A stretch of 50,693 nt of DNA, taken from positions 1 to 50,693 of the forward strand of contig JABJMO010000048.1 in NCBI GenBank assembly GCA_018659375.1, given 5' to 3'. Below the pieces are notes generated by a model. That model ran no database searches, had not been told where the DNA came from, and saw only the letters and a program-made list of their open reading frames with translations. The first letter of the stretch is position 1, and every line of letters begins with the position of its first letter. Source of the DNA: Methanobacteriota archaeon (GTDB taxonomy: Archaea > Thermoplasmatota > Poseidoniia > Poseidoniales > Poseidoniaceae). Positions 1 to 50,693 of the stretch are shown in pieces. The translations under genes were made by a program, and so were the position numbers.

Positions 1-1104
1 AACTAAGTAGACACTACCGCGATAGTTTTCTAACACATCTGGCAGATGTCTTCTCTCTTCCCAGTATTTACTCCACTTTGAGCCACCATACTCTGCACCA
101 GCCCAAGTAGTAAGCGGATTTAGTGGACCAACAGCATCGTCGGTACACATGCGTGCGTCGTCAAAAGTAGGGTCAGTAGTAGCACCTTCGTATAGTGCAT
201 CATAGACCATTGCTCGGCTCTCTGAGGAGCCGTTGCGATAGAACATCTCTTGAACCCCTATTGAGCCAGAGATTGGAACAATTGTTTTGAGATGTTCTGA
301 AGGATTCTGTGCAGCTTCCCAGTTAGTCGTGCCAGCATAGGATTTGCCCATTAGTCCAACATTACCGTTTGACCATTCTTGCTCTCCAAGCCAGTCAACG
401 ACTGCTTGAATACCAATTTGTTCTGATAATCCTTTGACATCTTGGCAGTGAGTTGATTGTCCAGTGCCAAAAGTTGAGGCCTGGGCTAGGGCGTAGCCGT
501 GAGGAACAAAAGTATCGTAAACCCATTTTCCAACACCGCCATCAGGTACTGTATTTGGTGAAGAGTCGTCGCCAACAATTCCTTCTCCACCAAAATCATA
601 GTATGGATGAATGGTCATTATTACTGGTACTTTGACACCTTCCTCGACATCAGGCAGCCAAAGTGCTACATGCATCAAGTCATCTTCTGGAGTGCCGATA
701 TCTTGTTCTTCTAATGGTAATTCTACCGAAACAAAATGTTCGGTATATGGCAGTGCTTCATAGGTACCATTTACCGGTAATTGGGCTCGCATGGTATCCA
801 TTGGTAAATCCATTGTGTGTCTAAGCGAAAGTGGAGTTTCCCACCACTCGCCACTGAATGATGAAGCATCATTGGAATCATGAACAATCACTTTGCCAAA
901 TGACATTGCCAGAATCAAAAACACAATAGAAATCGCAATTGTTGACAGCATTGACAAGTTCAGTTCCTTTCGACTACCACTTGACAACTCTTCACTTAAC
1001 TCAGCAACAAGAACATCCTCTTGGAAGTCAGAGATTGCTTCTGCCATGGTCTTTCCAGTAACTAATGACTCAAGAGTATGACGCTTATTTGTCGAATTAT
1101 TCAT
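1..1104 (-). CDS. CocE/S15-type alpha/beta hydrolase, membrane-anchored (partial)
   Basis: Runs off the left edge; 368 N-terminal residues are visible, starting at ATG 1102-1104. A cytoplasmic N-tail of about 50 residues precedes a single TM helix (about 51-69), so the catalytic part should lie outside the cell. The alpha/beta-hydrolase nucleophile elbow is clear: GLMGKSYAGTTNW at 250-262, with Ser255 in the G-x-S-Y-x-G form typical of X-Pro dipeptidyl-peptidase (S15) and CocE/NonD acyl-hydrolases. The acidic residue and His of the triad would lie beyond the edge. The likely role is an extracellular proline-specific peptidase or ester/amide hydrolase for scavenging; the sequence cannot decide which. 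It is divergent from the secreted cyclophilin gene 24 nt away. The family call is firm and the substrate is unknown. Confidence 0.85.
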   Translation of the reverse strand, partial: MNNSTNKRHTLESLVTGKTMAEAISDFQEDVLVAELSEELSSGSRKELNLSMLSTIAISIVFLILAMSFGKVIVHDSNDASSFSGEWWETPLSLRHTMDLPMDTMRAQLPVNGTYEALPYTEHFVSVELPLEEQDIGTPEDDLMHVALWLPDVEEGVKVPVIMTIHPYYDFGGEGIVGDDSSPNTVPDGGVGKWVYDTFVPHGYALAQASTFGTGQSTHCQDVKGLSEQIGIQAVVDWLGEQEWSNGNVGLMGKSYAGTTNWEAAQNPSEHLKTIVPISGSIGVQEMFYRNGSSESRAMVYDALYEGATTDPTFDDARMCTDDAVGPLNPLTTWAGAEYGGSKWSKYWEERRHLPDVLENYRGSVYLV

Positions 1105-1128
1105 GTGTGAGATGGCAGTACGTTACAC

Positions 1129-2088
1129 ATGCGAGGACGCTTGGCTCTGTTCATCGTGTTAAATTTCATGTTGCTATCTTTGCCAATCACCGCATCTGGG
1201 CAAAGTGAAGTACCATCCTGGCGAAGTATTGGAATTGATCCTGATAGCTGGACTGACGGACCTGTCAAGGAAGATACACCAATGAATCAATCATACCAAG
1301 GAAATGCAGTATTGGTTATCGAAATTAGTTATCATACCGGTTTAACTTCACCAGAAGTTCAAGGAAAAATAACCATTGAATTGTTTGAACAATGGGCGCC
1401 AATTACTACTACAAATATCATCCAGCACATCGAAACAGGTCTTTATGACGACGTTTTCTTTCACAGAGTTGTGGACGACTTTGTTATTCAATCTGGCGAC
1501 CCTGAATGCAAAACAGTAGGGGCTTATCCAGTTACAAGTCCTCAATGCAGTGGTGGAGGAACAGGTGAAACAATTCCACTAGAACATGATGTCAATCTTT
1601 CACATGTTGATGGCGCAATGGGCATGGCCAGAGGTGCAGAACAAGATTCAGCAGACTCTCAATGGTATATTACTGACAATGAACAACATGGTCTGGACCC
1701 TGAGAATCGAGATGATGGGGGCTATGCGGTATTTGGCATTGTGAGAGATGGTATGAATACGGTTCGTGAAATCGCTAGTACGCCAACTGTGACAAATCCT
1801 GCTCCAGATAACTTCGCAAATCCAGGGCCAGATTTACTCGGGCGTCCAATCCGTGAAGTACACATTGACTCAGTTAGAATGATCGGGGTTGCAGACCCTG
1901 ATGGAACCATTAGATTCGGCGAATTAACCGAAGAAACTGAACCATTGATAAATGGTAAAACCGTGACTATATCTGGCTTAATGTTGCTCGGAATAATGTT
2001 GTTGCTTATCGCTAGAATAGACCCGCCGCAGAACTTGAATGATGATACAATTGTAACTTTCGATGCTATGCTAGTTGACAATAATTAA
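1129..2088 (+). CDS. Secreted cyclophilin-type peptidyl-prolyl isomerase with C-terminal anchor
   Basis: 319 residues. A signal peptide (hydrophobic 5-22, ending near TASG) is followed by a cyclophilin domain (about 60-255). The catalytic core FFHRVVDDFVIQSGDP (110-125) contains the Arg113 expected for cis-trans prolyl isomerisation, and GYAVFGIVRDGM matches the conserved C-terminal core. Cys127 and Cys140 could form a disulfide. A single TM helix (about 278-296) and a short tail end the protein, so it should sit outside the cell facing the surface proteome. An extracellular foldase would suit the large secreted TSP3 and Ig-like proteins encoded around it; that link is inference. An A/T-rich stretch about 27-35 nt upstream (1094-1102) suits a leaderless promoter. 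Confidence 0.9.
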   Translation: MRGRLALFIVLNFMLLSLPITASGQSEVPSWRSIGIDPDSWTDGPVKEDTPMNQSYQGNAVLVIEISYHTGLTSPEVQGKITIELFEQWAPITTTNIIQHIETGLYDDVFFHRVVDDFVIQSGDPECKTVGAYPVTSPQCSGGGTGETIPLEHDVNLSHVDGAMGMARGAEQDSADSQWYITDNEQHGLDPENRDDGGYAVFGIVRDGMNTVREIASTPTVTNPAPDNFANPGPDLLGRPIREVHIDSVRMIGVADPDGTIRFGELTEETEPLINGKTVTISGLMLLGIMLLLIARIDPPQNLNDDTIVTFDAMLVDNN

Positions 2089-2148
2089 ATGAATTGAGTT
2101 GAGTTGAGTTGTAGGTACCTCTTTCAACTCTGTAACATTAGCCGTAAC

Positions 2149-4863
2149 ATGCGAAAAGCAATGACATTGGTCTTGTTGTTGCTTTTCTCCGCACTACCAA
2201 TTGCTGCATCAACCAGTGCACGCTCGATTGATGTTGATCTTTCGATGGTGAAATATGAATGGTATTCAAATGATACAATTGAATTTAGTGTTAAGGTTTC
2301 TAACGCCCCATTTGGCAGTGAGTTGACCGCAGAGTACGTCATAACAGATCTAGACGGGGCTCAGGTACAATCGGGTAGTAGTCAATTCCAACCAACTGGG
2401 CCAAGCACTCAATTCCCATTATCAGTGAAGCATTTTTATCTGGATTCAAACTTCTATTTCATGTCAGTCGAGATAATTAATTCAGATAATACACTACTGG
2501 CAAATTCTCAAATTCCATTCATGGTATTTCAAAAGACCATGATGCCGCAAATTGGCAATTTATTGGCCTTTGGTGACTCGTTAAGTGATATGGGTAATGC
2601 CAAGGATAGTATCCTAAATGTTCCTGATGTGCCACCATATTGGCAAGGACGATTTTCCAATGGTCCAGTTTGGCTTGAATATGTTTCACAAGCTTACGGC
2701 GTTTCAACTACTGTAGGTTCTTTGACTGAAATTGGTGATAATCGGGCATTTGGTGGTTCCCAAACCGGTCAAGGTTTTTCCTACTTATTACTGCCAAATG
2801 TCGGAACTCAGATTAACAACTATCTGGCTAATGTTCAATCAAGTATCGCTTCAAATGAAGTGGTATCTCTATGGGCTGGAGGTAATGATTTTCTCTACGG
2901 AACCGCTAATTCAGATACTATAGTAGCGAATATGGAATCACATATCAGGCAATTAAGTGCTGCTGGAGCGAGTAAATTTATCATCCCTAATTTACCACCA
3001 TTAGAAAAAACTCCAGAGATTCTTGGTCGTAGCCAAAGTCAACAAAATAACATTGCCTCAGAGGTAGTTTCGTATAATTCTAAATTAGCAACACTGGTAA
3101 ATGATTTAGTTGCAGAGTTGTCAATTTCAGTTCATTTCATAGACGCTTGGTCATTGTTTAATGACATTGTTGACAACAGTGAGGCGCTAGGAATAACCAA
3201 TACCCAAGACTCCGCTTGTAGTGCTTCAGCAACGTTGTTACCATTGCCGATTTGCAATAGTGCTTCAACAGTGGCAAGTAATCCAGATGAGTTCATATTT
3301 TTTGATAAAGCACACCCAACTAGAGTTATGCATCAATTCATCTCCTTTTTTGCCATCCAATCTATCGGTGATGCAGATACCGATGGTGATCAGATTACCG
3401 ATGATTACGATCAATGCCCGTGGACTAATAACGATTGGATAGCAGACCAAACAGGGTGCTCTTGGGAACAATTAGATGATGATAGTGATGGAGTTTCCAA
3501 CGGTGATGATATTTGTCCAGCAACAGTTCTTGGGGCAATAGTCGATAACAATGGGTGCTCAGCAGCGCAACGGGATTCAGATGAAGACGGACTCAATGAT
3601 GCCATTGACCCTTGCCCATTTAGCGAAGCGAATAATGATCACGACTCAGATGGTTGTACTGATGATGTTGATTTGGATGATGATAATGATCTGGTTCCAG
3701 ATTTAGAAGATGCTTGTCCAAGAGGCGAAATTGGTGTTCATGATAATGACTTAGATGATGATGGCTGTTCCAATACTGAAGACTCAGATATTGATGGTGA
3801 CTTACTAGATAACCTTGATGAAACCATCGCTGGAACTGATATTTATGACGAAGATACTGATGGCGACGGAGTAATTGATGGCATTGATAAATTCCCCCTA
3901 GACGCTTCTGAATGGAGTGATGGTGATGGTGATGGTTGTGGCGATAATTCAGATCAATTTCCATTTGATCCAACTGAATGTATTGATACCGATGGAGACG
4001 GGTATGGTGATAATTATGATAAATTTCCTGATGATGTAAGCGAATGGTTTGATTATGATGCTGATGGATTTGGCGATAACCGAGACGCTTGTCCAACAAG
4101 GTTCGGTCTGTCCCTTTCTCCAGAAGGTTGTCCGGATCGTGACGGCGATGGTTTTTCAGATAACACTGACTTATTTCCCGATAATATTGATGACTGGGCT
4201 GACTCTGATGATGATGGGTATGGTGATAATACGGATTTATTCCCCTATGATCCCCTAGACTGGTATGATTTTGATAATGATACATACGGAGATAATACGG
4301 ATATTTTTCCAAGTGATCCTTCAGAATGGAATGATACTGATGGCGATACGGTAGGGGATAATACCGATGCATTCCCTCAAGATCCAACTGAATGGTCAGA
4401 TTCTGATGGTGATGGGTGTGGGGATAATCAAGACATATGGCCTGATGACCCAGCTGAATGTTATGACCGCGATGTCGATGGAATAGGCGATAATCAAGAC
4501 GCATTCCCTGATAATAGAGCAGAATGGAATGATACAGATAATGACGGACTGGGTGATAATTCTGACCAATTCCCTAATGATTCCAAGGCCAAATATGATT
4601 CAGATGGAGATGGCATTGCTAATTATTATGACACATTCCCTGATAATGCAAATATGGATTCATGGTTCGATTTAATTATCAGAATTATGATTTTTGCCAG
4701 TATTGCAGGCGTTGGAATTATGGTTTATTTACGAAAGAAAAAAGCAGATTTGGAAATTGATAAGTTGCCGTATCAAGATGATTTCTCAATGCTGAATCAA
4801 GCGGAAGGCAGTGATACTCCATTTGAGAGACCAGCGGGTCCACCGCCGCCAGGTTCGTTTTAA
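2149..4863 (+). CDS. GDSL/SGNH hydrolase on a TSP3 calcium-repeat stalk, TM-anchored
   Basis: 904 residues from ATG 2149. A TTG at 2104 would add 15 residues ahead of the signal peptide and is less likely. Order: signal peptide (about 1-22), Ig-like domain (about 25-125), and an SGNH esterase/lipase domain with AFGDSLSDMGNA (Ser about 144), the block III motif WAGGNDF (about 241-247) and the D-x-x-H dyad in FDKAHPTR (about 385-392). From about residue 405 come TSP3-type Asp-rich calcium repeats, becoming a regular 22-residue unit. A TM helix (about 842-862) with a KKK stop-transfer signal and a Pro-rich tail follow. The likely role is surface hydrolysis of lipid or acyl-ester substrates on a rigid calcium-dependent stalk. 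The gene abuts the convergent Taw2 gene with no spacer. Confidence 0.88.
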   Translation: MRKAMTLVLLLLFSALPIAASTSARSIDVDLSMVKYEWYSNDTIEFSVKVSNAPFGSELTAEYVITDLDGAQVQSGSSQFQPTGPSTQFPLSVKHFYLDSNFYFMSVEIINSDNTLLANSQIPFMVFQKTMMPQIGNLLAFGDSLSDMGNAKDSILNVPDVPPYWQGRFSNGPVWLEYVSQAYGVSTTVGSLTEIGDNRAFGGSQTGQGFSYLLLPNVGTQINNYLANVQSSIASNEVVSLWAGGNDFLYGTANSDTIVANMESHIRQLSAAGASKFIIPNLPPLEKTPEILGRSQSQQNNIASEVVSYNSKLATLVNDLVAELSISVHFIDAWSLFNDIVDNSEALGITNTQDSACSASATLLPLPICNSASTVASNPDEFIFFDKAHPTRVMHQFISFFAIQSIGDADTDGDQITDDYDQCPWTNNDWIADQTGCSWEQLDDDSDGVSNGDDICPATVLGAIVDNNGCSAAQRDSDEDGLNDAIDPCPFSEANNDHDSDGCTDDVDLDDDNDLVPDLEDACPRGEIGVHDNDLDDDGCSNTEDSDIDGDLLDNLDETIAGTDIYDEDTDGDGVIDGIDKFPLDASEWSDGDGDGCGDNSDQFPFDPTECIDTDGDGYGDNYDKFPDDVSEWFDYDADGFGDNRDACPTRFGLSLSPEGCPDRDGDGFSDNTDLFPDNIDDWADSDDDGYGDNTDLFPYDPLDWYDFDNDTYGDNTDIFPSDPSEWNDTDGDTVGDNTDAFPQDPTEWSDSDGDGCGDNQDIWPDDPAECYDRDVDGIGDNQDAFPDNRAEWNDTDNDGLGDNSDQFPNDSKAKYDSDGDGIANYYDTFPDNANMDSWFDLIIRIMIFASIAGVGIMVYLRKKKADLEIDKLPYQDDFSMLNQAEGSDTPFERPAGPPPPGSF
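3886..4665 (+). repeat. Tandem 66-bp TSP3 repeats within the GDSL hydrolase gene
   Basis: About ten copies of a 22-residue unit with consensus D-x-F-P-x-D-P-x-E-W-x-D-x-D-G-D-G-x-G-D-N-x, i.e. a 66-bp period at DNA level with diverged synonymous positions. These are calcium-binding repeats, not a non-coding array. One irregular longer unit with a Cys pair interrupts the array (around 4084-4145). Confidence 0.8.
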
Positions 4864-6015
4864 TCATCTAACTGAGACATCAATGACGATATGTCGCATT
4901 CTTGGCGCATACCATTTTACTTTCTCGACATGCTTGGCAGAAACGATTCCTTCACGCCCAAGTTGCTTTGCTAATTTAGCAATACTCTCAATGCAGTATG
5001 TGACAAAATCGGCGATTTTTTCTTCTTCAATATTCATGTGGATATGTAACATTCCGCCACTGGGTTTTAAGCAACTAATCGCTGATAGCCAAACCGTTTC
5101 TGAAGAAGGCAAAATCCCCAAGTGAACTCTGTCTGCCAAATAATATACTTGCTTCATTGTAGACAAATTATCTCCTTCAAGGATGGTTAAGCGCTCGCTT
5201 ACCTTATTCAATTTAGCACCATGTTCTAATGCTTGAATTGAGTTTGGATTAATCTCACAGGCATAGACATGTTGAGCATTGCTTCTAACTAACATTGGTA
5301 GAGTATAGTAACCAATTCCAGCAAATGCATCAACGATAATCTCCCCTGACATGTCAATGTCGCCTATTCTATGGCGCTCAGTAACATTGCCTGAGGAAAA
5401 CATAACCTTTGTTACATCAAGCCAAAATTTCACTCCAAAGTCATTGATTTCAACTTCACCCGAATCACCCAGCAACATTTCGACTTGTGATGTTCGCATC
5501 ATATCACTGGCAATCTTATCTTGTCGTGCAAGCCGTTTTACCTTAAGTGTTTGAGCGATAATTTGCCATATTTCTCGTCTTTGCTTTTGAGTAATTGAGC
5601 CAATAAGTACTTGCCATTGTGAATTATTCATTGCTGAATTAGGAATAATTGCTAGGTCTCCAAACCTTTCCCACTTCTGAGGTAAATTGACGATTAACTC
5701 TGCGATATCTGAATCAAGGTTTTGCTTTAGATACAGTGTTATATTTCTCGTAATTTGTTCTGCTGGAGTAAATTTCAGGTTTCTCGGAGGTAAATTTAGC
5801 TCAGTAATCTCGTGTTTAGTGTCGTTATACCAGGTCAATTTTTTGACCTTATCAGTATCTAAAATTGGTATTGCAATCATCGAATCAACCTCAGTTATGA
5901 CAAATTTATCATCGACTAATTTTGCGGTTGTCAAAGATTGCCTGATAATTGAAGCATCACTTTTGGCGACTAAGACTACTGAAGCGGAATCTATCTGCTC
6001 AACCACCTCAGTCAT
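4864..6015 (-). CDS. taw2: tRNA(Phe) wybutosine enzyme Taw2/TYW2 (aminocarboxypropyl transferase)
   Basis: 383 residues, starting at ATG 6015. The C-terminal half is a Trm5/TYW2-like Rossmann fold: SAM motif VDAFAGIGYYTLP (228-240), then YACEINPN (251-258) with the acidic ribose-binding Glu254. The motif DRVHLGILPSSE (295-306) matches the N-L-G-x-x-P-S signature of TYW2/Taw2. Trm5 carries an Asn-Leu/Pro-rich motif there instead. Members of this family transfer the 3-amino-3-carboxypropyl group of SAM to 4-demethylwyosine at position 37 of tRNA-Phe. The tRNA-Phe gene in this window has G37, consistent with being the substrate. Start codons of this gene and the next surface-protein gene are only about 50 nt apart. 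A Trm5 assignment is the main alternative. Confidence 0.85.
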   Translation of the reverse strand: MTEVVEQIDSASVVLVAKSDASIIRQSLTTAKLVDDKFVITEVDSMIAIPILDTDKVKKLTWYNDTKHEITELNLPPRNLKFTPAEQITRNITLYLKQNLDSDIAELIVNLPQKWERFGDLAIIPNSAMNNSQWQVLIGSITQKQRREIWQIIAQTLKVKRLARQDKIASDMMRTSQVEMLLGDSGEVEINDFGVKFWLDVTKVMFSSGNVTERHRIGDIDMSGEIIVDAFAGIGYYTLPMLVRSNAQHVYACEINPNSIQALEHGAKLNKVSERLTILEGDNLSTMKQVYYLADRVHLGILPSSETVWLSAISCLKPSGGMLHIHMNIEEEKIADFVTYCIESIAKLAKQLGREGIVSAKHVEKVKWYAPRMRHIVIDVSVR

Positions 6016-6047
6016 GATAATACCACAAGGGGAATGAATTTCAATGT

Positions 6048-6059
6048 CACTGTACTACG
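6048..6059 (+). promoter_or_regulatory. Shared 12-nt leader element (copy 1)
   Basis: CACTGTACTACG lies 7 nt before ATG 6067. The identical 12-mer occurs at 13689-13700, 6 nt before the start of the 1585-residue surface protein. An A/T-rich TATA-like stretch (about 6015-6025) lies roughly 25-30 nt upstream, so the element would fall at or just after the transcription start. It could be an initiator or a 5'-UTR element; its function is not known. Confidence 0.4.
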
Positions 6060-6066
6060 AGGGTAC

Positions 6067-9000
6067 ATGGCGGCGTCGTATGCAGATAGTAATAATCGTC
6101 CAAAAGGCGTCATAATGTTGATGACTATACTACTCACTATACATCTATTTGTTCCATTTGTTAGCGCTGATGGAATGTCAACATGTCAAGCCAACGGTGG
6201 GACTTGTGATGATTATAGTCAATCTCATGACTTAACACCTAATCAGGAAGATTGGATCAACGGCACCTACGATTTTCAATTAGTAGATACGGATACCATT
6301 ACGTTAGATATGGTATGGGCAATTCATGAATTTAATCGTTCTGCATTAGGGTTTAACGACGGCGGGGCTCTAGAAGCGGCATTAGCATCTGATGGTCTAG
6401 ATCCAGAAGATGGCGCTCCGGCTGACTTGATTAGGAATTATTTCGATGAACGCCCTAATGGACCTGGTACACCAACCGTTAGAGACCAGTTGAAAATAGA
6501 ATTAAACAATGCACTTGACACCTCTATTGAAAATGGCTTTGGCAATATTGTTGGACTAACTACTGATTATACCAACTCTATAACTCAACAAGGAGATACC
6601 ATAGCGTGCTTAGATGACCCATTGACAGACTCCATCCATTCAAGTGAGGGTGCTGGTGAGAATAATGCGTTTTATCCCCCAATTTGTATATCTTCAACGT
6701 TCACTATTGAACTCACAGATACCGCATTTAGCTTAGTTTCCACCGGCAATTTGGATTTGGAAAGAGCCTTTCAAGGAATGCTGGTAATGGGTGCAGAAAT
6801 CAATACTGATTTCACCTTACTAACGCTCCCCGGTCACATCGGATTCTATTCCTTTTCCCCACCCAATTATGCTGACATCATTCAAGTTGGCGCAGGAGGT
6901 TCTTTGGCCGCACGGAGCGGTAACCCTGCATATTTTGCTGGTGAATGGACAGTAGACATGCTAAATGCTCCTCAAGGCGCTAGTGATACGGAGACCGCTA
7001 TTTCAGTCAGACTAGCCCACCGTGACGGATCTTTGGGAACCAACACGGTAAGCATTGCACCAGAAACCAAGGCTATCGACCTTAATGTAAAGTTGGATTT
7101 ACGTGATGAATCAGCCGCAACAATTGATTTTGTGGCTGGAATTTCATATTTAGATGATGAACTAATGAATGATTGGGGAGTATCGTTACTAAATTTGTCT
7201 GATTCAGCGACTTTACCTTTGGTTACTGCTGATGGAATTCGTTTAGCATATCATAACGGTCTGGTAGAATTAGAGGAGTTGACTTCAGCATTTCCAGTAA
7301 ATGATATTGCAAGTGGTATTTCTGATTCAGTTGGAAGTGATGATCCAATCACCATGAATGATCTTTACTGGGTATCTGATGCGTTAGCAGATGGTCTGCC
7401 GATAGCAGGTGGGCTCAATTATACTCATTCAAGTGACTGTACTGAGGAACCACAAAGCCAGCAACGGAATTACTGTGTTCAAGGAACACCGGCAATGTCT
7501 GCAGATTATCCAGTATATTTGCGTTCTACAAGCCAACCATTTTCCATGAGTCTAATCGACATTTTGAAGAATAATTTTGATGATGGGGATTTACTTGAGT
7601 ATGTTGAAGTGTTGCAAGAAAGCGACTTGCGAAACCTGTTAAACAGCGGTCTATCTATCGAATCAGTTTTACCAAGTACCTACCTTGATTCGGTTATTCC
7701 AGAGGATTTGCCCCCAGCAGAATTAACCCTAGAAATTATTCTTCCTACATGGGTAAGAACGATTGAAGGAGAAGACAGACTGACTCTAAAGAAGAGCCTT
7801 GAAGGCAGTCAAGATGTAGATATTTCTTTGGCAGGAACCGACCCATACGACTGGCGGACGGAAATCAGAGATGATGATATGAATGTGGTCTGTACCACCA
7901 TACAGCGAACCTGTATAAGTAGCAAAATCGAGTTGGACATTTCTGCACTTAGAATAAATGAATGGTCTCAGTCAGTGTCTCTTGATTTTGCTTTAGACGC
8001 TGAAGTGTCCATTTATCGAGTCATGATTCCAATAGAAGAAATTGACCAAAGCGGCTCAACAAGAGTCAATTTTGAAGCAGCACCATCTGATTTAGTGAGG
8101 GTTGGCCTTGACATTGCCAGTCGTCTGGCCCAGCCAAAGTCATTTGATGATGTGGGCAGCATTTGTTCGGAAGACCAAACCTACGAGGTGTGTGATACCG
8201 ACTTATCATTCCAATTTACGCCAGAGGGATTAACAGATTTTTCCGAGGATATTGGTGATATTATTACCCAATTTATTCAAGAAAGTAGTGCAGAATTGCC
8301 TGATGTAGAAGATTCACCATTTGGTGATGTGGATCTAAGTGGTTTTCAAATCAAGACCAAGGTAGAGGGCTTAACAGGGCTAGACCAAGATATTGGTGAT
8401 GATGAACCAATCACTTTGAGTGTCAAGATCCCGGAAGTCGAATTTAAACTTGAGTTAGACGGTGATTTAGGAGAAATTGCCGGCGGTAATACCAGCAGTA
8501 TGGAGCTGAATTTCTTTGCTAATGCGTTTAGAGGTCTTGTGGTAAATCCAATGGTCTCTGCTGCTGAGTTACTGGGGTCATCTTTAACCAATGGATTGGT
8601 TTCAGGTAGTGGTGTAACATACCCTGATCCAAGTGGCGAAAAAGCATCATACTCATTTAGCGGAGATACCTCAATTGCTGAGGAATATGATCTATCTCTT
8701 ACGGGTCCAGTATCAATAATACTACCGCGTGGAATAACCATAGAAGATGTTGAGGACACTGGTGGTTATCTGACCATCTCCGAAGTCGGTGGTCGGCAAA
8801 AAATAACCTATAATATTCCAGATGGAGAGTTCGAGGATACTATCTCCTTTAGAATTAAGGTTTCATGGCTTTACTTACTGATGCAGTTTTGGGTATATCC
8901 TACATTCGTGATAATTCTATTGGCCTTATTTGTTAGACGTCGTCGCCGCAAGAAGCGTCTCAAGAAAGCAAGAAAAGGAGTAAATCAACAAACTGCAACA

Positions 9001-9144
9001 AAGGTGACTATTGGTGACAGTGAGTTTTCTGATTTGAGAGGATTCCATAGTGAAGGCCTACACGGCGATATGGAGAAGTTTGAAGATTATTCCAACAAAG
9101 GCCCTCCCCCAATGGTTGACCTTCCAGATCATCGATTTGATTAA
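6067..9144 (+). CDS. Large TM-anchored surface protein, unrecognised family
   Basis: 1025 residues if started at ATG 6067; an in-frame ATG at 6034 would add 11. I prefer 6067 because a 12-nt element just before it recurs before another surface gene. A signal peptide (RPK then hydrophobic, about 12-35) leads into about 900 extracellular residues. A TM helix (about 936-956), a strongly basic RRRRRKKR patch and a roughly 60-residue tail ending in a PPPMVDLPDH stretch complete it. It has exactly ten cysteines, in five nearest-neighbour pairs, suggesting local disulfides. No domain is recognisable; beta-rich Asp/Ser/Thr composition suggests stacked Ig-like folds. The last 4 nt overlap the convergent uvrC. 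Real gene, function unknown. Confidence 0.85.
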   Translation: MAASYADSNNRPKGVIMLMTILLTIHLFVPFVSADGMSTCQANGGTCDDYSQSHDLTPNQEDWINGTYDFQLVDTDTITLDMVWAIHEFNRSALGFNDGGALEAALASDGLDPEDGAPADLIRNYFDERPNGPGTPTVRDQLKIELNNALDTSIENGFGNIVGLTTDYTNSITQQGDTIACLDDPLTDSIHSSEGAGENNAFYPPICISSTFTIELTDTAFSLVSTGNLDLERAFQGMLVMGAEINTDFTLLTLPGHIGFYSFSPPNYADIIQVGAGGSLAARSGNPAYFAGEWTVDMLNAPQGASDTETAISVRLAHRDGSLGTNTVSIAPETKAIDLNVKLDLRDESAATIDFVAGISYLDDELMNDWGVSLLNLSDSATLPLVTADGIRLAYHNGLVELEELTSAFPVNDIASGISDSVGSDDPITMNDLYWVSDALADGLPIAGGLNYTHSSDCTEEPQSQQRNYCVQGTPAMSADYPVYLRSTSQPFSMSLIDILKNNFDDGDLLEYVEVLQESDLRNLLNSGLSIESVLPSTYLDSVIPEDLPPAELTLEIILPTWVRTIEGEDRLTLKKSLEGSQDVDISLAGTDPYDWRTEIRDDDMNVVCTTIQRTCISSKIELDISALRINEWSQSVSLDFALDAEVSIYRVMIPIEEIDQSGSTRVNFEAAPSDLVRVGLDIASRLAQPKSFDDVGSICSEDQTYEVCDTDLSFQFTPEGLTDFSEDIGDIITQFIQESSAELPDVEDSPFGDVDLSGFQIKTKVEGLTGLDQDIGDDEPITLSVKIPEVEFKLELDGDLGEIAGGNTSSMELNFFANAFRGLVVNPMVSAAELLGSSLTNGLVSGSGVTYPDPSGEKASYSFSGDTSIAEEYDLSLTGPVSIILPRGITIEDVEDTGGYLTISEVGGRQKITYNIPDGEFEDTISFRIKVSWLYLLMQFWVYPTFVIILLALFVRRRRRKKRLKKARKGVNQQTATKVTIGDSEFSDLRGFHSEGLHGDMEKFEDYSNKGPPPMVDLPDHRFD

Positions 9145-10841
9145 TCATTGATTGCCTCAAAGATCCGCTTAGCTAATGCTGGGCCAATACCAGGTACAGT
9201 CTTGATATCCTTTTCACTAGCATGTAACACCTCTTTTCTTCCGCCAAAATGACGTATTAAAGTTTGAAACTTTTTAGCACCTAAACCTAGTACTTTCTCA
9301 AGTGGGTCTACCATTTTACTTGTTTTACGGCGCTTTCTGTGGAATGTGTTGACAAACCGGTGCGCTTCATCTCGAGCATGAATTAACACCCTCCCCCGCC
9401 GGTCTAGAATAATTGGTTCGTGGCCTTTTCTAAACACAGTTTCTTCCCGTTTTGCTAGCGCCGCAATCGCAAATTTACCGGAGTTTTCAGACTTGTCAAT
9501 CATTTCATGAATCATGTTTAGATGTGTTTGACCACCATCAAGCAATAGTAAATCAGGCCATTCAGTTTGATGTTTCATCCAACGCTGGACAACCTCCCGC
9601 ATCATGCGTAAATCATCGAGTTGTTCTCCTTTGACAGTATATTTACGATACTCTTCCTTAAATGGCCTGCCGTCTTTGAAACAAACGCTAGCCCCGACTC
9701 GATGTTCGCCTTGAATTTGGGCCATATCAAAACATACAACGTGATTCATTTGTTGCATTCCCAGTAGTTTTGCCCCATCATCAGCTGCACGTTTTTCTAG
9801 CGAACCACTGGTTTTATTGACAAATCTTATCAATTGTATTTCGGCATTTTGTGATGCTAATTTCATCAAGGTAACCAAATCGCCTCTTGATGGGTTTCTC
9901 ACCTCGACCGCCGAATCTCTTCTGGTTTGCAACCAATCTTCAACCCCGTCAAATAGCGGTGTTGGAGTTAGCAGTAATTTTGGCGGGATTCTATTGGCAT
10001 AGTGATCTGAAACAAACATAGAGATAGTTTCTCCGATATCTTCCCGATGTATCATTTGCCAAGACTCTTGACCTTTTACTATTCCATCGTCAGCATGTAA
10101 TACTACGACTGCTGCTAAATCGCCTTCACTAGCAAATCCTATTGCATCACAATCGCGATAAACCTTACTTGAGACGATATGTTGACTTGTAGTGGTTCGA
10201 ATGGCTTTGATTAAATCTCTTTGTCTCGCGGCAACTTCATATTCTAAATTCTCAGAATAATCATCCATTTTTTTTGTTAATGTCTCAATCAATGAACTAG
10301 CATTACCGTTTAAAATTTGTTTTACTGCCAAAATTCGCTGACGATAATCATCATCATTACCAGAGTCAAGATAGCCAAATGGGATGTTATTTTTTTCATC
10401 ACGAAGACCGAATTGGCGCCTAAGTAGTTTCATCACCTGCTTTGCTGCACCTGCATTTGGGAATGGACCCCAAATAACTGCATTTTTTGGCGGTCTTCTA
10501 GAGTATAAGATTCTGGGTAAATCATCGTTGGTAAGTGCCAGGTATGGAAAGGATTTGTCATCCTTTAGCATGGAATTATACCTTGGTTTGTGTTCTCTAA
10601 TCAATTGTCTTTCTAAGATAAGCGCTTCATGTGGGGAGGCAGTAACTATGCACTCAATATCATCAGACTTTTTGACTAATTCAGGAATCATTGCCCGATC
10701 AGGATTCTTGGCAAAATAAGACCTTATCCGTTCGCTTAACTTAGTTGCTTTTCCAACATACAGTACGCGACCTTTCAGGTTTTTGAACAAGTATACTCCC
10801 GGTTTTTTTGGCAATGATATTGAGGACAATTCCACCGCCAT
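9141..10841 (-). CDS. uvrC: Excinuclease ABC subunit C
   Basis: 566 residues, near the usual 590-610. The N-terminal GIY-YIG nuclease (about 12-90) shows GVYLF and LYVGKA, with ERIRSYF after it; the 3' incision centre lies here. A UVR helix-turn motif (around 200-230, YEVAARQRDLI) would contact UvrB. The central RNase H-like 5' incision domain has CFDMAQIQGEHRVGASVCF and LLLLDGGQTHLNM. A C-terminal helix-hairpin-helix pair (about 515-566, VLGLGAKKFQ and VPGIGPALAKRI) binds DNA. It cuts on both sides of bulky lesions in bacterial-type nucleotide excision repair, which some archaea acquired. The other uvr genes are not in this window. Confidence 0.96.
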   Translation of the reverse strand: MAVELSSISLPKKPGVYLFKNLKGRVLYVGKATKLSERIRSYFAKNPDRAMIPELVKKSDDIECIVTASPHEALILERQLIREHKPRYNSMLKDDKSFPYLALTNDDLPRILYSRRPPKNAVIWGPFPNAGAAKQVMKLLRRQFGLRDEKNNIPFGYLDSGNDDDYRQRILAVKQILNGNASSLIETLTKKMDDYSENLEYEVAARQRDLIKAIRTTTSQHIVSSKVYRDCDAIGFASEGDLAAVVVLHADDGIVKGQESWQMIHREDIGETISMFVSDHYANRIPPKLLLTPTPLFDGVEDWLQTRRDSAVEVRNPSRGDLVTLMKLASQNAEIQLIRFVNKTSGSLEKRAADDGAKLLGMQQMNHVVCFDMAQIQGEHRVGASVCFKDGRPFKEEYRKYTVKGEQLDDLRMMREVVQRWMKHQTEWPDLLLLDGGQTHLNMIHEMIDKSENSGKFAIAALAKREETVFRKGHEPIILDRRGRVLIHARDEAHRFVNTFHRKRRKTSKMVDPLEKVLGLGAKKFQTLIRHFGGRKEVLHASEKDIKTVPGIGPALAKRIFEAIND

Positions 10842-10945
10842 GGCTTTCCCTCAAGGTGCCACCTCAAAAGGCCAACCATCAAATTTGAGCAGATACATTG
10901 TTACATTCAATTGATAACCCATATCACCTCGCAGTAGTGAGCAAC

Positions 10946-13123
10946 ATGCTAACTCAACCTCAGTTAAGAATACTGAAATGGTTGAATGAATATCCATCTA
11001 GCTTGGAAAAGTCTTGGGATGTGAGTCGAGATTTATCGCTTCCGGGAATTGCTGAAGGAATTGGTGTGGTCCGCTCTGCCCTAAATATACCATTAAGGAT
11101 AATTGAGGAACATGGATTTGTGTTCAAAAGAATGGCTCACGTCATTGGAGGTGGTTCAAGGAGGAGGCAAGTTTACCACCTTTCAGCCTTAGGACGAGAA
11201 CACCTTTCACAACTTGTCTTTAGTGATATATCCCCAAAGAAGGCAAAAGAAATATTTGGCAACCCCCCTGAACTAATCGAAATCTTTGGACGTGATGCTG
11301 AGTTTTCTCAAGCCTTGGATATTCTAACCGAAAAATCCCTAGTCATCACTGGTATGCCCGGTATTGGCAAATCGGTTTTGGTCCGTAAAATTGCGGCTCA
11401 TTATGGCAGTAAAACCTCGGTAAGATGGGCATCAGCCAACGAATTTACTGATTACTTGGAAATATGTAGTACGTGGAACTTTACCACCATGGTTCCCCGT
11501 GACATAGAATCTATTTCGATGGTTTTTTCAAATCTTGAAGAGGTCTTGGTAATTGATGATTTTCACCTAGTTGATGTAAGACACCATGCCAAAATACAGG
11601 ATTTAGTCGAAGCAATTAGCCAAAATAGCCAGACAAAATTCATTTTAATCTCTCGGGATAATTTAGATTCGTCTCTTGGTTTTGACCAACTTAAAATTGA
11701 ATCACTGGATGTTGATTCTTGCTGTCAAATGCTTGGAGATGACATTGAATTGTCCAAAAGGTTAGACATTTGTGAAAAATTAGGCCACCATCCGCTGGCA
11801 TTGAAGTTGTATGACCCAAGTTTTGGAGCACCAGAGTCATCGACAGACATTATCGATTATGTCAATAAAGTTGTTTTGAAAAACCTCAGTGAGGATGATA
11901 AAAATTTGCTTACGCAAATGTCTCTAGAACCTAGTCCAGTCAAGTCGGAATTTTCAATTATCGAACCTAAAATAGAAAAATTCGATATGCAAAGTCTTCT
12001 AAAGTGGCATAAACGTTCGGCTGTGGAATTACAGCACTTGGTGCGAAATATAACTCGCAGTAACTTGTCAAAGGATGAAACTAGACAAATTCATTCACAC
12101 CTATGCCGACATTGGGGAAATATCTCAGCAGATGAAAATATGATTAATTATTTCTACCATCTGTCAAAATCAGCGCCAGATAGTTTTATCGAGCAAATTT
12201 CAGATTCTTTAGATCGAGTCATTGAAATTAATTCTGCCGCATTGGCTGTTATGATTGAAGACTTAATTGAGCAAGACTTGCAAAATGAATCGTTGAGATA
12301 TATGGCATGCAAGATAGCAGCAGATAGGTATGAAGTAGATTATCTAAAGCAAAGTACAGAATTTCTATCTGGTAATAATAAACTTGAGATTGATTTCATG
12401 CTCGCTAAATTAGCGGGTAGATTAGAGCACTGCGAGCAAATTACTGAACAGTTAATCACCACTCAATCCTCTTTTGAAGCAAACAAATTACTAATTTCAT
12501 TAGCGACTCAAATCTTGGAAAATCGATTACCAAATCAGAAGTTAGAAGGTGAATTAATTAGTAAGGTAAATTCTTATTTGAGTCGATTAGATTTCTCTGA
12601 TTTGGCGAATAGAAACGTCATATTAGTGGCTGTCACGATGATTAAATTCACATTAGCACTTGATGAAAAGAACCTAGCGAAGGCTGTTAATCTGCTTACC
12701 TCGATAGAAAGCATTGAGCATAATTGTGACCCAGTGTATCTCAGTATGCAGACGAAAATAAAAATTTACGAGTACGATAATGGGATCTGTGATTTATCCG
12801 CAGTTGTAGAAATGGTCCAATCTAATTGTGCAATTATCGATAATATTCTAATGTCCCAATCATTGAAATTAAAATTAATTGAATCACTAATTAACACCAA
12901 TTTAGACCTAGCATCAAAGATGTTCAATCAATTAACTAAACCAAATCAATTGCCAAGGTCAAGTCCAGCATTACGCTATTGCGCCAGATGGTGGTTAGCC
13001 AAATCACAGATTAGTAAGAACTCTCAAAAATCATCGTTGAATGAATCAATTGCTAGGTATCGACAAGCAGGTTGCCATAATGCTGCAAAAGAATTAGAGT
13101 CTAAATTACATTCACTGCTCTAA
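10946..13123 (+). CDS. Winged-helix STAND (NB-ARC-like) ATPase regulator
   Basis: 725 residues from ATG 10946, which begins MLTQPQLRILKWL at a typical helix; a TTG 48 nt upstream is less likely. Order: an N-terminal winged-helix DNA-binding region (about 1-95) with a basic GGGSRRRQVYHLS wing, then a P-loop NTPase with Walker A GMPGIGKS (136-143) and Walker B VLVIDDFH (about 200). A sensor-like FILISRDN and the GHHPLALKLY motif that corresponds to the GxP motif of STAND/NB-ARC proteins follow. The last 400 residues or so look like helical repeats, probably the sensor. STAND proteins are ligand-triggered switches that oligomerise. With a winged helix, transcription control is the simplest reading. 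It is convergent with two RAM-domain genes. Confidence 0.8.
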   Translation: MLTQPQLRILKWLNEYPSSLEKSWDVSRDLSLPGIAEGIGVVRSALNIPLRIIEEHGFVFKRMAHVIGGGSRRRQVYHLSALGREHLSQLVFSDISPKKAKEIFGNPPELIEIFGRDAEFSQALDILTEKSLVITGMPGIGKSVLVRKIAAHYGSKTSVRWASANEFTDYLEICSTWNFTTMVPRDIESISMVFSNLEEVLVIDDFHLVDVRHHAKIQDLVEAISQNSQTKFILISRDNLDSSLGFDQLKIESLDVDSCCQMLGDDIELSKRLDICEKLGHHPLALKLYDPSFGAPESSTDIIDYVNKVVLKNLSEDDKNLLTQMSLEPSPVKSEFSIIEPKIEKFDMQSLLKWHKRSAVELQHLVRNITRSNLSKDETRQIHSHLCRHWGNISADENMINYFYHLSKSAPDSFIEQISDSLDRVIEINSAALAVMIEDLIEQDLQNESLRYMACKIAADRYEVDYLKQSTEFLSGNNKLEIDFMLAKLAGRLEHCEQITEQLITTQSSFEANKLLISLATQILENRLPNQKLEGELISKVNSYLSRLDFSDLANRNVILVAVTMIKFTLALDEKNLAKAVNLLTSIESIEHNCDPVYLSMQTKIKIYEYDNGICDLSAVVEMVQSNCAIIDNILMSQSLKLKLIESLINTNLDLASKMFNQLTKPNQLPRSSPALRYCARWWLAKSQISKNSQKSSLNESIARYRQAGCHNAAKELESKLHSLL

Positions 13124-13353
13124 AGTTCCGCACCGATTAGAGTTTTAGTATCGACAATGCCTTTCATCGGTCTTATCTCCTCTACTATGCATCTGGTTAA
13201 ATCATACTCGTCATCTGCCTGGACTCTAGCAATTAAGTCATATTCGCCAAATAACATCCACCCAGAGGTGACCAAATCAATTGATTCTAGAGTGTCTCTA
13301 ACCATTTTTTCTTGTCCCGGTTCAGTTGTTATCAATACAAATCCAATCGCCAT
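13120..13353 (-). CDS. Stand-alone Lrp/AsnC ligand-binding (RAM) domain protein, copy 2
   Basis: 77 residues, the size of an isolated RAM domain (beta-alpha-beta-beta-alpha-beta) with no helix-turn-helix. Diagnostic stretches are the central FGEYDLIARVQ and C-terminal IVDTKTLIGAEL. Isolated RAM domains bind amino acids or other small ligands and assemble as oligomers, often with full Lrp proteins. It is the second gene of a tandem pair, 8 nt after the first. An SD-like AGGTGAT, partly formed by the upstream stop codon, sits just before its ATG, so translation should be coupled. Its stop overlaps the end of the convergent STAND gene. Confidence 0.88.
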   Translation of the reverse strand: MAIGFVLITTEPGQEKMVRDTLESIDLVTSGWMLFGEYDLIARVQADDEYDLTRCIVEEIRPMKGIVDTKTLIGAEL

Positions 13354-13361
13354 TTAATCAC

Positions 13362-13595
13362 CTAATATTCTACTGCAATTAGAGTCTGAGTATCTTTGAC
13401 TCCGTCAATTTGCCTAAAGTCGCTCATCAGCATACCTGATAGTTTGCCAGATTCACTGGAACTTACTCTGACAATGAGGTCATATTCGCCATACAGAGCA
13501 TGTACTTCTACAACTGATTCATGATTACTTAATGTAAGATATACATCACGTTCCCTTGAAGGTAGGGTTTTGAACAAGACAAACGCCTCAGGCAT
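13362..13595 (-). CDS. Stand-alone Lrp/AsnC ligand-binding (RAM) domain protein, copy 1
   Basis: 77 residues and the same fold as its downstream neighbour: YGEYDLIVRVSS in the middle and VKDTQTLIAVEY at the end. No DNA-binding domain is present. The two proteins are clearly paralogous but well diverged, so they may form a heteromer or sense different ligands. It is the first gene of the pair and is divergent from the giant beta-helix surface protein, sharing a 111-nt intergenic region with a TATA-like AAATATA inside an inverted repeat. Confidence 0.88.
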   Translation of the reverse strand: MPEAFVLFKTLPSRERDVYLTLSNHESVVEVHALYGEYDLIVRVSSSESGKLSGMLMSDFRQIDGVKDTQTLIAVEY

Positions 13596-13633
13596 GAACT
13601 CTCCAATTCAACCTATTTCTTATTGCTTGCTAT

Positions 13634-13653
13634 CTAAATATACTATGATTTAG
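13634..13653. promoter_or_regulatory. TATA-like box inside a CTAAAT/ATTTAG inverted repeat
   Basis: CTAAAT (13634-13639) and ATTTAG (13648-13653) form a 6-bp inverted repeat with an 8-nt spacer that contains AAATATA. It lies in the divergent region between the RAM genes and the beta-helix surface gene. It could be a promoter core with an operator. This is a sequence-only call in AT-rich DNA. Confidence 0.3.
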
Positions 13654-13688
13654 CCTCATGCCCAATTATCCGAACCATTGAAAAGTAA

Positions 13689-13700
13689 CACTGTACTACG
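13689..13700 (+). promoter_or_regulatory. Shared 12-nt leader element (copy 2)
   Basis: CACTGTACTACG, identical to 6048-6059, placed 6 nt before ATG 13707. An A/T-rich AATTATC about 20-25 nt upstream is a possible TATA element, putting the motif at the very start of a short leader, as in the other copy. Confidence 0.4.
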
Positions 13701-13706
13701 GAATTT

Positions 13707-16700
13707 ATGGATGGTGTCATTAGGGTAAAATTCTCTATGATATTAATGACATTAATCCTAATTTTGACACCGTTGGCCAACTTACCGGTTGATTCAGGAA
13801 CCCTTGACAATAATGTTGAGAACAATGCTTCAACTAAAGCTCAGACAACATGGAATGGGCTAGTTCAGTTAACAGAATCATACACAGTTAGTGTCACTGA
13901 TGAACTAGTAATTTCTCCTTGTACTACAGTTGAGTTATCCTCCTCCACAAGATTATTTGTCGATGGTCGATTGATTATTCAAGGCAATAATAGTTGTCCT
14001 GTAGTGTTCTCACAACTTGGTTCTGGCCTTCATTATGGCATACAATTCAATAGTTCTTCATCTGGCAGAGGTTCTATAATTGATAACATAACAATCCAAG
14101 ATGCAACATATGGTATTACAATTTACGGGTCAGACCCCCAACTAAATAACGTTACAATCACAAATCCATCAAGAGTTGGAATTGATTTATTTTCAGGTGC
14201 TAATCCAGTAATTCATGATTTAATCATAAACCAAGCCGGTAAGGGTTTTTCCTATTCTGACTGGCGTTATGGACTTGGGCTTTCGGTTGGTGCAGGCTCA
14301 ACTCCCGTTGTTGAGCGCGCAACTATGACAGATCTACGTATCAGAGGTCTCAACATTTGGGGCTCTTCAGGTGGTATTTATCGTGATATCAGCATCGATA
14401 ACGTCAGTGCGGAAGGTGCAAATGCAATTTCAGCGGGTGTTTGGATTGAAGATAGTCAACCGCTAATTACAGATTTATCGGTCGATAAATCTGATTATGG
14501 AATTTTGATAAGACATGTTAGTGATGGTGGCTTCACTAGAGCAGTTGTGAGAGATTGCATAGTCACTAATTCGATGTATAGGGGGATATATGTCGACAAG
14601 GCAAATCATACTAATTTCACTAATTACGAAACTGCAGATTTTACTAATACTATCGTTAGAGGTACTGGCGGGCCAAATGCAAAAACGGCAGGGATTGGAT
14701 TTGCTGCCATTGAAGTTAATGCAACAGGAGCATGGTTTGAAAATACCACGGTAGAAGATTCAACTACAGTAGGAGTTCGATTATACTTTGTCGACGCTTC
14801 TACTACATTTAGAAATTTAACTATTACAGATTCTGGCGATCCAGGAGAAGGTGCCCATGAATCAGGCTTGGCAATAAGGTCTTCTTTCTTCGCTCCAAGA
14901 TTTGAAAATTTAGTAATTTCAGGCTCAGTTGGACCAGGGATTTCAGCAACATCTGGAGGAGCTATGCAAGGCAGTGATTGGTTCTTACACAACAATAGTA
15001 AAGACGGGCTATTTATTGAATCATCCACTGTAATAGTAGACCATCTTCATCTATCTGATAATGGTGAATCAGGTTCCCATGTTTTTGATTCACGCTACGT
15101 CACTTTATCCAACCTTACCGCAATAGGTAATGGTAATTTGGGATTAAATGAAATGGAGCAAGCCGGATTATTTTTCGAGAAATCTAATGACTTGGAATCT
15201 AGTTCTGGAGATGTGACCTGTAATCGTTGTACGGTCTCAAACTCTGCAGGTTCAGGGGTAATGGTAAAGGATTCAGTAGACCTATTCCTCACTCACTTGA
15301 CAGTGGAAAATAATAACCCTGCTTATGACCCGATTACCGTCGATAATAGTGGGCTAAGTTTAGGACAGCAAGGTGGCCGTTTCCACATGCATGATGTGCT
15401 AATTGTCACAGAGAGACAAGGAACTGATGCTGGTCCAGCAATCAGAATTAATCGGGCTGCTGGCAACATTGACACTTTAGTTCTCCAAGGTAATCACTCA
15501 GGTATGGTTTGGAATGCTAATAATAATGGCAACTATCCATCAGAACTTAGCAGAGCTCAACTTTCTGGAACATCATGTCTACTGTTGATTGACCACAACG
15601 ATTTAGTGGGTCAAGATAATACCATTGTACCAGAATGTACTGGTTCAATAATCTTGCAAAACAGTCAGGTAAATTGGAGTTCATTAACTGATTTAACGGC
15701 CTCAACCGCAATAAATTTGGATTCCTTTTCTAAACTTCACCTGCATCAACCGCAACAAATTGATTTTTCAAACGCTATTATCGCTCCTTCAGCAGAAATC
15801 GACATTGCGTGGGACATCGAGGTATGGGTGCAAAATAATAATTCCAATGGCATTCCAAGTGCTCCAGTAATGATTAGTTTTGATCAATTTGAACCAAATG
15901 CTCAAGAGAATGCCAATGATATTGGCTACGTTAAGTTCCCTAACTTCATTGGCCAACAATGGACTCAATCAGGAGCTTCATCATTGACTACAGTTACCAT
16001 TGATTGTGCTTATGATGGATTATCGAACAGTAGCACAGTCTCATTGGATGGCGATAAAAGCATTTATTGTCTACTGCCAATAGATAATCAACCACCTTTC
16101 TTGTATTGGGATACTCCGGAAAGCGACTCAATCTATCCCAGTGGCTCAGAAGTAGAGTTCAATGCAAATCGTTCTTGGGATATCGATGATGATGCCTTAA
16201 TCTGGGAATGGACCTCATCAATTGACGGAAACATTGGTGATTCGGCCAATTTTACCGTGAATCAAGGGGACCTTAGTCAAACTCTCAGTGACGGAGTTCA
16301 CACTATTACTGCAAAACTATGTGATGATAAAGGTCACTGTGTACAACAAAGTAGAACTATTGAGTTATCCAATTTTGCACCAATTGTATTTGCTGAATTT
16401 AGTCCAGGATTAAACGCCTTCAATGAATTGATAATTGCCAAAACAGGAACCGTTATTGTTAATCTTTCAGGCACTTATGACCCGGAAGGAGATATGCTAA
16501 ATTGTTGGATAGCAACTTCTTATGGATTGTTATATCCCACCCAATCCATGGGCGTTAATGCCTGTCCAGAAACTATAGAATATATTTTCCCGCTAGAATC
16601 TAGTCAAAACAACCCGGCGCCAGAAGAAGATAATTTTGTATTATCTATCTTTGTTGATGATGGTGTGAATCAACCCGTTGAATTAGCTTACAGCACAATG

Positions 16701-18464
16701 TTGTATAACGAAATACCAGAGCCTAATTTTACCGTTATTAGAAGCGATAACTTTAGTCAGTCAGTTGTTACTCTAGATGGTTCATTGACAGTCGATCCAG
16801 AAGGTGACAATTTAGCAATTGAGTTTTACTCTAGTCTAGATGGAACTTTACAATGGTCGGATGAGCCTTCAGGAACAGTTTGGCAAGGACATTTGTCCCG
16901 TGGCATTCATACTATTGAAATGAGAGTTACTGATGACAGCCTTGAACATGTAGAACAATACAAGGTTTCCTCAATGTTGGTATCGGTACTGAACACTCCG
17001 CCATCGGCCGGGATTGTGTCACCAAGTCAAGCAGACTCATATGATTCCTCAGAATTAGCAATCTTTTCCGCCAATGGGTCGGGTGATTTTGATTCAGTAT
17101 GCAGTTCTTTCAACTCTATTGGCTTCTGGCTTTGTTCACAAAACGAGCCATTTCAAGGCTCTGAATATCTTCAGGTCTCATGGACTAGTGACCTAGATGG
17201 CAGATTGTCTTCGACCAATCAAGAAGGATTGTTCTATCAAGCCAGACTCAGTAGTGGAATACATACCATAACATTAGAAATTGATGATGGCATCAATCCT
17301 CCAGTGACCGATACAACAACTATCCAAGTTAGTAAATCAGCACCTGTTTTATCATTAGCAACGCCAGATTTTACTAAAACCTTCAAATCATCAGAATTCA
17401 TCTTTTGGAACGCGGTTAATTCACTAGATTATGATGGAGACAGCTTTGTCATGAGTGTAAGGAGTGACAAATTAACAGAGCCAATATTACTTGATGTTGA
17501 CTCTAGTATAACTCACATGTCTCAACTCAGTGCTGGGACACATAATATTGAAATTACTCTCACCGATGATGATGGAATGGTTAGAACAGAATTCTTTGAA
17601 TTGGTAGTTGAACCATCAGCACCAGAAGTAGTAATCATCAACCCTGTTGAAGGACAATCCTTTACCGGTGGAATTGCTATAACTATTGAAGAAGAATCAA
17701 CAGATGCAGACTTTGATATTACCTTTAGGCAATGGAAAATAATTGATAAGTCAACTGGTGAAGTAGTTGAGACATTGAGCGGCAGTACCGAATCAATCAT
17801 TCTAAGTCCAGGTGAATATCTCATAGAACTAACCGTTAGAGATAGTCTACTAAACACAGAGGTGGTTTCGAGAAATATACGGGTTGAAAAAACCGATCCA
17901 GTTCTCGATGAGCAGTCTATCTTAGTAACTCCAGGAGAACTCACGACTAATCAGCTAGTAGATTTACAGGTTAGTGTCGCTTTATCTGACCCAGATGGGA
18001 CAACTCAAGATGTACAAGCAACCATAATCCATGGAATCCAAGTTTGGAATTTTGCGCTTGAAGACCTAGACGGGGATGGTATATGGGCAGGGTCAGTTGA
18101 GGTCAATCCTGAAAATTCAGGCCGTCCAAGCCTGAAAATTACCGCCATAGATGGAGTTGGTGATAGTGCAACAATAAGCCAGGTTTCCAAAACAATTGTC
18201 GTAAATGATGCTGATTCTACCAGCAGTAATACGCCCTTAATTGCTGGTGGAGTTGGCATGTTATCATTAATTTTGATTACCCTAATCATAGCAAGGGTCA
18301 GAAAGAATAGATTAGAAGGTGACTTAATCGAGTCTTGGGACACTTTCAAACAACCACCTGCAGATAAACAACATCCAGATATTGAACAAGGCGATGTCGA
18401 ACAGACCACTGAGATAGTTAATGACTTATGGTCACAGTTAGAACAAGAAGAAGGCTTGAATTAA
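13707..18464 (+). CDS. Giant surface protein: right-handed beta-helix plus Ig/PKD-like domains, TM-anchored
   Basis: 1585 residues. A signal peptide (about 8-28) is followed by a right-handed parallel beta-helix region (about 60-750) with recurrent PbH1-type turns such as GITIYGSDPQLNNVTI and GIDLFSGANPVIHDLII. About four Ig/PKD-like domains (about 795-1480) come next, each with a pattern S-S/D-x-D-G-x-L, then G-x-H-T-I and a terminal D-D. A TM helix (about 1511-1531) and a roughly 55-residue acidic tail ending in LWSQLEQEEGLN complete it. Beta-helices usually bind or cleave polysaccharides, but I see no recognisable catalytic set, so adhesion or glycan binding is as likely. The gene abuts the convergent glycosyltransferase. 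Confidence 0.88.
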   Translation: MDGVIRVKFSMILMTLILILTPLANLPVDSGTLDNNVENNASTKAQTTWNGLVQLTESYTVSVTDELVISPCTTVELSSSTRLFVDGRLIIQGNNSCPVVFSQLGSGLHYGIQFNSSSSGRGSIIDNITIQDATYGITIYGSDPQLNNVTITNPSRVGIDLFSGANPVIHDLIINQAGKGFSYSDWRYGLGLSVGAGSTPVVERATMTDLRIRGLNIWGSSGGIYRDISIDNVSAEGANAISAGVWIEDSQPLITDLSVDKSDYGILIRHVSDGGFTRAVVRDCIVTNSMYRGIYVDKANHTNFTNYETADFTNTIVRGTGGPNAKTAGIGFAAIEVNATGAWFENTTVEDSTTVGVRLYFVDASTTFRNLTITDSGDPGEGAHESGLAIRSSFFAPRFENLVISGSVGPGISATSGGAMQGSDWFLHNNSKDGLFIESSTVIVDHLHLSDNGESGSHVFDSRYVTLSNLTAIGNGNLGLNEMEQAGLFFEKSNDLESSSGDVTCNRCTVSNSAGSGVMVKDSVDLFLTHLTVENNNPAYDPITVDNSGLSLGQQGGRFHMHDVLIVTERQGTDAGPAIRINRAAGNIDTLVLQGNHSGMVWNANNNGNYPSELSRAQLSGTSCLLLIDHNDLVGQDNTIVPECTGSIILQNSQVNWSSLTDLTASTAINLDSFSKLHLHQPQQIDFSNAIIAPSAEIDIAWDIEVWVQNNNSNGIPSAPVMISFDQFEPNAQENANDIGYVKFPNFIGQQWTQSGASSLTTVTIDCAYDGLSNSSTVSLDGDKSIYCLLPIDNQPPFLYWDTPESDSIYPSGSEVEFNANRSWDIDDDALIWEWTSSIDGNIGDSANFTVNQGDLSQTLSDGVHTITAKLCDDKGHCVQQSRTIELSNFAPIVFAEFSPGLNAFNELIIAKTGTVIVNLSGTYDPEGDMLNCWIATSYGLLYPTQSMGVNACPETIEYIFPLESSQNNPAPEEDNFVLSIFVDDGVNQPVELAYSTMLYNEIPEPNFTVIRSDNFSQSVVTLDGSLTVDPEGDNLAIEFYSSLDGTLQWSDEPSGTVWQGHLSRGIHTIEMRVTDDSLEHVEQYKVSSMLVSVLNTPPSAGIVSPSQADSYDSSELAIFSANGSGDFDSVCSSFNSIGFWLCSQNEPFQGSEYLQVSWTSDLDGRLSSTNQEGLFYQARLSSGIHTITLEIDDGINPPVTDTTTIQVSKSAPVLSLATPDFTKTFKSSEFIFWNAVNSLDYDGDSFVMSVRSDKLTEPILLDVDSSITHMSQLSAGTHNIEITLTDDDGMVRTEFFELVVEPSAPEVVIINPVEGQSFTGGIAITIEEESTDADFDITFRQWKIIDKSTGEVVETLSGSTESIILSPGEYLIELTVRDSLLNTEVVSRNIRVEKTDPVLDEQSILVTPGELTTNQLVDLQVSVALSDPDGTTQDVQATIIHGIQVWNFALEDLDGDGIWAGSVEVNPENSGRPSLKITAIDGVGDSATISQVSKTIVVNDADSTSSNTPLIAGGVGMLSLILITLIIARVRKNRLEGDLIESWDTFKQPPADKQHPDIEQGDVEQTTEIVNDLWSQLEQEEGLN

Positions 18465-19235
18465 TCACTGCTCAGGTAAATCCTTGTTCATTGAATCAGG
18501 ATTTGATTCTCTTCCACCCCAAGGGGTTTTGGTACGATTCATACCGATTCTTTTGGCGAATAAGAATTTGAAATTTTTCCAACCATCACCCCATGTATGA
18601 ATCTCAGCATCACCAACACGTGGTCGATAAGGTACAGAGATTTCTATCGCCTTTTCTTTCCCAATATGCTTTCTCGCTAACAGTTTAATCTCTTCTGATA
18701 GTGGCATTCCATCATTGGTTGGGCGCATCTTAGCGTTATCAAAAATAGACTTTCTAAACACCCACATTCCTGATTGTGAATCTTTGATCCCATAACCAAA
18801 CAACAGTCTGGCAGTGAACGAGAGCGCCCAGTTGCCAAATCCATGCAATCCAGACATTGATCCATCTTCAGCCAACGATAAACGGTCACAGGTAATGTAT
18901 TCTAAATTTTCATCAAGTAGTCTTTTTACTAATTTTGGCACCAATTCTGCTGGATAAGTGCAATCTGCATCCATTGTAACAATGATGTCGTGACTAGCGA
19001 TATCAAAGCCAGTCCGGTATGCTCTACCATACCCTCTTCTGTCCTCTAAATGCACTCTTGCTCCTTTCTTCAAAGCCAACTCTCTAGTTTTATCAGAAGA
19101 GTTGCCGTCTACTACAAGAATTTCTAATTTTTTACACCAACCAGTTGGTATTGAATCGATAGTTGGCTCGATAGCCTCCTCTTCATTACGCGTTGGGAGG
19201 ATGATAGTGACAGTCGTGGGTAGGATATCGCCCAT
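18465..19235 (-). CDS. Family 2 glycosyltransferase, dolichol-phosphate hexose synthase-like
   Basis: 256 residues. The GT-A fold is evident: VTIILPTRNEEEAI at the N-terminus, VVDGNSSDKT (41-50) and the metal/nucleotide-binding MDADCTYP (88-95, D-x-D variant). DSQSGMWVFRK in the acceptor half is typical of dolichyl-phosphate mannose/glucose synthases. There is no TM region, so it would be a soluble or peripheral cytoplasmic enzyme loading a lipid carrier for N-glycosylation of surface proteins. It is divergent (107 nt) from a GT4 gene and convergent with the giant surface protein, giving a small glycosylation locus. The exact sugar cannot be told. Confidence 0.88.
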   Translation of the reverse strand: MGDILPTTVTIILPTRNEEEAIEPTIDSIPTGWCKKLEILVVDGNSSDKTRELALKKGARVHLEDRRGYGRAYRTGFDIASHDIIVTMDADCTYPAELVPKLVKRLLDENLEYITCDRLSLAEDGSMSGLHGFGNWALSFTARLLFGYGIKDSQSGMWVFRKSIFDNAKMRPTNDGMPLSEEIKLLARKHIGKEKAIEISVPYRPRVGDAEIHTWGDGWKNFKFLFAKRIGMNRTKTPWGGRESNPDSMNKDLPEQ

Positions 19236-19342
19236 AAAGTGGCGGGCAGATTTCCTGTTTTGAAGTCATTGGATAGATAATTCACCTCAAATTCTTCCAT
19301 AAGTGGTCAATATTCAAACGCCAATCCCTCATCGCAGTAATA

Positions 19343-20605
19343 ATGCACATAGTGATGATTGCCGGCGAGTACCCCCCAAGATGGGGTGGTATTGGTTCAG
19401 TTGTTTACCATCTTGCTGGCCATTTAGCATCATTTGGCCATTCAGTGACCATCATTACTAGAAGTCATAATGGCCGAGGACCGCCGCAATCTGGAGTGTC
19501 AATTGTCGAAGTTCCATGGCTAAAATTACCAATGACATTTACTCGTTCTTACGCTAAAAATGCGCTCAAAGCGCTAAAATCTATTCATCGTGAAGACCCC
19601 GTGGATGTAATCCATATCCACCTACCATTGGCGTCTTTTTCAGCCAGGGAATTTAAGTTTATGAAACAAAATATTGCTCCAGTTTGTTCATCACTTCACG
19701 GGTCTTGGCTTGGAGAAAAGCAAGGGGTAATTCGTGCAGCCAAGGCTGGTGAAACGGCTACTTGGCTCAATCCAAATGATTTAGCAATAAGATTGACGGC
19801 AAAATGGTACGCTAAATATGAAAAAGCTGGATTGCTTAATTCTTCAATTAGCGTAGCCAACTCACAATCAACGCTACAGGAGTTCAGCAATTGGTATAGT
19901 CCAGATCAGGAATTTAATGCTGAGGTAGAGTTATGGGGATGTGATCACAAAGTGTTTCGTCCCTCTAATATCGACAATGAAGAGGAACAATTAGCTCATG
20001 AAAAAATACGCCATGAGTACGTCTGTGACGATGAAGCAGCATTATCTCATGACATTATTACTAACACTCCAATGTTGTTAGCAGTAGGTCGATTAGTCGC
20101 CAGAAAAGGCTACATGACTTTGCTAAGGTCGATGCCAAAAATAATTGCCGAAAATCCGGGGGCAAAACTGGTAATCGTTGGAAGAGGTCATATGAAAAAG
20201 AAATTACTGAAGGTGGCTAAAAAGTTAGCAATCAGTGATTCTGTATTCATTAAAAGCGGTATGTCATTTGAAGATTTAGCCCAACACTTCCGCAGCGCTA
20301 ATTTAGTAATCTATCCTTCTTATTATGAAGGTCAAGGATTAATTCCATTAGAGGCATTATCCAGTGGTACGCCTGTGGTTACAGTAGATCAACCACCCCT
20401 TACCGAAATGATTGATGCGTCGGTTGGCAGACTTTTCAAAACTGGAGATTCAAATGATTTAGCTAAACAAGTCAATGCATTACTTGCTGATAAGCCCGCA
20501 CTCGAATCATTGAGTGTGGCGGGTCGCGAGAGAATACTTGCTAAGTATACCTATGAACACAATGCAACAAAATTCATTGAAATATATAATTCTGTAATAA
20601 AATAA
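19343..20605 (+). CDS. Family 4 glycosyltransferase
   Basis: 420 residues, GT-B fold. The N-terminal Rossmann half starts MHIVMIAGEYPPRWGGIGSV, the glycine-rich acceptor-side loop of GT4 enzymes. The C-terminal half has LLAVGRLVARKGY and the E-x7-E nucleotide-sugar motif in YYEGQGLIPLEALSSG. It transfers an activated sugar to a growing glycan, probably a lipid-linked or surface glycan given the neighbouring GT2 and surface proteins. It ends before a clear hairpin terminator. A glycogen-synthase-type role is less likely because of length and context. Confidence 0.9.
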   Translation: MHIVMIAGEYPPRWGGIGSVVYHLAGHLASFGHSVTIITRSHNGRGPPQSGVSIVEVPWLKLPMTFTRSYAKNALKALKSIHREDPVDVIHIHLPLASFSAREFKFMKQNIAPVCSSLHGSWLGEKQGVIRAAKAGETATWLNPNDLAIRLTAKWYAKYEKAGLLNSSISVANSQSTLQEFSNWYSPDQEFNAEVELWGCDHKVFRPSNIDNEEEQLAHEKIRHEYVCDDEAALSHDIITNTPMLLAVGRLVARKGYMTLLRSMPKIIAENPGAKLVIVGRGHMKKKLLKVAKKLAISDSVFIKSGMSFEDLAQHFRSANLVIYPSYYEGQGLIPLEALSSGTPVVTVDQPPLTEMIDASVGRLFKTGDSNDLAKQVNALLADKPALESLSVAGRERILAKYTYEHNATKFIEIYNSVIK

Positions 20606-20676
20606 TTCCAATTGCCTAATTACCACACAGATTAGACATTACGAGGCATATATCTCCCGATAATACACACAAAATG

Positions 20677-20696
20677 GGCCTATTAAGGCCTTTTTG
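20677..20696 (+). terminator. Hairpin plus T-run after the GT4 gene
   Basis: GGCCT (20677-20681), loop ATTA, AGGCC (20686-20690), then TTTTTG. A perfect 5-bp GC-rich stem followed by a T-run, 72 nt after the GT4 stop and before the next operon. AAAA just upstream could extend the stem and allow function in both directions. Confidence 0.6.
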
Positions 20697-20711
20697 TTAT
20701 CAATAAAAGGG

Positions 20712-20727
20712 TATAATCAATATTATG
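20712..20727 (+). promoter_or_regulatory. TATA-like promoter of the TSP3/DUF4105 operon
   Basis: TATAAT (20712-20717) and AATATTATG (20719-20727) lie 23-38 nt before ATG 20750, the distance expected for an archaeal TATA box serving a leaderless or short-leader transcript. Confidence 0.4.
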
Positions 20728-20749
20728 TTAACAAGCGGCTATTTCATAG

Positions 20750-23344
20750 ATGATATCGCAATGGCCATACATGGTCGCACAGCGATTCATAGTGGTATGT
20801 TTGGCCGCGCTATTGTTAGGCTTCATGCCCACCACTTCTGCAGATAATAGCCTGCAAAGTGCCAATACTCTAATTGAAGGTGTGTCAGCATCAGGTCAAG
20901 TATGTTATGATGACGGATGCTCGCCAAATGACGAAATTGATTGGTGGCGAGTTTATGCTTTCAAGGGTGATATAGTCAGTATTTCATTTTCTGGAACGTT
21001 ACCAAATCCTGATTGGTTATGCTTTTGGGGTGATGGATGGGAAGGTGATTATTCAATCCATGACGCAGGTGGAGGACAAATTGCTTCTCTAGCATTGAGT
21101 GATGATAATCCAACTGGCACTTTGAGCAAAACCATGAACACAGCAGATTGGGTTTATGTGAAAATTAAAGGCAAAGACAGTTATTGTAACGACGCCATTG
21201 ATTATACTTTGACGGCCTCAATTGATTCTGGCGATCGAGATACCGATGAGGACGGATACATCGATACCGAAGATTCCTGCGACAATACCCCGGGAACTTC
21301 TGTTTACGACCGGAAAGGGTGTGTTGATTCAGACTCTGACGGTTATTCTGATCCTGAGGTGGGCTGGGGTCCAAATAATGGGGCAGATGCTTTTCCTTAC
21401 CAACCAACCCAGTGGCAAGATTCTGACAATGATGGTTTTGGTGATAATTTAGATGGCTATCAAGGTGACTTTTGCACCTATAATTCAGGTGGTTCTTACA
21501 ATGACAGATACGGTTGTTTAGATTCAGATGGTGACGGTTTTTCAGACCCCGACCCGGGAGGCTTGTATGGAGTTAGTGAATGGTTTGCTCATCCAATTGG
21601 CTTAGGTGATGCTTTCCCACTCGATAATACTCAATGGACAGATACCGACGGGGACGGTTATGGAGATAATTGGGAAGACCCTATGTGGAACCAAACTCAC
21701 ATTGCTTGGGGCATCGGTCAATGGCTAGAAACCGCCACTGAACCTGATGCATGCCCATTTATTACTGGTTCTTCATCTTCTGATAGATTTGGTTGTACCG
21801 ATACAGACGGCGACTCATACTCAGATGGAGATGAGAATTGGACCATGTACAACGGCTCGGATGCTTTTCCACTTGAACCGACTCAGTGGCAAGATTCAGA
21901 TTATGATGGATGGGGTGACAACCAGTCTTTCGGGGCCCAACGTATCGATGATTTCCCAGACAACCCATCTCAATGGCGAGACACTGACAAAGATGGTTGG
22001 GGTGACAATCAAACCTATGGGGCTTCACAGGTAGATGATTTCCCATTAGTTCCTTCACAATATCTCGATACAGATAATGATGGTTATGGGGATAACCAAA
22101 GCGGCTTTGAAGGCGATGTTTGTATTTACTCAACACCAGAAGAGGTAGAATCAAGTTGGATTTCTCGATTTGACCGGCTTGGATGCCGGGATATCGATAA
22201 GGATGGTTATTCTGACCCAACCAGTGATTGGATTGCCCACCCAGATGGTTTTGCTGATGCCTTCCCTGATGAGGTAAGTCAGTGGTACGATACAGATTCT
22301 GACGGCTATGGCGATAATACCGAATATTTTGATGGTCAAACTTGGCGCGAATCATTCCGTGGCGATAGTTGTAAAACCACGGTTGGATATTCGACATTTG
22401 ATAGATGGGGCTGTCCAGATGCCGATGGTGACGGATGGTCGGATACTACTCTCAATTGGCTGGCAAGTCCAGGCGGTAACGGCGATGCATGGCCCCTTGA
22501 TCCAACACAATGGCATGACAAAGATGGTGACGGTCGTGGTGATAATCCACAAGGCACAACCGCTGATGTCTGTCCAGACAATGCTGGTACATCTGTTGGC
22601 CCTATAGAAGGTGGAGATAGATGGGGCTGTATCGATACTGATGGTGACGGTTGGTCGGATTTAGGTGACGCATTTATTCATGAACCTACGCAATGGCGAG
22701 ACAGTGACGGTGATGGTTTTGGTGATGCTGCTGATGGCAATCAAGGCGATGCCTGTCCTGATTCAAGAGGGACCTCATTGATGGACCGATTGGGATGTCG
22801 GGATACCGATGGAGATGGTTGGTCAGACCCGGCCGAAAACTGGCCGTCTCATCCATTTGGATTAGCAGACTCATTCCCTAACGAAGCCTTACAATGGCGT
22901 GATACTGACGGGGACGGCTATGGAGATGTTTCTCTTGGTGCAATGCGGGACGATTGTCCAAATGATGCTGGAGATTCAACAAGAGATCTCCAAGGTTGTC
23001 CAGATAATAATGGCGACGGATGGTCTAATGATTATGGTGAATTCAAAGCCGCCATTGCCATTATGGGTGAGGACCCAGCCGCGTCTTGGCTGACATATCT
23101 AGTGATTGGTTTAGGATTTATTCTTGGAGCGTCAATCGCCTTAGTAGTCAAAATGGGTCGCGAAGAAGAGGACCTCAATGAGGAGCAATTATTTGATGAA
23201 AAACAACATATTGATTTCACCTCAAACCTTGCCGAGCCTGACGGTTTAGGGATGATTCCACTAGATGAGTTGCCACCAATACCACTCGACAATACGATTG
23301 TTCAACAGCAGGATAACATTACTGGAGGTGAGAATAATGAGTAA
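20750..23344 (+). CDS. TSP3-repeat surface protein with N-terminal PPC-like domain, TM-anchored
   Basis: 864 residues. A signal peptide (about 9-31) and a PPC-like beta-sandwich (about 34-160; NDEIDWWRVYAFKGDIVSI and DYTLTASI) precede about eight long TSP3 modules (about 163-755). Each module has a Cys pair (GD-x-C to GC-x-D-x-D-G-D-G) then FP-x-x-P-x-QW-x-D-x-D-x-DG-x-GDN. A TM helix (about 780-801) and a roughly 60-residue acidic tail follow. The Asp-rich loops should bind many calcium ions and make a stiff stalk. It is the first gene of an operon: its last 8 nt overlap the next gene, whose SD (GGAGGTGA) lies within this coding region. Ligand unknown. Confidence 0.9.
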   Translation: MISQWPYMVAQRFIVVCLAALLLGFMPTTSADNSLQSANTLIEGVSASGQVCYDDGCSPNDEIDWWRVYAFKGDIVSISFSGTLPNPDWLCFWGDGWEGDYSIHDAGGGQIASLALSDDNPTGTLSKTMNTADWVYVKIKGKDSYCNDAIDYTLTASIDSGDRDTDEDGYIDTEDSCDNTPGTSVYDRKGCVDSDSDGYSDPEVGWGPNNGADAFPYQPTQWQDSDNDGFGDNLDGYQGDFCTYNSGGSYNDRYGCLDSDGDGFSDPDPGGLYGVSEWFAHPIGLGDAFPLDNTQWTDTDGDGYGDNWEDPMWNQTHIAWGIGQWLETATEPDACPFITGSSSSDRFGCTDTDGDSYSDGDENWTMYNGSDAFPLEPTQWQDSDYDGWGDNQSFGAQRIDDFPDNPSQWRDTDKDGWGDNQTYGASQVDDFPLVPSQYLDTDNDGYGDNQSGFEGDVCIYSTPEEVESSWISRFDRLGCRDIDKDGYSDPTSDWIAHPDGFADAFPDEVSQWYDTDSDGYGDNTEYFDGQTWRESFRGDSCKTTVGYSTFDRWGCPDADGDGWSDTTLNWLASPGGNGDAWPLDPTQWHDKDGDGRGDNPQGTTADVCPDNAGTSVGPIEGGDRWGCIDTDGDGWSDLGDAFIHEPTQWRDSDGDGFGDAADGNQGDACPDSRGTSLMDRLGCRDTDGDGWSDPAENWPSHPFGLADSFPNEALQWRDTDGDGYGDVSLGAMRDDCPNDAGDSTRDLQGCPDNNGDGWSNDYGEFKAAIAIMGEDPAASWLTYLVIGLGFILGASIALVVKMGREEEDLNEEQLFDEKQHIDFTSNLAEPDGLGMIPLDELPPIPLDNTIVQQQDNITGGENNE
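21230..23040 (+). repeat. Eight long TSP3 modules in the 864-residue protein
   Basis: Irregular tandem modules of about 55-75 codons built from GC-x-D-x-D-G-D-G-x-SD and FP-x-x-P-x-QW-x-D-x-D-G-D-G-x-GDN. The same module type recurs in the 2062-residue protein (29815-31795). Confidence 0.75.
23324..23331 (+). promoter_or_regulatory. Shine-Dalgarno GGAGGTGA that fixes the start at 23337
   Basis: GGAGGTGA, 5 nt before ATG 23337 and inside the last codons of the upstream gene. It argues for the 437-residue form over a longer reading from 23265 and implies translational coupling. Confidence 0.75.
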
Positions 23345-24650
23345 TCAAAAAGTTTCGCTTATCTCAATTTTTATCATAATGTTCGCATCTTTTGCTACAG
23401 TAATAATTACTCCAAATGTGCAAGGTGAGGAAACAGAACAAGACCCGTTAGCTGATGCTGGAATTAGTTTAGTCGCCTTGAGAAATGATACCTTAGACAC
23501 CAATCAAGATGGCGATACAGATGCCATTCGAGTAGTCATAGTAGTCAGTACAGACAAAGAAAGTATGAACCTAGAACTTCGGTTAATCGGTGAGCATAAA
23601 GACAAACAAGTGATGGAGGTATTACAATTTTCATTTAGCGGCCAATCCAATGCGAGTTTAGTCTATGATGCATGGGCTACAGGAGAACATGAACTTAAAT
23701 TACAAATTGTCGATCAAGATGGCAACATAATCACTACGCTCGAGCTACCTACCTATGTATTGAAACCAGCCTTACAAACTCCAAGAATTATACTAGCTCT
23801 CAATGCTCCTCAAAATATTGAAACCGGTGACGAGTGCACCATATCTAGGGTGTTTGCCGATGAAACGGGTCCACGTTATGGTGCAAGCGGAGTAAGAACT
23901 TTCTCAGGTGCACCCTTTACCGTGCTTGATGCCCAAGACGCCTTAGATTGTTCTCATTGGCCAGCTGGCGATTATATCTTGAAGGAAGCCTATAGGAATG
24001 ATTTAGGCCAGACCACTGAAGATTGGCTTAATTTGACAATTCATAACCGGCCAGCACCTGAATTTTCCCTCGCAACATCTGGTAATGGCAATACTACGGA
24101 GACTGGATGTGCAATAACAATGCTCCAATCTGATGAAACAATTGATTTCTCAGGATTTCAAAAGATTTGGCGTATTCAAGGTGCTGAAGTAGTAAATGAT
24201 ATTGGGCATCAGTTTGATTGTTCGTCTTTACCAGCAGGAGTGCATCTAATCTCTCTAGAGGTTATTAACAACGAACTGATTAGTGCGATTGAAGCAGTAA
24301 ATCTGGTAAGATTACCTGGTGGTGAACTTACCGATGAGGAGAAATCCTCTGCTCCTTCACGTTCCTATGGGGAAGATACTGCCACAGAATCTGTCGGATG
24401 GATTTCAATTGGTGTGTTAGGTTTAGTAATTACTCTGCTTTCATATCTGATATTGGTTAGAGTGAAAGATGATGACGGACAGTTACCTATGCGTGATTTA
24501 GGGCCCGCTCCAATGATTTTATCGGATGGTTCCCCAGACTCTGAAGGATTGCCTACAACCACAGATGATGAAGGTGTTTTGTGGCGCCAACATCCAGATG
24601 GTAATCATGATTGGTGGGACACAGAATTACGTATTTGGGTTAGGTGGTGA
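23337..24650 (+). CDS. TM-anchored protein with two tandem Ig-like domains and a Trp-rich cytoplasmic tail
   Basis: 437 residues. A signal peptide (about 5-28) precedes an extracellular part of about 330 residues. It holds two related units, each with a Cys pair closing on LDCSHWPAGDYIL or FDCSSLPAGVHLI. A TM helix (about 350-371) is followed by a roughly 65-residue cytoplasmic tail. The tail ends in a compact aromatic motif, GVLWRQHPDGNHDWW and then RIWVRW, loosely like the Trp/His/Asp pattern of DUF2510-type tails. The gene overlaps its upstream neighbour by 8 nt and its downstream neighbour by about 4 nt, so the three products probably act together. No family is recognised. Confidence 0.8.
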   Translation: MSNQKVSLISIFIIMFASFATVIITPNVQGEETEQDPLADAGISLVALRNDTLDTNQDGDTDAIRVVIVVSTDKESMNLELRLIGEHKDKQVMEVLQFSFSGQSNASLVYDAWATGEHELKLQIVDQDGNIITTLELPTYVLKPALQTPRIILALNAPQNIETGDECTISRVFADETGPRYGASGVRTFSGAPFTVLDAQDALDCSHWPAGDYILKEAYRNDLGQTTEDWLNLTIHNRPAPEFSLATSGNGNTTETGCAITMLQSDETIDFSGFQKIWRIQGAEVVNDIGHQFDCSSLPAGVHLISLEVINNELISAIEAVNLVRLPGGELTDEEKSSAPSRSYGEDTATESVGWISIGVLGLVITLLSYLILVRVKDDDGQLPMRDLGPAPMILSDGSPDSEGLPTTTDDEGVLWRQHPDGNHDWWDTELRIWVRW

Positions 24651-25543
24651 GCCTCTTGGAGATTCTAGGGATTAGTTTGGTAGAGTCTATTTTGATTCTA
24701 GCAGCATTGATTTTAACATCAATTTCTATGAGATTATTCTACGTTTGGTATACTAGAATTAGGCCTCGCAAACCAAGTACAAATTCCGATTGGAATACTG
24801 ATTGTGAATTTCAATCTTCAGCTATTATCGAAGAACACCACATAACCTTTTCAAAAGTTAGAAATTTTACCTGGCGCACAACTAGGGACAGAGACGAAGA
24901 ATGGGACGAAAATGTGAAATTCGATGTGAGAGAAATCAAGGATGTATGGTTTATAGTTGACCATTTTCACAAAATTCATGGCCTAGCCCACACCTTTCTG
25001 AGTGTGGAATTTAACGATGGACGCTGTATTTCGTTTTCGTTTGAGGCACGGCGAGAAAAAGGTGTGCGGTATCATCCATGGAAAGGTATGTGGCGAGCGT
25101 ATGAACTATACTTGCTAGTTGGATATGAGAAAGATTTACTCGGGCTTAGAACAAATGCTAGAGGCAACAAAGATTACTTGTTTAGAGCTGTAACTCCACC
25201 TGATAAAGATCGCCAATTACTAATGGCAATAGGGCAAAAGATGAATCAGTTAACTAAAAACGCAGAGTGGTACCACTCATTATTTACTACATGTAATACT
25301 TCAATTGTTGAAGTTGTCAATAAAATAACTCCGGGTCGTATACCATTTGTATGGCGCAATTTCCTCCCCGGTTATACCCCTAAAGCCGCGTTTAAATTGG
25401 GTTTAATCGAAGATTGGGGAGGTTTGGAGAATACTCTGGAATTAGCCAGAGTTGACGAGGTGGCCAAATCATGGAATGGAACTGATAATTACAGTGAATT
25501 TATTAGGCGAAAGATGCCTAGTTCACCGGTCAATGAAGACTAG
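24647..25543 (+). CDS. DUF4105 (Lnb N-terminal-like) membrane-anchored putative Cys/His acyltransferase or peptidase
   Basis: 298 residues from GTG 24647, which forms a classic GTGA 4-nt overlap with the upstream stop; GTG 24644 is an alternative. One N-terminal TM helix (about 8-30) precedes a DUF4105-type domain (about 75-275). Recognisable blocks are AHTFLSVEF (His115), ISFSFEARREKG, MWRAYELYLLVGYEKDL, GLRTNARG, AEWYHSLFTTCNTSIVEV (Cys216) and FLPGYTPKAAFKLGLIEDW. His115 and Cys216 are the conserved catalytic-type residues. From memory, this domain is the catalytic part of Bacteroides lipoprotein N-acyltransferase Lnb. The archaeal substrate is unknown; lipoproteins or its operon partners are candidates. 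It overlaps the convergent thiamine pyrophosphokinase gene by 21 nt. Confidence 0.8.
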   Translation: MSLLEILGISLVESILILAALILTSISMRLFYVWYTRIRPRKPSTNSDWNTDCEFQSSAIIEEHHITFSKVRNFTWRTTRDRDEEWDENVKFDVREIKDVWFIVDHFHKIHGLAHTFLSVEFNDGRCISFSFEARREKGVRYHPWKGMWRAYELYLLVGYEKDLLGLRTNARGNKDYLFRAVTPPDKDRQLLMAIGQKMNQLTKNAEWYHSLFTTCNTSIVEVVNKITPGRIPFVWRNFLPGYTPKAAFKLGLIEDWGGLENTLELARVDEVAKSWNGTDNYSEFIRRKMPSSPVNED

Positions 25544-26146
25544 TAGCGAACCATTCTCACAGTTAATTGATAGGAATTCTTCTGCTGTAATATTATGCAA
25601 CCCCATAGTTGATGGACTCATATCATGATTGTTCAATTCCCATTTTGCTCCTTTGATGGTGACTTTTGCCGTTTCACCAATACTAAATAGTGAAAAAGAC
25701 ACTCCAGGATTAGATTTGTAATGAAGAGGATTTGACTTGCTAACAGCGATTACTATTGCATCATTTAGATGAAGTGTCACAGGAAGATCATGTTCTAACA
25801 AAGCAAAGTAATTGGCCATTTGATGGTCTGATTTACCACCATCAACACCGATAATATCAATTTTGTTAACAGAGAGGTTTTGGCAAAACCTCAGTGCTTT
25901 ACTAAGGTCGTTACTTTGTTGTTCATCAACTTTGATAATTTGGAGTTTATCTTGTTCTGCTCGTGCCAAATCTTGTTTAGTAATGCTATCTAAGTCACCA
26001 ATTAAGAAATCTACCGATATTTGACTCTCATAACAATCAGCAATCGCCCCATCACAAGCAATTATAGTGTCAGCGGATTGTATTAATTCATGCCATTTTG
26101 GCAAGTATTTTTGGTTAGTATTTCCTATGATTAACACTCTTGACAT
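25523..26146 (-). CDS. Thiamine pyrophosphokinase
   Basis: 207 residues from ATG 26146 (MSRVLIIGNTNQ); a longer reading to 26218 would run through a strong hairpin and is not favoured. The catalytic-domain blocks of thiamine pyrophosphokinase appear in order: ACDGAI, FLIGDLDSI, the NDLSKALRF block (D-x-T/S-D-x-x-K-A-L) and GVDGGKSDHQMAN, followed by the beta-sandwich thiamin-binding C-terminus. It makes thiamine diphosphate from thiamine and ATP, so the organism may salvage thiamine. The archaeal pterin enzyme MptE is a more distant alternative, but the DGA/GDLDS/GG-x-x-DH set fits TPK better. Divergent from the 2062-residue surface gene. Confidence 0.85.
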   Translation of the reverse strand: MSRVLIIGNTNQKYLPKWHELIQSADTIIACDGAIADCYESQISVDFLIGDLDSITKQDLARAEQDKLQIIKVDEQQSNDLSKALRFCQNLSVNKIDIIGVDGGKSDHQMANYFALLEHDLPVTLHLNDAIVIAVSKSNPLHYKSNPGVSFSLFSIGETAKVTIKGAKWELNNHDMSPSTMGLHNITAEEFLSINCENGSLLVFIDR

Positions 26147-26199
26147 AATCTGAGGCAAGTAGTCTAGGTTTGTCAATACTGTGATAATACTTGTTTGCT

Positions 26200-26216
26200 G
26201 ACCCCCTACGGGGGTC
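26200..26216. promoter_or_regulatory. Strong GC hairpin in a divergent promoter region
   Basis: GACCCCC (26200-26206), loop TAC, GGGGGTC (26210-26216): a perfect 7-bp stem of almost pure GC in AT-rich surroundings. It lies 54 nt before the TPK start and 35 nt before ATG 26251. No T-run follows on either strand, so it is not a simple terminator. An operator or RNA leader element is possible. Confidence 0.45.
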
Positions 26217-26250
26217 ATGGGATATCATAGACAATGGTTTTGAACCATCA

Positions 26251-29200
26251 ATGCGTCAGTTGTGTATGGCGAGTGATTCAACACACGAAAACTCGCTGAA
26301 GGCTTCGATAATTGTTTTATTAATGATTTTTCAAATTATGTCTCTTACCAGTGCTCAATTCAACACAGTTCCACAATCCGAATTGACTGCAGATTATCCT
26401 GTTCATAGTAGTCAAAGCGTGGGTGATTTAGCTCTTGATTTTGGTAATGAAATAGCCGGTCAATACATTGATTATGGCGGAGTTACAAACACTAAAGTGA
26501 TGTATGAATCAGAACTTGATATTTATCACGATTTTCAAATCCAAGATATGGCTAATGGTTTGGTGGAGTCAGTAGACGTAACAATCTCAGATTTACAAAA
26601 AATCAGTGCATGCTGGATAACTGATGCGGGAAGTGTATACAACTACAATGTTGACTTAGATAATGTTTCAGATTTAATGCAGGTCGATCAAGTCTCCACT
26701 AACCAAGGAGTAAATCCAATAGTTGATTGTGCTATTGCGGTAAAAGAGAACGGCAGAGAAACGATGCTATATGCTGATGGAGATGACTTAAAAGCAGCCC
26801 AAATTGCTTACGCAAGTCCGCTCTACTCTAATGGCGATGATTGGCATGTTCGCACTATATTAGAAGGAATTAATGCCAACAGCATTGAGTTGGAAGTGAC
26901 CTCAGAACAACTTGAATGGGGGCTATTTAGGGATGATATGGGTAGGCTGCACAGAGTCAATTACACCGGAGTATTTTGGGAAACAGGCATAATTGACAAT
27001 GGTCCTGTGGGTAACGACTTCGAACTTGCAATCGATAACGAGGATAAAATATCGATTTTATTTAACAAGGATAATAAAACGTTTTTACATACCATCAAAG
27101 GTCATGTTAGCACCACTGAAGCTGTATTCCAACATGAACACATGCACGATGATATCGGCTTGACTTTGGATGGTTATGGATTAATGCAAATGTTTTCTAC
27201 GTCTATTGAGGACAACATCACCACCGCAAAACTTCAGCGTTCATTGACCAATGAGAAAAACCAAATCAGTTCCGAGGCAACATTGTCTTTCCTTGCGAAC
27301 ACAGAAAACAGCACAGTTGCAGAGGTTATCTTTGCCGATTTCAACAACGATGGGTTTGACGATCTTGTATATTCTGAGCCCAATGCAGACACTTCGTTGT
27401 TAAGTGATAACGGAATCGTGTCTGTTCACTATGGTTCGGAAAATGGTATTGGCTTAATGCCTGATTTAACATTTGAAGGGCCAACAAACTCATCTAATCT
27501 TGGAAGTGGCTTGGCAGTAGGTGACTTTAACGGAGATAGTTACCCGGATATCTCATTAGGTTTGCCTGGCTTTGACAATAATAATGGCTCAGTCAGATTT
27601 TCCTTTGGCTCTAATCAAGGTTTAGCAACAGTGCTGTTAACAGTCCCGGGAGTATCTACTCCATCGTTGAATGGTGCTTCGTATGGTTCATGCTTAGAAT
27701 CTGTGGAAGACCTAAATTCAGACAATAAAGATGAATTATTAATCTGTTCAATTGGTTATGATTTACAGGGAGATACAGGTCTTGTAGAGTTATTCTTCGG
27801 TAACATCATAGCAACTACGTGGGTAAAAATGAACAGCCCAAATCAAATCACATCAGGATCAAACTTTGGTCGTTCAATTTCTGCAGATGGTGACTTAAAT
27901 GGCGATGGTTTTGTGGACTTAGTTATCGGCAATACCGGCGATTTAATCGATAGCTCAGGTTACTCTTCAGTTGAACTTAGATACGGCAATGCCATGGGTT
28001 TTTCCAGTGAACCGGACTTAGCCTTCCAGTCACTGTTAATCGGCAACTTGTTTGGTTACAATGTTGAGATAATGAATGATCTAAACGGCGATGGATTAGA
28101 TGAGTTGTTTATCTCGGAACCATATAACACTTCAAATGAATTCAATAGTGGCAACGTTTGGGTATTCTATGGGAATTTGTCGGGAATAGAATCAAGCCCA
28201 GATTATCGATTAATTGGTTCTTCAAATGAATTACTCGGATTGAATTTTGCGTCTGCTGGTGATACCAACCAAGACGGCTTCAACGATTTTTTCATGACCA
28301 GAAGAGCTAATGTTGCATCTACTAATGTTGAATTATATTTAGGCAGTTCCTCAGGTTTAATCGATAACTCGATTAACATTGCTTCTGGCGATTTGAGTTT
28401 TGGTCAAGTGATATCAAATTATGGTGATTCAAATGCCGATGGTCTACTAGAATTTTCTTTCTCTGCTCAAAACATAGATGAGAATCAAACAGTAAATAGT
28501 AGAATTAATATTCACTCTAGAGAGATTTGGGAAGAAATATATTTCACTATTGAGGGAGAGATGGAACATGGAAAGATTCAATCCTCTACTGATGGGTCTT
28601 CAAGAATTCTATATTCGGTAAGAAGTGGTGAAAATAATAATCTTCAAATGATTTCAGAAGAGAAAAATAGTCAAGGAGTTTATTGGTCAGTTCAGAATAT
28701 AACCTCACCATCACCTAATCATTTGACAAGTGTAAATTTCGAGATGACCTCTTCTGGTGAAGCATTCATTCTGTATTTTGACAATGGAATGCATCAAAGA
28801 ACTTACGATGCATTTGTTGGTTTAGAATCTAATGTGCCCACCAATTATAATGATGCTAGTTATGTAAACTCGGTATTTGACAATCATGGAACAAATTATG
28901 TTGTTTATTATTCACCAAGTTCCAACAATTTGATACTCAATGTAAAATCTGCATCAGGATGGTCAGAGCAAGTTATTGCAACAAATGCTAACATTGCTTC
29001 AGACATAAATCTAGTACTAAATCAAACAGGGCAACCAGTTGTGATTTATCGAGATGATTTAATCAATAATATACTGGTTGCTCATAATAATTCTGGCTGG
29101 GTTGTAGATTCTCTTAACTTCACGGGCGAGGTTATATCAAAATCTATGTCATCGGTTGTTACTGACCAAAATAACCTACTCATTTCGGCTTTCTTGAATG

Positions 29201-32200
29201 ATGGTAATTCTAACAACCTAACCATGATTTCATGGGACGGAAACAATACTAACCATTCGTTCATCGGTTTAGAATCAGATGGGGCCACAAAAATTGCAAT
29301 GGCTATCGATGGAGAGGGCACGGTCATTGTGTCCACATACTCTACTTCTGGTGTACTTGTGTTGTATGAAAAGCAAGTTGACTCACAGACTTGGAATTCT
29401 GTCCTGCTTCCTCAACCAATAGGGTTCTATTCAACCAATCACATCGAATTAATCGGCGGAATAACACCCACATTAGCGGTAAACAGTCAAAACAACTCAT
29501 TATTCTACAAAAGCGGAAGTAATTGGCAGGTTTTATCAACTGCTGAAATTCCTTCATTTGGAGAATTTTCTTTTGTCGTAAATGAAACTCATATCACAAT
29601 GATGACAGCCGCAACAGGAGGAAATAATCTAGCTTGGAATTCTATGGAAATAACCACTTCCCCAAACCATAACACTTGGCATCAGCAAATATTTCCCGAT
29701 ATTATTGTCAACAGTGGTTTAGTAGTCAATCAACATTCAAACGATACAATCTCCATTATAGTAGATGATTTAGCCTCAAATAGTCTATTAGAACTCCAAC
29801 TGAAACTTGATCGAGACAGTGATTTCCTCTTTGATGATATAGACCATTTACCTCATGTGCCAAATCAATGGTTCGATTCAGATGGAGACGGTTATGGCGA
29901 AAACACCAATGCTCCAATGAATGATAATTGTCCATCCCAATCTGGGCAATCATCAATTTTGTTGTTTGGTTGTTTTGATGCGGATAATGATGGCTATGAT
30001 GATATTAATGACGATTGTAACACTGGTTATGGTTTTTCATGGTTGGGAAGACTTGGCTGTTCAGATTTCGATCAAGACGGTTGGGTTGATTGGAGTTCAT
30101 TCTATCCATATGGAGACATCTTTAGCGATAATTGGAAACAAGCATTCGATTCAGATGGTGATTCCTACGGCGATAATCACGGTCCTGACTGTTGCGATAC
30201 TTGGTACGACCAAAACGCGCCTCCAGGAGACGAATTCCCGTATAATGTGAGGCAATATACCGACTTTGATGGCGATGGGTACGGCGATAATTCATCTGAT
30301 TCCCTAACAGGGGATGCTTGTAAGTTTGAGTATGGTGCATCATATCGGGATCGTTTAGGATGCGTCGATACAGACGGTGATGGTTCATCGGATCCAACTA
30401 ATTTCTGGAATTCAAGTTTAGGTGCAGACTTATGGCCGACAGATTCCACTCAATGGGCTGACTCTGATGGGGATGGTTTTGGTGATAATGGTTCTAAAAA
30501 TGCGACTAACCCAGATTATTTTCCCAACAATATCGCAGCATCTCAAGATTCTGATGAAGATGGATATCCGGACTTATTCACTGAATACTATAATGGTACC
30601 AATGCTGAAGGATTACAAATAGATGGTTGCCCACTAGTTGCTGGGAACTCATCTAATCCATATTACGGATGTCTCGACACTGACGGTGATAATTATCGCG
30701 ACATATACACTTTTGACATCAACCCAAATACTGGGTTGAGAGAAAACCAATCAGGTGATGCGTTCCCGTTCAATCCAGAACAGTGGACTGATGCTGATGG
30801 AGATGGTTTTGGTGATTTCCAAGGCGGCAATAATGCGGATGTGTGCCCTCAAGCGGTTGGGGTAATCAACGGGACATTGGGTATAGGTTGCCCCTTGATT
30901 GATGGCAATGATGATGATGGCGATTTTGTGATAAATGAGGAAGATTTGTGCCCAAATACGCAGTTCTGGTTAACGGTTAATCTTGATGGGTGTGCGTTAA
31001 ATCAAGTTGATTCAGATGATGATGGGGTAAGTGATGCAGATGATGTTTGCCCCTCAACGTTCTCACAAGACCCTGTAGATTCTAGCGGATGTAGCCAAGT
31101 ACAAAGAGAGGTAGATTCTGATGCAGACGGAATTTATGATTATCTCGATTCATGTGAAAACACACCAAGTCAAGAAGTACCTGATGAATTTGGTTGTTCA
31201 GCATCACAAAAAGATACAGATGGTGATGGAGTCACTGATGATGGGGATGTTTGTCCAAGTACAGAATTAGGTTATCCAGTATTAGCAGATGGTTGTACCG
31301 ATGAAACGGCGTTAGAGTTTGACTGGGATTCAGATGGTTATTCTGGTCAAGATGATTTATTCCCGTTTGAAGAAACTCAATGGTTTGATACAGATGGGGA
31401 TGGTTATGGAGATAATATTCTGGGATTAGAGGGGGATCAATGTCCTAACACCTCAGGTACTTCTACCGAAGATAGATTTGGTTGTCCAGATAGTGATTTA
31501 GATGGCTGGTCAGACCCCGGACAAGATTGGGCAGCGTCACCAAGTGGTATAGCAGATGCATTTTCTGAAGATGTTACTCAGTGGCGAGACCTTGACGGTG
31601 ATGGCTATGGTGATAATGGTACAGGTAATAACCCCGATTTATGCCCCACAACCAATTCATTGTATAGAACATCTGTAGATTTGCAAGGATGTTCAAACAA
31701 CGAACGAGATTCAGATGGTGACGGCTTGGTAGACAGCCTTGATAATTGTCCAGACGAGCCAAAGGGGTTAGACGGATATGCTGATGGTTGTCCGTTAGAA
31801 AAACAAGAATCCTCTAGTGAAGCCACAGAAATATTTGGATTAACAATAGTTACATTTATCGCCATTTGTCTAGTAGTGGTTGTTCTATTCATACTGTTAA
31901 TTATTCTTCGTAGAAGGGATATTGAAGAGGATTGGTTTGAGGAAGATGATGACTTTGAAGAAGATTACCAAGAAGAAAATCTCAGTTTACTAAATAAACC
32001 GCGGAAACAACCTACTCAGCACACGGTTCCAAGTCAAAGCAAAGCCAAACCCCCTAGTAATGGACCCACTGGAGGGCCTCCAAGCTTCACGTCACCGGCA
32101 AAAACTCCAGTTATCGCACCATCACAGCCGCCGGTTGAAAGTTCCCAAAGACAAATTCTTCCAGAAAACCTAATTACGCCTCAGAGGGCGACTAAAAAAT

Positions 32201-32439
32201 CTAAGAAAGTAAAGACTGTTAATGCTTCAAAGAAGAAAGTCAAGCGTGCAATCATTGAACCTGAACCAGATATTTTTGAAAAAGTGAGCCAATCAAAGAT
32301 TGATGCAGCTGTCAAAAATCTTGCCGATTTGACCGGTGATGTCGAGGAAAGACAATTGTTAATGAATCTACAAGAAGCAGGGTGGAATGCACCGCAATCT
32401 CGTGCGATAATCAACATGGCCAGAAAGGAAAGGGATTGA
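26251..32439 (+). CDS. 2062-residue surface protein: FG-GAP propeller, TSP3 stalk, TM and long cytoplasmic tail
   Basis: Start ATG 26251 (26266 possible; an upstream TTG at 26191 lies before the hairpin). Signal peptide about 14-33. FG-GAP/integrin-like repeats (about 356-735) with calcium loops such as ADFNNDGFDDL, GDFNGDSYPDI, GDLNGDGFVDL and NDLNGDGLDEL make a probable seven-blade propeller. A second beta-rich region (about 750-1185, many short VIYRDD-type strands) may be another propeller. TSP3 modules (about 1190-1850) and a TM helix (about 1861-1884) follow. The tail of about 175 residues is acidic, then Pro/Lys-rich, ending in a helical block around ERQLLMNLQEAGWNAPQSRAI. The architecture suggests adhesion or ligand binding with a cytoplasmic signalling or tethering end. 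The EF-hand gene follows. Confidence 0.9.
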   Translation: MRQLCMASDSTHENSLKASIIVLLMIFQIMSLTSAQFNTVPQSELTADYPVHSSQSVGDLALDFGNEIAGQYIDYGGVTNTKVMYESELDIYHDFQIQDMANGLVESVDVTISDLQKISACWITDAGSVYNYNVDLDNVSDLMQVDQVSTNQGVNPIVDCAIAVKENGRETMLYADGDDLKAAQIAYASPLYSNGDDWHVRTILEGINANSIELEVTSEQLEWGLFRDDMGRLHRVNYTGVFWETGIIDNGPVGNDFELAIDNEDKISILFNKDNKTFLHTIKGHVSTTEAVFQHEHMHDDIGLTLDGYGLMQMFSTSIEDNITTAKLQRSLTNEKNQISSEATLSFLANTENSTVAEVIFADFNNDGFDDLVYSEPNADTSLLSDNGIVSVHYGSENGIGLMPDLTFEGPTNSSNLGSGLAVGDFNGDSYPDISLGLPGFDNNNGSVRFSFGSNQGLATVLLTVPGVSTPSLNGASYGSCLESVEDLNSDNKDELLICSIGYDLQGDTGLVELFFGNIIATTWVKMNSPNQITSGSNFGRSISADGDLNGDGFVDLVIGNTGDLIDSSGYSSVELRYGNAMGFSSEPDLAFQSLLIGNLFGYNVEIMNDLNGDGLDELFISEPYNTSNEFNSGNVWVFYGNLSGIESSPDYRLIGSSNELLGLNFASAGDTNQDGFNDFFMTRRANVASTNVELYLGSSSGLIDNSINIASGDLSFGQVISNYGDSNADGLLEFSFSAQNIDENQTVNSRINIHSREIWEEIYFTIEGEMEHGKIQSSTDGSSRILYSVRSGENNNLQMISEEKNSQGVYWSVQNITSPSPNHLTSVNFEMTSSGEAFILYFDNGMHQRTYDAFVGLESNVPTNYNDASYVNSVFDNHGTNYVVYYSPSSNNLILNVKSASGWSEQVIATNANIASDINLVLNQTGQPVVIYRDDLINNILVAHNNSGWVVDSLNFTGEVISKSMSSVVTDQNNLLISAFLNDGNSNNLTMISWDGNNTNHSFIGLESDGATKIAMAIDGEGTVIVSTYSTSGVLVLYEKQVDSQTWNSVLLPQPIGFYSTNHIELIGGITPTLAVNSQNNSLFYKSGSNWQVLSTAEIPSFGEFSFVVNETHITMMTAATGGNNLAWNSMEITTSPNHNTWHQQIFPDIIVNSGLVVNQHSNDTISIIVDDLASNSLLELQLKLDRDSDFLFDDIDHLPHVPNQWFDSDGDGYGENTNAPMNDNCPSQSGQSSILLFGCFDADNDGYDDINDDCNTGYGFSWLGRLGCSDFDQDGWVDWSSFYPYGDIFSDNWKQAFDSDGDSYGDNHGPDCCDTWYDQNAPPGDEFPYNVRQYTDFDGDGYGDNSSDSLTGDACKFEYGASYRDRLGCVDTDGDGSSDPTNFWNSSLGADLWPTDSTQWADSDGDGFGDNGSKNATNPDYFPNNIAASQDSDEDGYPDLFTEYYNGTNAEGLQIDGCPLVAGNSSNPYYGCLDTDGDNYRDIYTFDINPNTGLRENQSGDAFPFNPEQWTDADGDGFGDFQGGNNADVCPQAVGVINGTLGIGCPLIDGNDDDGDFVINEEDLCPNTQFWLTVNLDGCALNQVDSDDDGVSDADDVCPSTFSQDPVDSSGCSQVQREVDSDADGIYDYLDSCENTPSQEVPDEFGCSASQKDTDGDGVTDDGDVCPSTELGYPVLADGCTDETALEFDWDSDGYSGQDDLFPFEETQWFDTDGDGYGDNILGLEGDQCPNTSGTSTEDRFGCPDSDLDGWSDPGQDWAASPSGIADAFSEDVTQWRDLDGDGYGDNGTGNNPDLCPTTNSLYRTSVDLQGCSNNERDSDGDGLVDSLDNCPDEPKGLDGYADGCPLEKQESSSEATEIFGLTIVTFIAICLVVVVLFILLIILRRRDIEEDWFEEDDDFEEDYQEENLSLLNKPRKQPTQHTVPSQSKAKPPSNGPTGGPPSFTSPAKTPVIAPSQPPVESSQRQILPENLITPQRATKKSKKVKTVNASKKKVKRAIIEPEPDIFEKVSQSKIDAAVKNLADLTGDVEERQLLMNLQEAGWNAPQSRAIINMARKERD
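29815..31795 (+). repeat. TSP3 modules in the 2062-residue protein
   Basis: About ten Asp-rich modules of the same kind as in the 864-residue protein (GC-x-D-x-D-G-D-G, QW-x-D-x-D-G-D-G-x-GDN), with short CP...GC units towards the end. Shared module design suggests duplication or exchange between the two genes. Confidence 0.7.
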
Positions 32440-32487
32440 ATACTTGAGGTATGACTTTTCATAGGTGAGATGACAGGGCGAAATATT

Positions 32488-32494
32488 GGGGTGA
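32488..32494 (+). promoter_or_regulatory. Shine-Dalgarno GGGGTGA for a GTG start
   Basis: GGGGTGA ends 4 nt before GTG 32499 and supports this non-ATG start. It suggests the gene is expressed from a transcript that includes the upstream surface-protein gene. Confidence 0.6.
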
Positions 32495-32498
32495 TTAT

Positions 32499-34040
32499 GT
32501 GGCTGAACCAGTACTAGAAGGCGCATCAATGCCAGATGGTATCGAGGTCGATGAAGCAGCTGCTTATTTTGGTGTGACAGAGTCCTCGGATATTGTTCAT
32601 ACATTGATGTCCATGGAACGTAATCAATCGATTAGTCAATTTTTCACCATGGTCTCAGATATCATTCTAAAACCTGGAGAGTTTGATTTTGAAGAGGCTA
32701 GTCAAGCACTAAATTGTGAGGGTGGTGAAATATACTATCTTGTTTCTGGACATCTTGGCTTAATGAGTTTTGGCGACCCGATTCTACATTATTTGGGTTT
32801 ACCAGATTCACTAGGCCAGGAATCAAAAAACAGCAAACCAAATATTGACCAAAAACAATTTGATTCTTTAACTAGTCTCGCTAATCCGATGAATATACTG
32901 AAAGTTTTAGCGATTGCCAATAATACGGGTGGTTCACAAGAAGTGATGAAATATTACTTGACAATGAGTGAACTAATGATGAATGTTGAATCAAATGTAG
33001 TAACACTCACGGAAATTTCAGAGGAGTTTGATGCATCTTTGGATGTCATTGGCCATACTCTACCAATTTCGGTATTAGCAGGTTCATCGATAGACTTGTC
33101 AAAGGCGATCATAGATGCCCCACCAACTATCAAGAAAGAGACGCCAAAAGTAACGCAACAGGTAGAACAAGCGATAAAATTGCCAGAAGTTGAACAGGCT
33201 GCACCTCTCCAAGAGGAGGTTTCAGTCCCCTCAGTTCCTTTGCCTGGACAGTCAATATCGGCTGAAATTATTGAAGATAAAATAGAGCCAATAATTGAAA
33301 CCGAACTCACTGATAGAAAGGCGGCTAAAGCAACTGATAATGCATTCGAAGGTGCATTTGGCATGGCGCCAGAAACCAATACATTACAAGCTGAAGATTC
33401 TGTACAGGCGGACGAAGTCGAGGAGGATCTAGTGACTGAGGCTAGTATCGAAGCAATGGTAGTAGAAGAACAAGAAACTGAAGAACCATTTCACAGTGCT
33501 GCCGAGATGTTTATTCAATCAGATACCGATGGTGATGGTAATTTATCGGTCGAAGAATTATCCCAAGCAACTGGATTGTCTATTGAAGAAGCCGAAGAAA
33601 TTCATCAAACCGCTGATTTGGATGAGGATGGGTCTATGTCACTTTCAGAATTTATTGCCTCTCCTGTAGTCGAAAAAGTCGCTTCAAACCTACCAAGACC
33701 TGTTGCTCCAGTAAGACGGCCAGTCAGCCTTAATGAACAACCAAATAATGTTCAGCAATCTCCGGAAAACCCGGTAAATAGCCCTCCAACTCAACAAGCA
33801 TTCCCTCAACCACCAATCTCTAGACCAATCCCCCCACAAAATGTTAGCCCACAACCATCTGTTAGGCAACAACCAATTGGTATTCCGCAACCAACCAATC
33901 AAGCTCCACTACAACAAAACCAATGGAATCAACCAATTCAACCAACAATTCGTTCAGGAGTCATGTGCCGTAGTTGCGGCATTGGTATTGACCCATATTG
34001 GCGCTTTTGCCCAGTATGCGGGGGCCAAAATTTAGGCTAA
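32499..34040 (+). CDS. Cytoplasmic protein with paired EF-hands and a C-terminal zinc ribbon
   Basis: 513 residues with a GTG start, no signal peptide and no TM. An N-terminal helical region (about 1-210) that I do not recognise is followed by an acidic linker. A pair of EF-hands (about 335-390) has loops DTDGDGNLSVEE and DLDEDGSMSLSE, both with the canonical acidic calcium ligands. A long Pro/Gln/Asn-rich linker and a zinc ribbon (about 489-508, CRSCG then CPVCG) end it. It looks like a calcium-responsive adaptor. It starts 59 nt after the FG-GAP/TSP3 receptor-like gene and may act with that protein's long cytoplasmic tail; this is inference. It is convergent with the M29-like gene. Confidence 0.82.
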   Translation: MAEPVLEGASMPDGIEVDEAAAYFGVTESSDIVHTLMSMERNQSISQFFTMVSDIILKPGEFDFEEASQALNCEGGEIYYLVSGHLGLMSFGDPILHYLGLPDSLGQESKNSKPNIDQKQFDSLTSLANPMNILKVLAIANNTGGSQEVMKYYLTMSELMMNVESNVVTLTEISEEFDASLDVIGHTLPISVLAGSSIDLSKAIIDAPPTIKKETPKVTQQVEQAIKLPEVEQAAPLQEEVSVPSVPLPGQSISAEIIEDKIEPIIETELTDRKAAKATDNAFEGAFGMAPETNTLQAEDSVQADEVEEDLVTEASIEAMVVEEQETEEPFHSAAEMFIQSDTDGDGNLSVEELSQATGLSIEEAEEIHQTADLDEDGSMSLSEFIASPVVEKVASNLPRPVAPVRRPVSLNEQPNNVQQSPENPVNSPPTQQAFPQPPISRPIPPQNVSPQPSVRQQPIGIPQPTNQAPLQQNQWNQPIQPTIRSGVMCRSCGIGIDPYWRFCPVCGGQNLG

Positions 34041-35168
34041 TTAGATATCTAAAACAAATTCACCGTCTTGTAAGACTTGTGAATCATCAAGCCATACGCT
34101 TGCCCCAGTAATTACTCCTGGGATGTGGATTCCAACCGCCGAGCCTCCGCCTAATGCAGTGTTATCACCGATAGAGAAGTAACAAGTTCCAAGTCGCTTT
34201 TCATCTTCTAGAACATTACCCCCCATTCGTGCTTGATCATTCATCCCAAAGCCAAATTCAGCAACAGTCCATACATTTTCTCTGTCTTTACTACGTAATT
34301 TCTTAGCAACCTCGCCGAATTCTTGTCTAATATTAGCAGCAATAGTACCACCTTTTACATCAATGACAATACCGTTTTCTATTTGAAGTTCGATATTTTG
34401 GTCTATCAGAGAAGAATCCCATGAACCATTGATGATTAATGTTCCATTCATAGTGCCTTCTCGTGGCATAATGAATGCCTTTCCTGCAGGAAGGTTGGTC
34501 AGCATTCTTGGACGATTACAGATGCCATTATCATCTAGTTTCCATTCACGCCAATTTACTTCGAAGGTAATCTCAGTGCCAAGCTTGGATTTAACATTAA
34601 CAATTCTCCGTCGTCTAAAATGCGGCCCTAAATTACTAATTCTTTTCTTGACGCTGTTAAAATCTGCAGCCATGCCACCGTGAGTAAACATATCAACAGT
34701 TATTCCCGGCATTGTAGCCACTCTAGCTCCGTCTCTGAGCGCTTGCCTAACCGCTTTTGTATGGGTAAGTGAGTATTTTGTGGGCGCTAAAATAACCTGC
34801 TGCTGGCGCATCAGATTAGCAACCGGAGTAGGTGGTTCTTCTCCATGATGCTTGGCTTTTGGCATAACAATAAGCAGTACACGTTCTGATTTTTCAATAG
34901 TGGCTTCATGTAATGCTTGCCCAATCTCACCAGTTGTAGGGTCGCAGACAATTAACACATTTTCGCCTCTGCGGATGTCCATACAGGTTTCTACAACCAT
35001 TTTAGCGGATCCAGCCAATAACTCATCGACAGATTCTTCCGGTTTTGTTGGTAGATCATTATCGTTTGAAGCTACTTCGGCTTGGATAACAGACTCAACC
35101 ATATCGTTCAAGTCGGTATCCGAATCATGGGGAGTCTGTTCAGGAATATCCTGTTTTTTTCCCGCCAT
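34041..35168 (-). CDS. M29/NicX-type (COG2309-like) aminopeptidase family protein with altered metal ligands
   Basis: 375 residues. An acidic N-terminal extension of about 50 residues precedes the conserved fold: ENVLIVCDPTTGEIGQAL, the PREGTMNG block and WTVAEFGFGMN supply the two usual Glu ligands. The C-terminal block is GTCYFSIGDNTALGGG...GIHIPGV. As I remember the family, this block reads G-T-x-H...H-x-D-G, so one His is Tyr and one Asp is Pro here. Family members are metal aminopeptidases or ring-cleaving NicX-like dioxygenases. With two ligands changed, the activity may be lost or different. Divergent from the M32 carboxypeptidase (94 nt), which suggests peptide turnover. Confidence 0.75.
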   Translation of the reverse strand: MAGKKQDIPEQTPHDSDTDLNDMVESVIQAEVASNDNDLPTKPEESVDELLAGSAKMVVETCMDIRRGENVLIVCDPTTGEIGQALHEATIEKSERVLLIVMPKAKHHGEEPPTPVANLMRQQQVILAPTKYSLTHTKAVRQALRDGARVATMPGITVDMFTHGGMAADFNSVKKRISNLGPHFRRRRIVNVKSKLGTEITFEVNWREWKLDDNGICNRPRMLTNLPAGKAFIMPREGTMNGTLIINGSWDSSLIDQNIELQIENGIVIDVKGGTIAANIRQEFGEVAKKLRSKDRENVWTVAEFGFGMNDQARMGGNVLEDEKRLGTCYFSIGDNTALGGGSAVGIHIPGVITGASVWLDDSQVLQDGEFVLDI

Positions 35169-35262
35169 GGATGACGCATATCAAAAGAGGTCTTCAATGT
35201 GTGTGCGACATAACTGATTTCCCAGTGGTTAAGTTCTTGAGGGTGATTTTTGTCCAAGTAGT

Positions 35263-36762
35263 ATGGCGAGTTACCAATCATTCATCGAGAAGGTAAAAGA
35301 AATACACAAAATTGGCGCAATTCAAGGTCACCTTGGTTGGGACCAAGAGACAATTATGCCTCCTAAGGGAGCGCAAGCGAGATCAGAAATTCTTTCATGG
35401 CTTGCTAAAGAACAACATGCCAGAGTCACAGCGCCAGACTTTGGAGAAATGATTGCCCAATTAGAAACCTCCAATGATTTAGACGAAAACCAAGCTGCCA
35501 ATGTTAGAGAATTGAGGCGAAGGTATGACAAAGCGGTAAAATTGCCATCAGAATTTGTTGCTCAATATGCTTTGACTAGGTCTCAAGCATTGGTAGCATG
35601 GCAAGAAGCACGCACAGCTTCAGATTTCACTATGTTTCAAGCTCACTTAGAAAAGTTGGTCGAAATGACCAATCAGAAAATAGATTATTACGGAGTTGAA
35701 ACAACTAGGTATGACGTGTTACTAGATGAGTATGAATTTGGCATGAAAGTAAGTGATTATGACCCACTATTTGCCGGTCTAAAGAGTAGGTTAGTGCCTT
35801 TGTTGCAGAACATCATGGCGGCTAAGAAGATAAATCCAGATCCAAAACTACCAACAGATATCTCATTTCCAGTCGAAGGTCAAACAGAATTTTGCAAATT
35901 AGTTTCCAATGCCATGGGATTTGATTTTGAAGCCGGTAGAATGGACGCCTCAACCCATCCATTTTCAGCGGGACTGTGGCCGGGAGATACTCGATTCACA
36001 ACTCGATTTGATGAACAGGACCCGTTTTCATGTTTGTACGCAGTTATGCATGAAACAGGTCACGCATTGTATGAACAAGGTCTTGACGCCAACCATTCAT
36101 TTACGCCTCGTGGCGATGCAGTATCACTAGGGGTCCATGAATCTCAAAGTCGTTTTTGGGAAAATCAAATTGGCAGGACTCCAGCATTTTGGAAAGTAGT
36201 CTTGCCTTGGTTTAAACAACAGTTCCCAAATGCGCCAGAGTGGAGTCCAGATGAATTAAACAAAATTGCTAACTGTGTCGAGCCAGGATTTATTCGAGTC
36301 GAAGCAGATGAAGTAACGTATAATCTTCATATTATGCTGCGTTATGAGTTAGAGAAGAAAATTTTCAATGAAAATTTACCAGTTAAAGATATACCAAATA
36401 CTTGGAATCAGATGTTCAGCGAGTGGTTTGGCCTCGAAGTTCCAGAAGACCGTATGGGTTGTCTACAAGATATCCATTGGTCCATGGGTGCATTTGGCTA
36501 TTTCCCGACCTACACATTGGGTAATCTATATGCTGCACAACTCCTTGAAGCGATGAGCCAAGAAATAGGTGATGTCGACGAAATAATCCAAACTGGCGAC
36601 TGGTCGCCAATGCTTGACTGGTTACGGCCCAAAATCCATCTTCAGGGCAGTAAATTGACACCTAGTGAACTAATTGAGCAAGCAACAGGAGTACCACCGA
36701 CTCCCCAACCGTTCATTGATTATGTTGAATCAAAGTATTCAAAGTTATACAATCTAAGCTAA
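35263..36762 (+). CDS. M32 family metallocarboxypeptidase (Taq-type)
   Basis: 499 residues, the family's usual length. The zinc site HETGH is at 263-267 (VMHETGHALYEQG), followed about 30 residues on by the M32 signature HESQSRFWEN. A third ligand Glu lies in this region. An N-terminal helical lid (about 1-100, GHLGWDQETIMPPKGA) is typical. It removes C-terminal residues from peptides in the cytoplasm and fits the peptide-degrading lifestyle suggested by the S15 and M29-like genes. A GGGTGAT at 35241-35247 is too far from the ATG to act as its Shine-Dalgarno. Confidence 0.95.
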   Translation: MASYQSFIEKVKEIHKIGAIQGHLGWDQETIMPPKGAQARSEILSWLAKEQHARVTAPDFGEMIAQLETSNDLDENQAANVRELRRRYDKAVKLPSEFVAQYALTRSQALVAWQEARTASDFTMFQAHLEKLVEMTNQKIDYYGVETTRYDVLLDEYEFGMKVSDYDPLFAGLKSRLVPLLQNIMAAKKINPDPKLPTDISFPVEGQTEFCKLVSNAMGFDFEAGRMDASTHPFSAGLWPGDTRFTTRFDEQDPFSCLYAVMHETGHALYEQGLDANHSFTPRGDAVSLGVHESQSRFWENQIGRTPAFWKVVLPWFKQQFPNAPEWSPDELNKIANCVEPGFIRVEADEVTYNLHIMLRYELEKKIFNENLPVKDIPNTWNQMFSEWFGLEVPEDRMGCLQDIHWSMGAFGYFPTYTLGNLYAAQLLEAMSQEIGDVDEIIQTGDWSPMLDWLRPKIHLQGSKLTPSELIEQATGVPPTPQPFIDYVESKYSKLYNLS

Positions 36763-37062
36763 CTACTCTTCAGAGTCTTTTCCAGAATCCGTAGTTACAA
36801 GTTTGTCAAGTCTTGCTGTTAATTCGTTGATTGCATCCATTAAATCGTTGGTTCTGTCATCTTCATGGTCGCTGCCAAATGATATTCCAAGCATGGTAAT
36901 CATTCCACCCGCCAGCATAGTTAGTGCTGGCCAATATACGTCTGCGGCAGTCATATTGCCATCTGCTTCTATTCCGCCCCAAAATGCTCCTAATATGAAT
37001 ACTACGAATCCAATTATAATTTGCTGGTAACCGCTGCCGAGAGTTTTTTCTAGTTCGCTCAT
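36763..37062 (-). CDS. Small two-TM protein with a coiled C-terminus
   Basis: 99 residues. Two hydrophobic segments (about 13-31 and 45-62) flank a short acidic loop. The C-terminal third (NDLMDAINELTARLDKLV) has heptad-like leucines and may form a coiled coil. A GAGGAG Shine-Dalgarno lies 5 nt before the ATG. It sits 77 nt downstream of dihydroorotase on the same strand. No family is recognised. Confidence 0.75.
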   Translation of the reverse strand: MSELEKTLGSGYQQIIIGFVVFILGAFWGGIEADGNMTAADVYWPALTMLAGGMITMLGISFGSDHEDDRTNDLMDAINELTARLDKLVTTDSGKDSEE

Positions 37063-37139
37063 GTTTTCTCCTCACGGTGAAACTAGCGGGTTAGTATTTA
37101 TCCTTATTTCAATGAAACCGGCTTTTTCGCGCATTTTGG

Positions 37140-38546
37140 CTATTTCCAAGGGCTCATCAAGATTGGTTTACCCACTGAGCCTGGCTCCACTAGTAATCTG
37201 CCCTTTTGACCAGTTACTGATGTTCTTTCAAACACAGGGGTACCATCAACGACAGTCAATACTGGCCATCCGGTTAGTTCACGACCACTAAACGGATTCC
37301 ATCCAACTCTTGTCCAAGAGTTTTTATCTTCAACAACAGCCTTTGCAGCCATATCAACAAGGACAATATCACCATCATAACCAACCTCTAATTTCCCTTT
37401 GCCTATCATTTGATAGCAATCGGCAACATCAGTTGACATCCACCGTACTACATCTTCCAAAGAGCACTTACCATCATTAACATTGGTTAGCATAACAGAC
37501 AGTGAGGTTTCAACTCCTGGCATTCCGCTAGGAGCCTTAGGGAAACCCTTAGCTTTCGCTTCAAGGGTGTGAGGTGCATGGTCTGTAGCAATACATTGAA
37601 TCGTTCCATCTCTTAATCTAGACCACAGAATTTCTTTATCTGCTGCGTATCTAATCGGCGGGTTCATCTGCAGCCTAACACCTTGAGCCTCAACATCGGT
37701 TTCATCAAAAGTTAAGTGTTGAGGGAGTACTTCTGTGGTGATAATAGGATGCTGTTCAGCCTTAGATGGCAGTGAGCAATAGTCGGCTAAATAATCAGCC
37801 TCAATACCTGATGTTAGATGGAGAATATGTAACCTGTGGCCAGTTTTAACGGCTAATTCAACTGATAACTTAGTCGCCAATAATGCGGTTATATCGTCTC
37901 TGTAATATGCATGAGCCGCAATATCAGTACGTCCTTCAACTAATTTCTTACGCTCGTTCATTCTATCTTCATCTTCAGCATGTACTGCAATTAGTCCGGC
38001 TGTTTCCGTGAAAATTTTCTCCAGTGCAACTCTATCTGATACCAGCAAGGTTCCAGTTGATGCACCCATGAAAATCTTGATTCCGCAAATGCCAGGTATG
38101 GCAATTGGCTTATCTCTGGTGCCAACAGAATCTTGTAGGTCTGCTACATTATCTTCGGTCGCGCCAATAAAGAACCCGTAATTATTTACACATTTTCTTG
38201 CCGCAGTGTCAAGTTTTCCTTGCATGCCTTCCAGCGTGGTAATCGATGGTGCATTGTTAGGCATATCTAGGAAAGAAGTTATGCCACCGCTTACCGCTGC
38301 CGCTGAGCCACTCCCTAAGTCCTCTTTTTCTGGTTGCCCAGGGTCTCTAAAATGCACTTGAGGATCAATACAGCCCGGCAATATATGCAGGCCAGTACCG
38401 TCAACAAACATTTCACCATCATGGCTTTCCAAGGTGCCCGGCTCGGAAACCTCAGAAATTATACCGTCAGATATGCGTAAATCGCCTAATTTGGTAGTTT
38501 CGGGCAAGACCATTGTTGCCCCGCTGATTAAAATATTTCCAGTCAT
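37140..38546 (-). CDS. pyrC: Dihydroorotase, QxH variant
   Basis: 468 residues, amidohydrolase fold. Metal site: DPQVHFRDPG (61-70), in which the usual HxH is QVH; His65 and Arg67 are kept. Other ligands are the carbamylated Lys157 (GIKIFMGAS), His189 (AVHAEDE), His243 (ILHLTS) and Asp322 (ATDHAPHT). It cyclises carbamoyl-aspartate to dihydroorotate in pyrimidine synthesis. From memory, a Gln at the first position occurs in a known dihydroorotase subgroup, for example in Bacteroidetes, so the enzyme may be active; hydantoinase-type or inactive DHO-like roles cannot be excluded. It follows the molybdenum-cofactor gene by 51 nt on the same strand. No other pyrimidine gene is nearby. Confidence 0.9.
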   Translation of the reverse strand: MTGNILISGATMVLPETTKLGDLRISDGIISEVSEPGTLESHDGEMFVDGTGLHILPGCIDPQVHFRDPGQPEKEDLGSGSAAAVSGGITSFLDMPNNAPSITTLEGMQGKLDTAARKCVNNYGFFIGATEDNVADLQDSVGTRDKPIAIPGICGIKIFMGASTGTLLVSDRVALEKIFTETAGLIAVHAEDEDRMNERKKLVEGRTDIAAHAYYRDDITALLATKLSVELAVKTGHRLHILHLTSGIEADYLADYCSLPSKAEQHPIITTEVLPQHLTFDETDVEAQGVRLQMNPPIRYAADKEILWSRLRDGTIQCIATDHAPHTLEAKAKGFPKAPSGMPGVETSLSVMLTNVNDGKCSLEDVVRWMSTDVADCYQMIGKGKLEVGYDGDIVLVDMAAKAVVEDKNSWTRVGWNPFSGRELTGWPVLTVVDGTPVFERTSVTGQKGRLLVEPGSVGKPILMSPWK

Positions 38547-38597
38547 AATATCGGTTCCTAAATGTGGGGGAATGTCGGTAATGAATGAACTTTAAGG

Positions 38598-39182
38598 TCA
38601 TCGTCGCCTAGATTCTTTGGGTCTAAATGCTTGACAAACTGAGTCGTTCATATCGATGTAAGGACCACCGATTAAGTCTACACAATAAGGTACTGCTCGC
38701 CAAATTCCATCAATAGTTTCTCTAATGGATTTGGGCCTTCCAGGTAGATTAAACACCAAACACTTCCCTCTAATACCGCCAATTTGTCTCGATAGTATGG
38801 CAGTAGGAACATACTGTAGAGATATTGCTCGCATTTGTTCGCCAAAGCCGTCTAGAATCTTATCGCATACAGCTGCAGTAGCTTCAGGAGTTACATCCCT
38901 TGAAGCAGGCCCTGTTCCTCCGGTGGTAACAACAACCGAGCAGCCTAAATCATCACACATTCGGATAATTTCGCGTTCAATCATTACTTGGTCGTCAGGT
39001 ATGCATGAATAAGTTATTTCTAAAGGGCTGACTATCGCTTCCTTGAAAAATTGTAAAATTGCTGGTCCGCCCTCATCTTGATACTCTCCAGAACTAGCTC
39101 TATCGCTGACAGTAATGATGCCAATTCTAGCCAAGTCGCCACAGTTGCCGCTGATGCCCTGAATAATGGTTTGAGTATCCAA
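38598..39182 (-). CDS. Molybdopterin adenylyltransferase family (MoaB/MogA)
   Basis: 194 residues with a TTG start at 39182; a GGTGG Shine-Dalgarno-like sequence lies about 5 nt upstream, and no ATG is available before the fold begins at IGIITVSDRASSGEY (19-33). The molybdopterin-binding loop VVTTGGTGPASRDVTPEA (84-101) with its catalytic-type Asp and GKCLVFNLPGRPKSIRE are diagnostic. The enzyme adenylylates molybdopterin before metal insertion. It lies 12 nt downstream of a large membrane protein gene and is probably co-transcribed with it. Confidence 0.93.
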   Translation of the reverse strand: MDTQTIIQGISGNCGDLARIGIITVSDRASSGEYQDEGGPAILQFFKEAIVSPLEITYSCIPDDQVMIEREIIRMCDDLGCSVVVTTGGTGPASRDVTPEATAAVCDKILDGFGEQMRAISLQYVPTAILSRQIGGIRGKCLVFNLPGRPKSIRETIDGIWRAVPYCVDLIGGPYIDMNDSVCQAFRPKESRRR

Positions 39183-39194
39183 AAGACCACCGAA

Positions 39195-41306
39195 TCAATG
39201 TTCTCCGTATTTTGCTGCAACATCAGCATGGAAATTATCTAGCAGTGTGTCTTCGAATAATTCTGTTTGTCTTCTAACTTTGGTTGAACGGATGTGTAAG
39301 AAGGCAGCGCCAACAAATACGATAATTATCAATGGAATTACCGCTTCCAATTTGTATTGGTGCATGAATTTAACAATACCTTCAGCGGTATAGGCCCAAG
39401 TAATAGATGCGGCAGCTCCTCCAATGAATGTTGCTGCAAGTACTCTAGTGAATTTCATTCTGGACAATAGTCCAAGCATTGCACCGACAAGTACGCCAGA
39501 CGCCATAAATGGTATCCACACAAACACAATTAGACCCCAGAATCCCCATTTGTTGATCATTTCGCGCTTTTCATTAGCCATGTATTCTACGGTAGATAGC
39601 GTGTTGCCGATAAAATTAGTTTGCAACATTTTGCCGCCAAGTCCGTCTTGTTTTGCGACAGCCACAATCCTATCATCGTTCTTACCGCCACTTTCGACTC
39701 TTCCAGCACCAGATCTATCTGATAATGTGGAAACTTGATTTCTTGCTTTAACAATCAACTCTTGGCTGCCGAGTAAGTCTTGATTTCTATCGGAGATATA
39801 TCGATACAATTCCACTTCCACTTCATCAGTGGTCTTCTTAAATCTAAAGAAGGCAAATCGCTGAGTTGGTTTGTAAATTACTGACACAAAGATTACTTTA
39901 TCATCACTAGTTACCACAGCCCCTTCCATTCTAACATCAGTTCTTCTAGCAAAGAATAGGTCTAGACTATCTCTAACTTCATCCTCAACTCTAGAGAGAG
40001 TATGTAGTTCGGAAAAGAATGAAGCATAATCTTGCTCTTCCTCAGTATCAGCGCCTTCAGCGCCAGCACCGATGCCAACACCACTTTCAAAGTCAATAGC
40101 TTGGTTTACTCCAATTGTCTTGACAGTTAGTTGCACTGGTTTGAATACTCTAAAGATGGCAAATTCCTCTAACACTTCCCGTAGAATTTCAGCACGAATA
40201 TCCTTACTATCAGAGAGAGTTCCGTCTGTGTTTTTGTATGGTACCATGATATCTATCGATAGTTCTCTAGATTCCAATTTGTATAATTCCCAATCAATAT
40301 CAATGTGCAATCGTTTTGAGGTTTTACCAAGTATATCCTCGACCACTCTAGCAATGTGAGTCCTTGACAATATGTCGTCGGTTTCTTGATGGTATATTTT
40401 GTACATAACTGGATAAATAACGAGCAAGGTAACAGCAGAAAGTGACAGTGAGATAAAAGCCATCCACCACGCTGGAATACCTGCTGTTCCTCCAGTTAGC
40501 ATTGCAGTTTCTCTGCCGCCTCCAAGTTCAGCAGCCATCAAAAGATATCCCCATTCGCCTAGATCCTTGGTGGTCCAACATGTCCGCGGTCCAGGGTCAG
40601 AAATACTGACTTCCCTGTGAGATTCTGAGTCGACAAATGGTAGGAAAGAAAAGAAGCCTCCACCTTTAACTTTGAGTTCGAAATCTATCTCTTTGGACAG
40701 TGATTCTGCTCCTTCAATTAGCGAAGCATTGACTAAATCATCGCTTTGATTGTAGACTTGCACGAATAGGATAATTCGGTATTCGCCAACATCAAGTTCA
40801 TCAAAAGGAGCTCTAAACTCGCTTTTGCCACCCGAAACCTGAACGATTGTATCATCTGTAGAATTTTCTAGCCAAGACTCACCAACATAATTCAGTATTG
40901 TGTAATTCATGTAAGCATAGCCGTCTGGTAGGTTTCTCCCGGAGAGGTCAAAGTACTCGGCATCATTCTCTGGGAACATGTGAACCCACGGTTGTTCTTC
41001 GATATTTTGGCACTCGTCACCAGTATCAAGGAAGGTTTCAGAGGCTTTGTAGTCAAGGGTGGTCGACGAGCCAAATATTCCACTTGACATACCAAATAAC
41101 AATACTGCAAAGAATATCCCGTAACCAATTCCTGCAAACAATATGTAATCTTCTTTGTTAGAAAGGAATCTGCGTTTACTGGTTTTGGTTTTCCGACGCC
41201 TAATTTCCTCTAATTCGCGAGTGATTTTGTCTCTAGCTTTTTGCTCGACATCAACCTCTTCGATGGGCTCGTCCGACTGCTCGAGTTCCTCGCCCATGAC
41301 ACGCAT
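39195..41306 (-). CDS. Large multi-pass membrane protein with Sm_multidrug_ex-like C-terminus
   Basis: 703 residues from ATG 41306; 41297 (700 residues) is equally possible. A reading from 41426 must be rejected because it runs through the tRNA gene. An acidic/basic cytoplasmic N-tail precedes TM1 (about 53-78) and an extracellular beta-rich domain of about 190 residues. TM2 (about 285-312) leads to a long cytoplasmic region (about 315-590). Three C-terminal TM segments follow; WGFWGLIVFVWIPFMASGVLVGAML resembles the small multidrug export/COG2426 family. The C-terminal match is moderate and the rest is unrecognised. A transport or channel role with a sensor-like ectodomain is plausible. An ATTAATTTG TATA-like box lies about 20-30 nt upstream of the start. 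Confidence 0.72.
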   Translation of the reverse strand: MRVMGEELEQSDEPIEEVDVEQKARDKITRELEEIRRRKTKTSKRRFLSNKEDYILFAGIGYGIFFAVLLFGMSSGIFGSSTTLDYKASETFLDTGDECQNIEEQPWVHMFPENDAEYFDLSGRNLPDGYAYMNYTILNYVGESWLENSTDDTIVQVSGGKSEFRAPFDELDVGEYRIILFVQVYNQSDDLVNASLIEGAESLSKEIDFELKVKGGGFFSFLPFVDSESHREVSISDPGPRTCWTTKDLGEWGYLLMAAELGGGRETAMLTGGTAGIPAWWMAFISLSLSAVTLLVIYPVMYKIYHQETDDILSRTHIARVVEDILGKTSKRLHIDIDWELYKLESRELSIDIMVPYKNTDGTLSDSKDIRAEILREVLEEFAIFRVFKPVQLTVKTIGVNQAIDFESGVGIGAGAEGADTEEEQDYASFFSELHTLSRVEDEVRDSLDLFFARRTDVRMEGAVVTSDDKVIFVSVIYKPTQRFAFFRFKKTTDEVEVELYRYISDRNQDLLGSQELIVKARNQVSTLSDRSGAGRVESGGKNDDRIVAVAKQDGLGGKMLQTNFIGNTLSTVEYMANEKREMINKWGFWGLIVFVWIPFMASGVLVGAMLGLLSRMKFTRVLAATFIGGAAASITWAYTAEGIVKFMHQYKLEAVIPLIIIVFVGAAFLHIRSTKVRRQTELFEDTLLDNFHADVAAKYGEH

Positions 41307-41390
41307 GCTGGAATCTAGCAAATTAATGCATGGTTCATTTTGTACATCATCAAAAGCCAATAGGCCACTTGTTTGCCTACTATTAGTTGG

Positions 41391-41463
41391 TGGGTAGGGC
41401 CGGACTTGAACCGGCGACCTCAGCATCTTCAGTGCTGCGCTCTCCCAACTAAGCTACCTACCC
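41391..41463 (-). tRNA. tRNA-Phe (GAA)
   Basis: A full 73-nt cloverleaf on the minus strand. The acceptor GGGTAGG pairs with CCTACCC, the D-stem GCTT with GAGC, and the anticodon stem CAGCA with TGCTG around loop CTGAAGA (anticodon GAA). The T-arm is GCCGG-TTCAAGT-CCGGC and the discriminator is A73. The next three bases (41390-41388) read CCA, so the 3' CCA is genomically encoded. No intron is present. Position 37 is G, the base converted to wybutosine derivatives by the Taw2 pathway. It lies between RNase PH (55 nt upstream) and the 703-residue membrane protein. Confidence 0.97.
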
Positions 41464-41518
41464 GCAAGTACCTGCGGAATGATTTGGCATTTGAAATCTT
41501 CCAAAGAAAAGGTCATGA

Positions 41519-42343
41519 TTAGTTGATGCCATCAAGAATTGCTGCTTGAACTTCAAAAAGTCCGTCCAATCCCGCGTCAGCCTGTGCAATAAGGGCGAAT
41601 AATTCCTCGCCAGAGAAGGTAGACTCTTCGCCAGTGCCTTGCAATTCAACATACTTGCCATCAGCTGTTTTTACCACATTCATGTCAACATCTGCATTGG
41701 AATCTAGTATGTAATCCAAGTCTAGATATACATCACCTTCAATTAATCCTACTGAGATAGCCGCTAAATCGTGGGGTATTACCTTATTCTCATGCTCCAT
41801 TTGTTGTTCAGGAGTTAAATCTGGTGCTTGCCAACCAGACTTTCTCTCTTCATCAGTTGGCCGTAAGTCAGTTGGCAAACATTGCCCATTGGCGATTAAT
41901 CTCCTTACCGCCAAGCGCAGTGCTAAATTAGCTGCGGTAATAGATGCACATCTTGTTCCGCCATCAGCGTTTAGGATGTCACAATCAACGTTTAAAGCAA
42001 CAGGTCCTAATTGCTCTAAGTCTACTGCTGCACGAAGTGACCTAGCGATTAATCGCTCAATCTCTTGAGTTCGACCTTTGGCGCCTCGGCGTTCTCTGCG
42101 GAATCGTGAATCAGTAGATCCTGGCAGCAGTGAGTATTCGGCATGAACCCAGCCTTTGTTGGAATCGCGCGGAAACCATCCAGGTAACCTCGCCTCCTTG
42201 GTGCAACATGCTAGTACCACAGTATCTCCCTGCCGGTAAAGAATAGATGCGAGAGCATTTGTGGTAAAATCAATCTCAACCTCAACATGTCTCATTTGGT
42301 TCGTTTTTCGGTCAGTTTCAAACTCAGTCTTGAATTTCGCCAT
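41519..42343 (-). CDS. rph: Bacterial-type RNase PH (tRNA nucleotidyltransferase)
   Basis: 274 residues. It matches bacterial RNase PH rather than archaeal Rrp41/Rrp42: GWVHAEYSLLPGSTDSRFRRE (64-84), KGRTQEIERLIARSLRAAVDL (89-109), NADGGTRCASIT (125-136) and DLDYILDSNADVDMNVV (198-214). The catalytic acidic residues are in this last block. It trims tRNA 3' ends phosphorolytically. An extra segment of about 30 residues (about 150-181, Glu/Gln-rich) makes it longer than the usual 240. It lies 55 nt upstream of tRNA-Phe on the same strand, which is striking given the enzyme's substrate. Probably acquired from bacteria. The divergent thiolase shares a 94-nt promoter region. Confidence 0.92.
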   Translation of the reverse strand: MAKFKTEFETDRKTNQMRHVEVEIDFTTNALASILYRQGDTVVLACCTKEARLPGWFPRDSNKGWVHAEYSLLPGSTDSRFRRERRGAKGRTQEIERLIARSLRAAVDLEQLGPVALNVDCDILNADGGTRCASITAANLALRLAVRRLIANGQCLPTDLRPTDEERKSGWQAPDLTPEQQMEHENKVIPHDLAAISVGLIEGDVYLDLDYILDSNADVDMNVVKTADGKYVELQGTGEESTFSGEELFALIAQADAGLDGLFEVQAAILDGIN

Positions 42344-42437
42344 GATACGCGCACAACTCTTCTTTCATCAAGTCTTCTCATTTTCTGCATAAATTTACGA
42401 TGAGCAGATTGAAGTTCTGAATCATGTTGGCTACGCC

Positions 42438-43631
42438 ATGAGCACCAAAAGGGTGGTTATTTGTGGAGTGGCAAGAACTCCAATTGGCAGTTTCATGGGC
42501 ACTCTCTCACCGATTAGTGCGGTAGAACTAGGAGTCCTAGCCGTCAAAGAATTATCTTCAAGAGTTGGTTTTGATGCCTCAAGCGGAATTGTTGATGAAG
42601 TCTATTTTGGCCAAGTATTGCAAGCTGGCTCCGGTCAAAACCCTGCTCGGCAAGTTGCACTCGGTGCAGGTCTTCCAGTAACCACTTCAGCATCAACAAT
42701 AAACATGGTATGCGGGAGTTCTTTGCAAGCCGCCATGTTAGCTGCTAACAGTATCTTGGCGGGTAAATCAAAGGTCGTTGTTGCAGGTGGTATGGAGAGT
42801 ATGTCCAATGCACCGCAACTCTTGATGGGCCAAAGAAAGGGTAAGAAAATGGGTGATTCAAAATTAATTGATTCGATGATCCATGACGGCCTATGGGACG
42901 TCTACAACGATATTCACATGGGTAATACCGGGGAAACAGTAGCTCAAGAAAGCGGCATAACACGCAATGATTCGGATAATTATGCAGTTAGAAGTCACCA
43001 AAGAGCTGCAACTGCTTGGGATTCAGGATGGTTTGATTGGGAAACTTTCCCCGTTGTTGTACCAAAGCGCCGAGGCGACGACATCATATTCACTCGTGAC
43101 GAGGGAATTAAGTCTGCGACTAGTGATGAAATACTATCAAAATTACGTCCAGTGTTCAATAAAGAAGGACAGGTTACTGCTGGTAATGCGAGTACACTAA
43201 ATGACGGCGCTAGCGCTGTTTTACTTGCAGATGAAGCTACAGCCAACTTAAATGGCTGGGAAATCATCGCTTACATAGACGATTATTGCACCAGTGGAGT
43301 TGAGCCTCATAGAGTTATGAGTGCCCCAATACCGGCCATTAGAACCTTGCTCGAGCGTAATCAACTCAAGGTAACTGATGTGGATATTTATGAGCACAAT
43401 GAAGCGTTTGCCTCTGCATCTTGTGCAATTGCCAAGGAAATCGGAATTCCAGATGAACGATTCAACCTACACGGTGGCGCTATTTCTCTTGGTCATCCGT
43501 TAGGCAGTAGTGGGACAAGATGTTTAATCACCCTCCTTGGAGTAATGCGTCGCAAAGATAGTAAATCAGGAATTGTAACTCTCTGCCTAGGTGGCGGAAA
43601 TGCAGTCGCAATGCTAGTTAGTCGCCGCTAA
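42438..43631 (+). CDS. Acetyl-CoA C-acetyltransferase (thiolase)
   Basis: 397 residues, the normal length. The catalytic set is complete: Cys92 in TINMVCGSSLQAAM (acyl acceptor), His353 in GGAISLGHPLGSSG and Cys383 in CLGGGNAVA, with the NEAFA block between. This organisation is the bacterial/mitochondrial type with fully conserved catalytic residues, not the archaeal SCP2-like thiolase with a separate DUF35 partner. It makes acetoacetyl-CoA from acetyl-CoA or runs in reverse in fatty-acid breakdown. A perfect 5-bp hairpin (CGCCG/CGGCG, 43623-43636) spans its stop codon. Confidence 0.95.
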   Translation: MSTKRVVICGVARTPIGSFMGTLSPISAVELGVLAVKELSSRVGFDASSGIVDEVYFGQVLQAGSGQNPARQVALGAGLPVTTSASTINMVCGSSLQAAMLAANSILAGKSKVVVAGGMESMSNAPQLLMGQRKGKKMGDSKLIDSMIHDGLWDVYNDIHMGNTGETVAQESGITRNDSDNYAVRSHQRAATAWDSGWFDWETFPVVVPKRRGDDIIFTRDEGIKSATSDEILSKLRPVFNKEGQVTAGNASTLNDGASAVLLADEATANLNGWEIIAYIDDYCTSGVEPHRVMSAPIPAIRTLLERNQLKVTDVDIYEHNEAFASASCAIAKEIGIPDERFNLHGGAISLGHPLGSSGTRCLITLLGVMRRKDSKSGIVTLCLGGGNAVAMLVSRR

Positions 43632-43677
43632 CGGCGAATGATACAATCTTCAACTGCCGGCTAAAAACCGCAGTTTT
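43623..43677 (+). terminator. Two consecutive hairpins between thiolase and helicase
   Basis: The first hairpin CGCCG-CTAA-CGGCG (43623-43636) covers the thiolase stop. The second pairs AACTGC and GG (43652-43660, one bulged C) with CCGCAGTT (43668-43675), loop CTAAAAA, and runs into TTTT. The second could terminate thiolase transcription, or act as a leader structure for the DEAD-box helicase starting 9 nt further on. Confidence 0.45.
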
Positions 43678-43683
43678 GGATGG

Positions 43684-45216
43684 ATGGTATCAAATAGGGT
43701 TGGACGGCGGGATGGTTTGTTGGATATGGTGTCATTTACAGACCTTGGAGTTTCTAGCAGCCTAGTTAAGGTGCTGGCAGACCAAGGAATTATCGAACCG
43801 TTTGAGGTTCAAAAAGAGTCAATACCTGATGGTATGCTTGGTAACGATCTTTGCTGCCGTGCTCCAACTGGTTCAGGTAAGACATTGGCGTTTGGTCTGC
43901 CGCTTATCGAACGTACAAAGAAGGCTGAACCAGGTTTCCCTACCTCACTTATATTGACTCCAACAAGAGAGTTAGCAGAACAAATTTACCGGGTACTGGA
44001 TCCACTTTCTAGGGAATTGGGATTATACACCTATGCAGTGTACGGAGGAGTTTCATACACTAAACAATTCAAAGCATTTGACCGCGGCGTGGATATTTTA
44101 GTGGCTTGTCCAGGACGTCTACTTGACCTAATGGATCGTGGTTCAGTAAATCTTGAGGATGTAGAAGTTGTTGTTTTAGACGAAGCCGACCGTATGGCAG
44201 ATATGGGATTTATGGAACCAGTTTGTGATATTCTTGATGAGTGTAAGAAAGACCGTCAAACCATATTGTTCAGTGCTACTCTAGATGATGAAGTTGGAGA
44301 GTTAGTTCGTGATTATCAAACCGACCCGGTAACTATTGAAGTTGGTCCAAAAGAGGTTTCTATGGAGAGCATGACTCACTTTTTCTGGCTAATACCGAAC
44401 TCTAAAAAATCCACAATCTCTAGCGAAATTATCAGAAAATGCGGGCGAACAATTGTGTTTTGTCGAACAAGAGCCGGTGCAGATCGGGTTGGTGACGACC
44501 TACGGCAAGACGGTTTGTCTGCGCAAACTCTTCATGGCGGTCTAACACAAAAGAACCGCGATAGGGCAATGCAACGTTTCCAGCATGGGGAATGCATGGC
44601 TTTGATAGCTACCGATGTTGCAGCACGAGGAATCGATGTTGAAGCAGTCAATTGTGTAATTCATTATGATCCACCTGAAAATGGTAAAGCGTACAAACAC
44701 CGTAGCGGGCGAACCGCTAGGGGAGGTATGACTGGTGTAGTGATTTCTTTGGTGCAAAAACCTCAGAAGAAAGCCACCAACAGAATTCAACGTGATGTCG
44801 GAATCAATGTTGAATTTAAGCCACCAGAATTTTCTGATTTACCTGAATTTGAAGTAGAGTTCATTCCAGCAAGCAAGGATCGTGGATTTGATTCTAGGGA
44901 TCGCAATGACTCCCGAGGCGGCCATTATGGCGGACGAAATCGCTCAGGCGGTGGCGGTCGTGGCGGAGGTCGCGGTGGCGGTCGCGGCGGAGGTCGCGGT
45001 GGCGGTGGCGGTCGCGGTGGACGAGATGGTGGACGTGACGGCGGACGTAGTAACAGCGACGGTTCCGACAATCAGCAAGGTAGTGGGCGCCCGTACAACA
45101 AAAGTAAGCCACGTAACACTCACTCACGCCCTAACCGTGGTAACCGAACAGAAGGTCCCAAAAAATCATTTCAAGGACGACCAAAGATTGGTGGCCGAGG
45201 GAATAGAGGCCGCTGA
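43684..45216 (+). CDS. DEAD-box RNA helicase with a C-terminal RGG-rich tail
   Basis: 510 residues from ATG 43684; ATG 43726 gives a 496-residue form that begins right at the Q-motif region (MVSFTDLGVSSSLVKVL) and is a strong alternative. The motifs are in order: Q-motif FEVQKESIP, I APTGSGKT, Ia PTRELAEQ, II VLDEADRM, III FSATLD, then IATDVAARGID and VI HRSGRTARGG. The last 120 residues are low complexity, with dense GGRGGG and RGG units, a non-specific RNA-binding tail. Such RhlE-like enzymes unwind RNA in cold adaptation, ribosome assembly or decay. Confidence 0.95.
   Translation: MVSNRVGRRDGLLDMVSFTDLGVSSSLVKVLADQGIIEPFEVQKESIPDGMLGNDLCCRAPTGSGKTLAFGLPLIERTKKAEPGFPTSLILTPTRELAEQIYRVLDPLSRELGLYTYAVYGGVSYTKQFKAFDRGVDILVACPGRLLDLMDRGSVNLEDVEVVVLDEADRMADMGFMEPVCDILDECKKDRQTILFSATLDDEVGELVRDYQTDPVTIEVGPKEVSMESMTHFFWLIPNSKKSTISSEIIRKCGRTIVFCRTRAGADRVGDDLRQDGLSAQTLHGGLTQKNRDRAMQRFQHGECMALIATDVAARGIDVEAVNCVIHYDPPENGKAYKHRSGRTARGGMTGVVISLVQKPQKKATNRIQRDVGINVEFKPPEFSDLPEFEVEFIPASKDRGFDSRDRNDSRGGHYGGRNRSGGGGRGGGRGGGRGGGRGGGGGRGGRDGGRDGGRSNSDGSDNQQGSGRPYNKSKPRNTHSRPNRGNRTEGPKKSFQGRPKIGGRGNRGR
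44944..45058 (+). repeat. GGC/CGC-rich slippage-prone tract encoding the RGG tail
   Basis: A run of 9-12 nt units such as GGTCGCGGTGGC and GGTCGCGGCGGA, locally far more GC-rich than its surroundings. Near-identical neighbouring units make length variation by slippage likely while keeping frame. Confidence 0.65.
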
Positions 45217-45276
45217 ATTGGTAGCCGCTGAGTTGACTAATCAGTATCTCTTCCCGCCTACGCTTTGTGACAGAAG

Positions 45277-45282
45277 TATATA
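45277..45282 (+). promoter_or_regulatory. TATATA box of the PKD-domain protein gene
   Basis: TATATA centred about 26 nt before ATG 45306, the spacing expected for an archaeal TATA box and a leaderless transcript. Confidence 0.5.
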
Positions 45283-45305
45283 GGCAATGATGACAAACTC
45301 GATCC

Positions 45306-46109
45306 ATGTCAAACCGCACTGTCGCGATAATTGGAATTGTTATATTTGTCTCAGGTCTGTTTGGCGGAGTCGTGTTAGAAAAACTAGACGTCACCAATTT
45401 TACTGATAGTAATGATTCATTTTCCATCTCTGTGGATGATGATACAGGAACTAATCTATACAATTTAGTCGAAATCGATGAAGGCGACAATGACGAAGAG
45501 TCCGCGATAACTTGGGTATACCACGAATTTGTGTTCGCCTCAACTGGTGGCTCTGATGCTGTAACATGGGATTTTGCTGATGGAACCACTGCTACTGGAT
45601 CGACGGTATCTCACATGTTCAAAACTTCGGGAGTTTACATTGTTACAGCAACCTCAATCGGTCTAGATCAAATCGAAATCGCTACAACAGAAGTTACTGT
45701 TGATAGAAACTCTGTAGCTGAGGTAGACAATATGGAATGCGTTTGTGCACCAACCGCTAAAGATACTGTGATTGACCTCGTAGTCCAACCAGGATTACAA
45801 ACCATTGCTGGGTTTGTAGAAGTTGAACATGATGGCAGTAGTGAATCGTGTTCTTTACGCAATCCACTGCAAGAATGCCATTTGCGGGTAATACTCCAAT
45901 ATACTCAACAAGGCGAAATCATCGGGGAAGAAGTACTGTTCGACGAAACTTTCCGTAGTAATGAGCAAGTCGTTGATTACTCACTAGAGGGCGTTGAATT
46001 CACTCAAGGTCAAGGAGTACAACTCCGCTTAGAAACAGACCAGGTAAGAGATTGGCACAAGCCAAATGCCCAGTGGAGTAATACCGCCCCCATTACTAGC
46101 GATCAGTAA
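45306..46109 (+). CDS. N-terminally anchored PKD-domain protein
   Basis: 267 residues. One N-terminal TM or uncleaved signal (about 6-25) precedes a PKD domain (about 55-137) carrying the family signature VTWDFADGTTATGSTVSHMF and GVYIVTATS. A second beta-rich domain (about 140-262) with ECVCAP and a Cys pair (SESCSLRNPLQECHL) follows. PKD domains mediate protein-protein or carbohydrate contacts at the cell surface. It is convergent with TspO with no gap. Function beyond surface binding is not evident. Confidence 0.85.
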   Translation: MSNRTVAIIGIVIFVSGLFGGVVLEKLDVTNFTDSNDSFSISVDDDTGTNLYNLVEIDEGDNDEESAITWVYHEFVFASTGGSDAVTWDFADGTTATGSTVSHMFKTSGVYIVTATSIGLDQIEIATTEVTVDRNSVAEVDNMECVCAPTAKDTVIDLVVQPGLQTIAGFVEVEHDGSSESCSLRNPLQECHLRVILQYTQQGEIIGEEVLFDETFRSNEQVVDYSLEGVEFTQGQGVQLRLETDQVRDWHKPNAQWSNTAPITSDQ

Positions 46110-46490
46110 TCAGCGGAACTCAAGATAATACGCCGTATTAATCATTGCTGCAAAAGCCATCCAAGCAATATACGGCCACATTAGTTTTGATTCAAATGGC
46201 GCTGCATCATATATCATGTAAGCATAAAGTGCGGTAAATAAAATCATGAACACCAACATGACTAATGAAGTAAAATATCTCTCAGAATTAAACACCGCAG
46301 GCCAAGCCAAATTAATCACCAATTGAATAACAAAAAAGGCGCAAATCAAAGCAAAATTTGAGAAATCATTACGTTTTGCTAGCACATTGATCAGGCTAAT
46401 TGCCATACACGTGTAGAGCACTGCCCATACGGGTCCAACCACCCAACCAGGGGGTTGGAAAAAGGGTTCATACTCTGAATCAAAAGTCAT
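46110..46490 (-). CDS. TspO/MBR family membrane protein, short form
   Basis: 126 residues against about 150-160 for typical members. Family marks are FFQPPGWVVGPVWAVLYTCM near the N-terminus, NLAWPAVFN in the middle and WPYIAWMAFAAMINTAYYLEF at the end. Usual TspO has five TM helices and the PPGW block follows TM1; here the protein starts just before it, so TM1 appears absent. TspO binds porphyrins and other tetrapyrroles and is linked to oxidative stress and photosensory control. An inverted-repeat TATA region lies 24-39 nt upstream, supporting this start. Confidence 0.88.
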   Translation of the reverse strand: MTFDSEYEPFFQPPGWVVGPVWAVLYTCMAISLINVLAKRNDFSNFALICAFFVIQLVINLAWPAVFNSERYFTSLVMLVFMILFTALYAYMIYDAAPFESKLMWPYIAWMAFAAMINTAYYLEFR

Positions 46491-46513
46491 ACTAAAGCCT
46501 CATTATGGGCTTG

Positions 46514-46529
46514 TTATAATCAATTATAA
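46514..46529. promoter_or_regulatory. Perfect AT inverted repeat, probable promoter of tspO
   Basis: TTATAAT (46514-46520), CA, ATTATAA (46523-46529): a perfect 7-2-7 inverted repeat 24-39 nt before the TspO start codon, at the place of the TATA box. It could bind TBP in either orientation or a dimeric regulator. Confidence 0.45.
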
Positions 46530-46603
46530 AAACCTGTAATGAGTATTACTCGATACGGTAGGTGGTTTGGAATTAACTCTTGTTGTCGGGTATCAATCAC
46601 CTC

Positions 46604-46625
46604 ATATAGTAGAATTACCGACGGT
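46604..46625 (+). promoter_or_regulatory. TATA-like box and ACCGACGGT dyad before the 703-residue lipoprotein
   Basis: ATATAG (46604-46609) lies about 25 nt before ATG 46631, as for a leaderless archaeal promoter. ACCG-A-CGGT (46617-46625) is a short dyad between box and start and is a candidate operator. Confidence 0.4.
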
Positions 46626-46630
46626 AAAAT

Positions 46631-48742
46631 ATGGACAAAAAAATAACTTTTGCTATTGTTTTGATGATGTGCCTTGCAGGATGTATGCGCTCAGTGGATG
46701 ACAATATCGGTGGCCCGTGGTGCAACAGTAATTCCGATGCGGAAGGAATTGTGAACAATACTGGTGAAACTTCAGAGGAATGTACCACTAAAGACACACT
46801 AAAAAATGCGATTCAAGATTTCGTCGACCTGATTGAAAATGGCCCTGATGCTAATATTACCACTCCAGTTGGTTATACTATGTCAGTTCAAGAGGTTTCG
46901 ACAACCGGCGATATTTGGACATATCATGAAACCACGATTATCAGTCCAAATGGGTTTAAGATAACTACCGAAGACAATTATGGTAATGATAGTAAAATCG
47001 TAGATTACATTGTCGAAGGTACTCAAGTACAGGTTTCTGTCGTAAGCGATGAAGAATCTACTCAAGTTAGGATGAATAACACAAACACTCACCGAGATAT
47101 TTTCGACCTTTGGTTCGGCAATATTGATGATTCATGGGACGGGATTTGTCATGCTGCTTGCGGCCAATGTGATGGGCCTAGCGCTTATGACTGTCTGACT
47201 TGTGCAGAAGCAGATGACCAATTATACGATCAAGATAATGACGGTGCAGGCTTGTGTGTATACTCTATTGAGACACATTGGGCAGATCGAGCATTTCAAC
47301 TAAATGGGTCTCAAGAACACTATGATCAAGTTATGAATGTATCACTTGAAAGTCGTGAATCAGAGTATCATCAGTTAAGAAATGAACTTGGTATGGAAGA
47401 CCCAACTGCTGAGGATTACACTCAGTATTACAATCCGGTTTCCGTAAATATAACTGGATTTAGGACAGTTGATGATGGAATGGTTTTTTCAGGCCTCGTC
47501 AACTTTGAAGGTTCTCCATTTGGGGCGATTGAAATTTATGCTGACAGTTCATTGACTGTCACTGGTTTTGGCCTTACCGATGTTGAGGATTCAAGAAATA
47601 ATGTTAGATTCAACCTAATTTCTGGCGGTGAAACAGTCGTTGATATGGGTCTGCAACAGAGTGCCATACCGTTTTCTCTTGATTTGCAAGAAGATTATGA
47701 AGGTGGAGGATCTGTAGAAGATTTCGGTTTAATGTATATCTCAATGTACGACTTAAATGACGATAACTTGGTAACCGCTCTTGAAATCTCATACTATTCA
47801 TGTCAATTAGGCGGTTTCACCCTTGAAGAATGCTTAGATGAAGAGATTGATAATGAAACTCTTGCAATTTATGAATTTTCTTTGAGAGCTTATGATACCA
47901 ATATGGATGGTTATGCTAGTTCTGACGAATTTGTTGCATGGTTTGAACTGGCTGCATATGTTGGTGAGAATGGCGGATGTTTCGATGAATTTACCTACAA
48001 CCTATCGATTGCTGAAGAGGATTGTAATGGTGACTCGCAATTCTGGGAAGATGCAACAGAATCCGAGGAGGAAGAGGAACTAGAATTTACTGGCTACTGG
48101 GTGGATTATGAAACCGCTAATTGGTCATGTAATTGGGAAGATACTGCAGACCCAGATGAAGATTATACCTCTTATTATTGGAGTTGTGACGACATCCGTG
48201 ACCCACCCGAAGATACTGGTGACAATGATTGGTATTATTGTGAATATTATGATGACATTGCAACACACTACTGTACTAACGGGTTTGGTAGTCAAGGCAC
48301 AGACGAAAATGGGGAATGGGGCAATTCAGCATCATTTACCCATTGGCGCGACGGTGGGGACCCAAGGAACGTTGAAGATGATGATTCTGATGAAGATGAC
48401 AGTATTATGTTTACAGTAGATACATTGTTGTATGGATTAGCAGGAGATATGAATGATTACAACCTTACCTTTGCTAACTGTGTAGAAGCCGGTTATGATG
48501 ACAACGGAGATTACACCAAGCGAACCTGTCAACCAGATTTATTCTCCATGTCCATCGCAGAGTCGGAGGAATATGGAATGATATCGTATCTTGATAATGA
48601 TAATTCAGGAACAATTTCCTCAGGAGATGACATTATCATATATTTGTCTAGTTTTATAGAGATCGATGATGCTACTCATGTTAGGCTGTACTCGCAAGAG
48701 GCTGACAATTACAACGACCAGAACTCTTTGTTGCAAAATTAG
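46631..48742 (+). CDS. Acidic lipoprotein with EF-hand-like calcium motifs
   Basis: 703 residues. The N-terminus MDKKITFAIVLMMCLAGC ends in a lipobox (L-A-G-C, Cys18), so it should be lipid-anchored outside the cell. A globular beta-rich part (about 50-370) includes a Cys-rich CHAACGQCDGPSAYDCLTC patch. EF-hand-like loops follow: DLNDDNLVTALE (about 377-388), DTNMDGYASSDE (about 422-433) and DNDNSGTISSGD near the C-terminus. The region in between is strongly acidic and rich in Trp, Tyr and paired Cys. Role unknown; extracellular calcium binding or sensing is plausible. Confidence 0.85.
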   Translation: MDKKITFAIVLMMCLAGCMRSVDDNIGGPWCNSNSDAEGIVNNTGETSEECTTKDTLKNAIQDFVDLIENGPDANITTPVGYTMSVQEVSTTGDIWTYHETTIISPNGFKITTEDNYGNDSKIVDYIVEGTQVQVSVVSDEESTQVRMNNTNTHRDIFDLWFGNIDDSWDGICHAACGQCDGPSAYDCLTCAEADDQLYDQDNDGAGLCVYSIETHWADRAFQLNGSQEHYDQVMNVSLESRESEYHQLRNELGMEDPTAEDYTQYYNPVSVNITGFRTVDDGMVFSGLVNFEGSPFGAIEIYADSSLTVTGFGLTDVEDSRNNVRFNLISGGETVVDMGLQQSAIPFSLDLQEDYEGGGSVEDFGLMYISMYDLNDDNLVTALEISYYSCQLGGFTLEECLDEEIDNETLAIYEFSLRAYDTNMDGYASSDEFVAWFELAAYVGENGGCFDEFTYNLSIAEEDCNGDSQFWEDATESEEEEELEFTGYWVDYETANWSCNWEDTADPDEDYTSYYWSCDDIRDPPEDTGDNDWYYCEYYDDIATHYCTNGFGSQGTDENGEWGNSASFTHWRDGGDPRNVEDDDSDEDDSIMFTVDTLLYGLAGDMNDYNLTFANCVEAGYDDNGDYTKRTCQPDLFSMSIAESEEYGMISYLDNDNSGTISSGDDIIIYLSSFIEIDDATHVRLYSQEADNYNDQNSLLQN

Positions 48743-48767
48743 TGTTGAACTTAGTGAAACAAAAAAG

Positions 48768-48788
48768 GGTTAAATTGTTAAATTAACC
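48768..48788 (+). promoter_or_regulatory. A/T box within a GGTTAA/TTAACC inverted repeat
   Basis: GGTTAA (48768-48773) and TTAACC (48783-48788) flank an A/T-rich core 16-36 nt before ATG 48804, overlapping the expected TATA position of a leaderless transcript. Confidence 0.35.
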
Positions 48789-48803
48789 ACATAAGCCGAG
48801 TCT

Positions 48804-49748
48804 ATGCGACTCGTTAGGTCACTGCTGTTAGTCAGTTTACTAATTTCAGCCTCGTTAGTGGGTTGTATTAGCGAGGAAGGAACTACTGTAGTAATTGACG
48901 CAGAATCATTATTGGAGGTGGAAAATCCTTGCTTGCAAGGCTCAAGTGCTATTTCCCAAACAATGACAGAAATCATCGTTAATGGCGAATCCAGATTATT
49001 TAGATTATCAGCACCAAGCTCAGCAGCAGGAATAGAGTTGCCAATCATCATTGCCTTTCATGGCGGAGGCGGTGCAGCAGAAGATTTCCAGCAACAAGGT
49101 GAATTTGATCAGTTAGCAGAGCAAGAGAAATTCATCATGGCATATGCTATTGCACAAGATGACAGAACTGCTTCTGAAGGTGAGTGGTACCTAAATACCG
49201 CAGCAACTTCTAGCGATGATAATGATTTTACTGACGCAATCGTGGATGAGTTGTCAAAATCATATTGCATAAACCAAGACAGATTATACGCAATTGGCTA
49301 TTCACTAGGTTCAATGTTTACCTATGAAGTTGCTTGCCAACTCAACCAACGCTTTGCGGCAGTTGCGTCTTTTGCCGGAACTATGCCAGTACAGCCAGAA
49401 ACTTGTGATATGTTTGGCAGCATGTCAGTCATGCATATCCACGGCAAACTCGATTATATTATTGATTATGACGATGATTGGGATTGGAAAGATGGAGAGC
49501 ATGAAGGTGTTGGTACAATGAGTGGTGTTCCTGGAATGATCGATTATTGGGGGCAAAAATTAGTTTGCCAAACCAGCGATACTAATAGCGACTTTCAACT
49601 TGAACACATAATTCATTCACAGTGTTCTAACAATGCTCGAGTCGAGCATTATGGTTTAGAATTTCAGGAGCATACTTGGCCCGATGAAATAGACGGTACT
49701 GCAACCTATCAACTAATCTGGAATTTCCTTAGTGACTTTACCAATTAG
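48804..49748 (+). CDS. Lipoprotein esterase of the CE1/PHB-depolymerase type
   Basis: 314 residues. A lipoprotein signal ends in LVGC (Cys21). The alpha/beta-hydrolase core shows the oxyanion-loop motif IIAFHGGGG, the nucleophile elbow AIGYSLGSMF (Ser167), HIHGKLDYIIDY carrying the acidic residue, and EHTWP near the C-terminus with the likely catalytic His. This is the LpqC/feruloyl esterase/polyhydroxyalkanoate depolymerase group. As an anchored exo-enzyme it would release acids from plant-like or algal polyesters or ester-linked glycans. Two conserved-looking Cys pairs suit an extracellular site. The substrate cannot be told. Confidence 0.9.
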   Translation: MRLVRSLLLVSLLISASLVGCISEEGTTVVIDAESLLEVENPCLQGSSAISQTMTEIIVNGESRLFRLSAPSSAAGIELPIIIAFHGGGGAAEDFQQQGEFDQLAEQEKFIMAYAIAQDDRTASEGEWYLNTAATSSDDNDFTDAIVDELSKSYCINQDRLYAIGYSLGSMFTYEVACQLNQRFAAVASFAGTMPVQPETCDMFGSMSVMHIHGKLDYIIDYDDDWDWKDGEHEGVGTMSGVPGMIDYWGQKLVCQTSDTNSDFQLEHIIHSQCSNNARVEHYGLEFQEHTWPDEIDGTATYQLIWNFLSDFTN

Positions 49749-49763
49749 ATTACGATTTGTTAA

Positions 49764-49788
49764 TCATTCACGTTCTAGAACTGAATGA
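49764..49788. other. 25-nt near-perfect palindrome downstream of the CE1 esterase
   Basis: TCATTCA-(C)-GTTCT pairs with AGAAC-TGAATGA: 12-bp arms with one extra C and no spacer, 15 nt after the esterase stop. No T-run follows. Candidate processing/terminator stem or dimer-binding site. The rest of 49749-49872 shows nothing recognisable. Confidence 0.45.
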
Positions 49789-49872
49789 CAATACATTACG
49801 TACAACTACCTAAATCTAAACACATAGTATATCTGCCGAGATTTATCGACAGTTCTGTGATTATCGTTAGAT

Positions 49873-50043
49873 TCAGTTTTGCATCCAGTCTTCAATTTCC
49901 TTTGTTGCAAGAATCAAAGTAGGAGCCCAAAGACCCACAAATATACCTAAATTCTCATCACCAGTTACAAAGTAAAGATACAAAGATCCTACTACTGATA
50001 ACATGCTTGCTACTAACCCAATTTTTCCTAATTGCCCGCTCAT
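49873..50043 (-). CDS. Small two-TM membrane protein
   Basis: 56 residues from ATG 50043, with a GGAG sequence about 9 nt upstream; a TTG at 50058 would add five residues. Two hydrophobic segments (about 8-26 and 33-47) are joined by a short acidic turn (TGDENLG). The C-terminus ATKEIEDWMQN is polar. No family is recognised. Confidence 0.6.
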   Translation of the reverse strand: MSGQLGKIGLVASMLSVVGSLYLYFVTGDENLGIFVGLWAPTLILATKEIEDWMQN

Positions 50044-50475
50044 TTTAATTCGCTCCAATTATTTTTACATCCGTCCCCTATTAATATGATGTTTTTTTCT
50101 GTCGAGTGACTTTTTGGAAGAAATGGCCGTAAAACATTTACTTGACACTATAATTCCCTGACATATTTTCAAACTCTCAAGAATGTGCAGGATAGGATTA
50201 ATTATCCAGCCCCACTAGGAAAAATGAGGGATTGTTATCTCAAAAGAAATAGTTGAACAAGACTCGCCTTCGTTTTACTTGATGAACGTTGGGTGGATTT
50301 AGATGTAGTCATTAGTTCCGTCGAAAAATCTCTCTCCAGTTCAGCAAACTCATCCATAGTTAATCTTATCTTGAACAGAACTTAACATTTGAGCCGACAC
50401 ACATTCGATACTCTTGAATGAAGAATAAATAGGAATGTTGCCTATAGATTCACAGGGTTTTGACTCACAAGGATT
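50044..50475. other. Sparsely coding stretch of about 430 nt
   Basis: No long reading frame on either strand. It holds an A/T-rich promoter-like ATATTAATA (about 50078-50090) for the minus-strand small protein, a T-run (50094-50102), and one short minus-strand frame (50235-50357, listed separately). On the plus strand, 50254-50385 is also open for about 43 codons without a good start. No tRNA or obvious structured RNA is visible. Confidence 0.5.
50235..50357 (-). CDS. Possible 40-residue peptide
   Basis: ATG 50357 to TAA 50235. The frame begins MDEFAELERDFSTELM, an acidic amphipathic helix, then turns Ser/Thr/Lys-rich. No Shine-Dalgarno and no recognised family. It could be a real small protein or a chance frame. 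Confidence 0.2.
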   Translation of the reverse strand: MDEFAELERDFSTELMTTSKSTQRSSSKTKASLVQLFLLR

Positions 50476-50693
50476 CTATTCCTTTTTTGATTTACTAAGA
50501 GCAGACTTGATTTTTTTAGCAATTCCAACAAGGAGAATCAGGTATGTTAGGGTTAAGAAAACCCATTTGAACATGTTGATTCCAGATCCTACAGAAACGA
50601 GTTTTTGAGAAATTGTGTTTGAATCGAGATAGCTGTTTATCATCATTATTTCAATAAAGTTTTCAGCCCAATCTGCAACCATGGCAAGAAGAG
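50476..50693 (-). CDS. C-terminal part of a multi-pass membrane protein (partial)
   Basis: The frame stays open to the right edge; an internal ATG exists at 50682, but upstream codons (LLA) continue in frame, so the protein probably starts outside the window. The visible 72 residues carry ADWAENFIEIMMINSYL, resembling a D-x-x-E-N motif of small 4-TM membrane proteins, then GINMFKW, a TM helix (WVFLTLTYLILLVGIA) and a Lys-rich C-terminus. Function unknown. Confidence 0.55.
   Translation of the reverse strand, partial: LLAMVADWAENFIEIMMINSYLDSNTISQKLVSVGSGINMFKWVFLTLTYLILLVGIAKKIKSALSKSKKE

What the first reader, a model, noticed from the sequence alone, without database searches (positions are those of the whole stretch)
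24647..25543. Archaeal DUF4105/Lnb-like protein with intact His/Cys pair in a surface-protein operon
The blocks AHTFLSVEF, EARREKG, YELYLLVGYEKDL, WYHSLFTTCNTS and FLPGYTPKAAFKLGL match the bacterial DUF4105 pattern, with His115 and Cys216 kept. As I recall, this domain is the catalytic part of Bacteroides lipoprotein N-acyltransferase Lnb. The window also encodes lipobox proteins (46631, 48804). How archaeal lipoproteins are finished at the N-terminus is poorly known, so this could be an archaeal lipoprotein-modifying enzyme, or a Cys acyltransferase/peptidase acting on its operon partners.
Basis: partly seen in the sequence, partly recalled or inferred. Interest (0 to 1): 0.72.

Follow-up and report, generated by a model that had tools for sequence, protein, structure and literature searches.

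The report
Inward-facing archaeal DUF4105 acyltransferase-like enzyme
An abundant group of ocean archaea carries a relative of a bacterial enzyme that attaches fatty chains to surface proteins, but here the active part seems to sit inside the cell, so it more likely works on the cell's own membrane fats than on surface proteins.

Summary
The family is in 201 of 243 genomes of the order (Poseidoniales).

The lipoprotein interpretation is not supported. The protein has one predicted transmembrane helix. In 120 of 125 distinct archaeal sequences more Lys/Arg follow that helix than precede it; in 8 of 10 bacterial relatives more precede it. Composition is like that of neighbouring cytoplasmic proteins, not the acidic exported ones. 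LspA was found in 0 of 21 relatives, Lgt in 18 of 243 genomes and not in this one. In 11 of 14 loci of the order's other family the gene sits between gyrA and aroA.

Best reading: an inward-facing, permuted papain-like thiol acyltransferase or acyl-hydrolase acting on ester-linked acyl lipids, in an order with PlsC-type acyltransferases (126 of 126) and no G1P dehydrogenase above cut-off. Fold and side are predictions; the substrate is inferred.

The parts
24644..25543 (+). DUF4105/Lnb_N-family membrane-anchored enzyme, 299 aa, GTG start
   Evidence: PF13387 E = 2.7e-22
24677..24760 (+). N-terminal helix predicted to span the membrane, residues 12-39 of the model, with no Lys or Arg before it
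   Evidence: AlphaFold2 model helix 12-39; hydropathy and flank counts
24755..24772 (+). basic cluster RIRPRK (residues 38-43) at the membrane boundary, partly an insertion relative to bacterial relatives; predicts a cytoplasmic C-terminal domain
24896..25366 (+). PF13387 Lnb_N domain (residues 85-241)
   Evidence: invariant in 122 of 122 archaeal rows (window protein counted twice) and 10 of 10 bacterial, and in the 15 rows first left out; strand 115-123
   Evidence: invariant as for His116; helix 217-228
23340..24650 (+). upstream exported membrane protein (signal peptide, C-terminal helix) overlapping the enzyme gene by 7 bp; neighbour in 77 of 79 close-relative loci, in none of 12 loci of the other family's main group
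25523..26218 (-). thiamin pyrophosphokinase-like gene, convergent, overlapping the 3' end by 21 bp; neighbour only
   Evidence: PF04263 E = 7.1e-23

Best explanation
The gene encodes a single-span membrane enzyme of the DUF4105 family, a circularly permuted papain-like (NlpC/P60, LRAT-related) thiol enzyme, whose catalytic domain faces the cytoplasm. Cys217, at the start of a helix, would be activated by His116 on a strand, take an acyl chain from an ester-linked membrane lipid of the inner leaflet as a thioester, and pass it to water (phospholipase-like) or to an acceptor amine, lysolipid or alcohol (transacylase-like). This is the PLAAT way of working rather than the Lnb way. Shown here: family, invariance of the dyad, purifying selection on one pair, distribution across the order. 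Predicted: order of secondary structures, cytoplasmic side. Inferred: thioester chemistry and lipid substrate.
For: Family and dyad. Distribution: 201 of 243 order genomes; 114 of 126 order genomes and 0 of 263 others in the phylum sample. Topology: K+R after the helix exceed K+R before it in 120 of 125 distinct archaeal sequences, equal in 4, fewer in 1 (means 3.88 vs 0.52; 124 of 125 with the nearest start). The positive-inside rule holds in the neighbouring exported protein: signal peptide 72 of 77, C-terminal helix 74 of 77. In bacterial relatives more K+R precede the last helix in 8 of 10, equal in 2. Composition: archaeal domains average -0.5 net per 100 residues (n = 124) against -9.7 to -15.8 for four exported neighbour families; in the window the protein is +0.3 while the lipobox esterase is -11.5. 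Fold: mean pLDDT 81.4, His116 on strand 115-123, Cys217 opening helix 217-228, as papain-like enzymes require (PMC10318531, passage). Relatives act on acyl lipids (PMC12994826, passages). Acyl-lipid setting: PlsC-family 126 of 126, G1PDH above cut-off 0 of 126, in line with PMC6461757 and PMC6962369.
Against: No assay of an archaeal DUF4105 protein turned up in the paper searches. The known DUF4105 enzyme, Lnb, acts on lipoproteins, outside the cytoplasm, and Tox-Act1 is toxic in the periplasm but not in the cytoplasm (PMC12994826). Ester-linked lipids in Poseidoniales are a genomic prediction. PlsC-family genes are also in 12 of 12 order genomes without DUF4105 and in 30 of 263 genomes outside the order, including 8 of 8 of the same class, 4 of which have G1PDH over cut-off; so the enzyme does not track them tightly. 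Bacterial DUF4105 domains are also near neutral (-1.9 per 100, n = 10), so composition is partly a family trait; several exported comparators are acidic Ca-binding-type repeats, and one window protein without an evident signal peptide (32499-34040) is as acidic as the exported ones. By a simple hydropathy cut the 125 archaeal sequences have one segment in 115, none in 6 and two in 4. Topology is a prediction. The His-Cys distance is unmeasured. Sequence searches found no credible solved relative.
Confidence: 0.45

Rival explanations
1. It is an archaeal lipoprotein N-acyltransferase of the Lnb type: the domain faces outside and acylates the free N-terminal Cys of processed lipobox proteins.
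For: Same Pfam domain and dyad as Bacteroides Lnb (Lnb assignment from PMC12994826). Lipobox proteins exist in this window. DUF4105 and Lnt replace each other in three bacterial genomic contexts (PMC12994826).
Against: Predicted cytoplasmic domain. LspA 0 of 21. Lgt over cut-off in 18 of 243 against DUF4105 in 201 of 243, and 12 of the 18 Lgt genomes have DUF4105. The nearest lipobox genes found in the window are 21-23 kb away.
Confidence: 0.12
2. It is a cytoplasmic, membrane-bound thiol enzyme acting on proteins or peptides (protein acyl-transfer, de-acylation, amidase or peptidase) rather than on lipids.
For: The same fold cluster includes deubiquitinases/desumolyases and lipid amidases (PMC10318531, passages); cytoplasmic side.
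Against: The permuted clades described with DUF4105 act on acyl lipids (PMC12994826); no one neighbour gene is kept across the order's loci read.
Confidence: 0.2
3. It makes or trims an N-acyl amino-lipid or another acylated small molecule at the inner face, not bulk membrane phospholipid.
For: PLAAT enzymes are N- and O-acyltransferases using phospholipid acyl chains (PMC11989323: abstract start; passages); topology fits.
Against: No such biosynthetic cluster was recognised around the gene in the loci read; only some neighbours were checked against families.
Confidence: 0.13
4. A recently acquired or decaying bacterial gene without a function in the archaeon.
For: Relatives outside the order were found here only in bacteria and three phage records.
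Against: One archaeal group (100/99 support against 10 bacterial rows) across both families, dyad invariant, dN/dS 0.035 for one pair.
Confidence: 0.02

Closest known systems
Proteobacterial DUF4105 (PF13387) membrane proteins
   Same: Nearest relatives found outside the order: 28-32% identity over 84-89% of the protein in the 40 of 105 plasmid records listed; same dyad and flanking invariant residues, same position of a helix just before the W-x-x-[DE] segment.
   Different: By a hydropathy cut 6 of 10 read have three N-terminal segments, 2 have two and 2 have one; K+R precede the last helix in 8 of 10, predicting a periplasmic domain. Archaeal ones keep one helix with basic residues after it.
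Bacteroides Lnb (lipoprotein N-acyltransferase)
   Same: Shares the PF13387 domain and, by the paper's family description, the His/Cys pair.
   Different: Lnb acts on exported lipoproteins. Pfam calls its domain N-terminal periplasmic; my recollection is that a membrane domain follows it. Here the helix is N-terminal, no hydrophobic helix follows, and the domain is predicted cytoplasmic. The Lnb paper (PMC11573676) is not held and was not read; no Lnb sequence was compared directly.
LRAT/PLAAT acyltransferases
   Same: Permuted papain-like thiol enzymes with a Cys/His centre acting on acyl lipids (PMC12994826, PMC11989323, passages); likely the same way of working; cytosol-facing and membrane-anchored as recalled.
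   Different: No Pfam LRAT match (one search lists PF13387 and a weak AP2 match up to E = 1); PLAAT anchors are recalled to be C-terminal.
Tox-Act1 (T6SS effector domain)
   Same: Sister clade of DUF4105 by PMC12994826; permuted NlpC/P60 with conserved His/Cys; phospholipase.
   Different: Secreted antibacterial effector acting in the periplasm; here a conserved chromosomal membrane protein, mostly one copy per genome.

Membership tests
PF13387 Lnb_N (DUF4105) | Score over the curated gathering cut-off | tested here: met
   79.6 bits vs 22.2
PF13387 Lnb_N (DUF4105) | Conserved His and Cys | tested here: met
   122 of 122 archaeal rows, 10 of 10 bacterial; also 15 of 15 rows first left out
Permuted papain-like (NlpC/P60) fold | His on a strand preceding in sequence a helix that begins with the Cys | tested here: met
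   strand 115-123, helix 217-228, mean pLDDT 81.4; secondary structure only
Permuted papain-like (NlpC/P60) fold | His and Cys side chains adjacent; fold match to LRAT or YiiX structures | not testable with these tools
   No coordinates returned; fold search switched off
Lnb lipoprotein N-acyltransferase | Catalytic domain outside the cytoplasm | tested here: not met
   Predicted cytoplasmic: (prediction, not experiment)
Lnb lipoprotein N-acyltransferase | Membrane domain after the catalytic domain (feature recalled) | tested here: inconclusive
   The longest later helix of the model is 188-205 and is rich in charged and polar residues; the feature itself is from memory
Lnb lipoprotein N-acyltransferase | Diacylated lipoprotein substrates made by Lgt and LspA in the same cell | tested here: not met
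   LspA 0 of 21; Lgt not found in G000 (90.65% complete) and over cut-off in 18 of 243; an archaeal-type pathway (AliA/AliB) was not tested
Lnb lipoprotein N-acyltransferase | N-acylation activity | not testable with these tools
   needs an assay
LRAT/PLAAT (PF04970) | Sequence match to the family | tested here: not met
   No PF04970 match listed up to E = 1
LRAT/PLAAT (PF04970) | Lipid transacylase or phospholipase activity | not testable with these tools
   needs an assay

The most novel reading that the evidence does not exclude
Poseidoniales turned a bacterial, outward-facing DUF4105 enzyme inside out, apparently by losing upstream helices and moving the basic residues to the other side of the remaining one. 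They use it on the inner leaflet to move fatty-acyl chains within a mixed ether/ester membrane. If so, an enzyme that needs ester-linked acyl donors is independent genomic evidence that these archaea really have such lipids.
Probability: 0.28. Interest if true: 0.8.

Novelty: new variant of a known kind. Interest (0 to 1): 0.55.

Why it matters
Which lipids Marine Group II archaea make is an open question: a study of waters they dominate concluded that they do not seem to make the known archaeal membrane lipids, and their genomes lack G1P dehydrogenase while carrying PlsC-like genes (PMC6962369, PMC6461757, PMC7852524; passages). A conserved acyl-lipid-type enzyme gives a single gene product that can be expressed and asked whether it uses acyl lipids, ether lipids or both. 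It would also be a natural case of a membrane enzyme family changing sides of the membrane. In the held library a search for 'DUF4105' found two papers; 'archaea' occurs 0 times in the main text of one and only in reference titles in the other. That search does not cover most subscription papers or preprints.

Tried and rejected
Operon-partner idea: rejected because the neighbourhood differs between families. Lipoprotein-pathway co-occurrence: LspA 0 of 21, Lgt 18 of 243 with no positive association (12 of 18 Lgt genomes have DUF4105, against 201 of 243 overall). Defence role: no PADLOC match up to E = 1. Viral origin: a viral-contig scan found no relative, PHROGs only a match at E = 0.18; three phage records match a bacterial relative. 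Solved-structure searches by sequence gave nothing credible. Fold search, coordinates and a whole-genome charge calibration were not possible. AliA/AliB homologs were not searched, because I had no model or sequence for them. A Bacteroides Lnb sequence was not obtained, so it is in neither the tree nor the topology comparison. The bacterial sample is plasmid-borne only (10 sequences, all Pseudomonadota), so the tree cannot show the donor or the direction of transfer; treekit also warned of long branches meeting. The archaeal samples are best-match lists, biased to close relatives. Other archaeal phyla were not surveyed. Rows dropped before the charge count: 11 ORFs. On re-check 4 of these could be scored: K+R after against before 4 to 0, 4 to 0, 3 to 0, and 4 to 4 (4 to 0 with the nearest start; two of the four have N runs upstream); 1 is truncated; 6 were not scored by the script, and by eye their basic residues follow the helix (5 printed, the sixth, L150, is a second copy of L130). 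Rows dropped before the conservation count: those 11 and 4 with X or under 240 residues; all 15 have the His and the Cys. Near-identical rows were dropped before the tree and the structure alignment.

Full report
Observation. The ORF at 24644-25543 is real and starts at a GTG that directly follows an in-frame stop. It matches Pfam PF13387 Lnb_N at E = 2.7e-22 over almost the whole profile; bacterial proteins annotated 'DUF4105' match the same model. They are invariant in all 122 archaeal rows aligned (the window protein counted twice) and in 10 of 10 bacterial relatives, together with W50, R73, F75, S132, E134, E162, D164, R169, Y210, G243 and R288. The 15 archaeal rows left out of that count also have both. 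To the nearest fetched relative dN/dS is 0.035 (dS could not be estimated for the other three pairs).

Where it occurs. 201 of 243 genomes of the order have the family. In a sample of 389 Thermoplasmatota genomes it is in 114 of 126 of the order and 0 of 263 others (the 126 is my count of order rows). Of 14 control genomes only Bacteroides ihuae matched. Other archaeal phyla were not surveyed. The archaeal sequences form one group against ten plasmid-borne bacterial ones (100/99, midpoint root, long branches flagged), with two subgroups. One holds only sequences of the order's second family (f2); the other holds the window's family (f1) and one f2 genus (g15). Bacterial sampling is too thin to name a donor.

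Neighbourhood. Of 79 close-relative loci in which the script found the target (of 80), 77 have the same upstream membrane-protein gene. Of 14 f2 loci read more widely, 12 have aroA downstream and 11 have gyrB-gyrA upstream; the other two, genus g15, keep the surface-gene setting with one gene inserted. Of 11 f1 loci in the same set 8 have the usual upstream gene directly upstream and 3 do not. Pfam confirmed GyrB, GyrA, AroA in L136 and the inserted AI-2E-type transporter in L138 only. The surface genes are therefore a local setting, not a constant partner.

Which side of the membrane. By a simple hydropathy cut, 115 of 125 distinct archaeal sequences have one hydrophobic segment, 6 none and 4 two. 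At the N-terminal helix the Lys and Arg after it outnumber those before it in 120 of 125, are equal in 4 and fewer in 1 (generous starts; 124 and 1 equal with nearest starts). As a check, the upstream exported protein obeys the positive-inside rule in 72 of 77 signal peptides and 74 of 77 C-terminal helices. In bacterial relatives the corresponding helix has more basic residues before it in 8 of 10 and equal numbers in 2; 6 of 10 show three segments, 2 two and 2 one. Archaeal proteins also carry a short basic insertion right after the helix. Composition agrees: 124 archaeal domains average -0.5 net charge per 100 residues, against -9.7 to -15.8 for four exported neighbour families and -6.0 to +1.8 for nine cytoplasmic ones (several of these family labels are my reading of the sequence, not a search). 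In the window the protein has 13.4% K+R and net +0.3, while the two lipobox proteins have 3-4% and -11.5 or lower; one protein without an evident signal peptide (32499-34040) is also strongly acidic. Bacterial DUF4105 domains are near neutral too (-1.9), so composition is the weaker line. Together the domain is predicted cytoplasmic; I put this at about 0.85.

Fold. The AlphaFold2 model (50 sequences, mean pLDDT 81.4, pTM 0.78) has a long helix at 12-39, then strands, with His116 near the start of strand 115-123 and Cys217 as the first residue of helix 217-228.

Mechanism. By the passages read, DUF4105 is a permuted NlpC/P60 clade, sister to the phospholipase domain Tox-Act1, and one member is Lnb (PMC12994826). 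I infer a Cys thioester intermediate and acyl transfer or hydrolysis at the inner leaflet. The order gives a reason: PlsC-family acyltransferases are in 126 of 126 order genomes and G1PDH above cut-off in 0 of 126, against 30 and 244 of 263 outside the order. Eight order genomes have weak G1PDH matches (E 9.7e-5 to 7.9e-4); that these are among the 14 below cut-off is inferred from their E-values. PlsY is in 0 of 21 relatives. None of 270 Poseidoniales MAGs had the G1P enzyme in PMC6461757 (passage), and mixed membranes have been proposed (PMC6962369, PMC7852524, passages). The lipid substrate remains inference: the 12 order genomes without DUF4105 also have PlsC, and so do 8 of 8 genomes of the same class outside the order, 4 of them with G1PDH over cut-off.

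Against the lipoprotein reading. Besides topology: LspA 0 of 21; Lgt over cut-off in 18 of 243, not in this genome, 12 of the 18 with DUF4105. [quoted passage not shown] AliA/AliB were not searched here. The Lnb paper itself is not held, so Lnb details beyond citing papers are recalled.

Verdict. It is a new variant of a known kind.

Noticed in passing
L157:1450-2214 (-) and L157:2-1435 (-); also L156, L158, L166-L168: Lgt-family (PF01790) genes in 18 of 243 Poseidoniales genomes over cut-off. In L157 the gene lies beside a radical SAM gene scoring TrsS 8.4e-94 and tetraether lipid synthase Tes 5.4e-80, both below the curated cut-off. A review states that such lipoprotein-pathway homologs have not been identified in archaea. 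The other loci's neighbours were not read.
   Followed up: partly
Poseidoniales genomes, e.g. G000:C17, C9, C77, C50: One to four PlsC-family acyltransferase genes per genome in the 21 searched, many with open frames near 265 aa or 530-550 aa, while PlsY and G1PDH were not found.
   Followed up: partly
L133-L137, L140-L142, L144-L146: gyrB-gyrA-DUF4105-aroA gene order in 11 of 14 loci of the order's second family; GyrB, GyrA and AroA are strong Pfam matches in the one checked, L136.
   Followed up: partly
window 20750-23344, 26191-32439, 46631-48742, 32499-34040: Very acidic proteins (the first three: K+R 3-4%, net -12 to -18 per 100 residues). Exported and other proteins of this window separate by charge with exceptions, such as 32499-34040 (net -10.7, EF-hand match, no evident signal peptide).
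   Followed up: partly
window 48804-49748: Lipobox protein with an esterase / short-chain PHA depolymerase-like domain (NF050058 E = 3e-30, below cut-off).
   Followed up: no
L163:3878-4927: DUF4105 genes also occur on Pseudomonadota plasmids (105 of 72,556 records match the window protein), here beside a predicted dfrA41 resistance gene.
   Followed up: no
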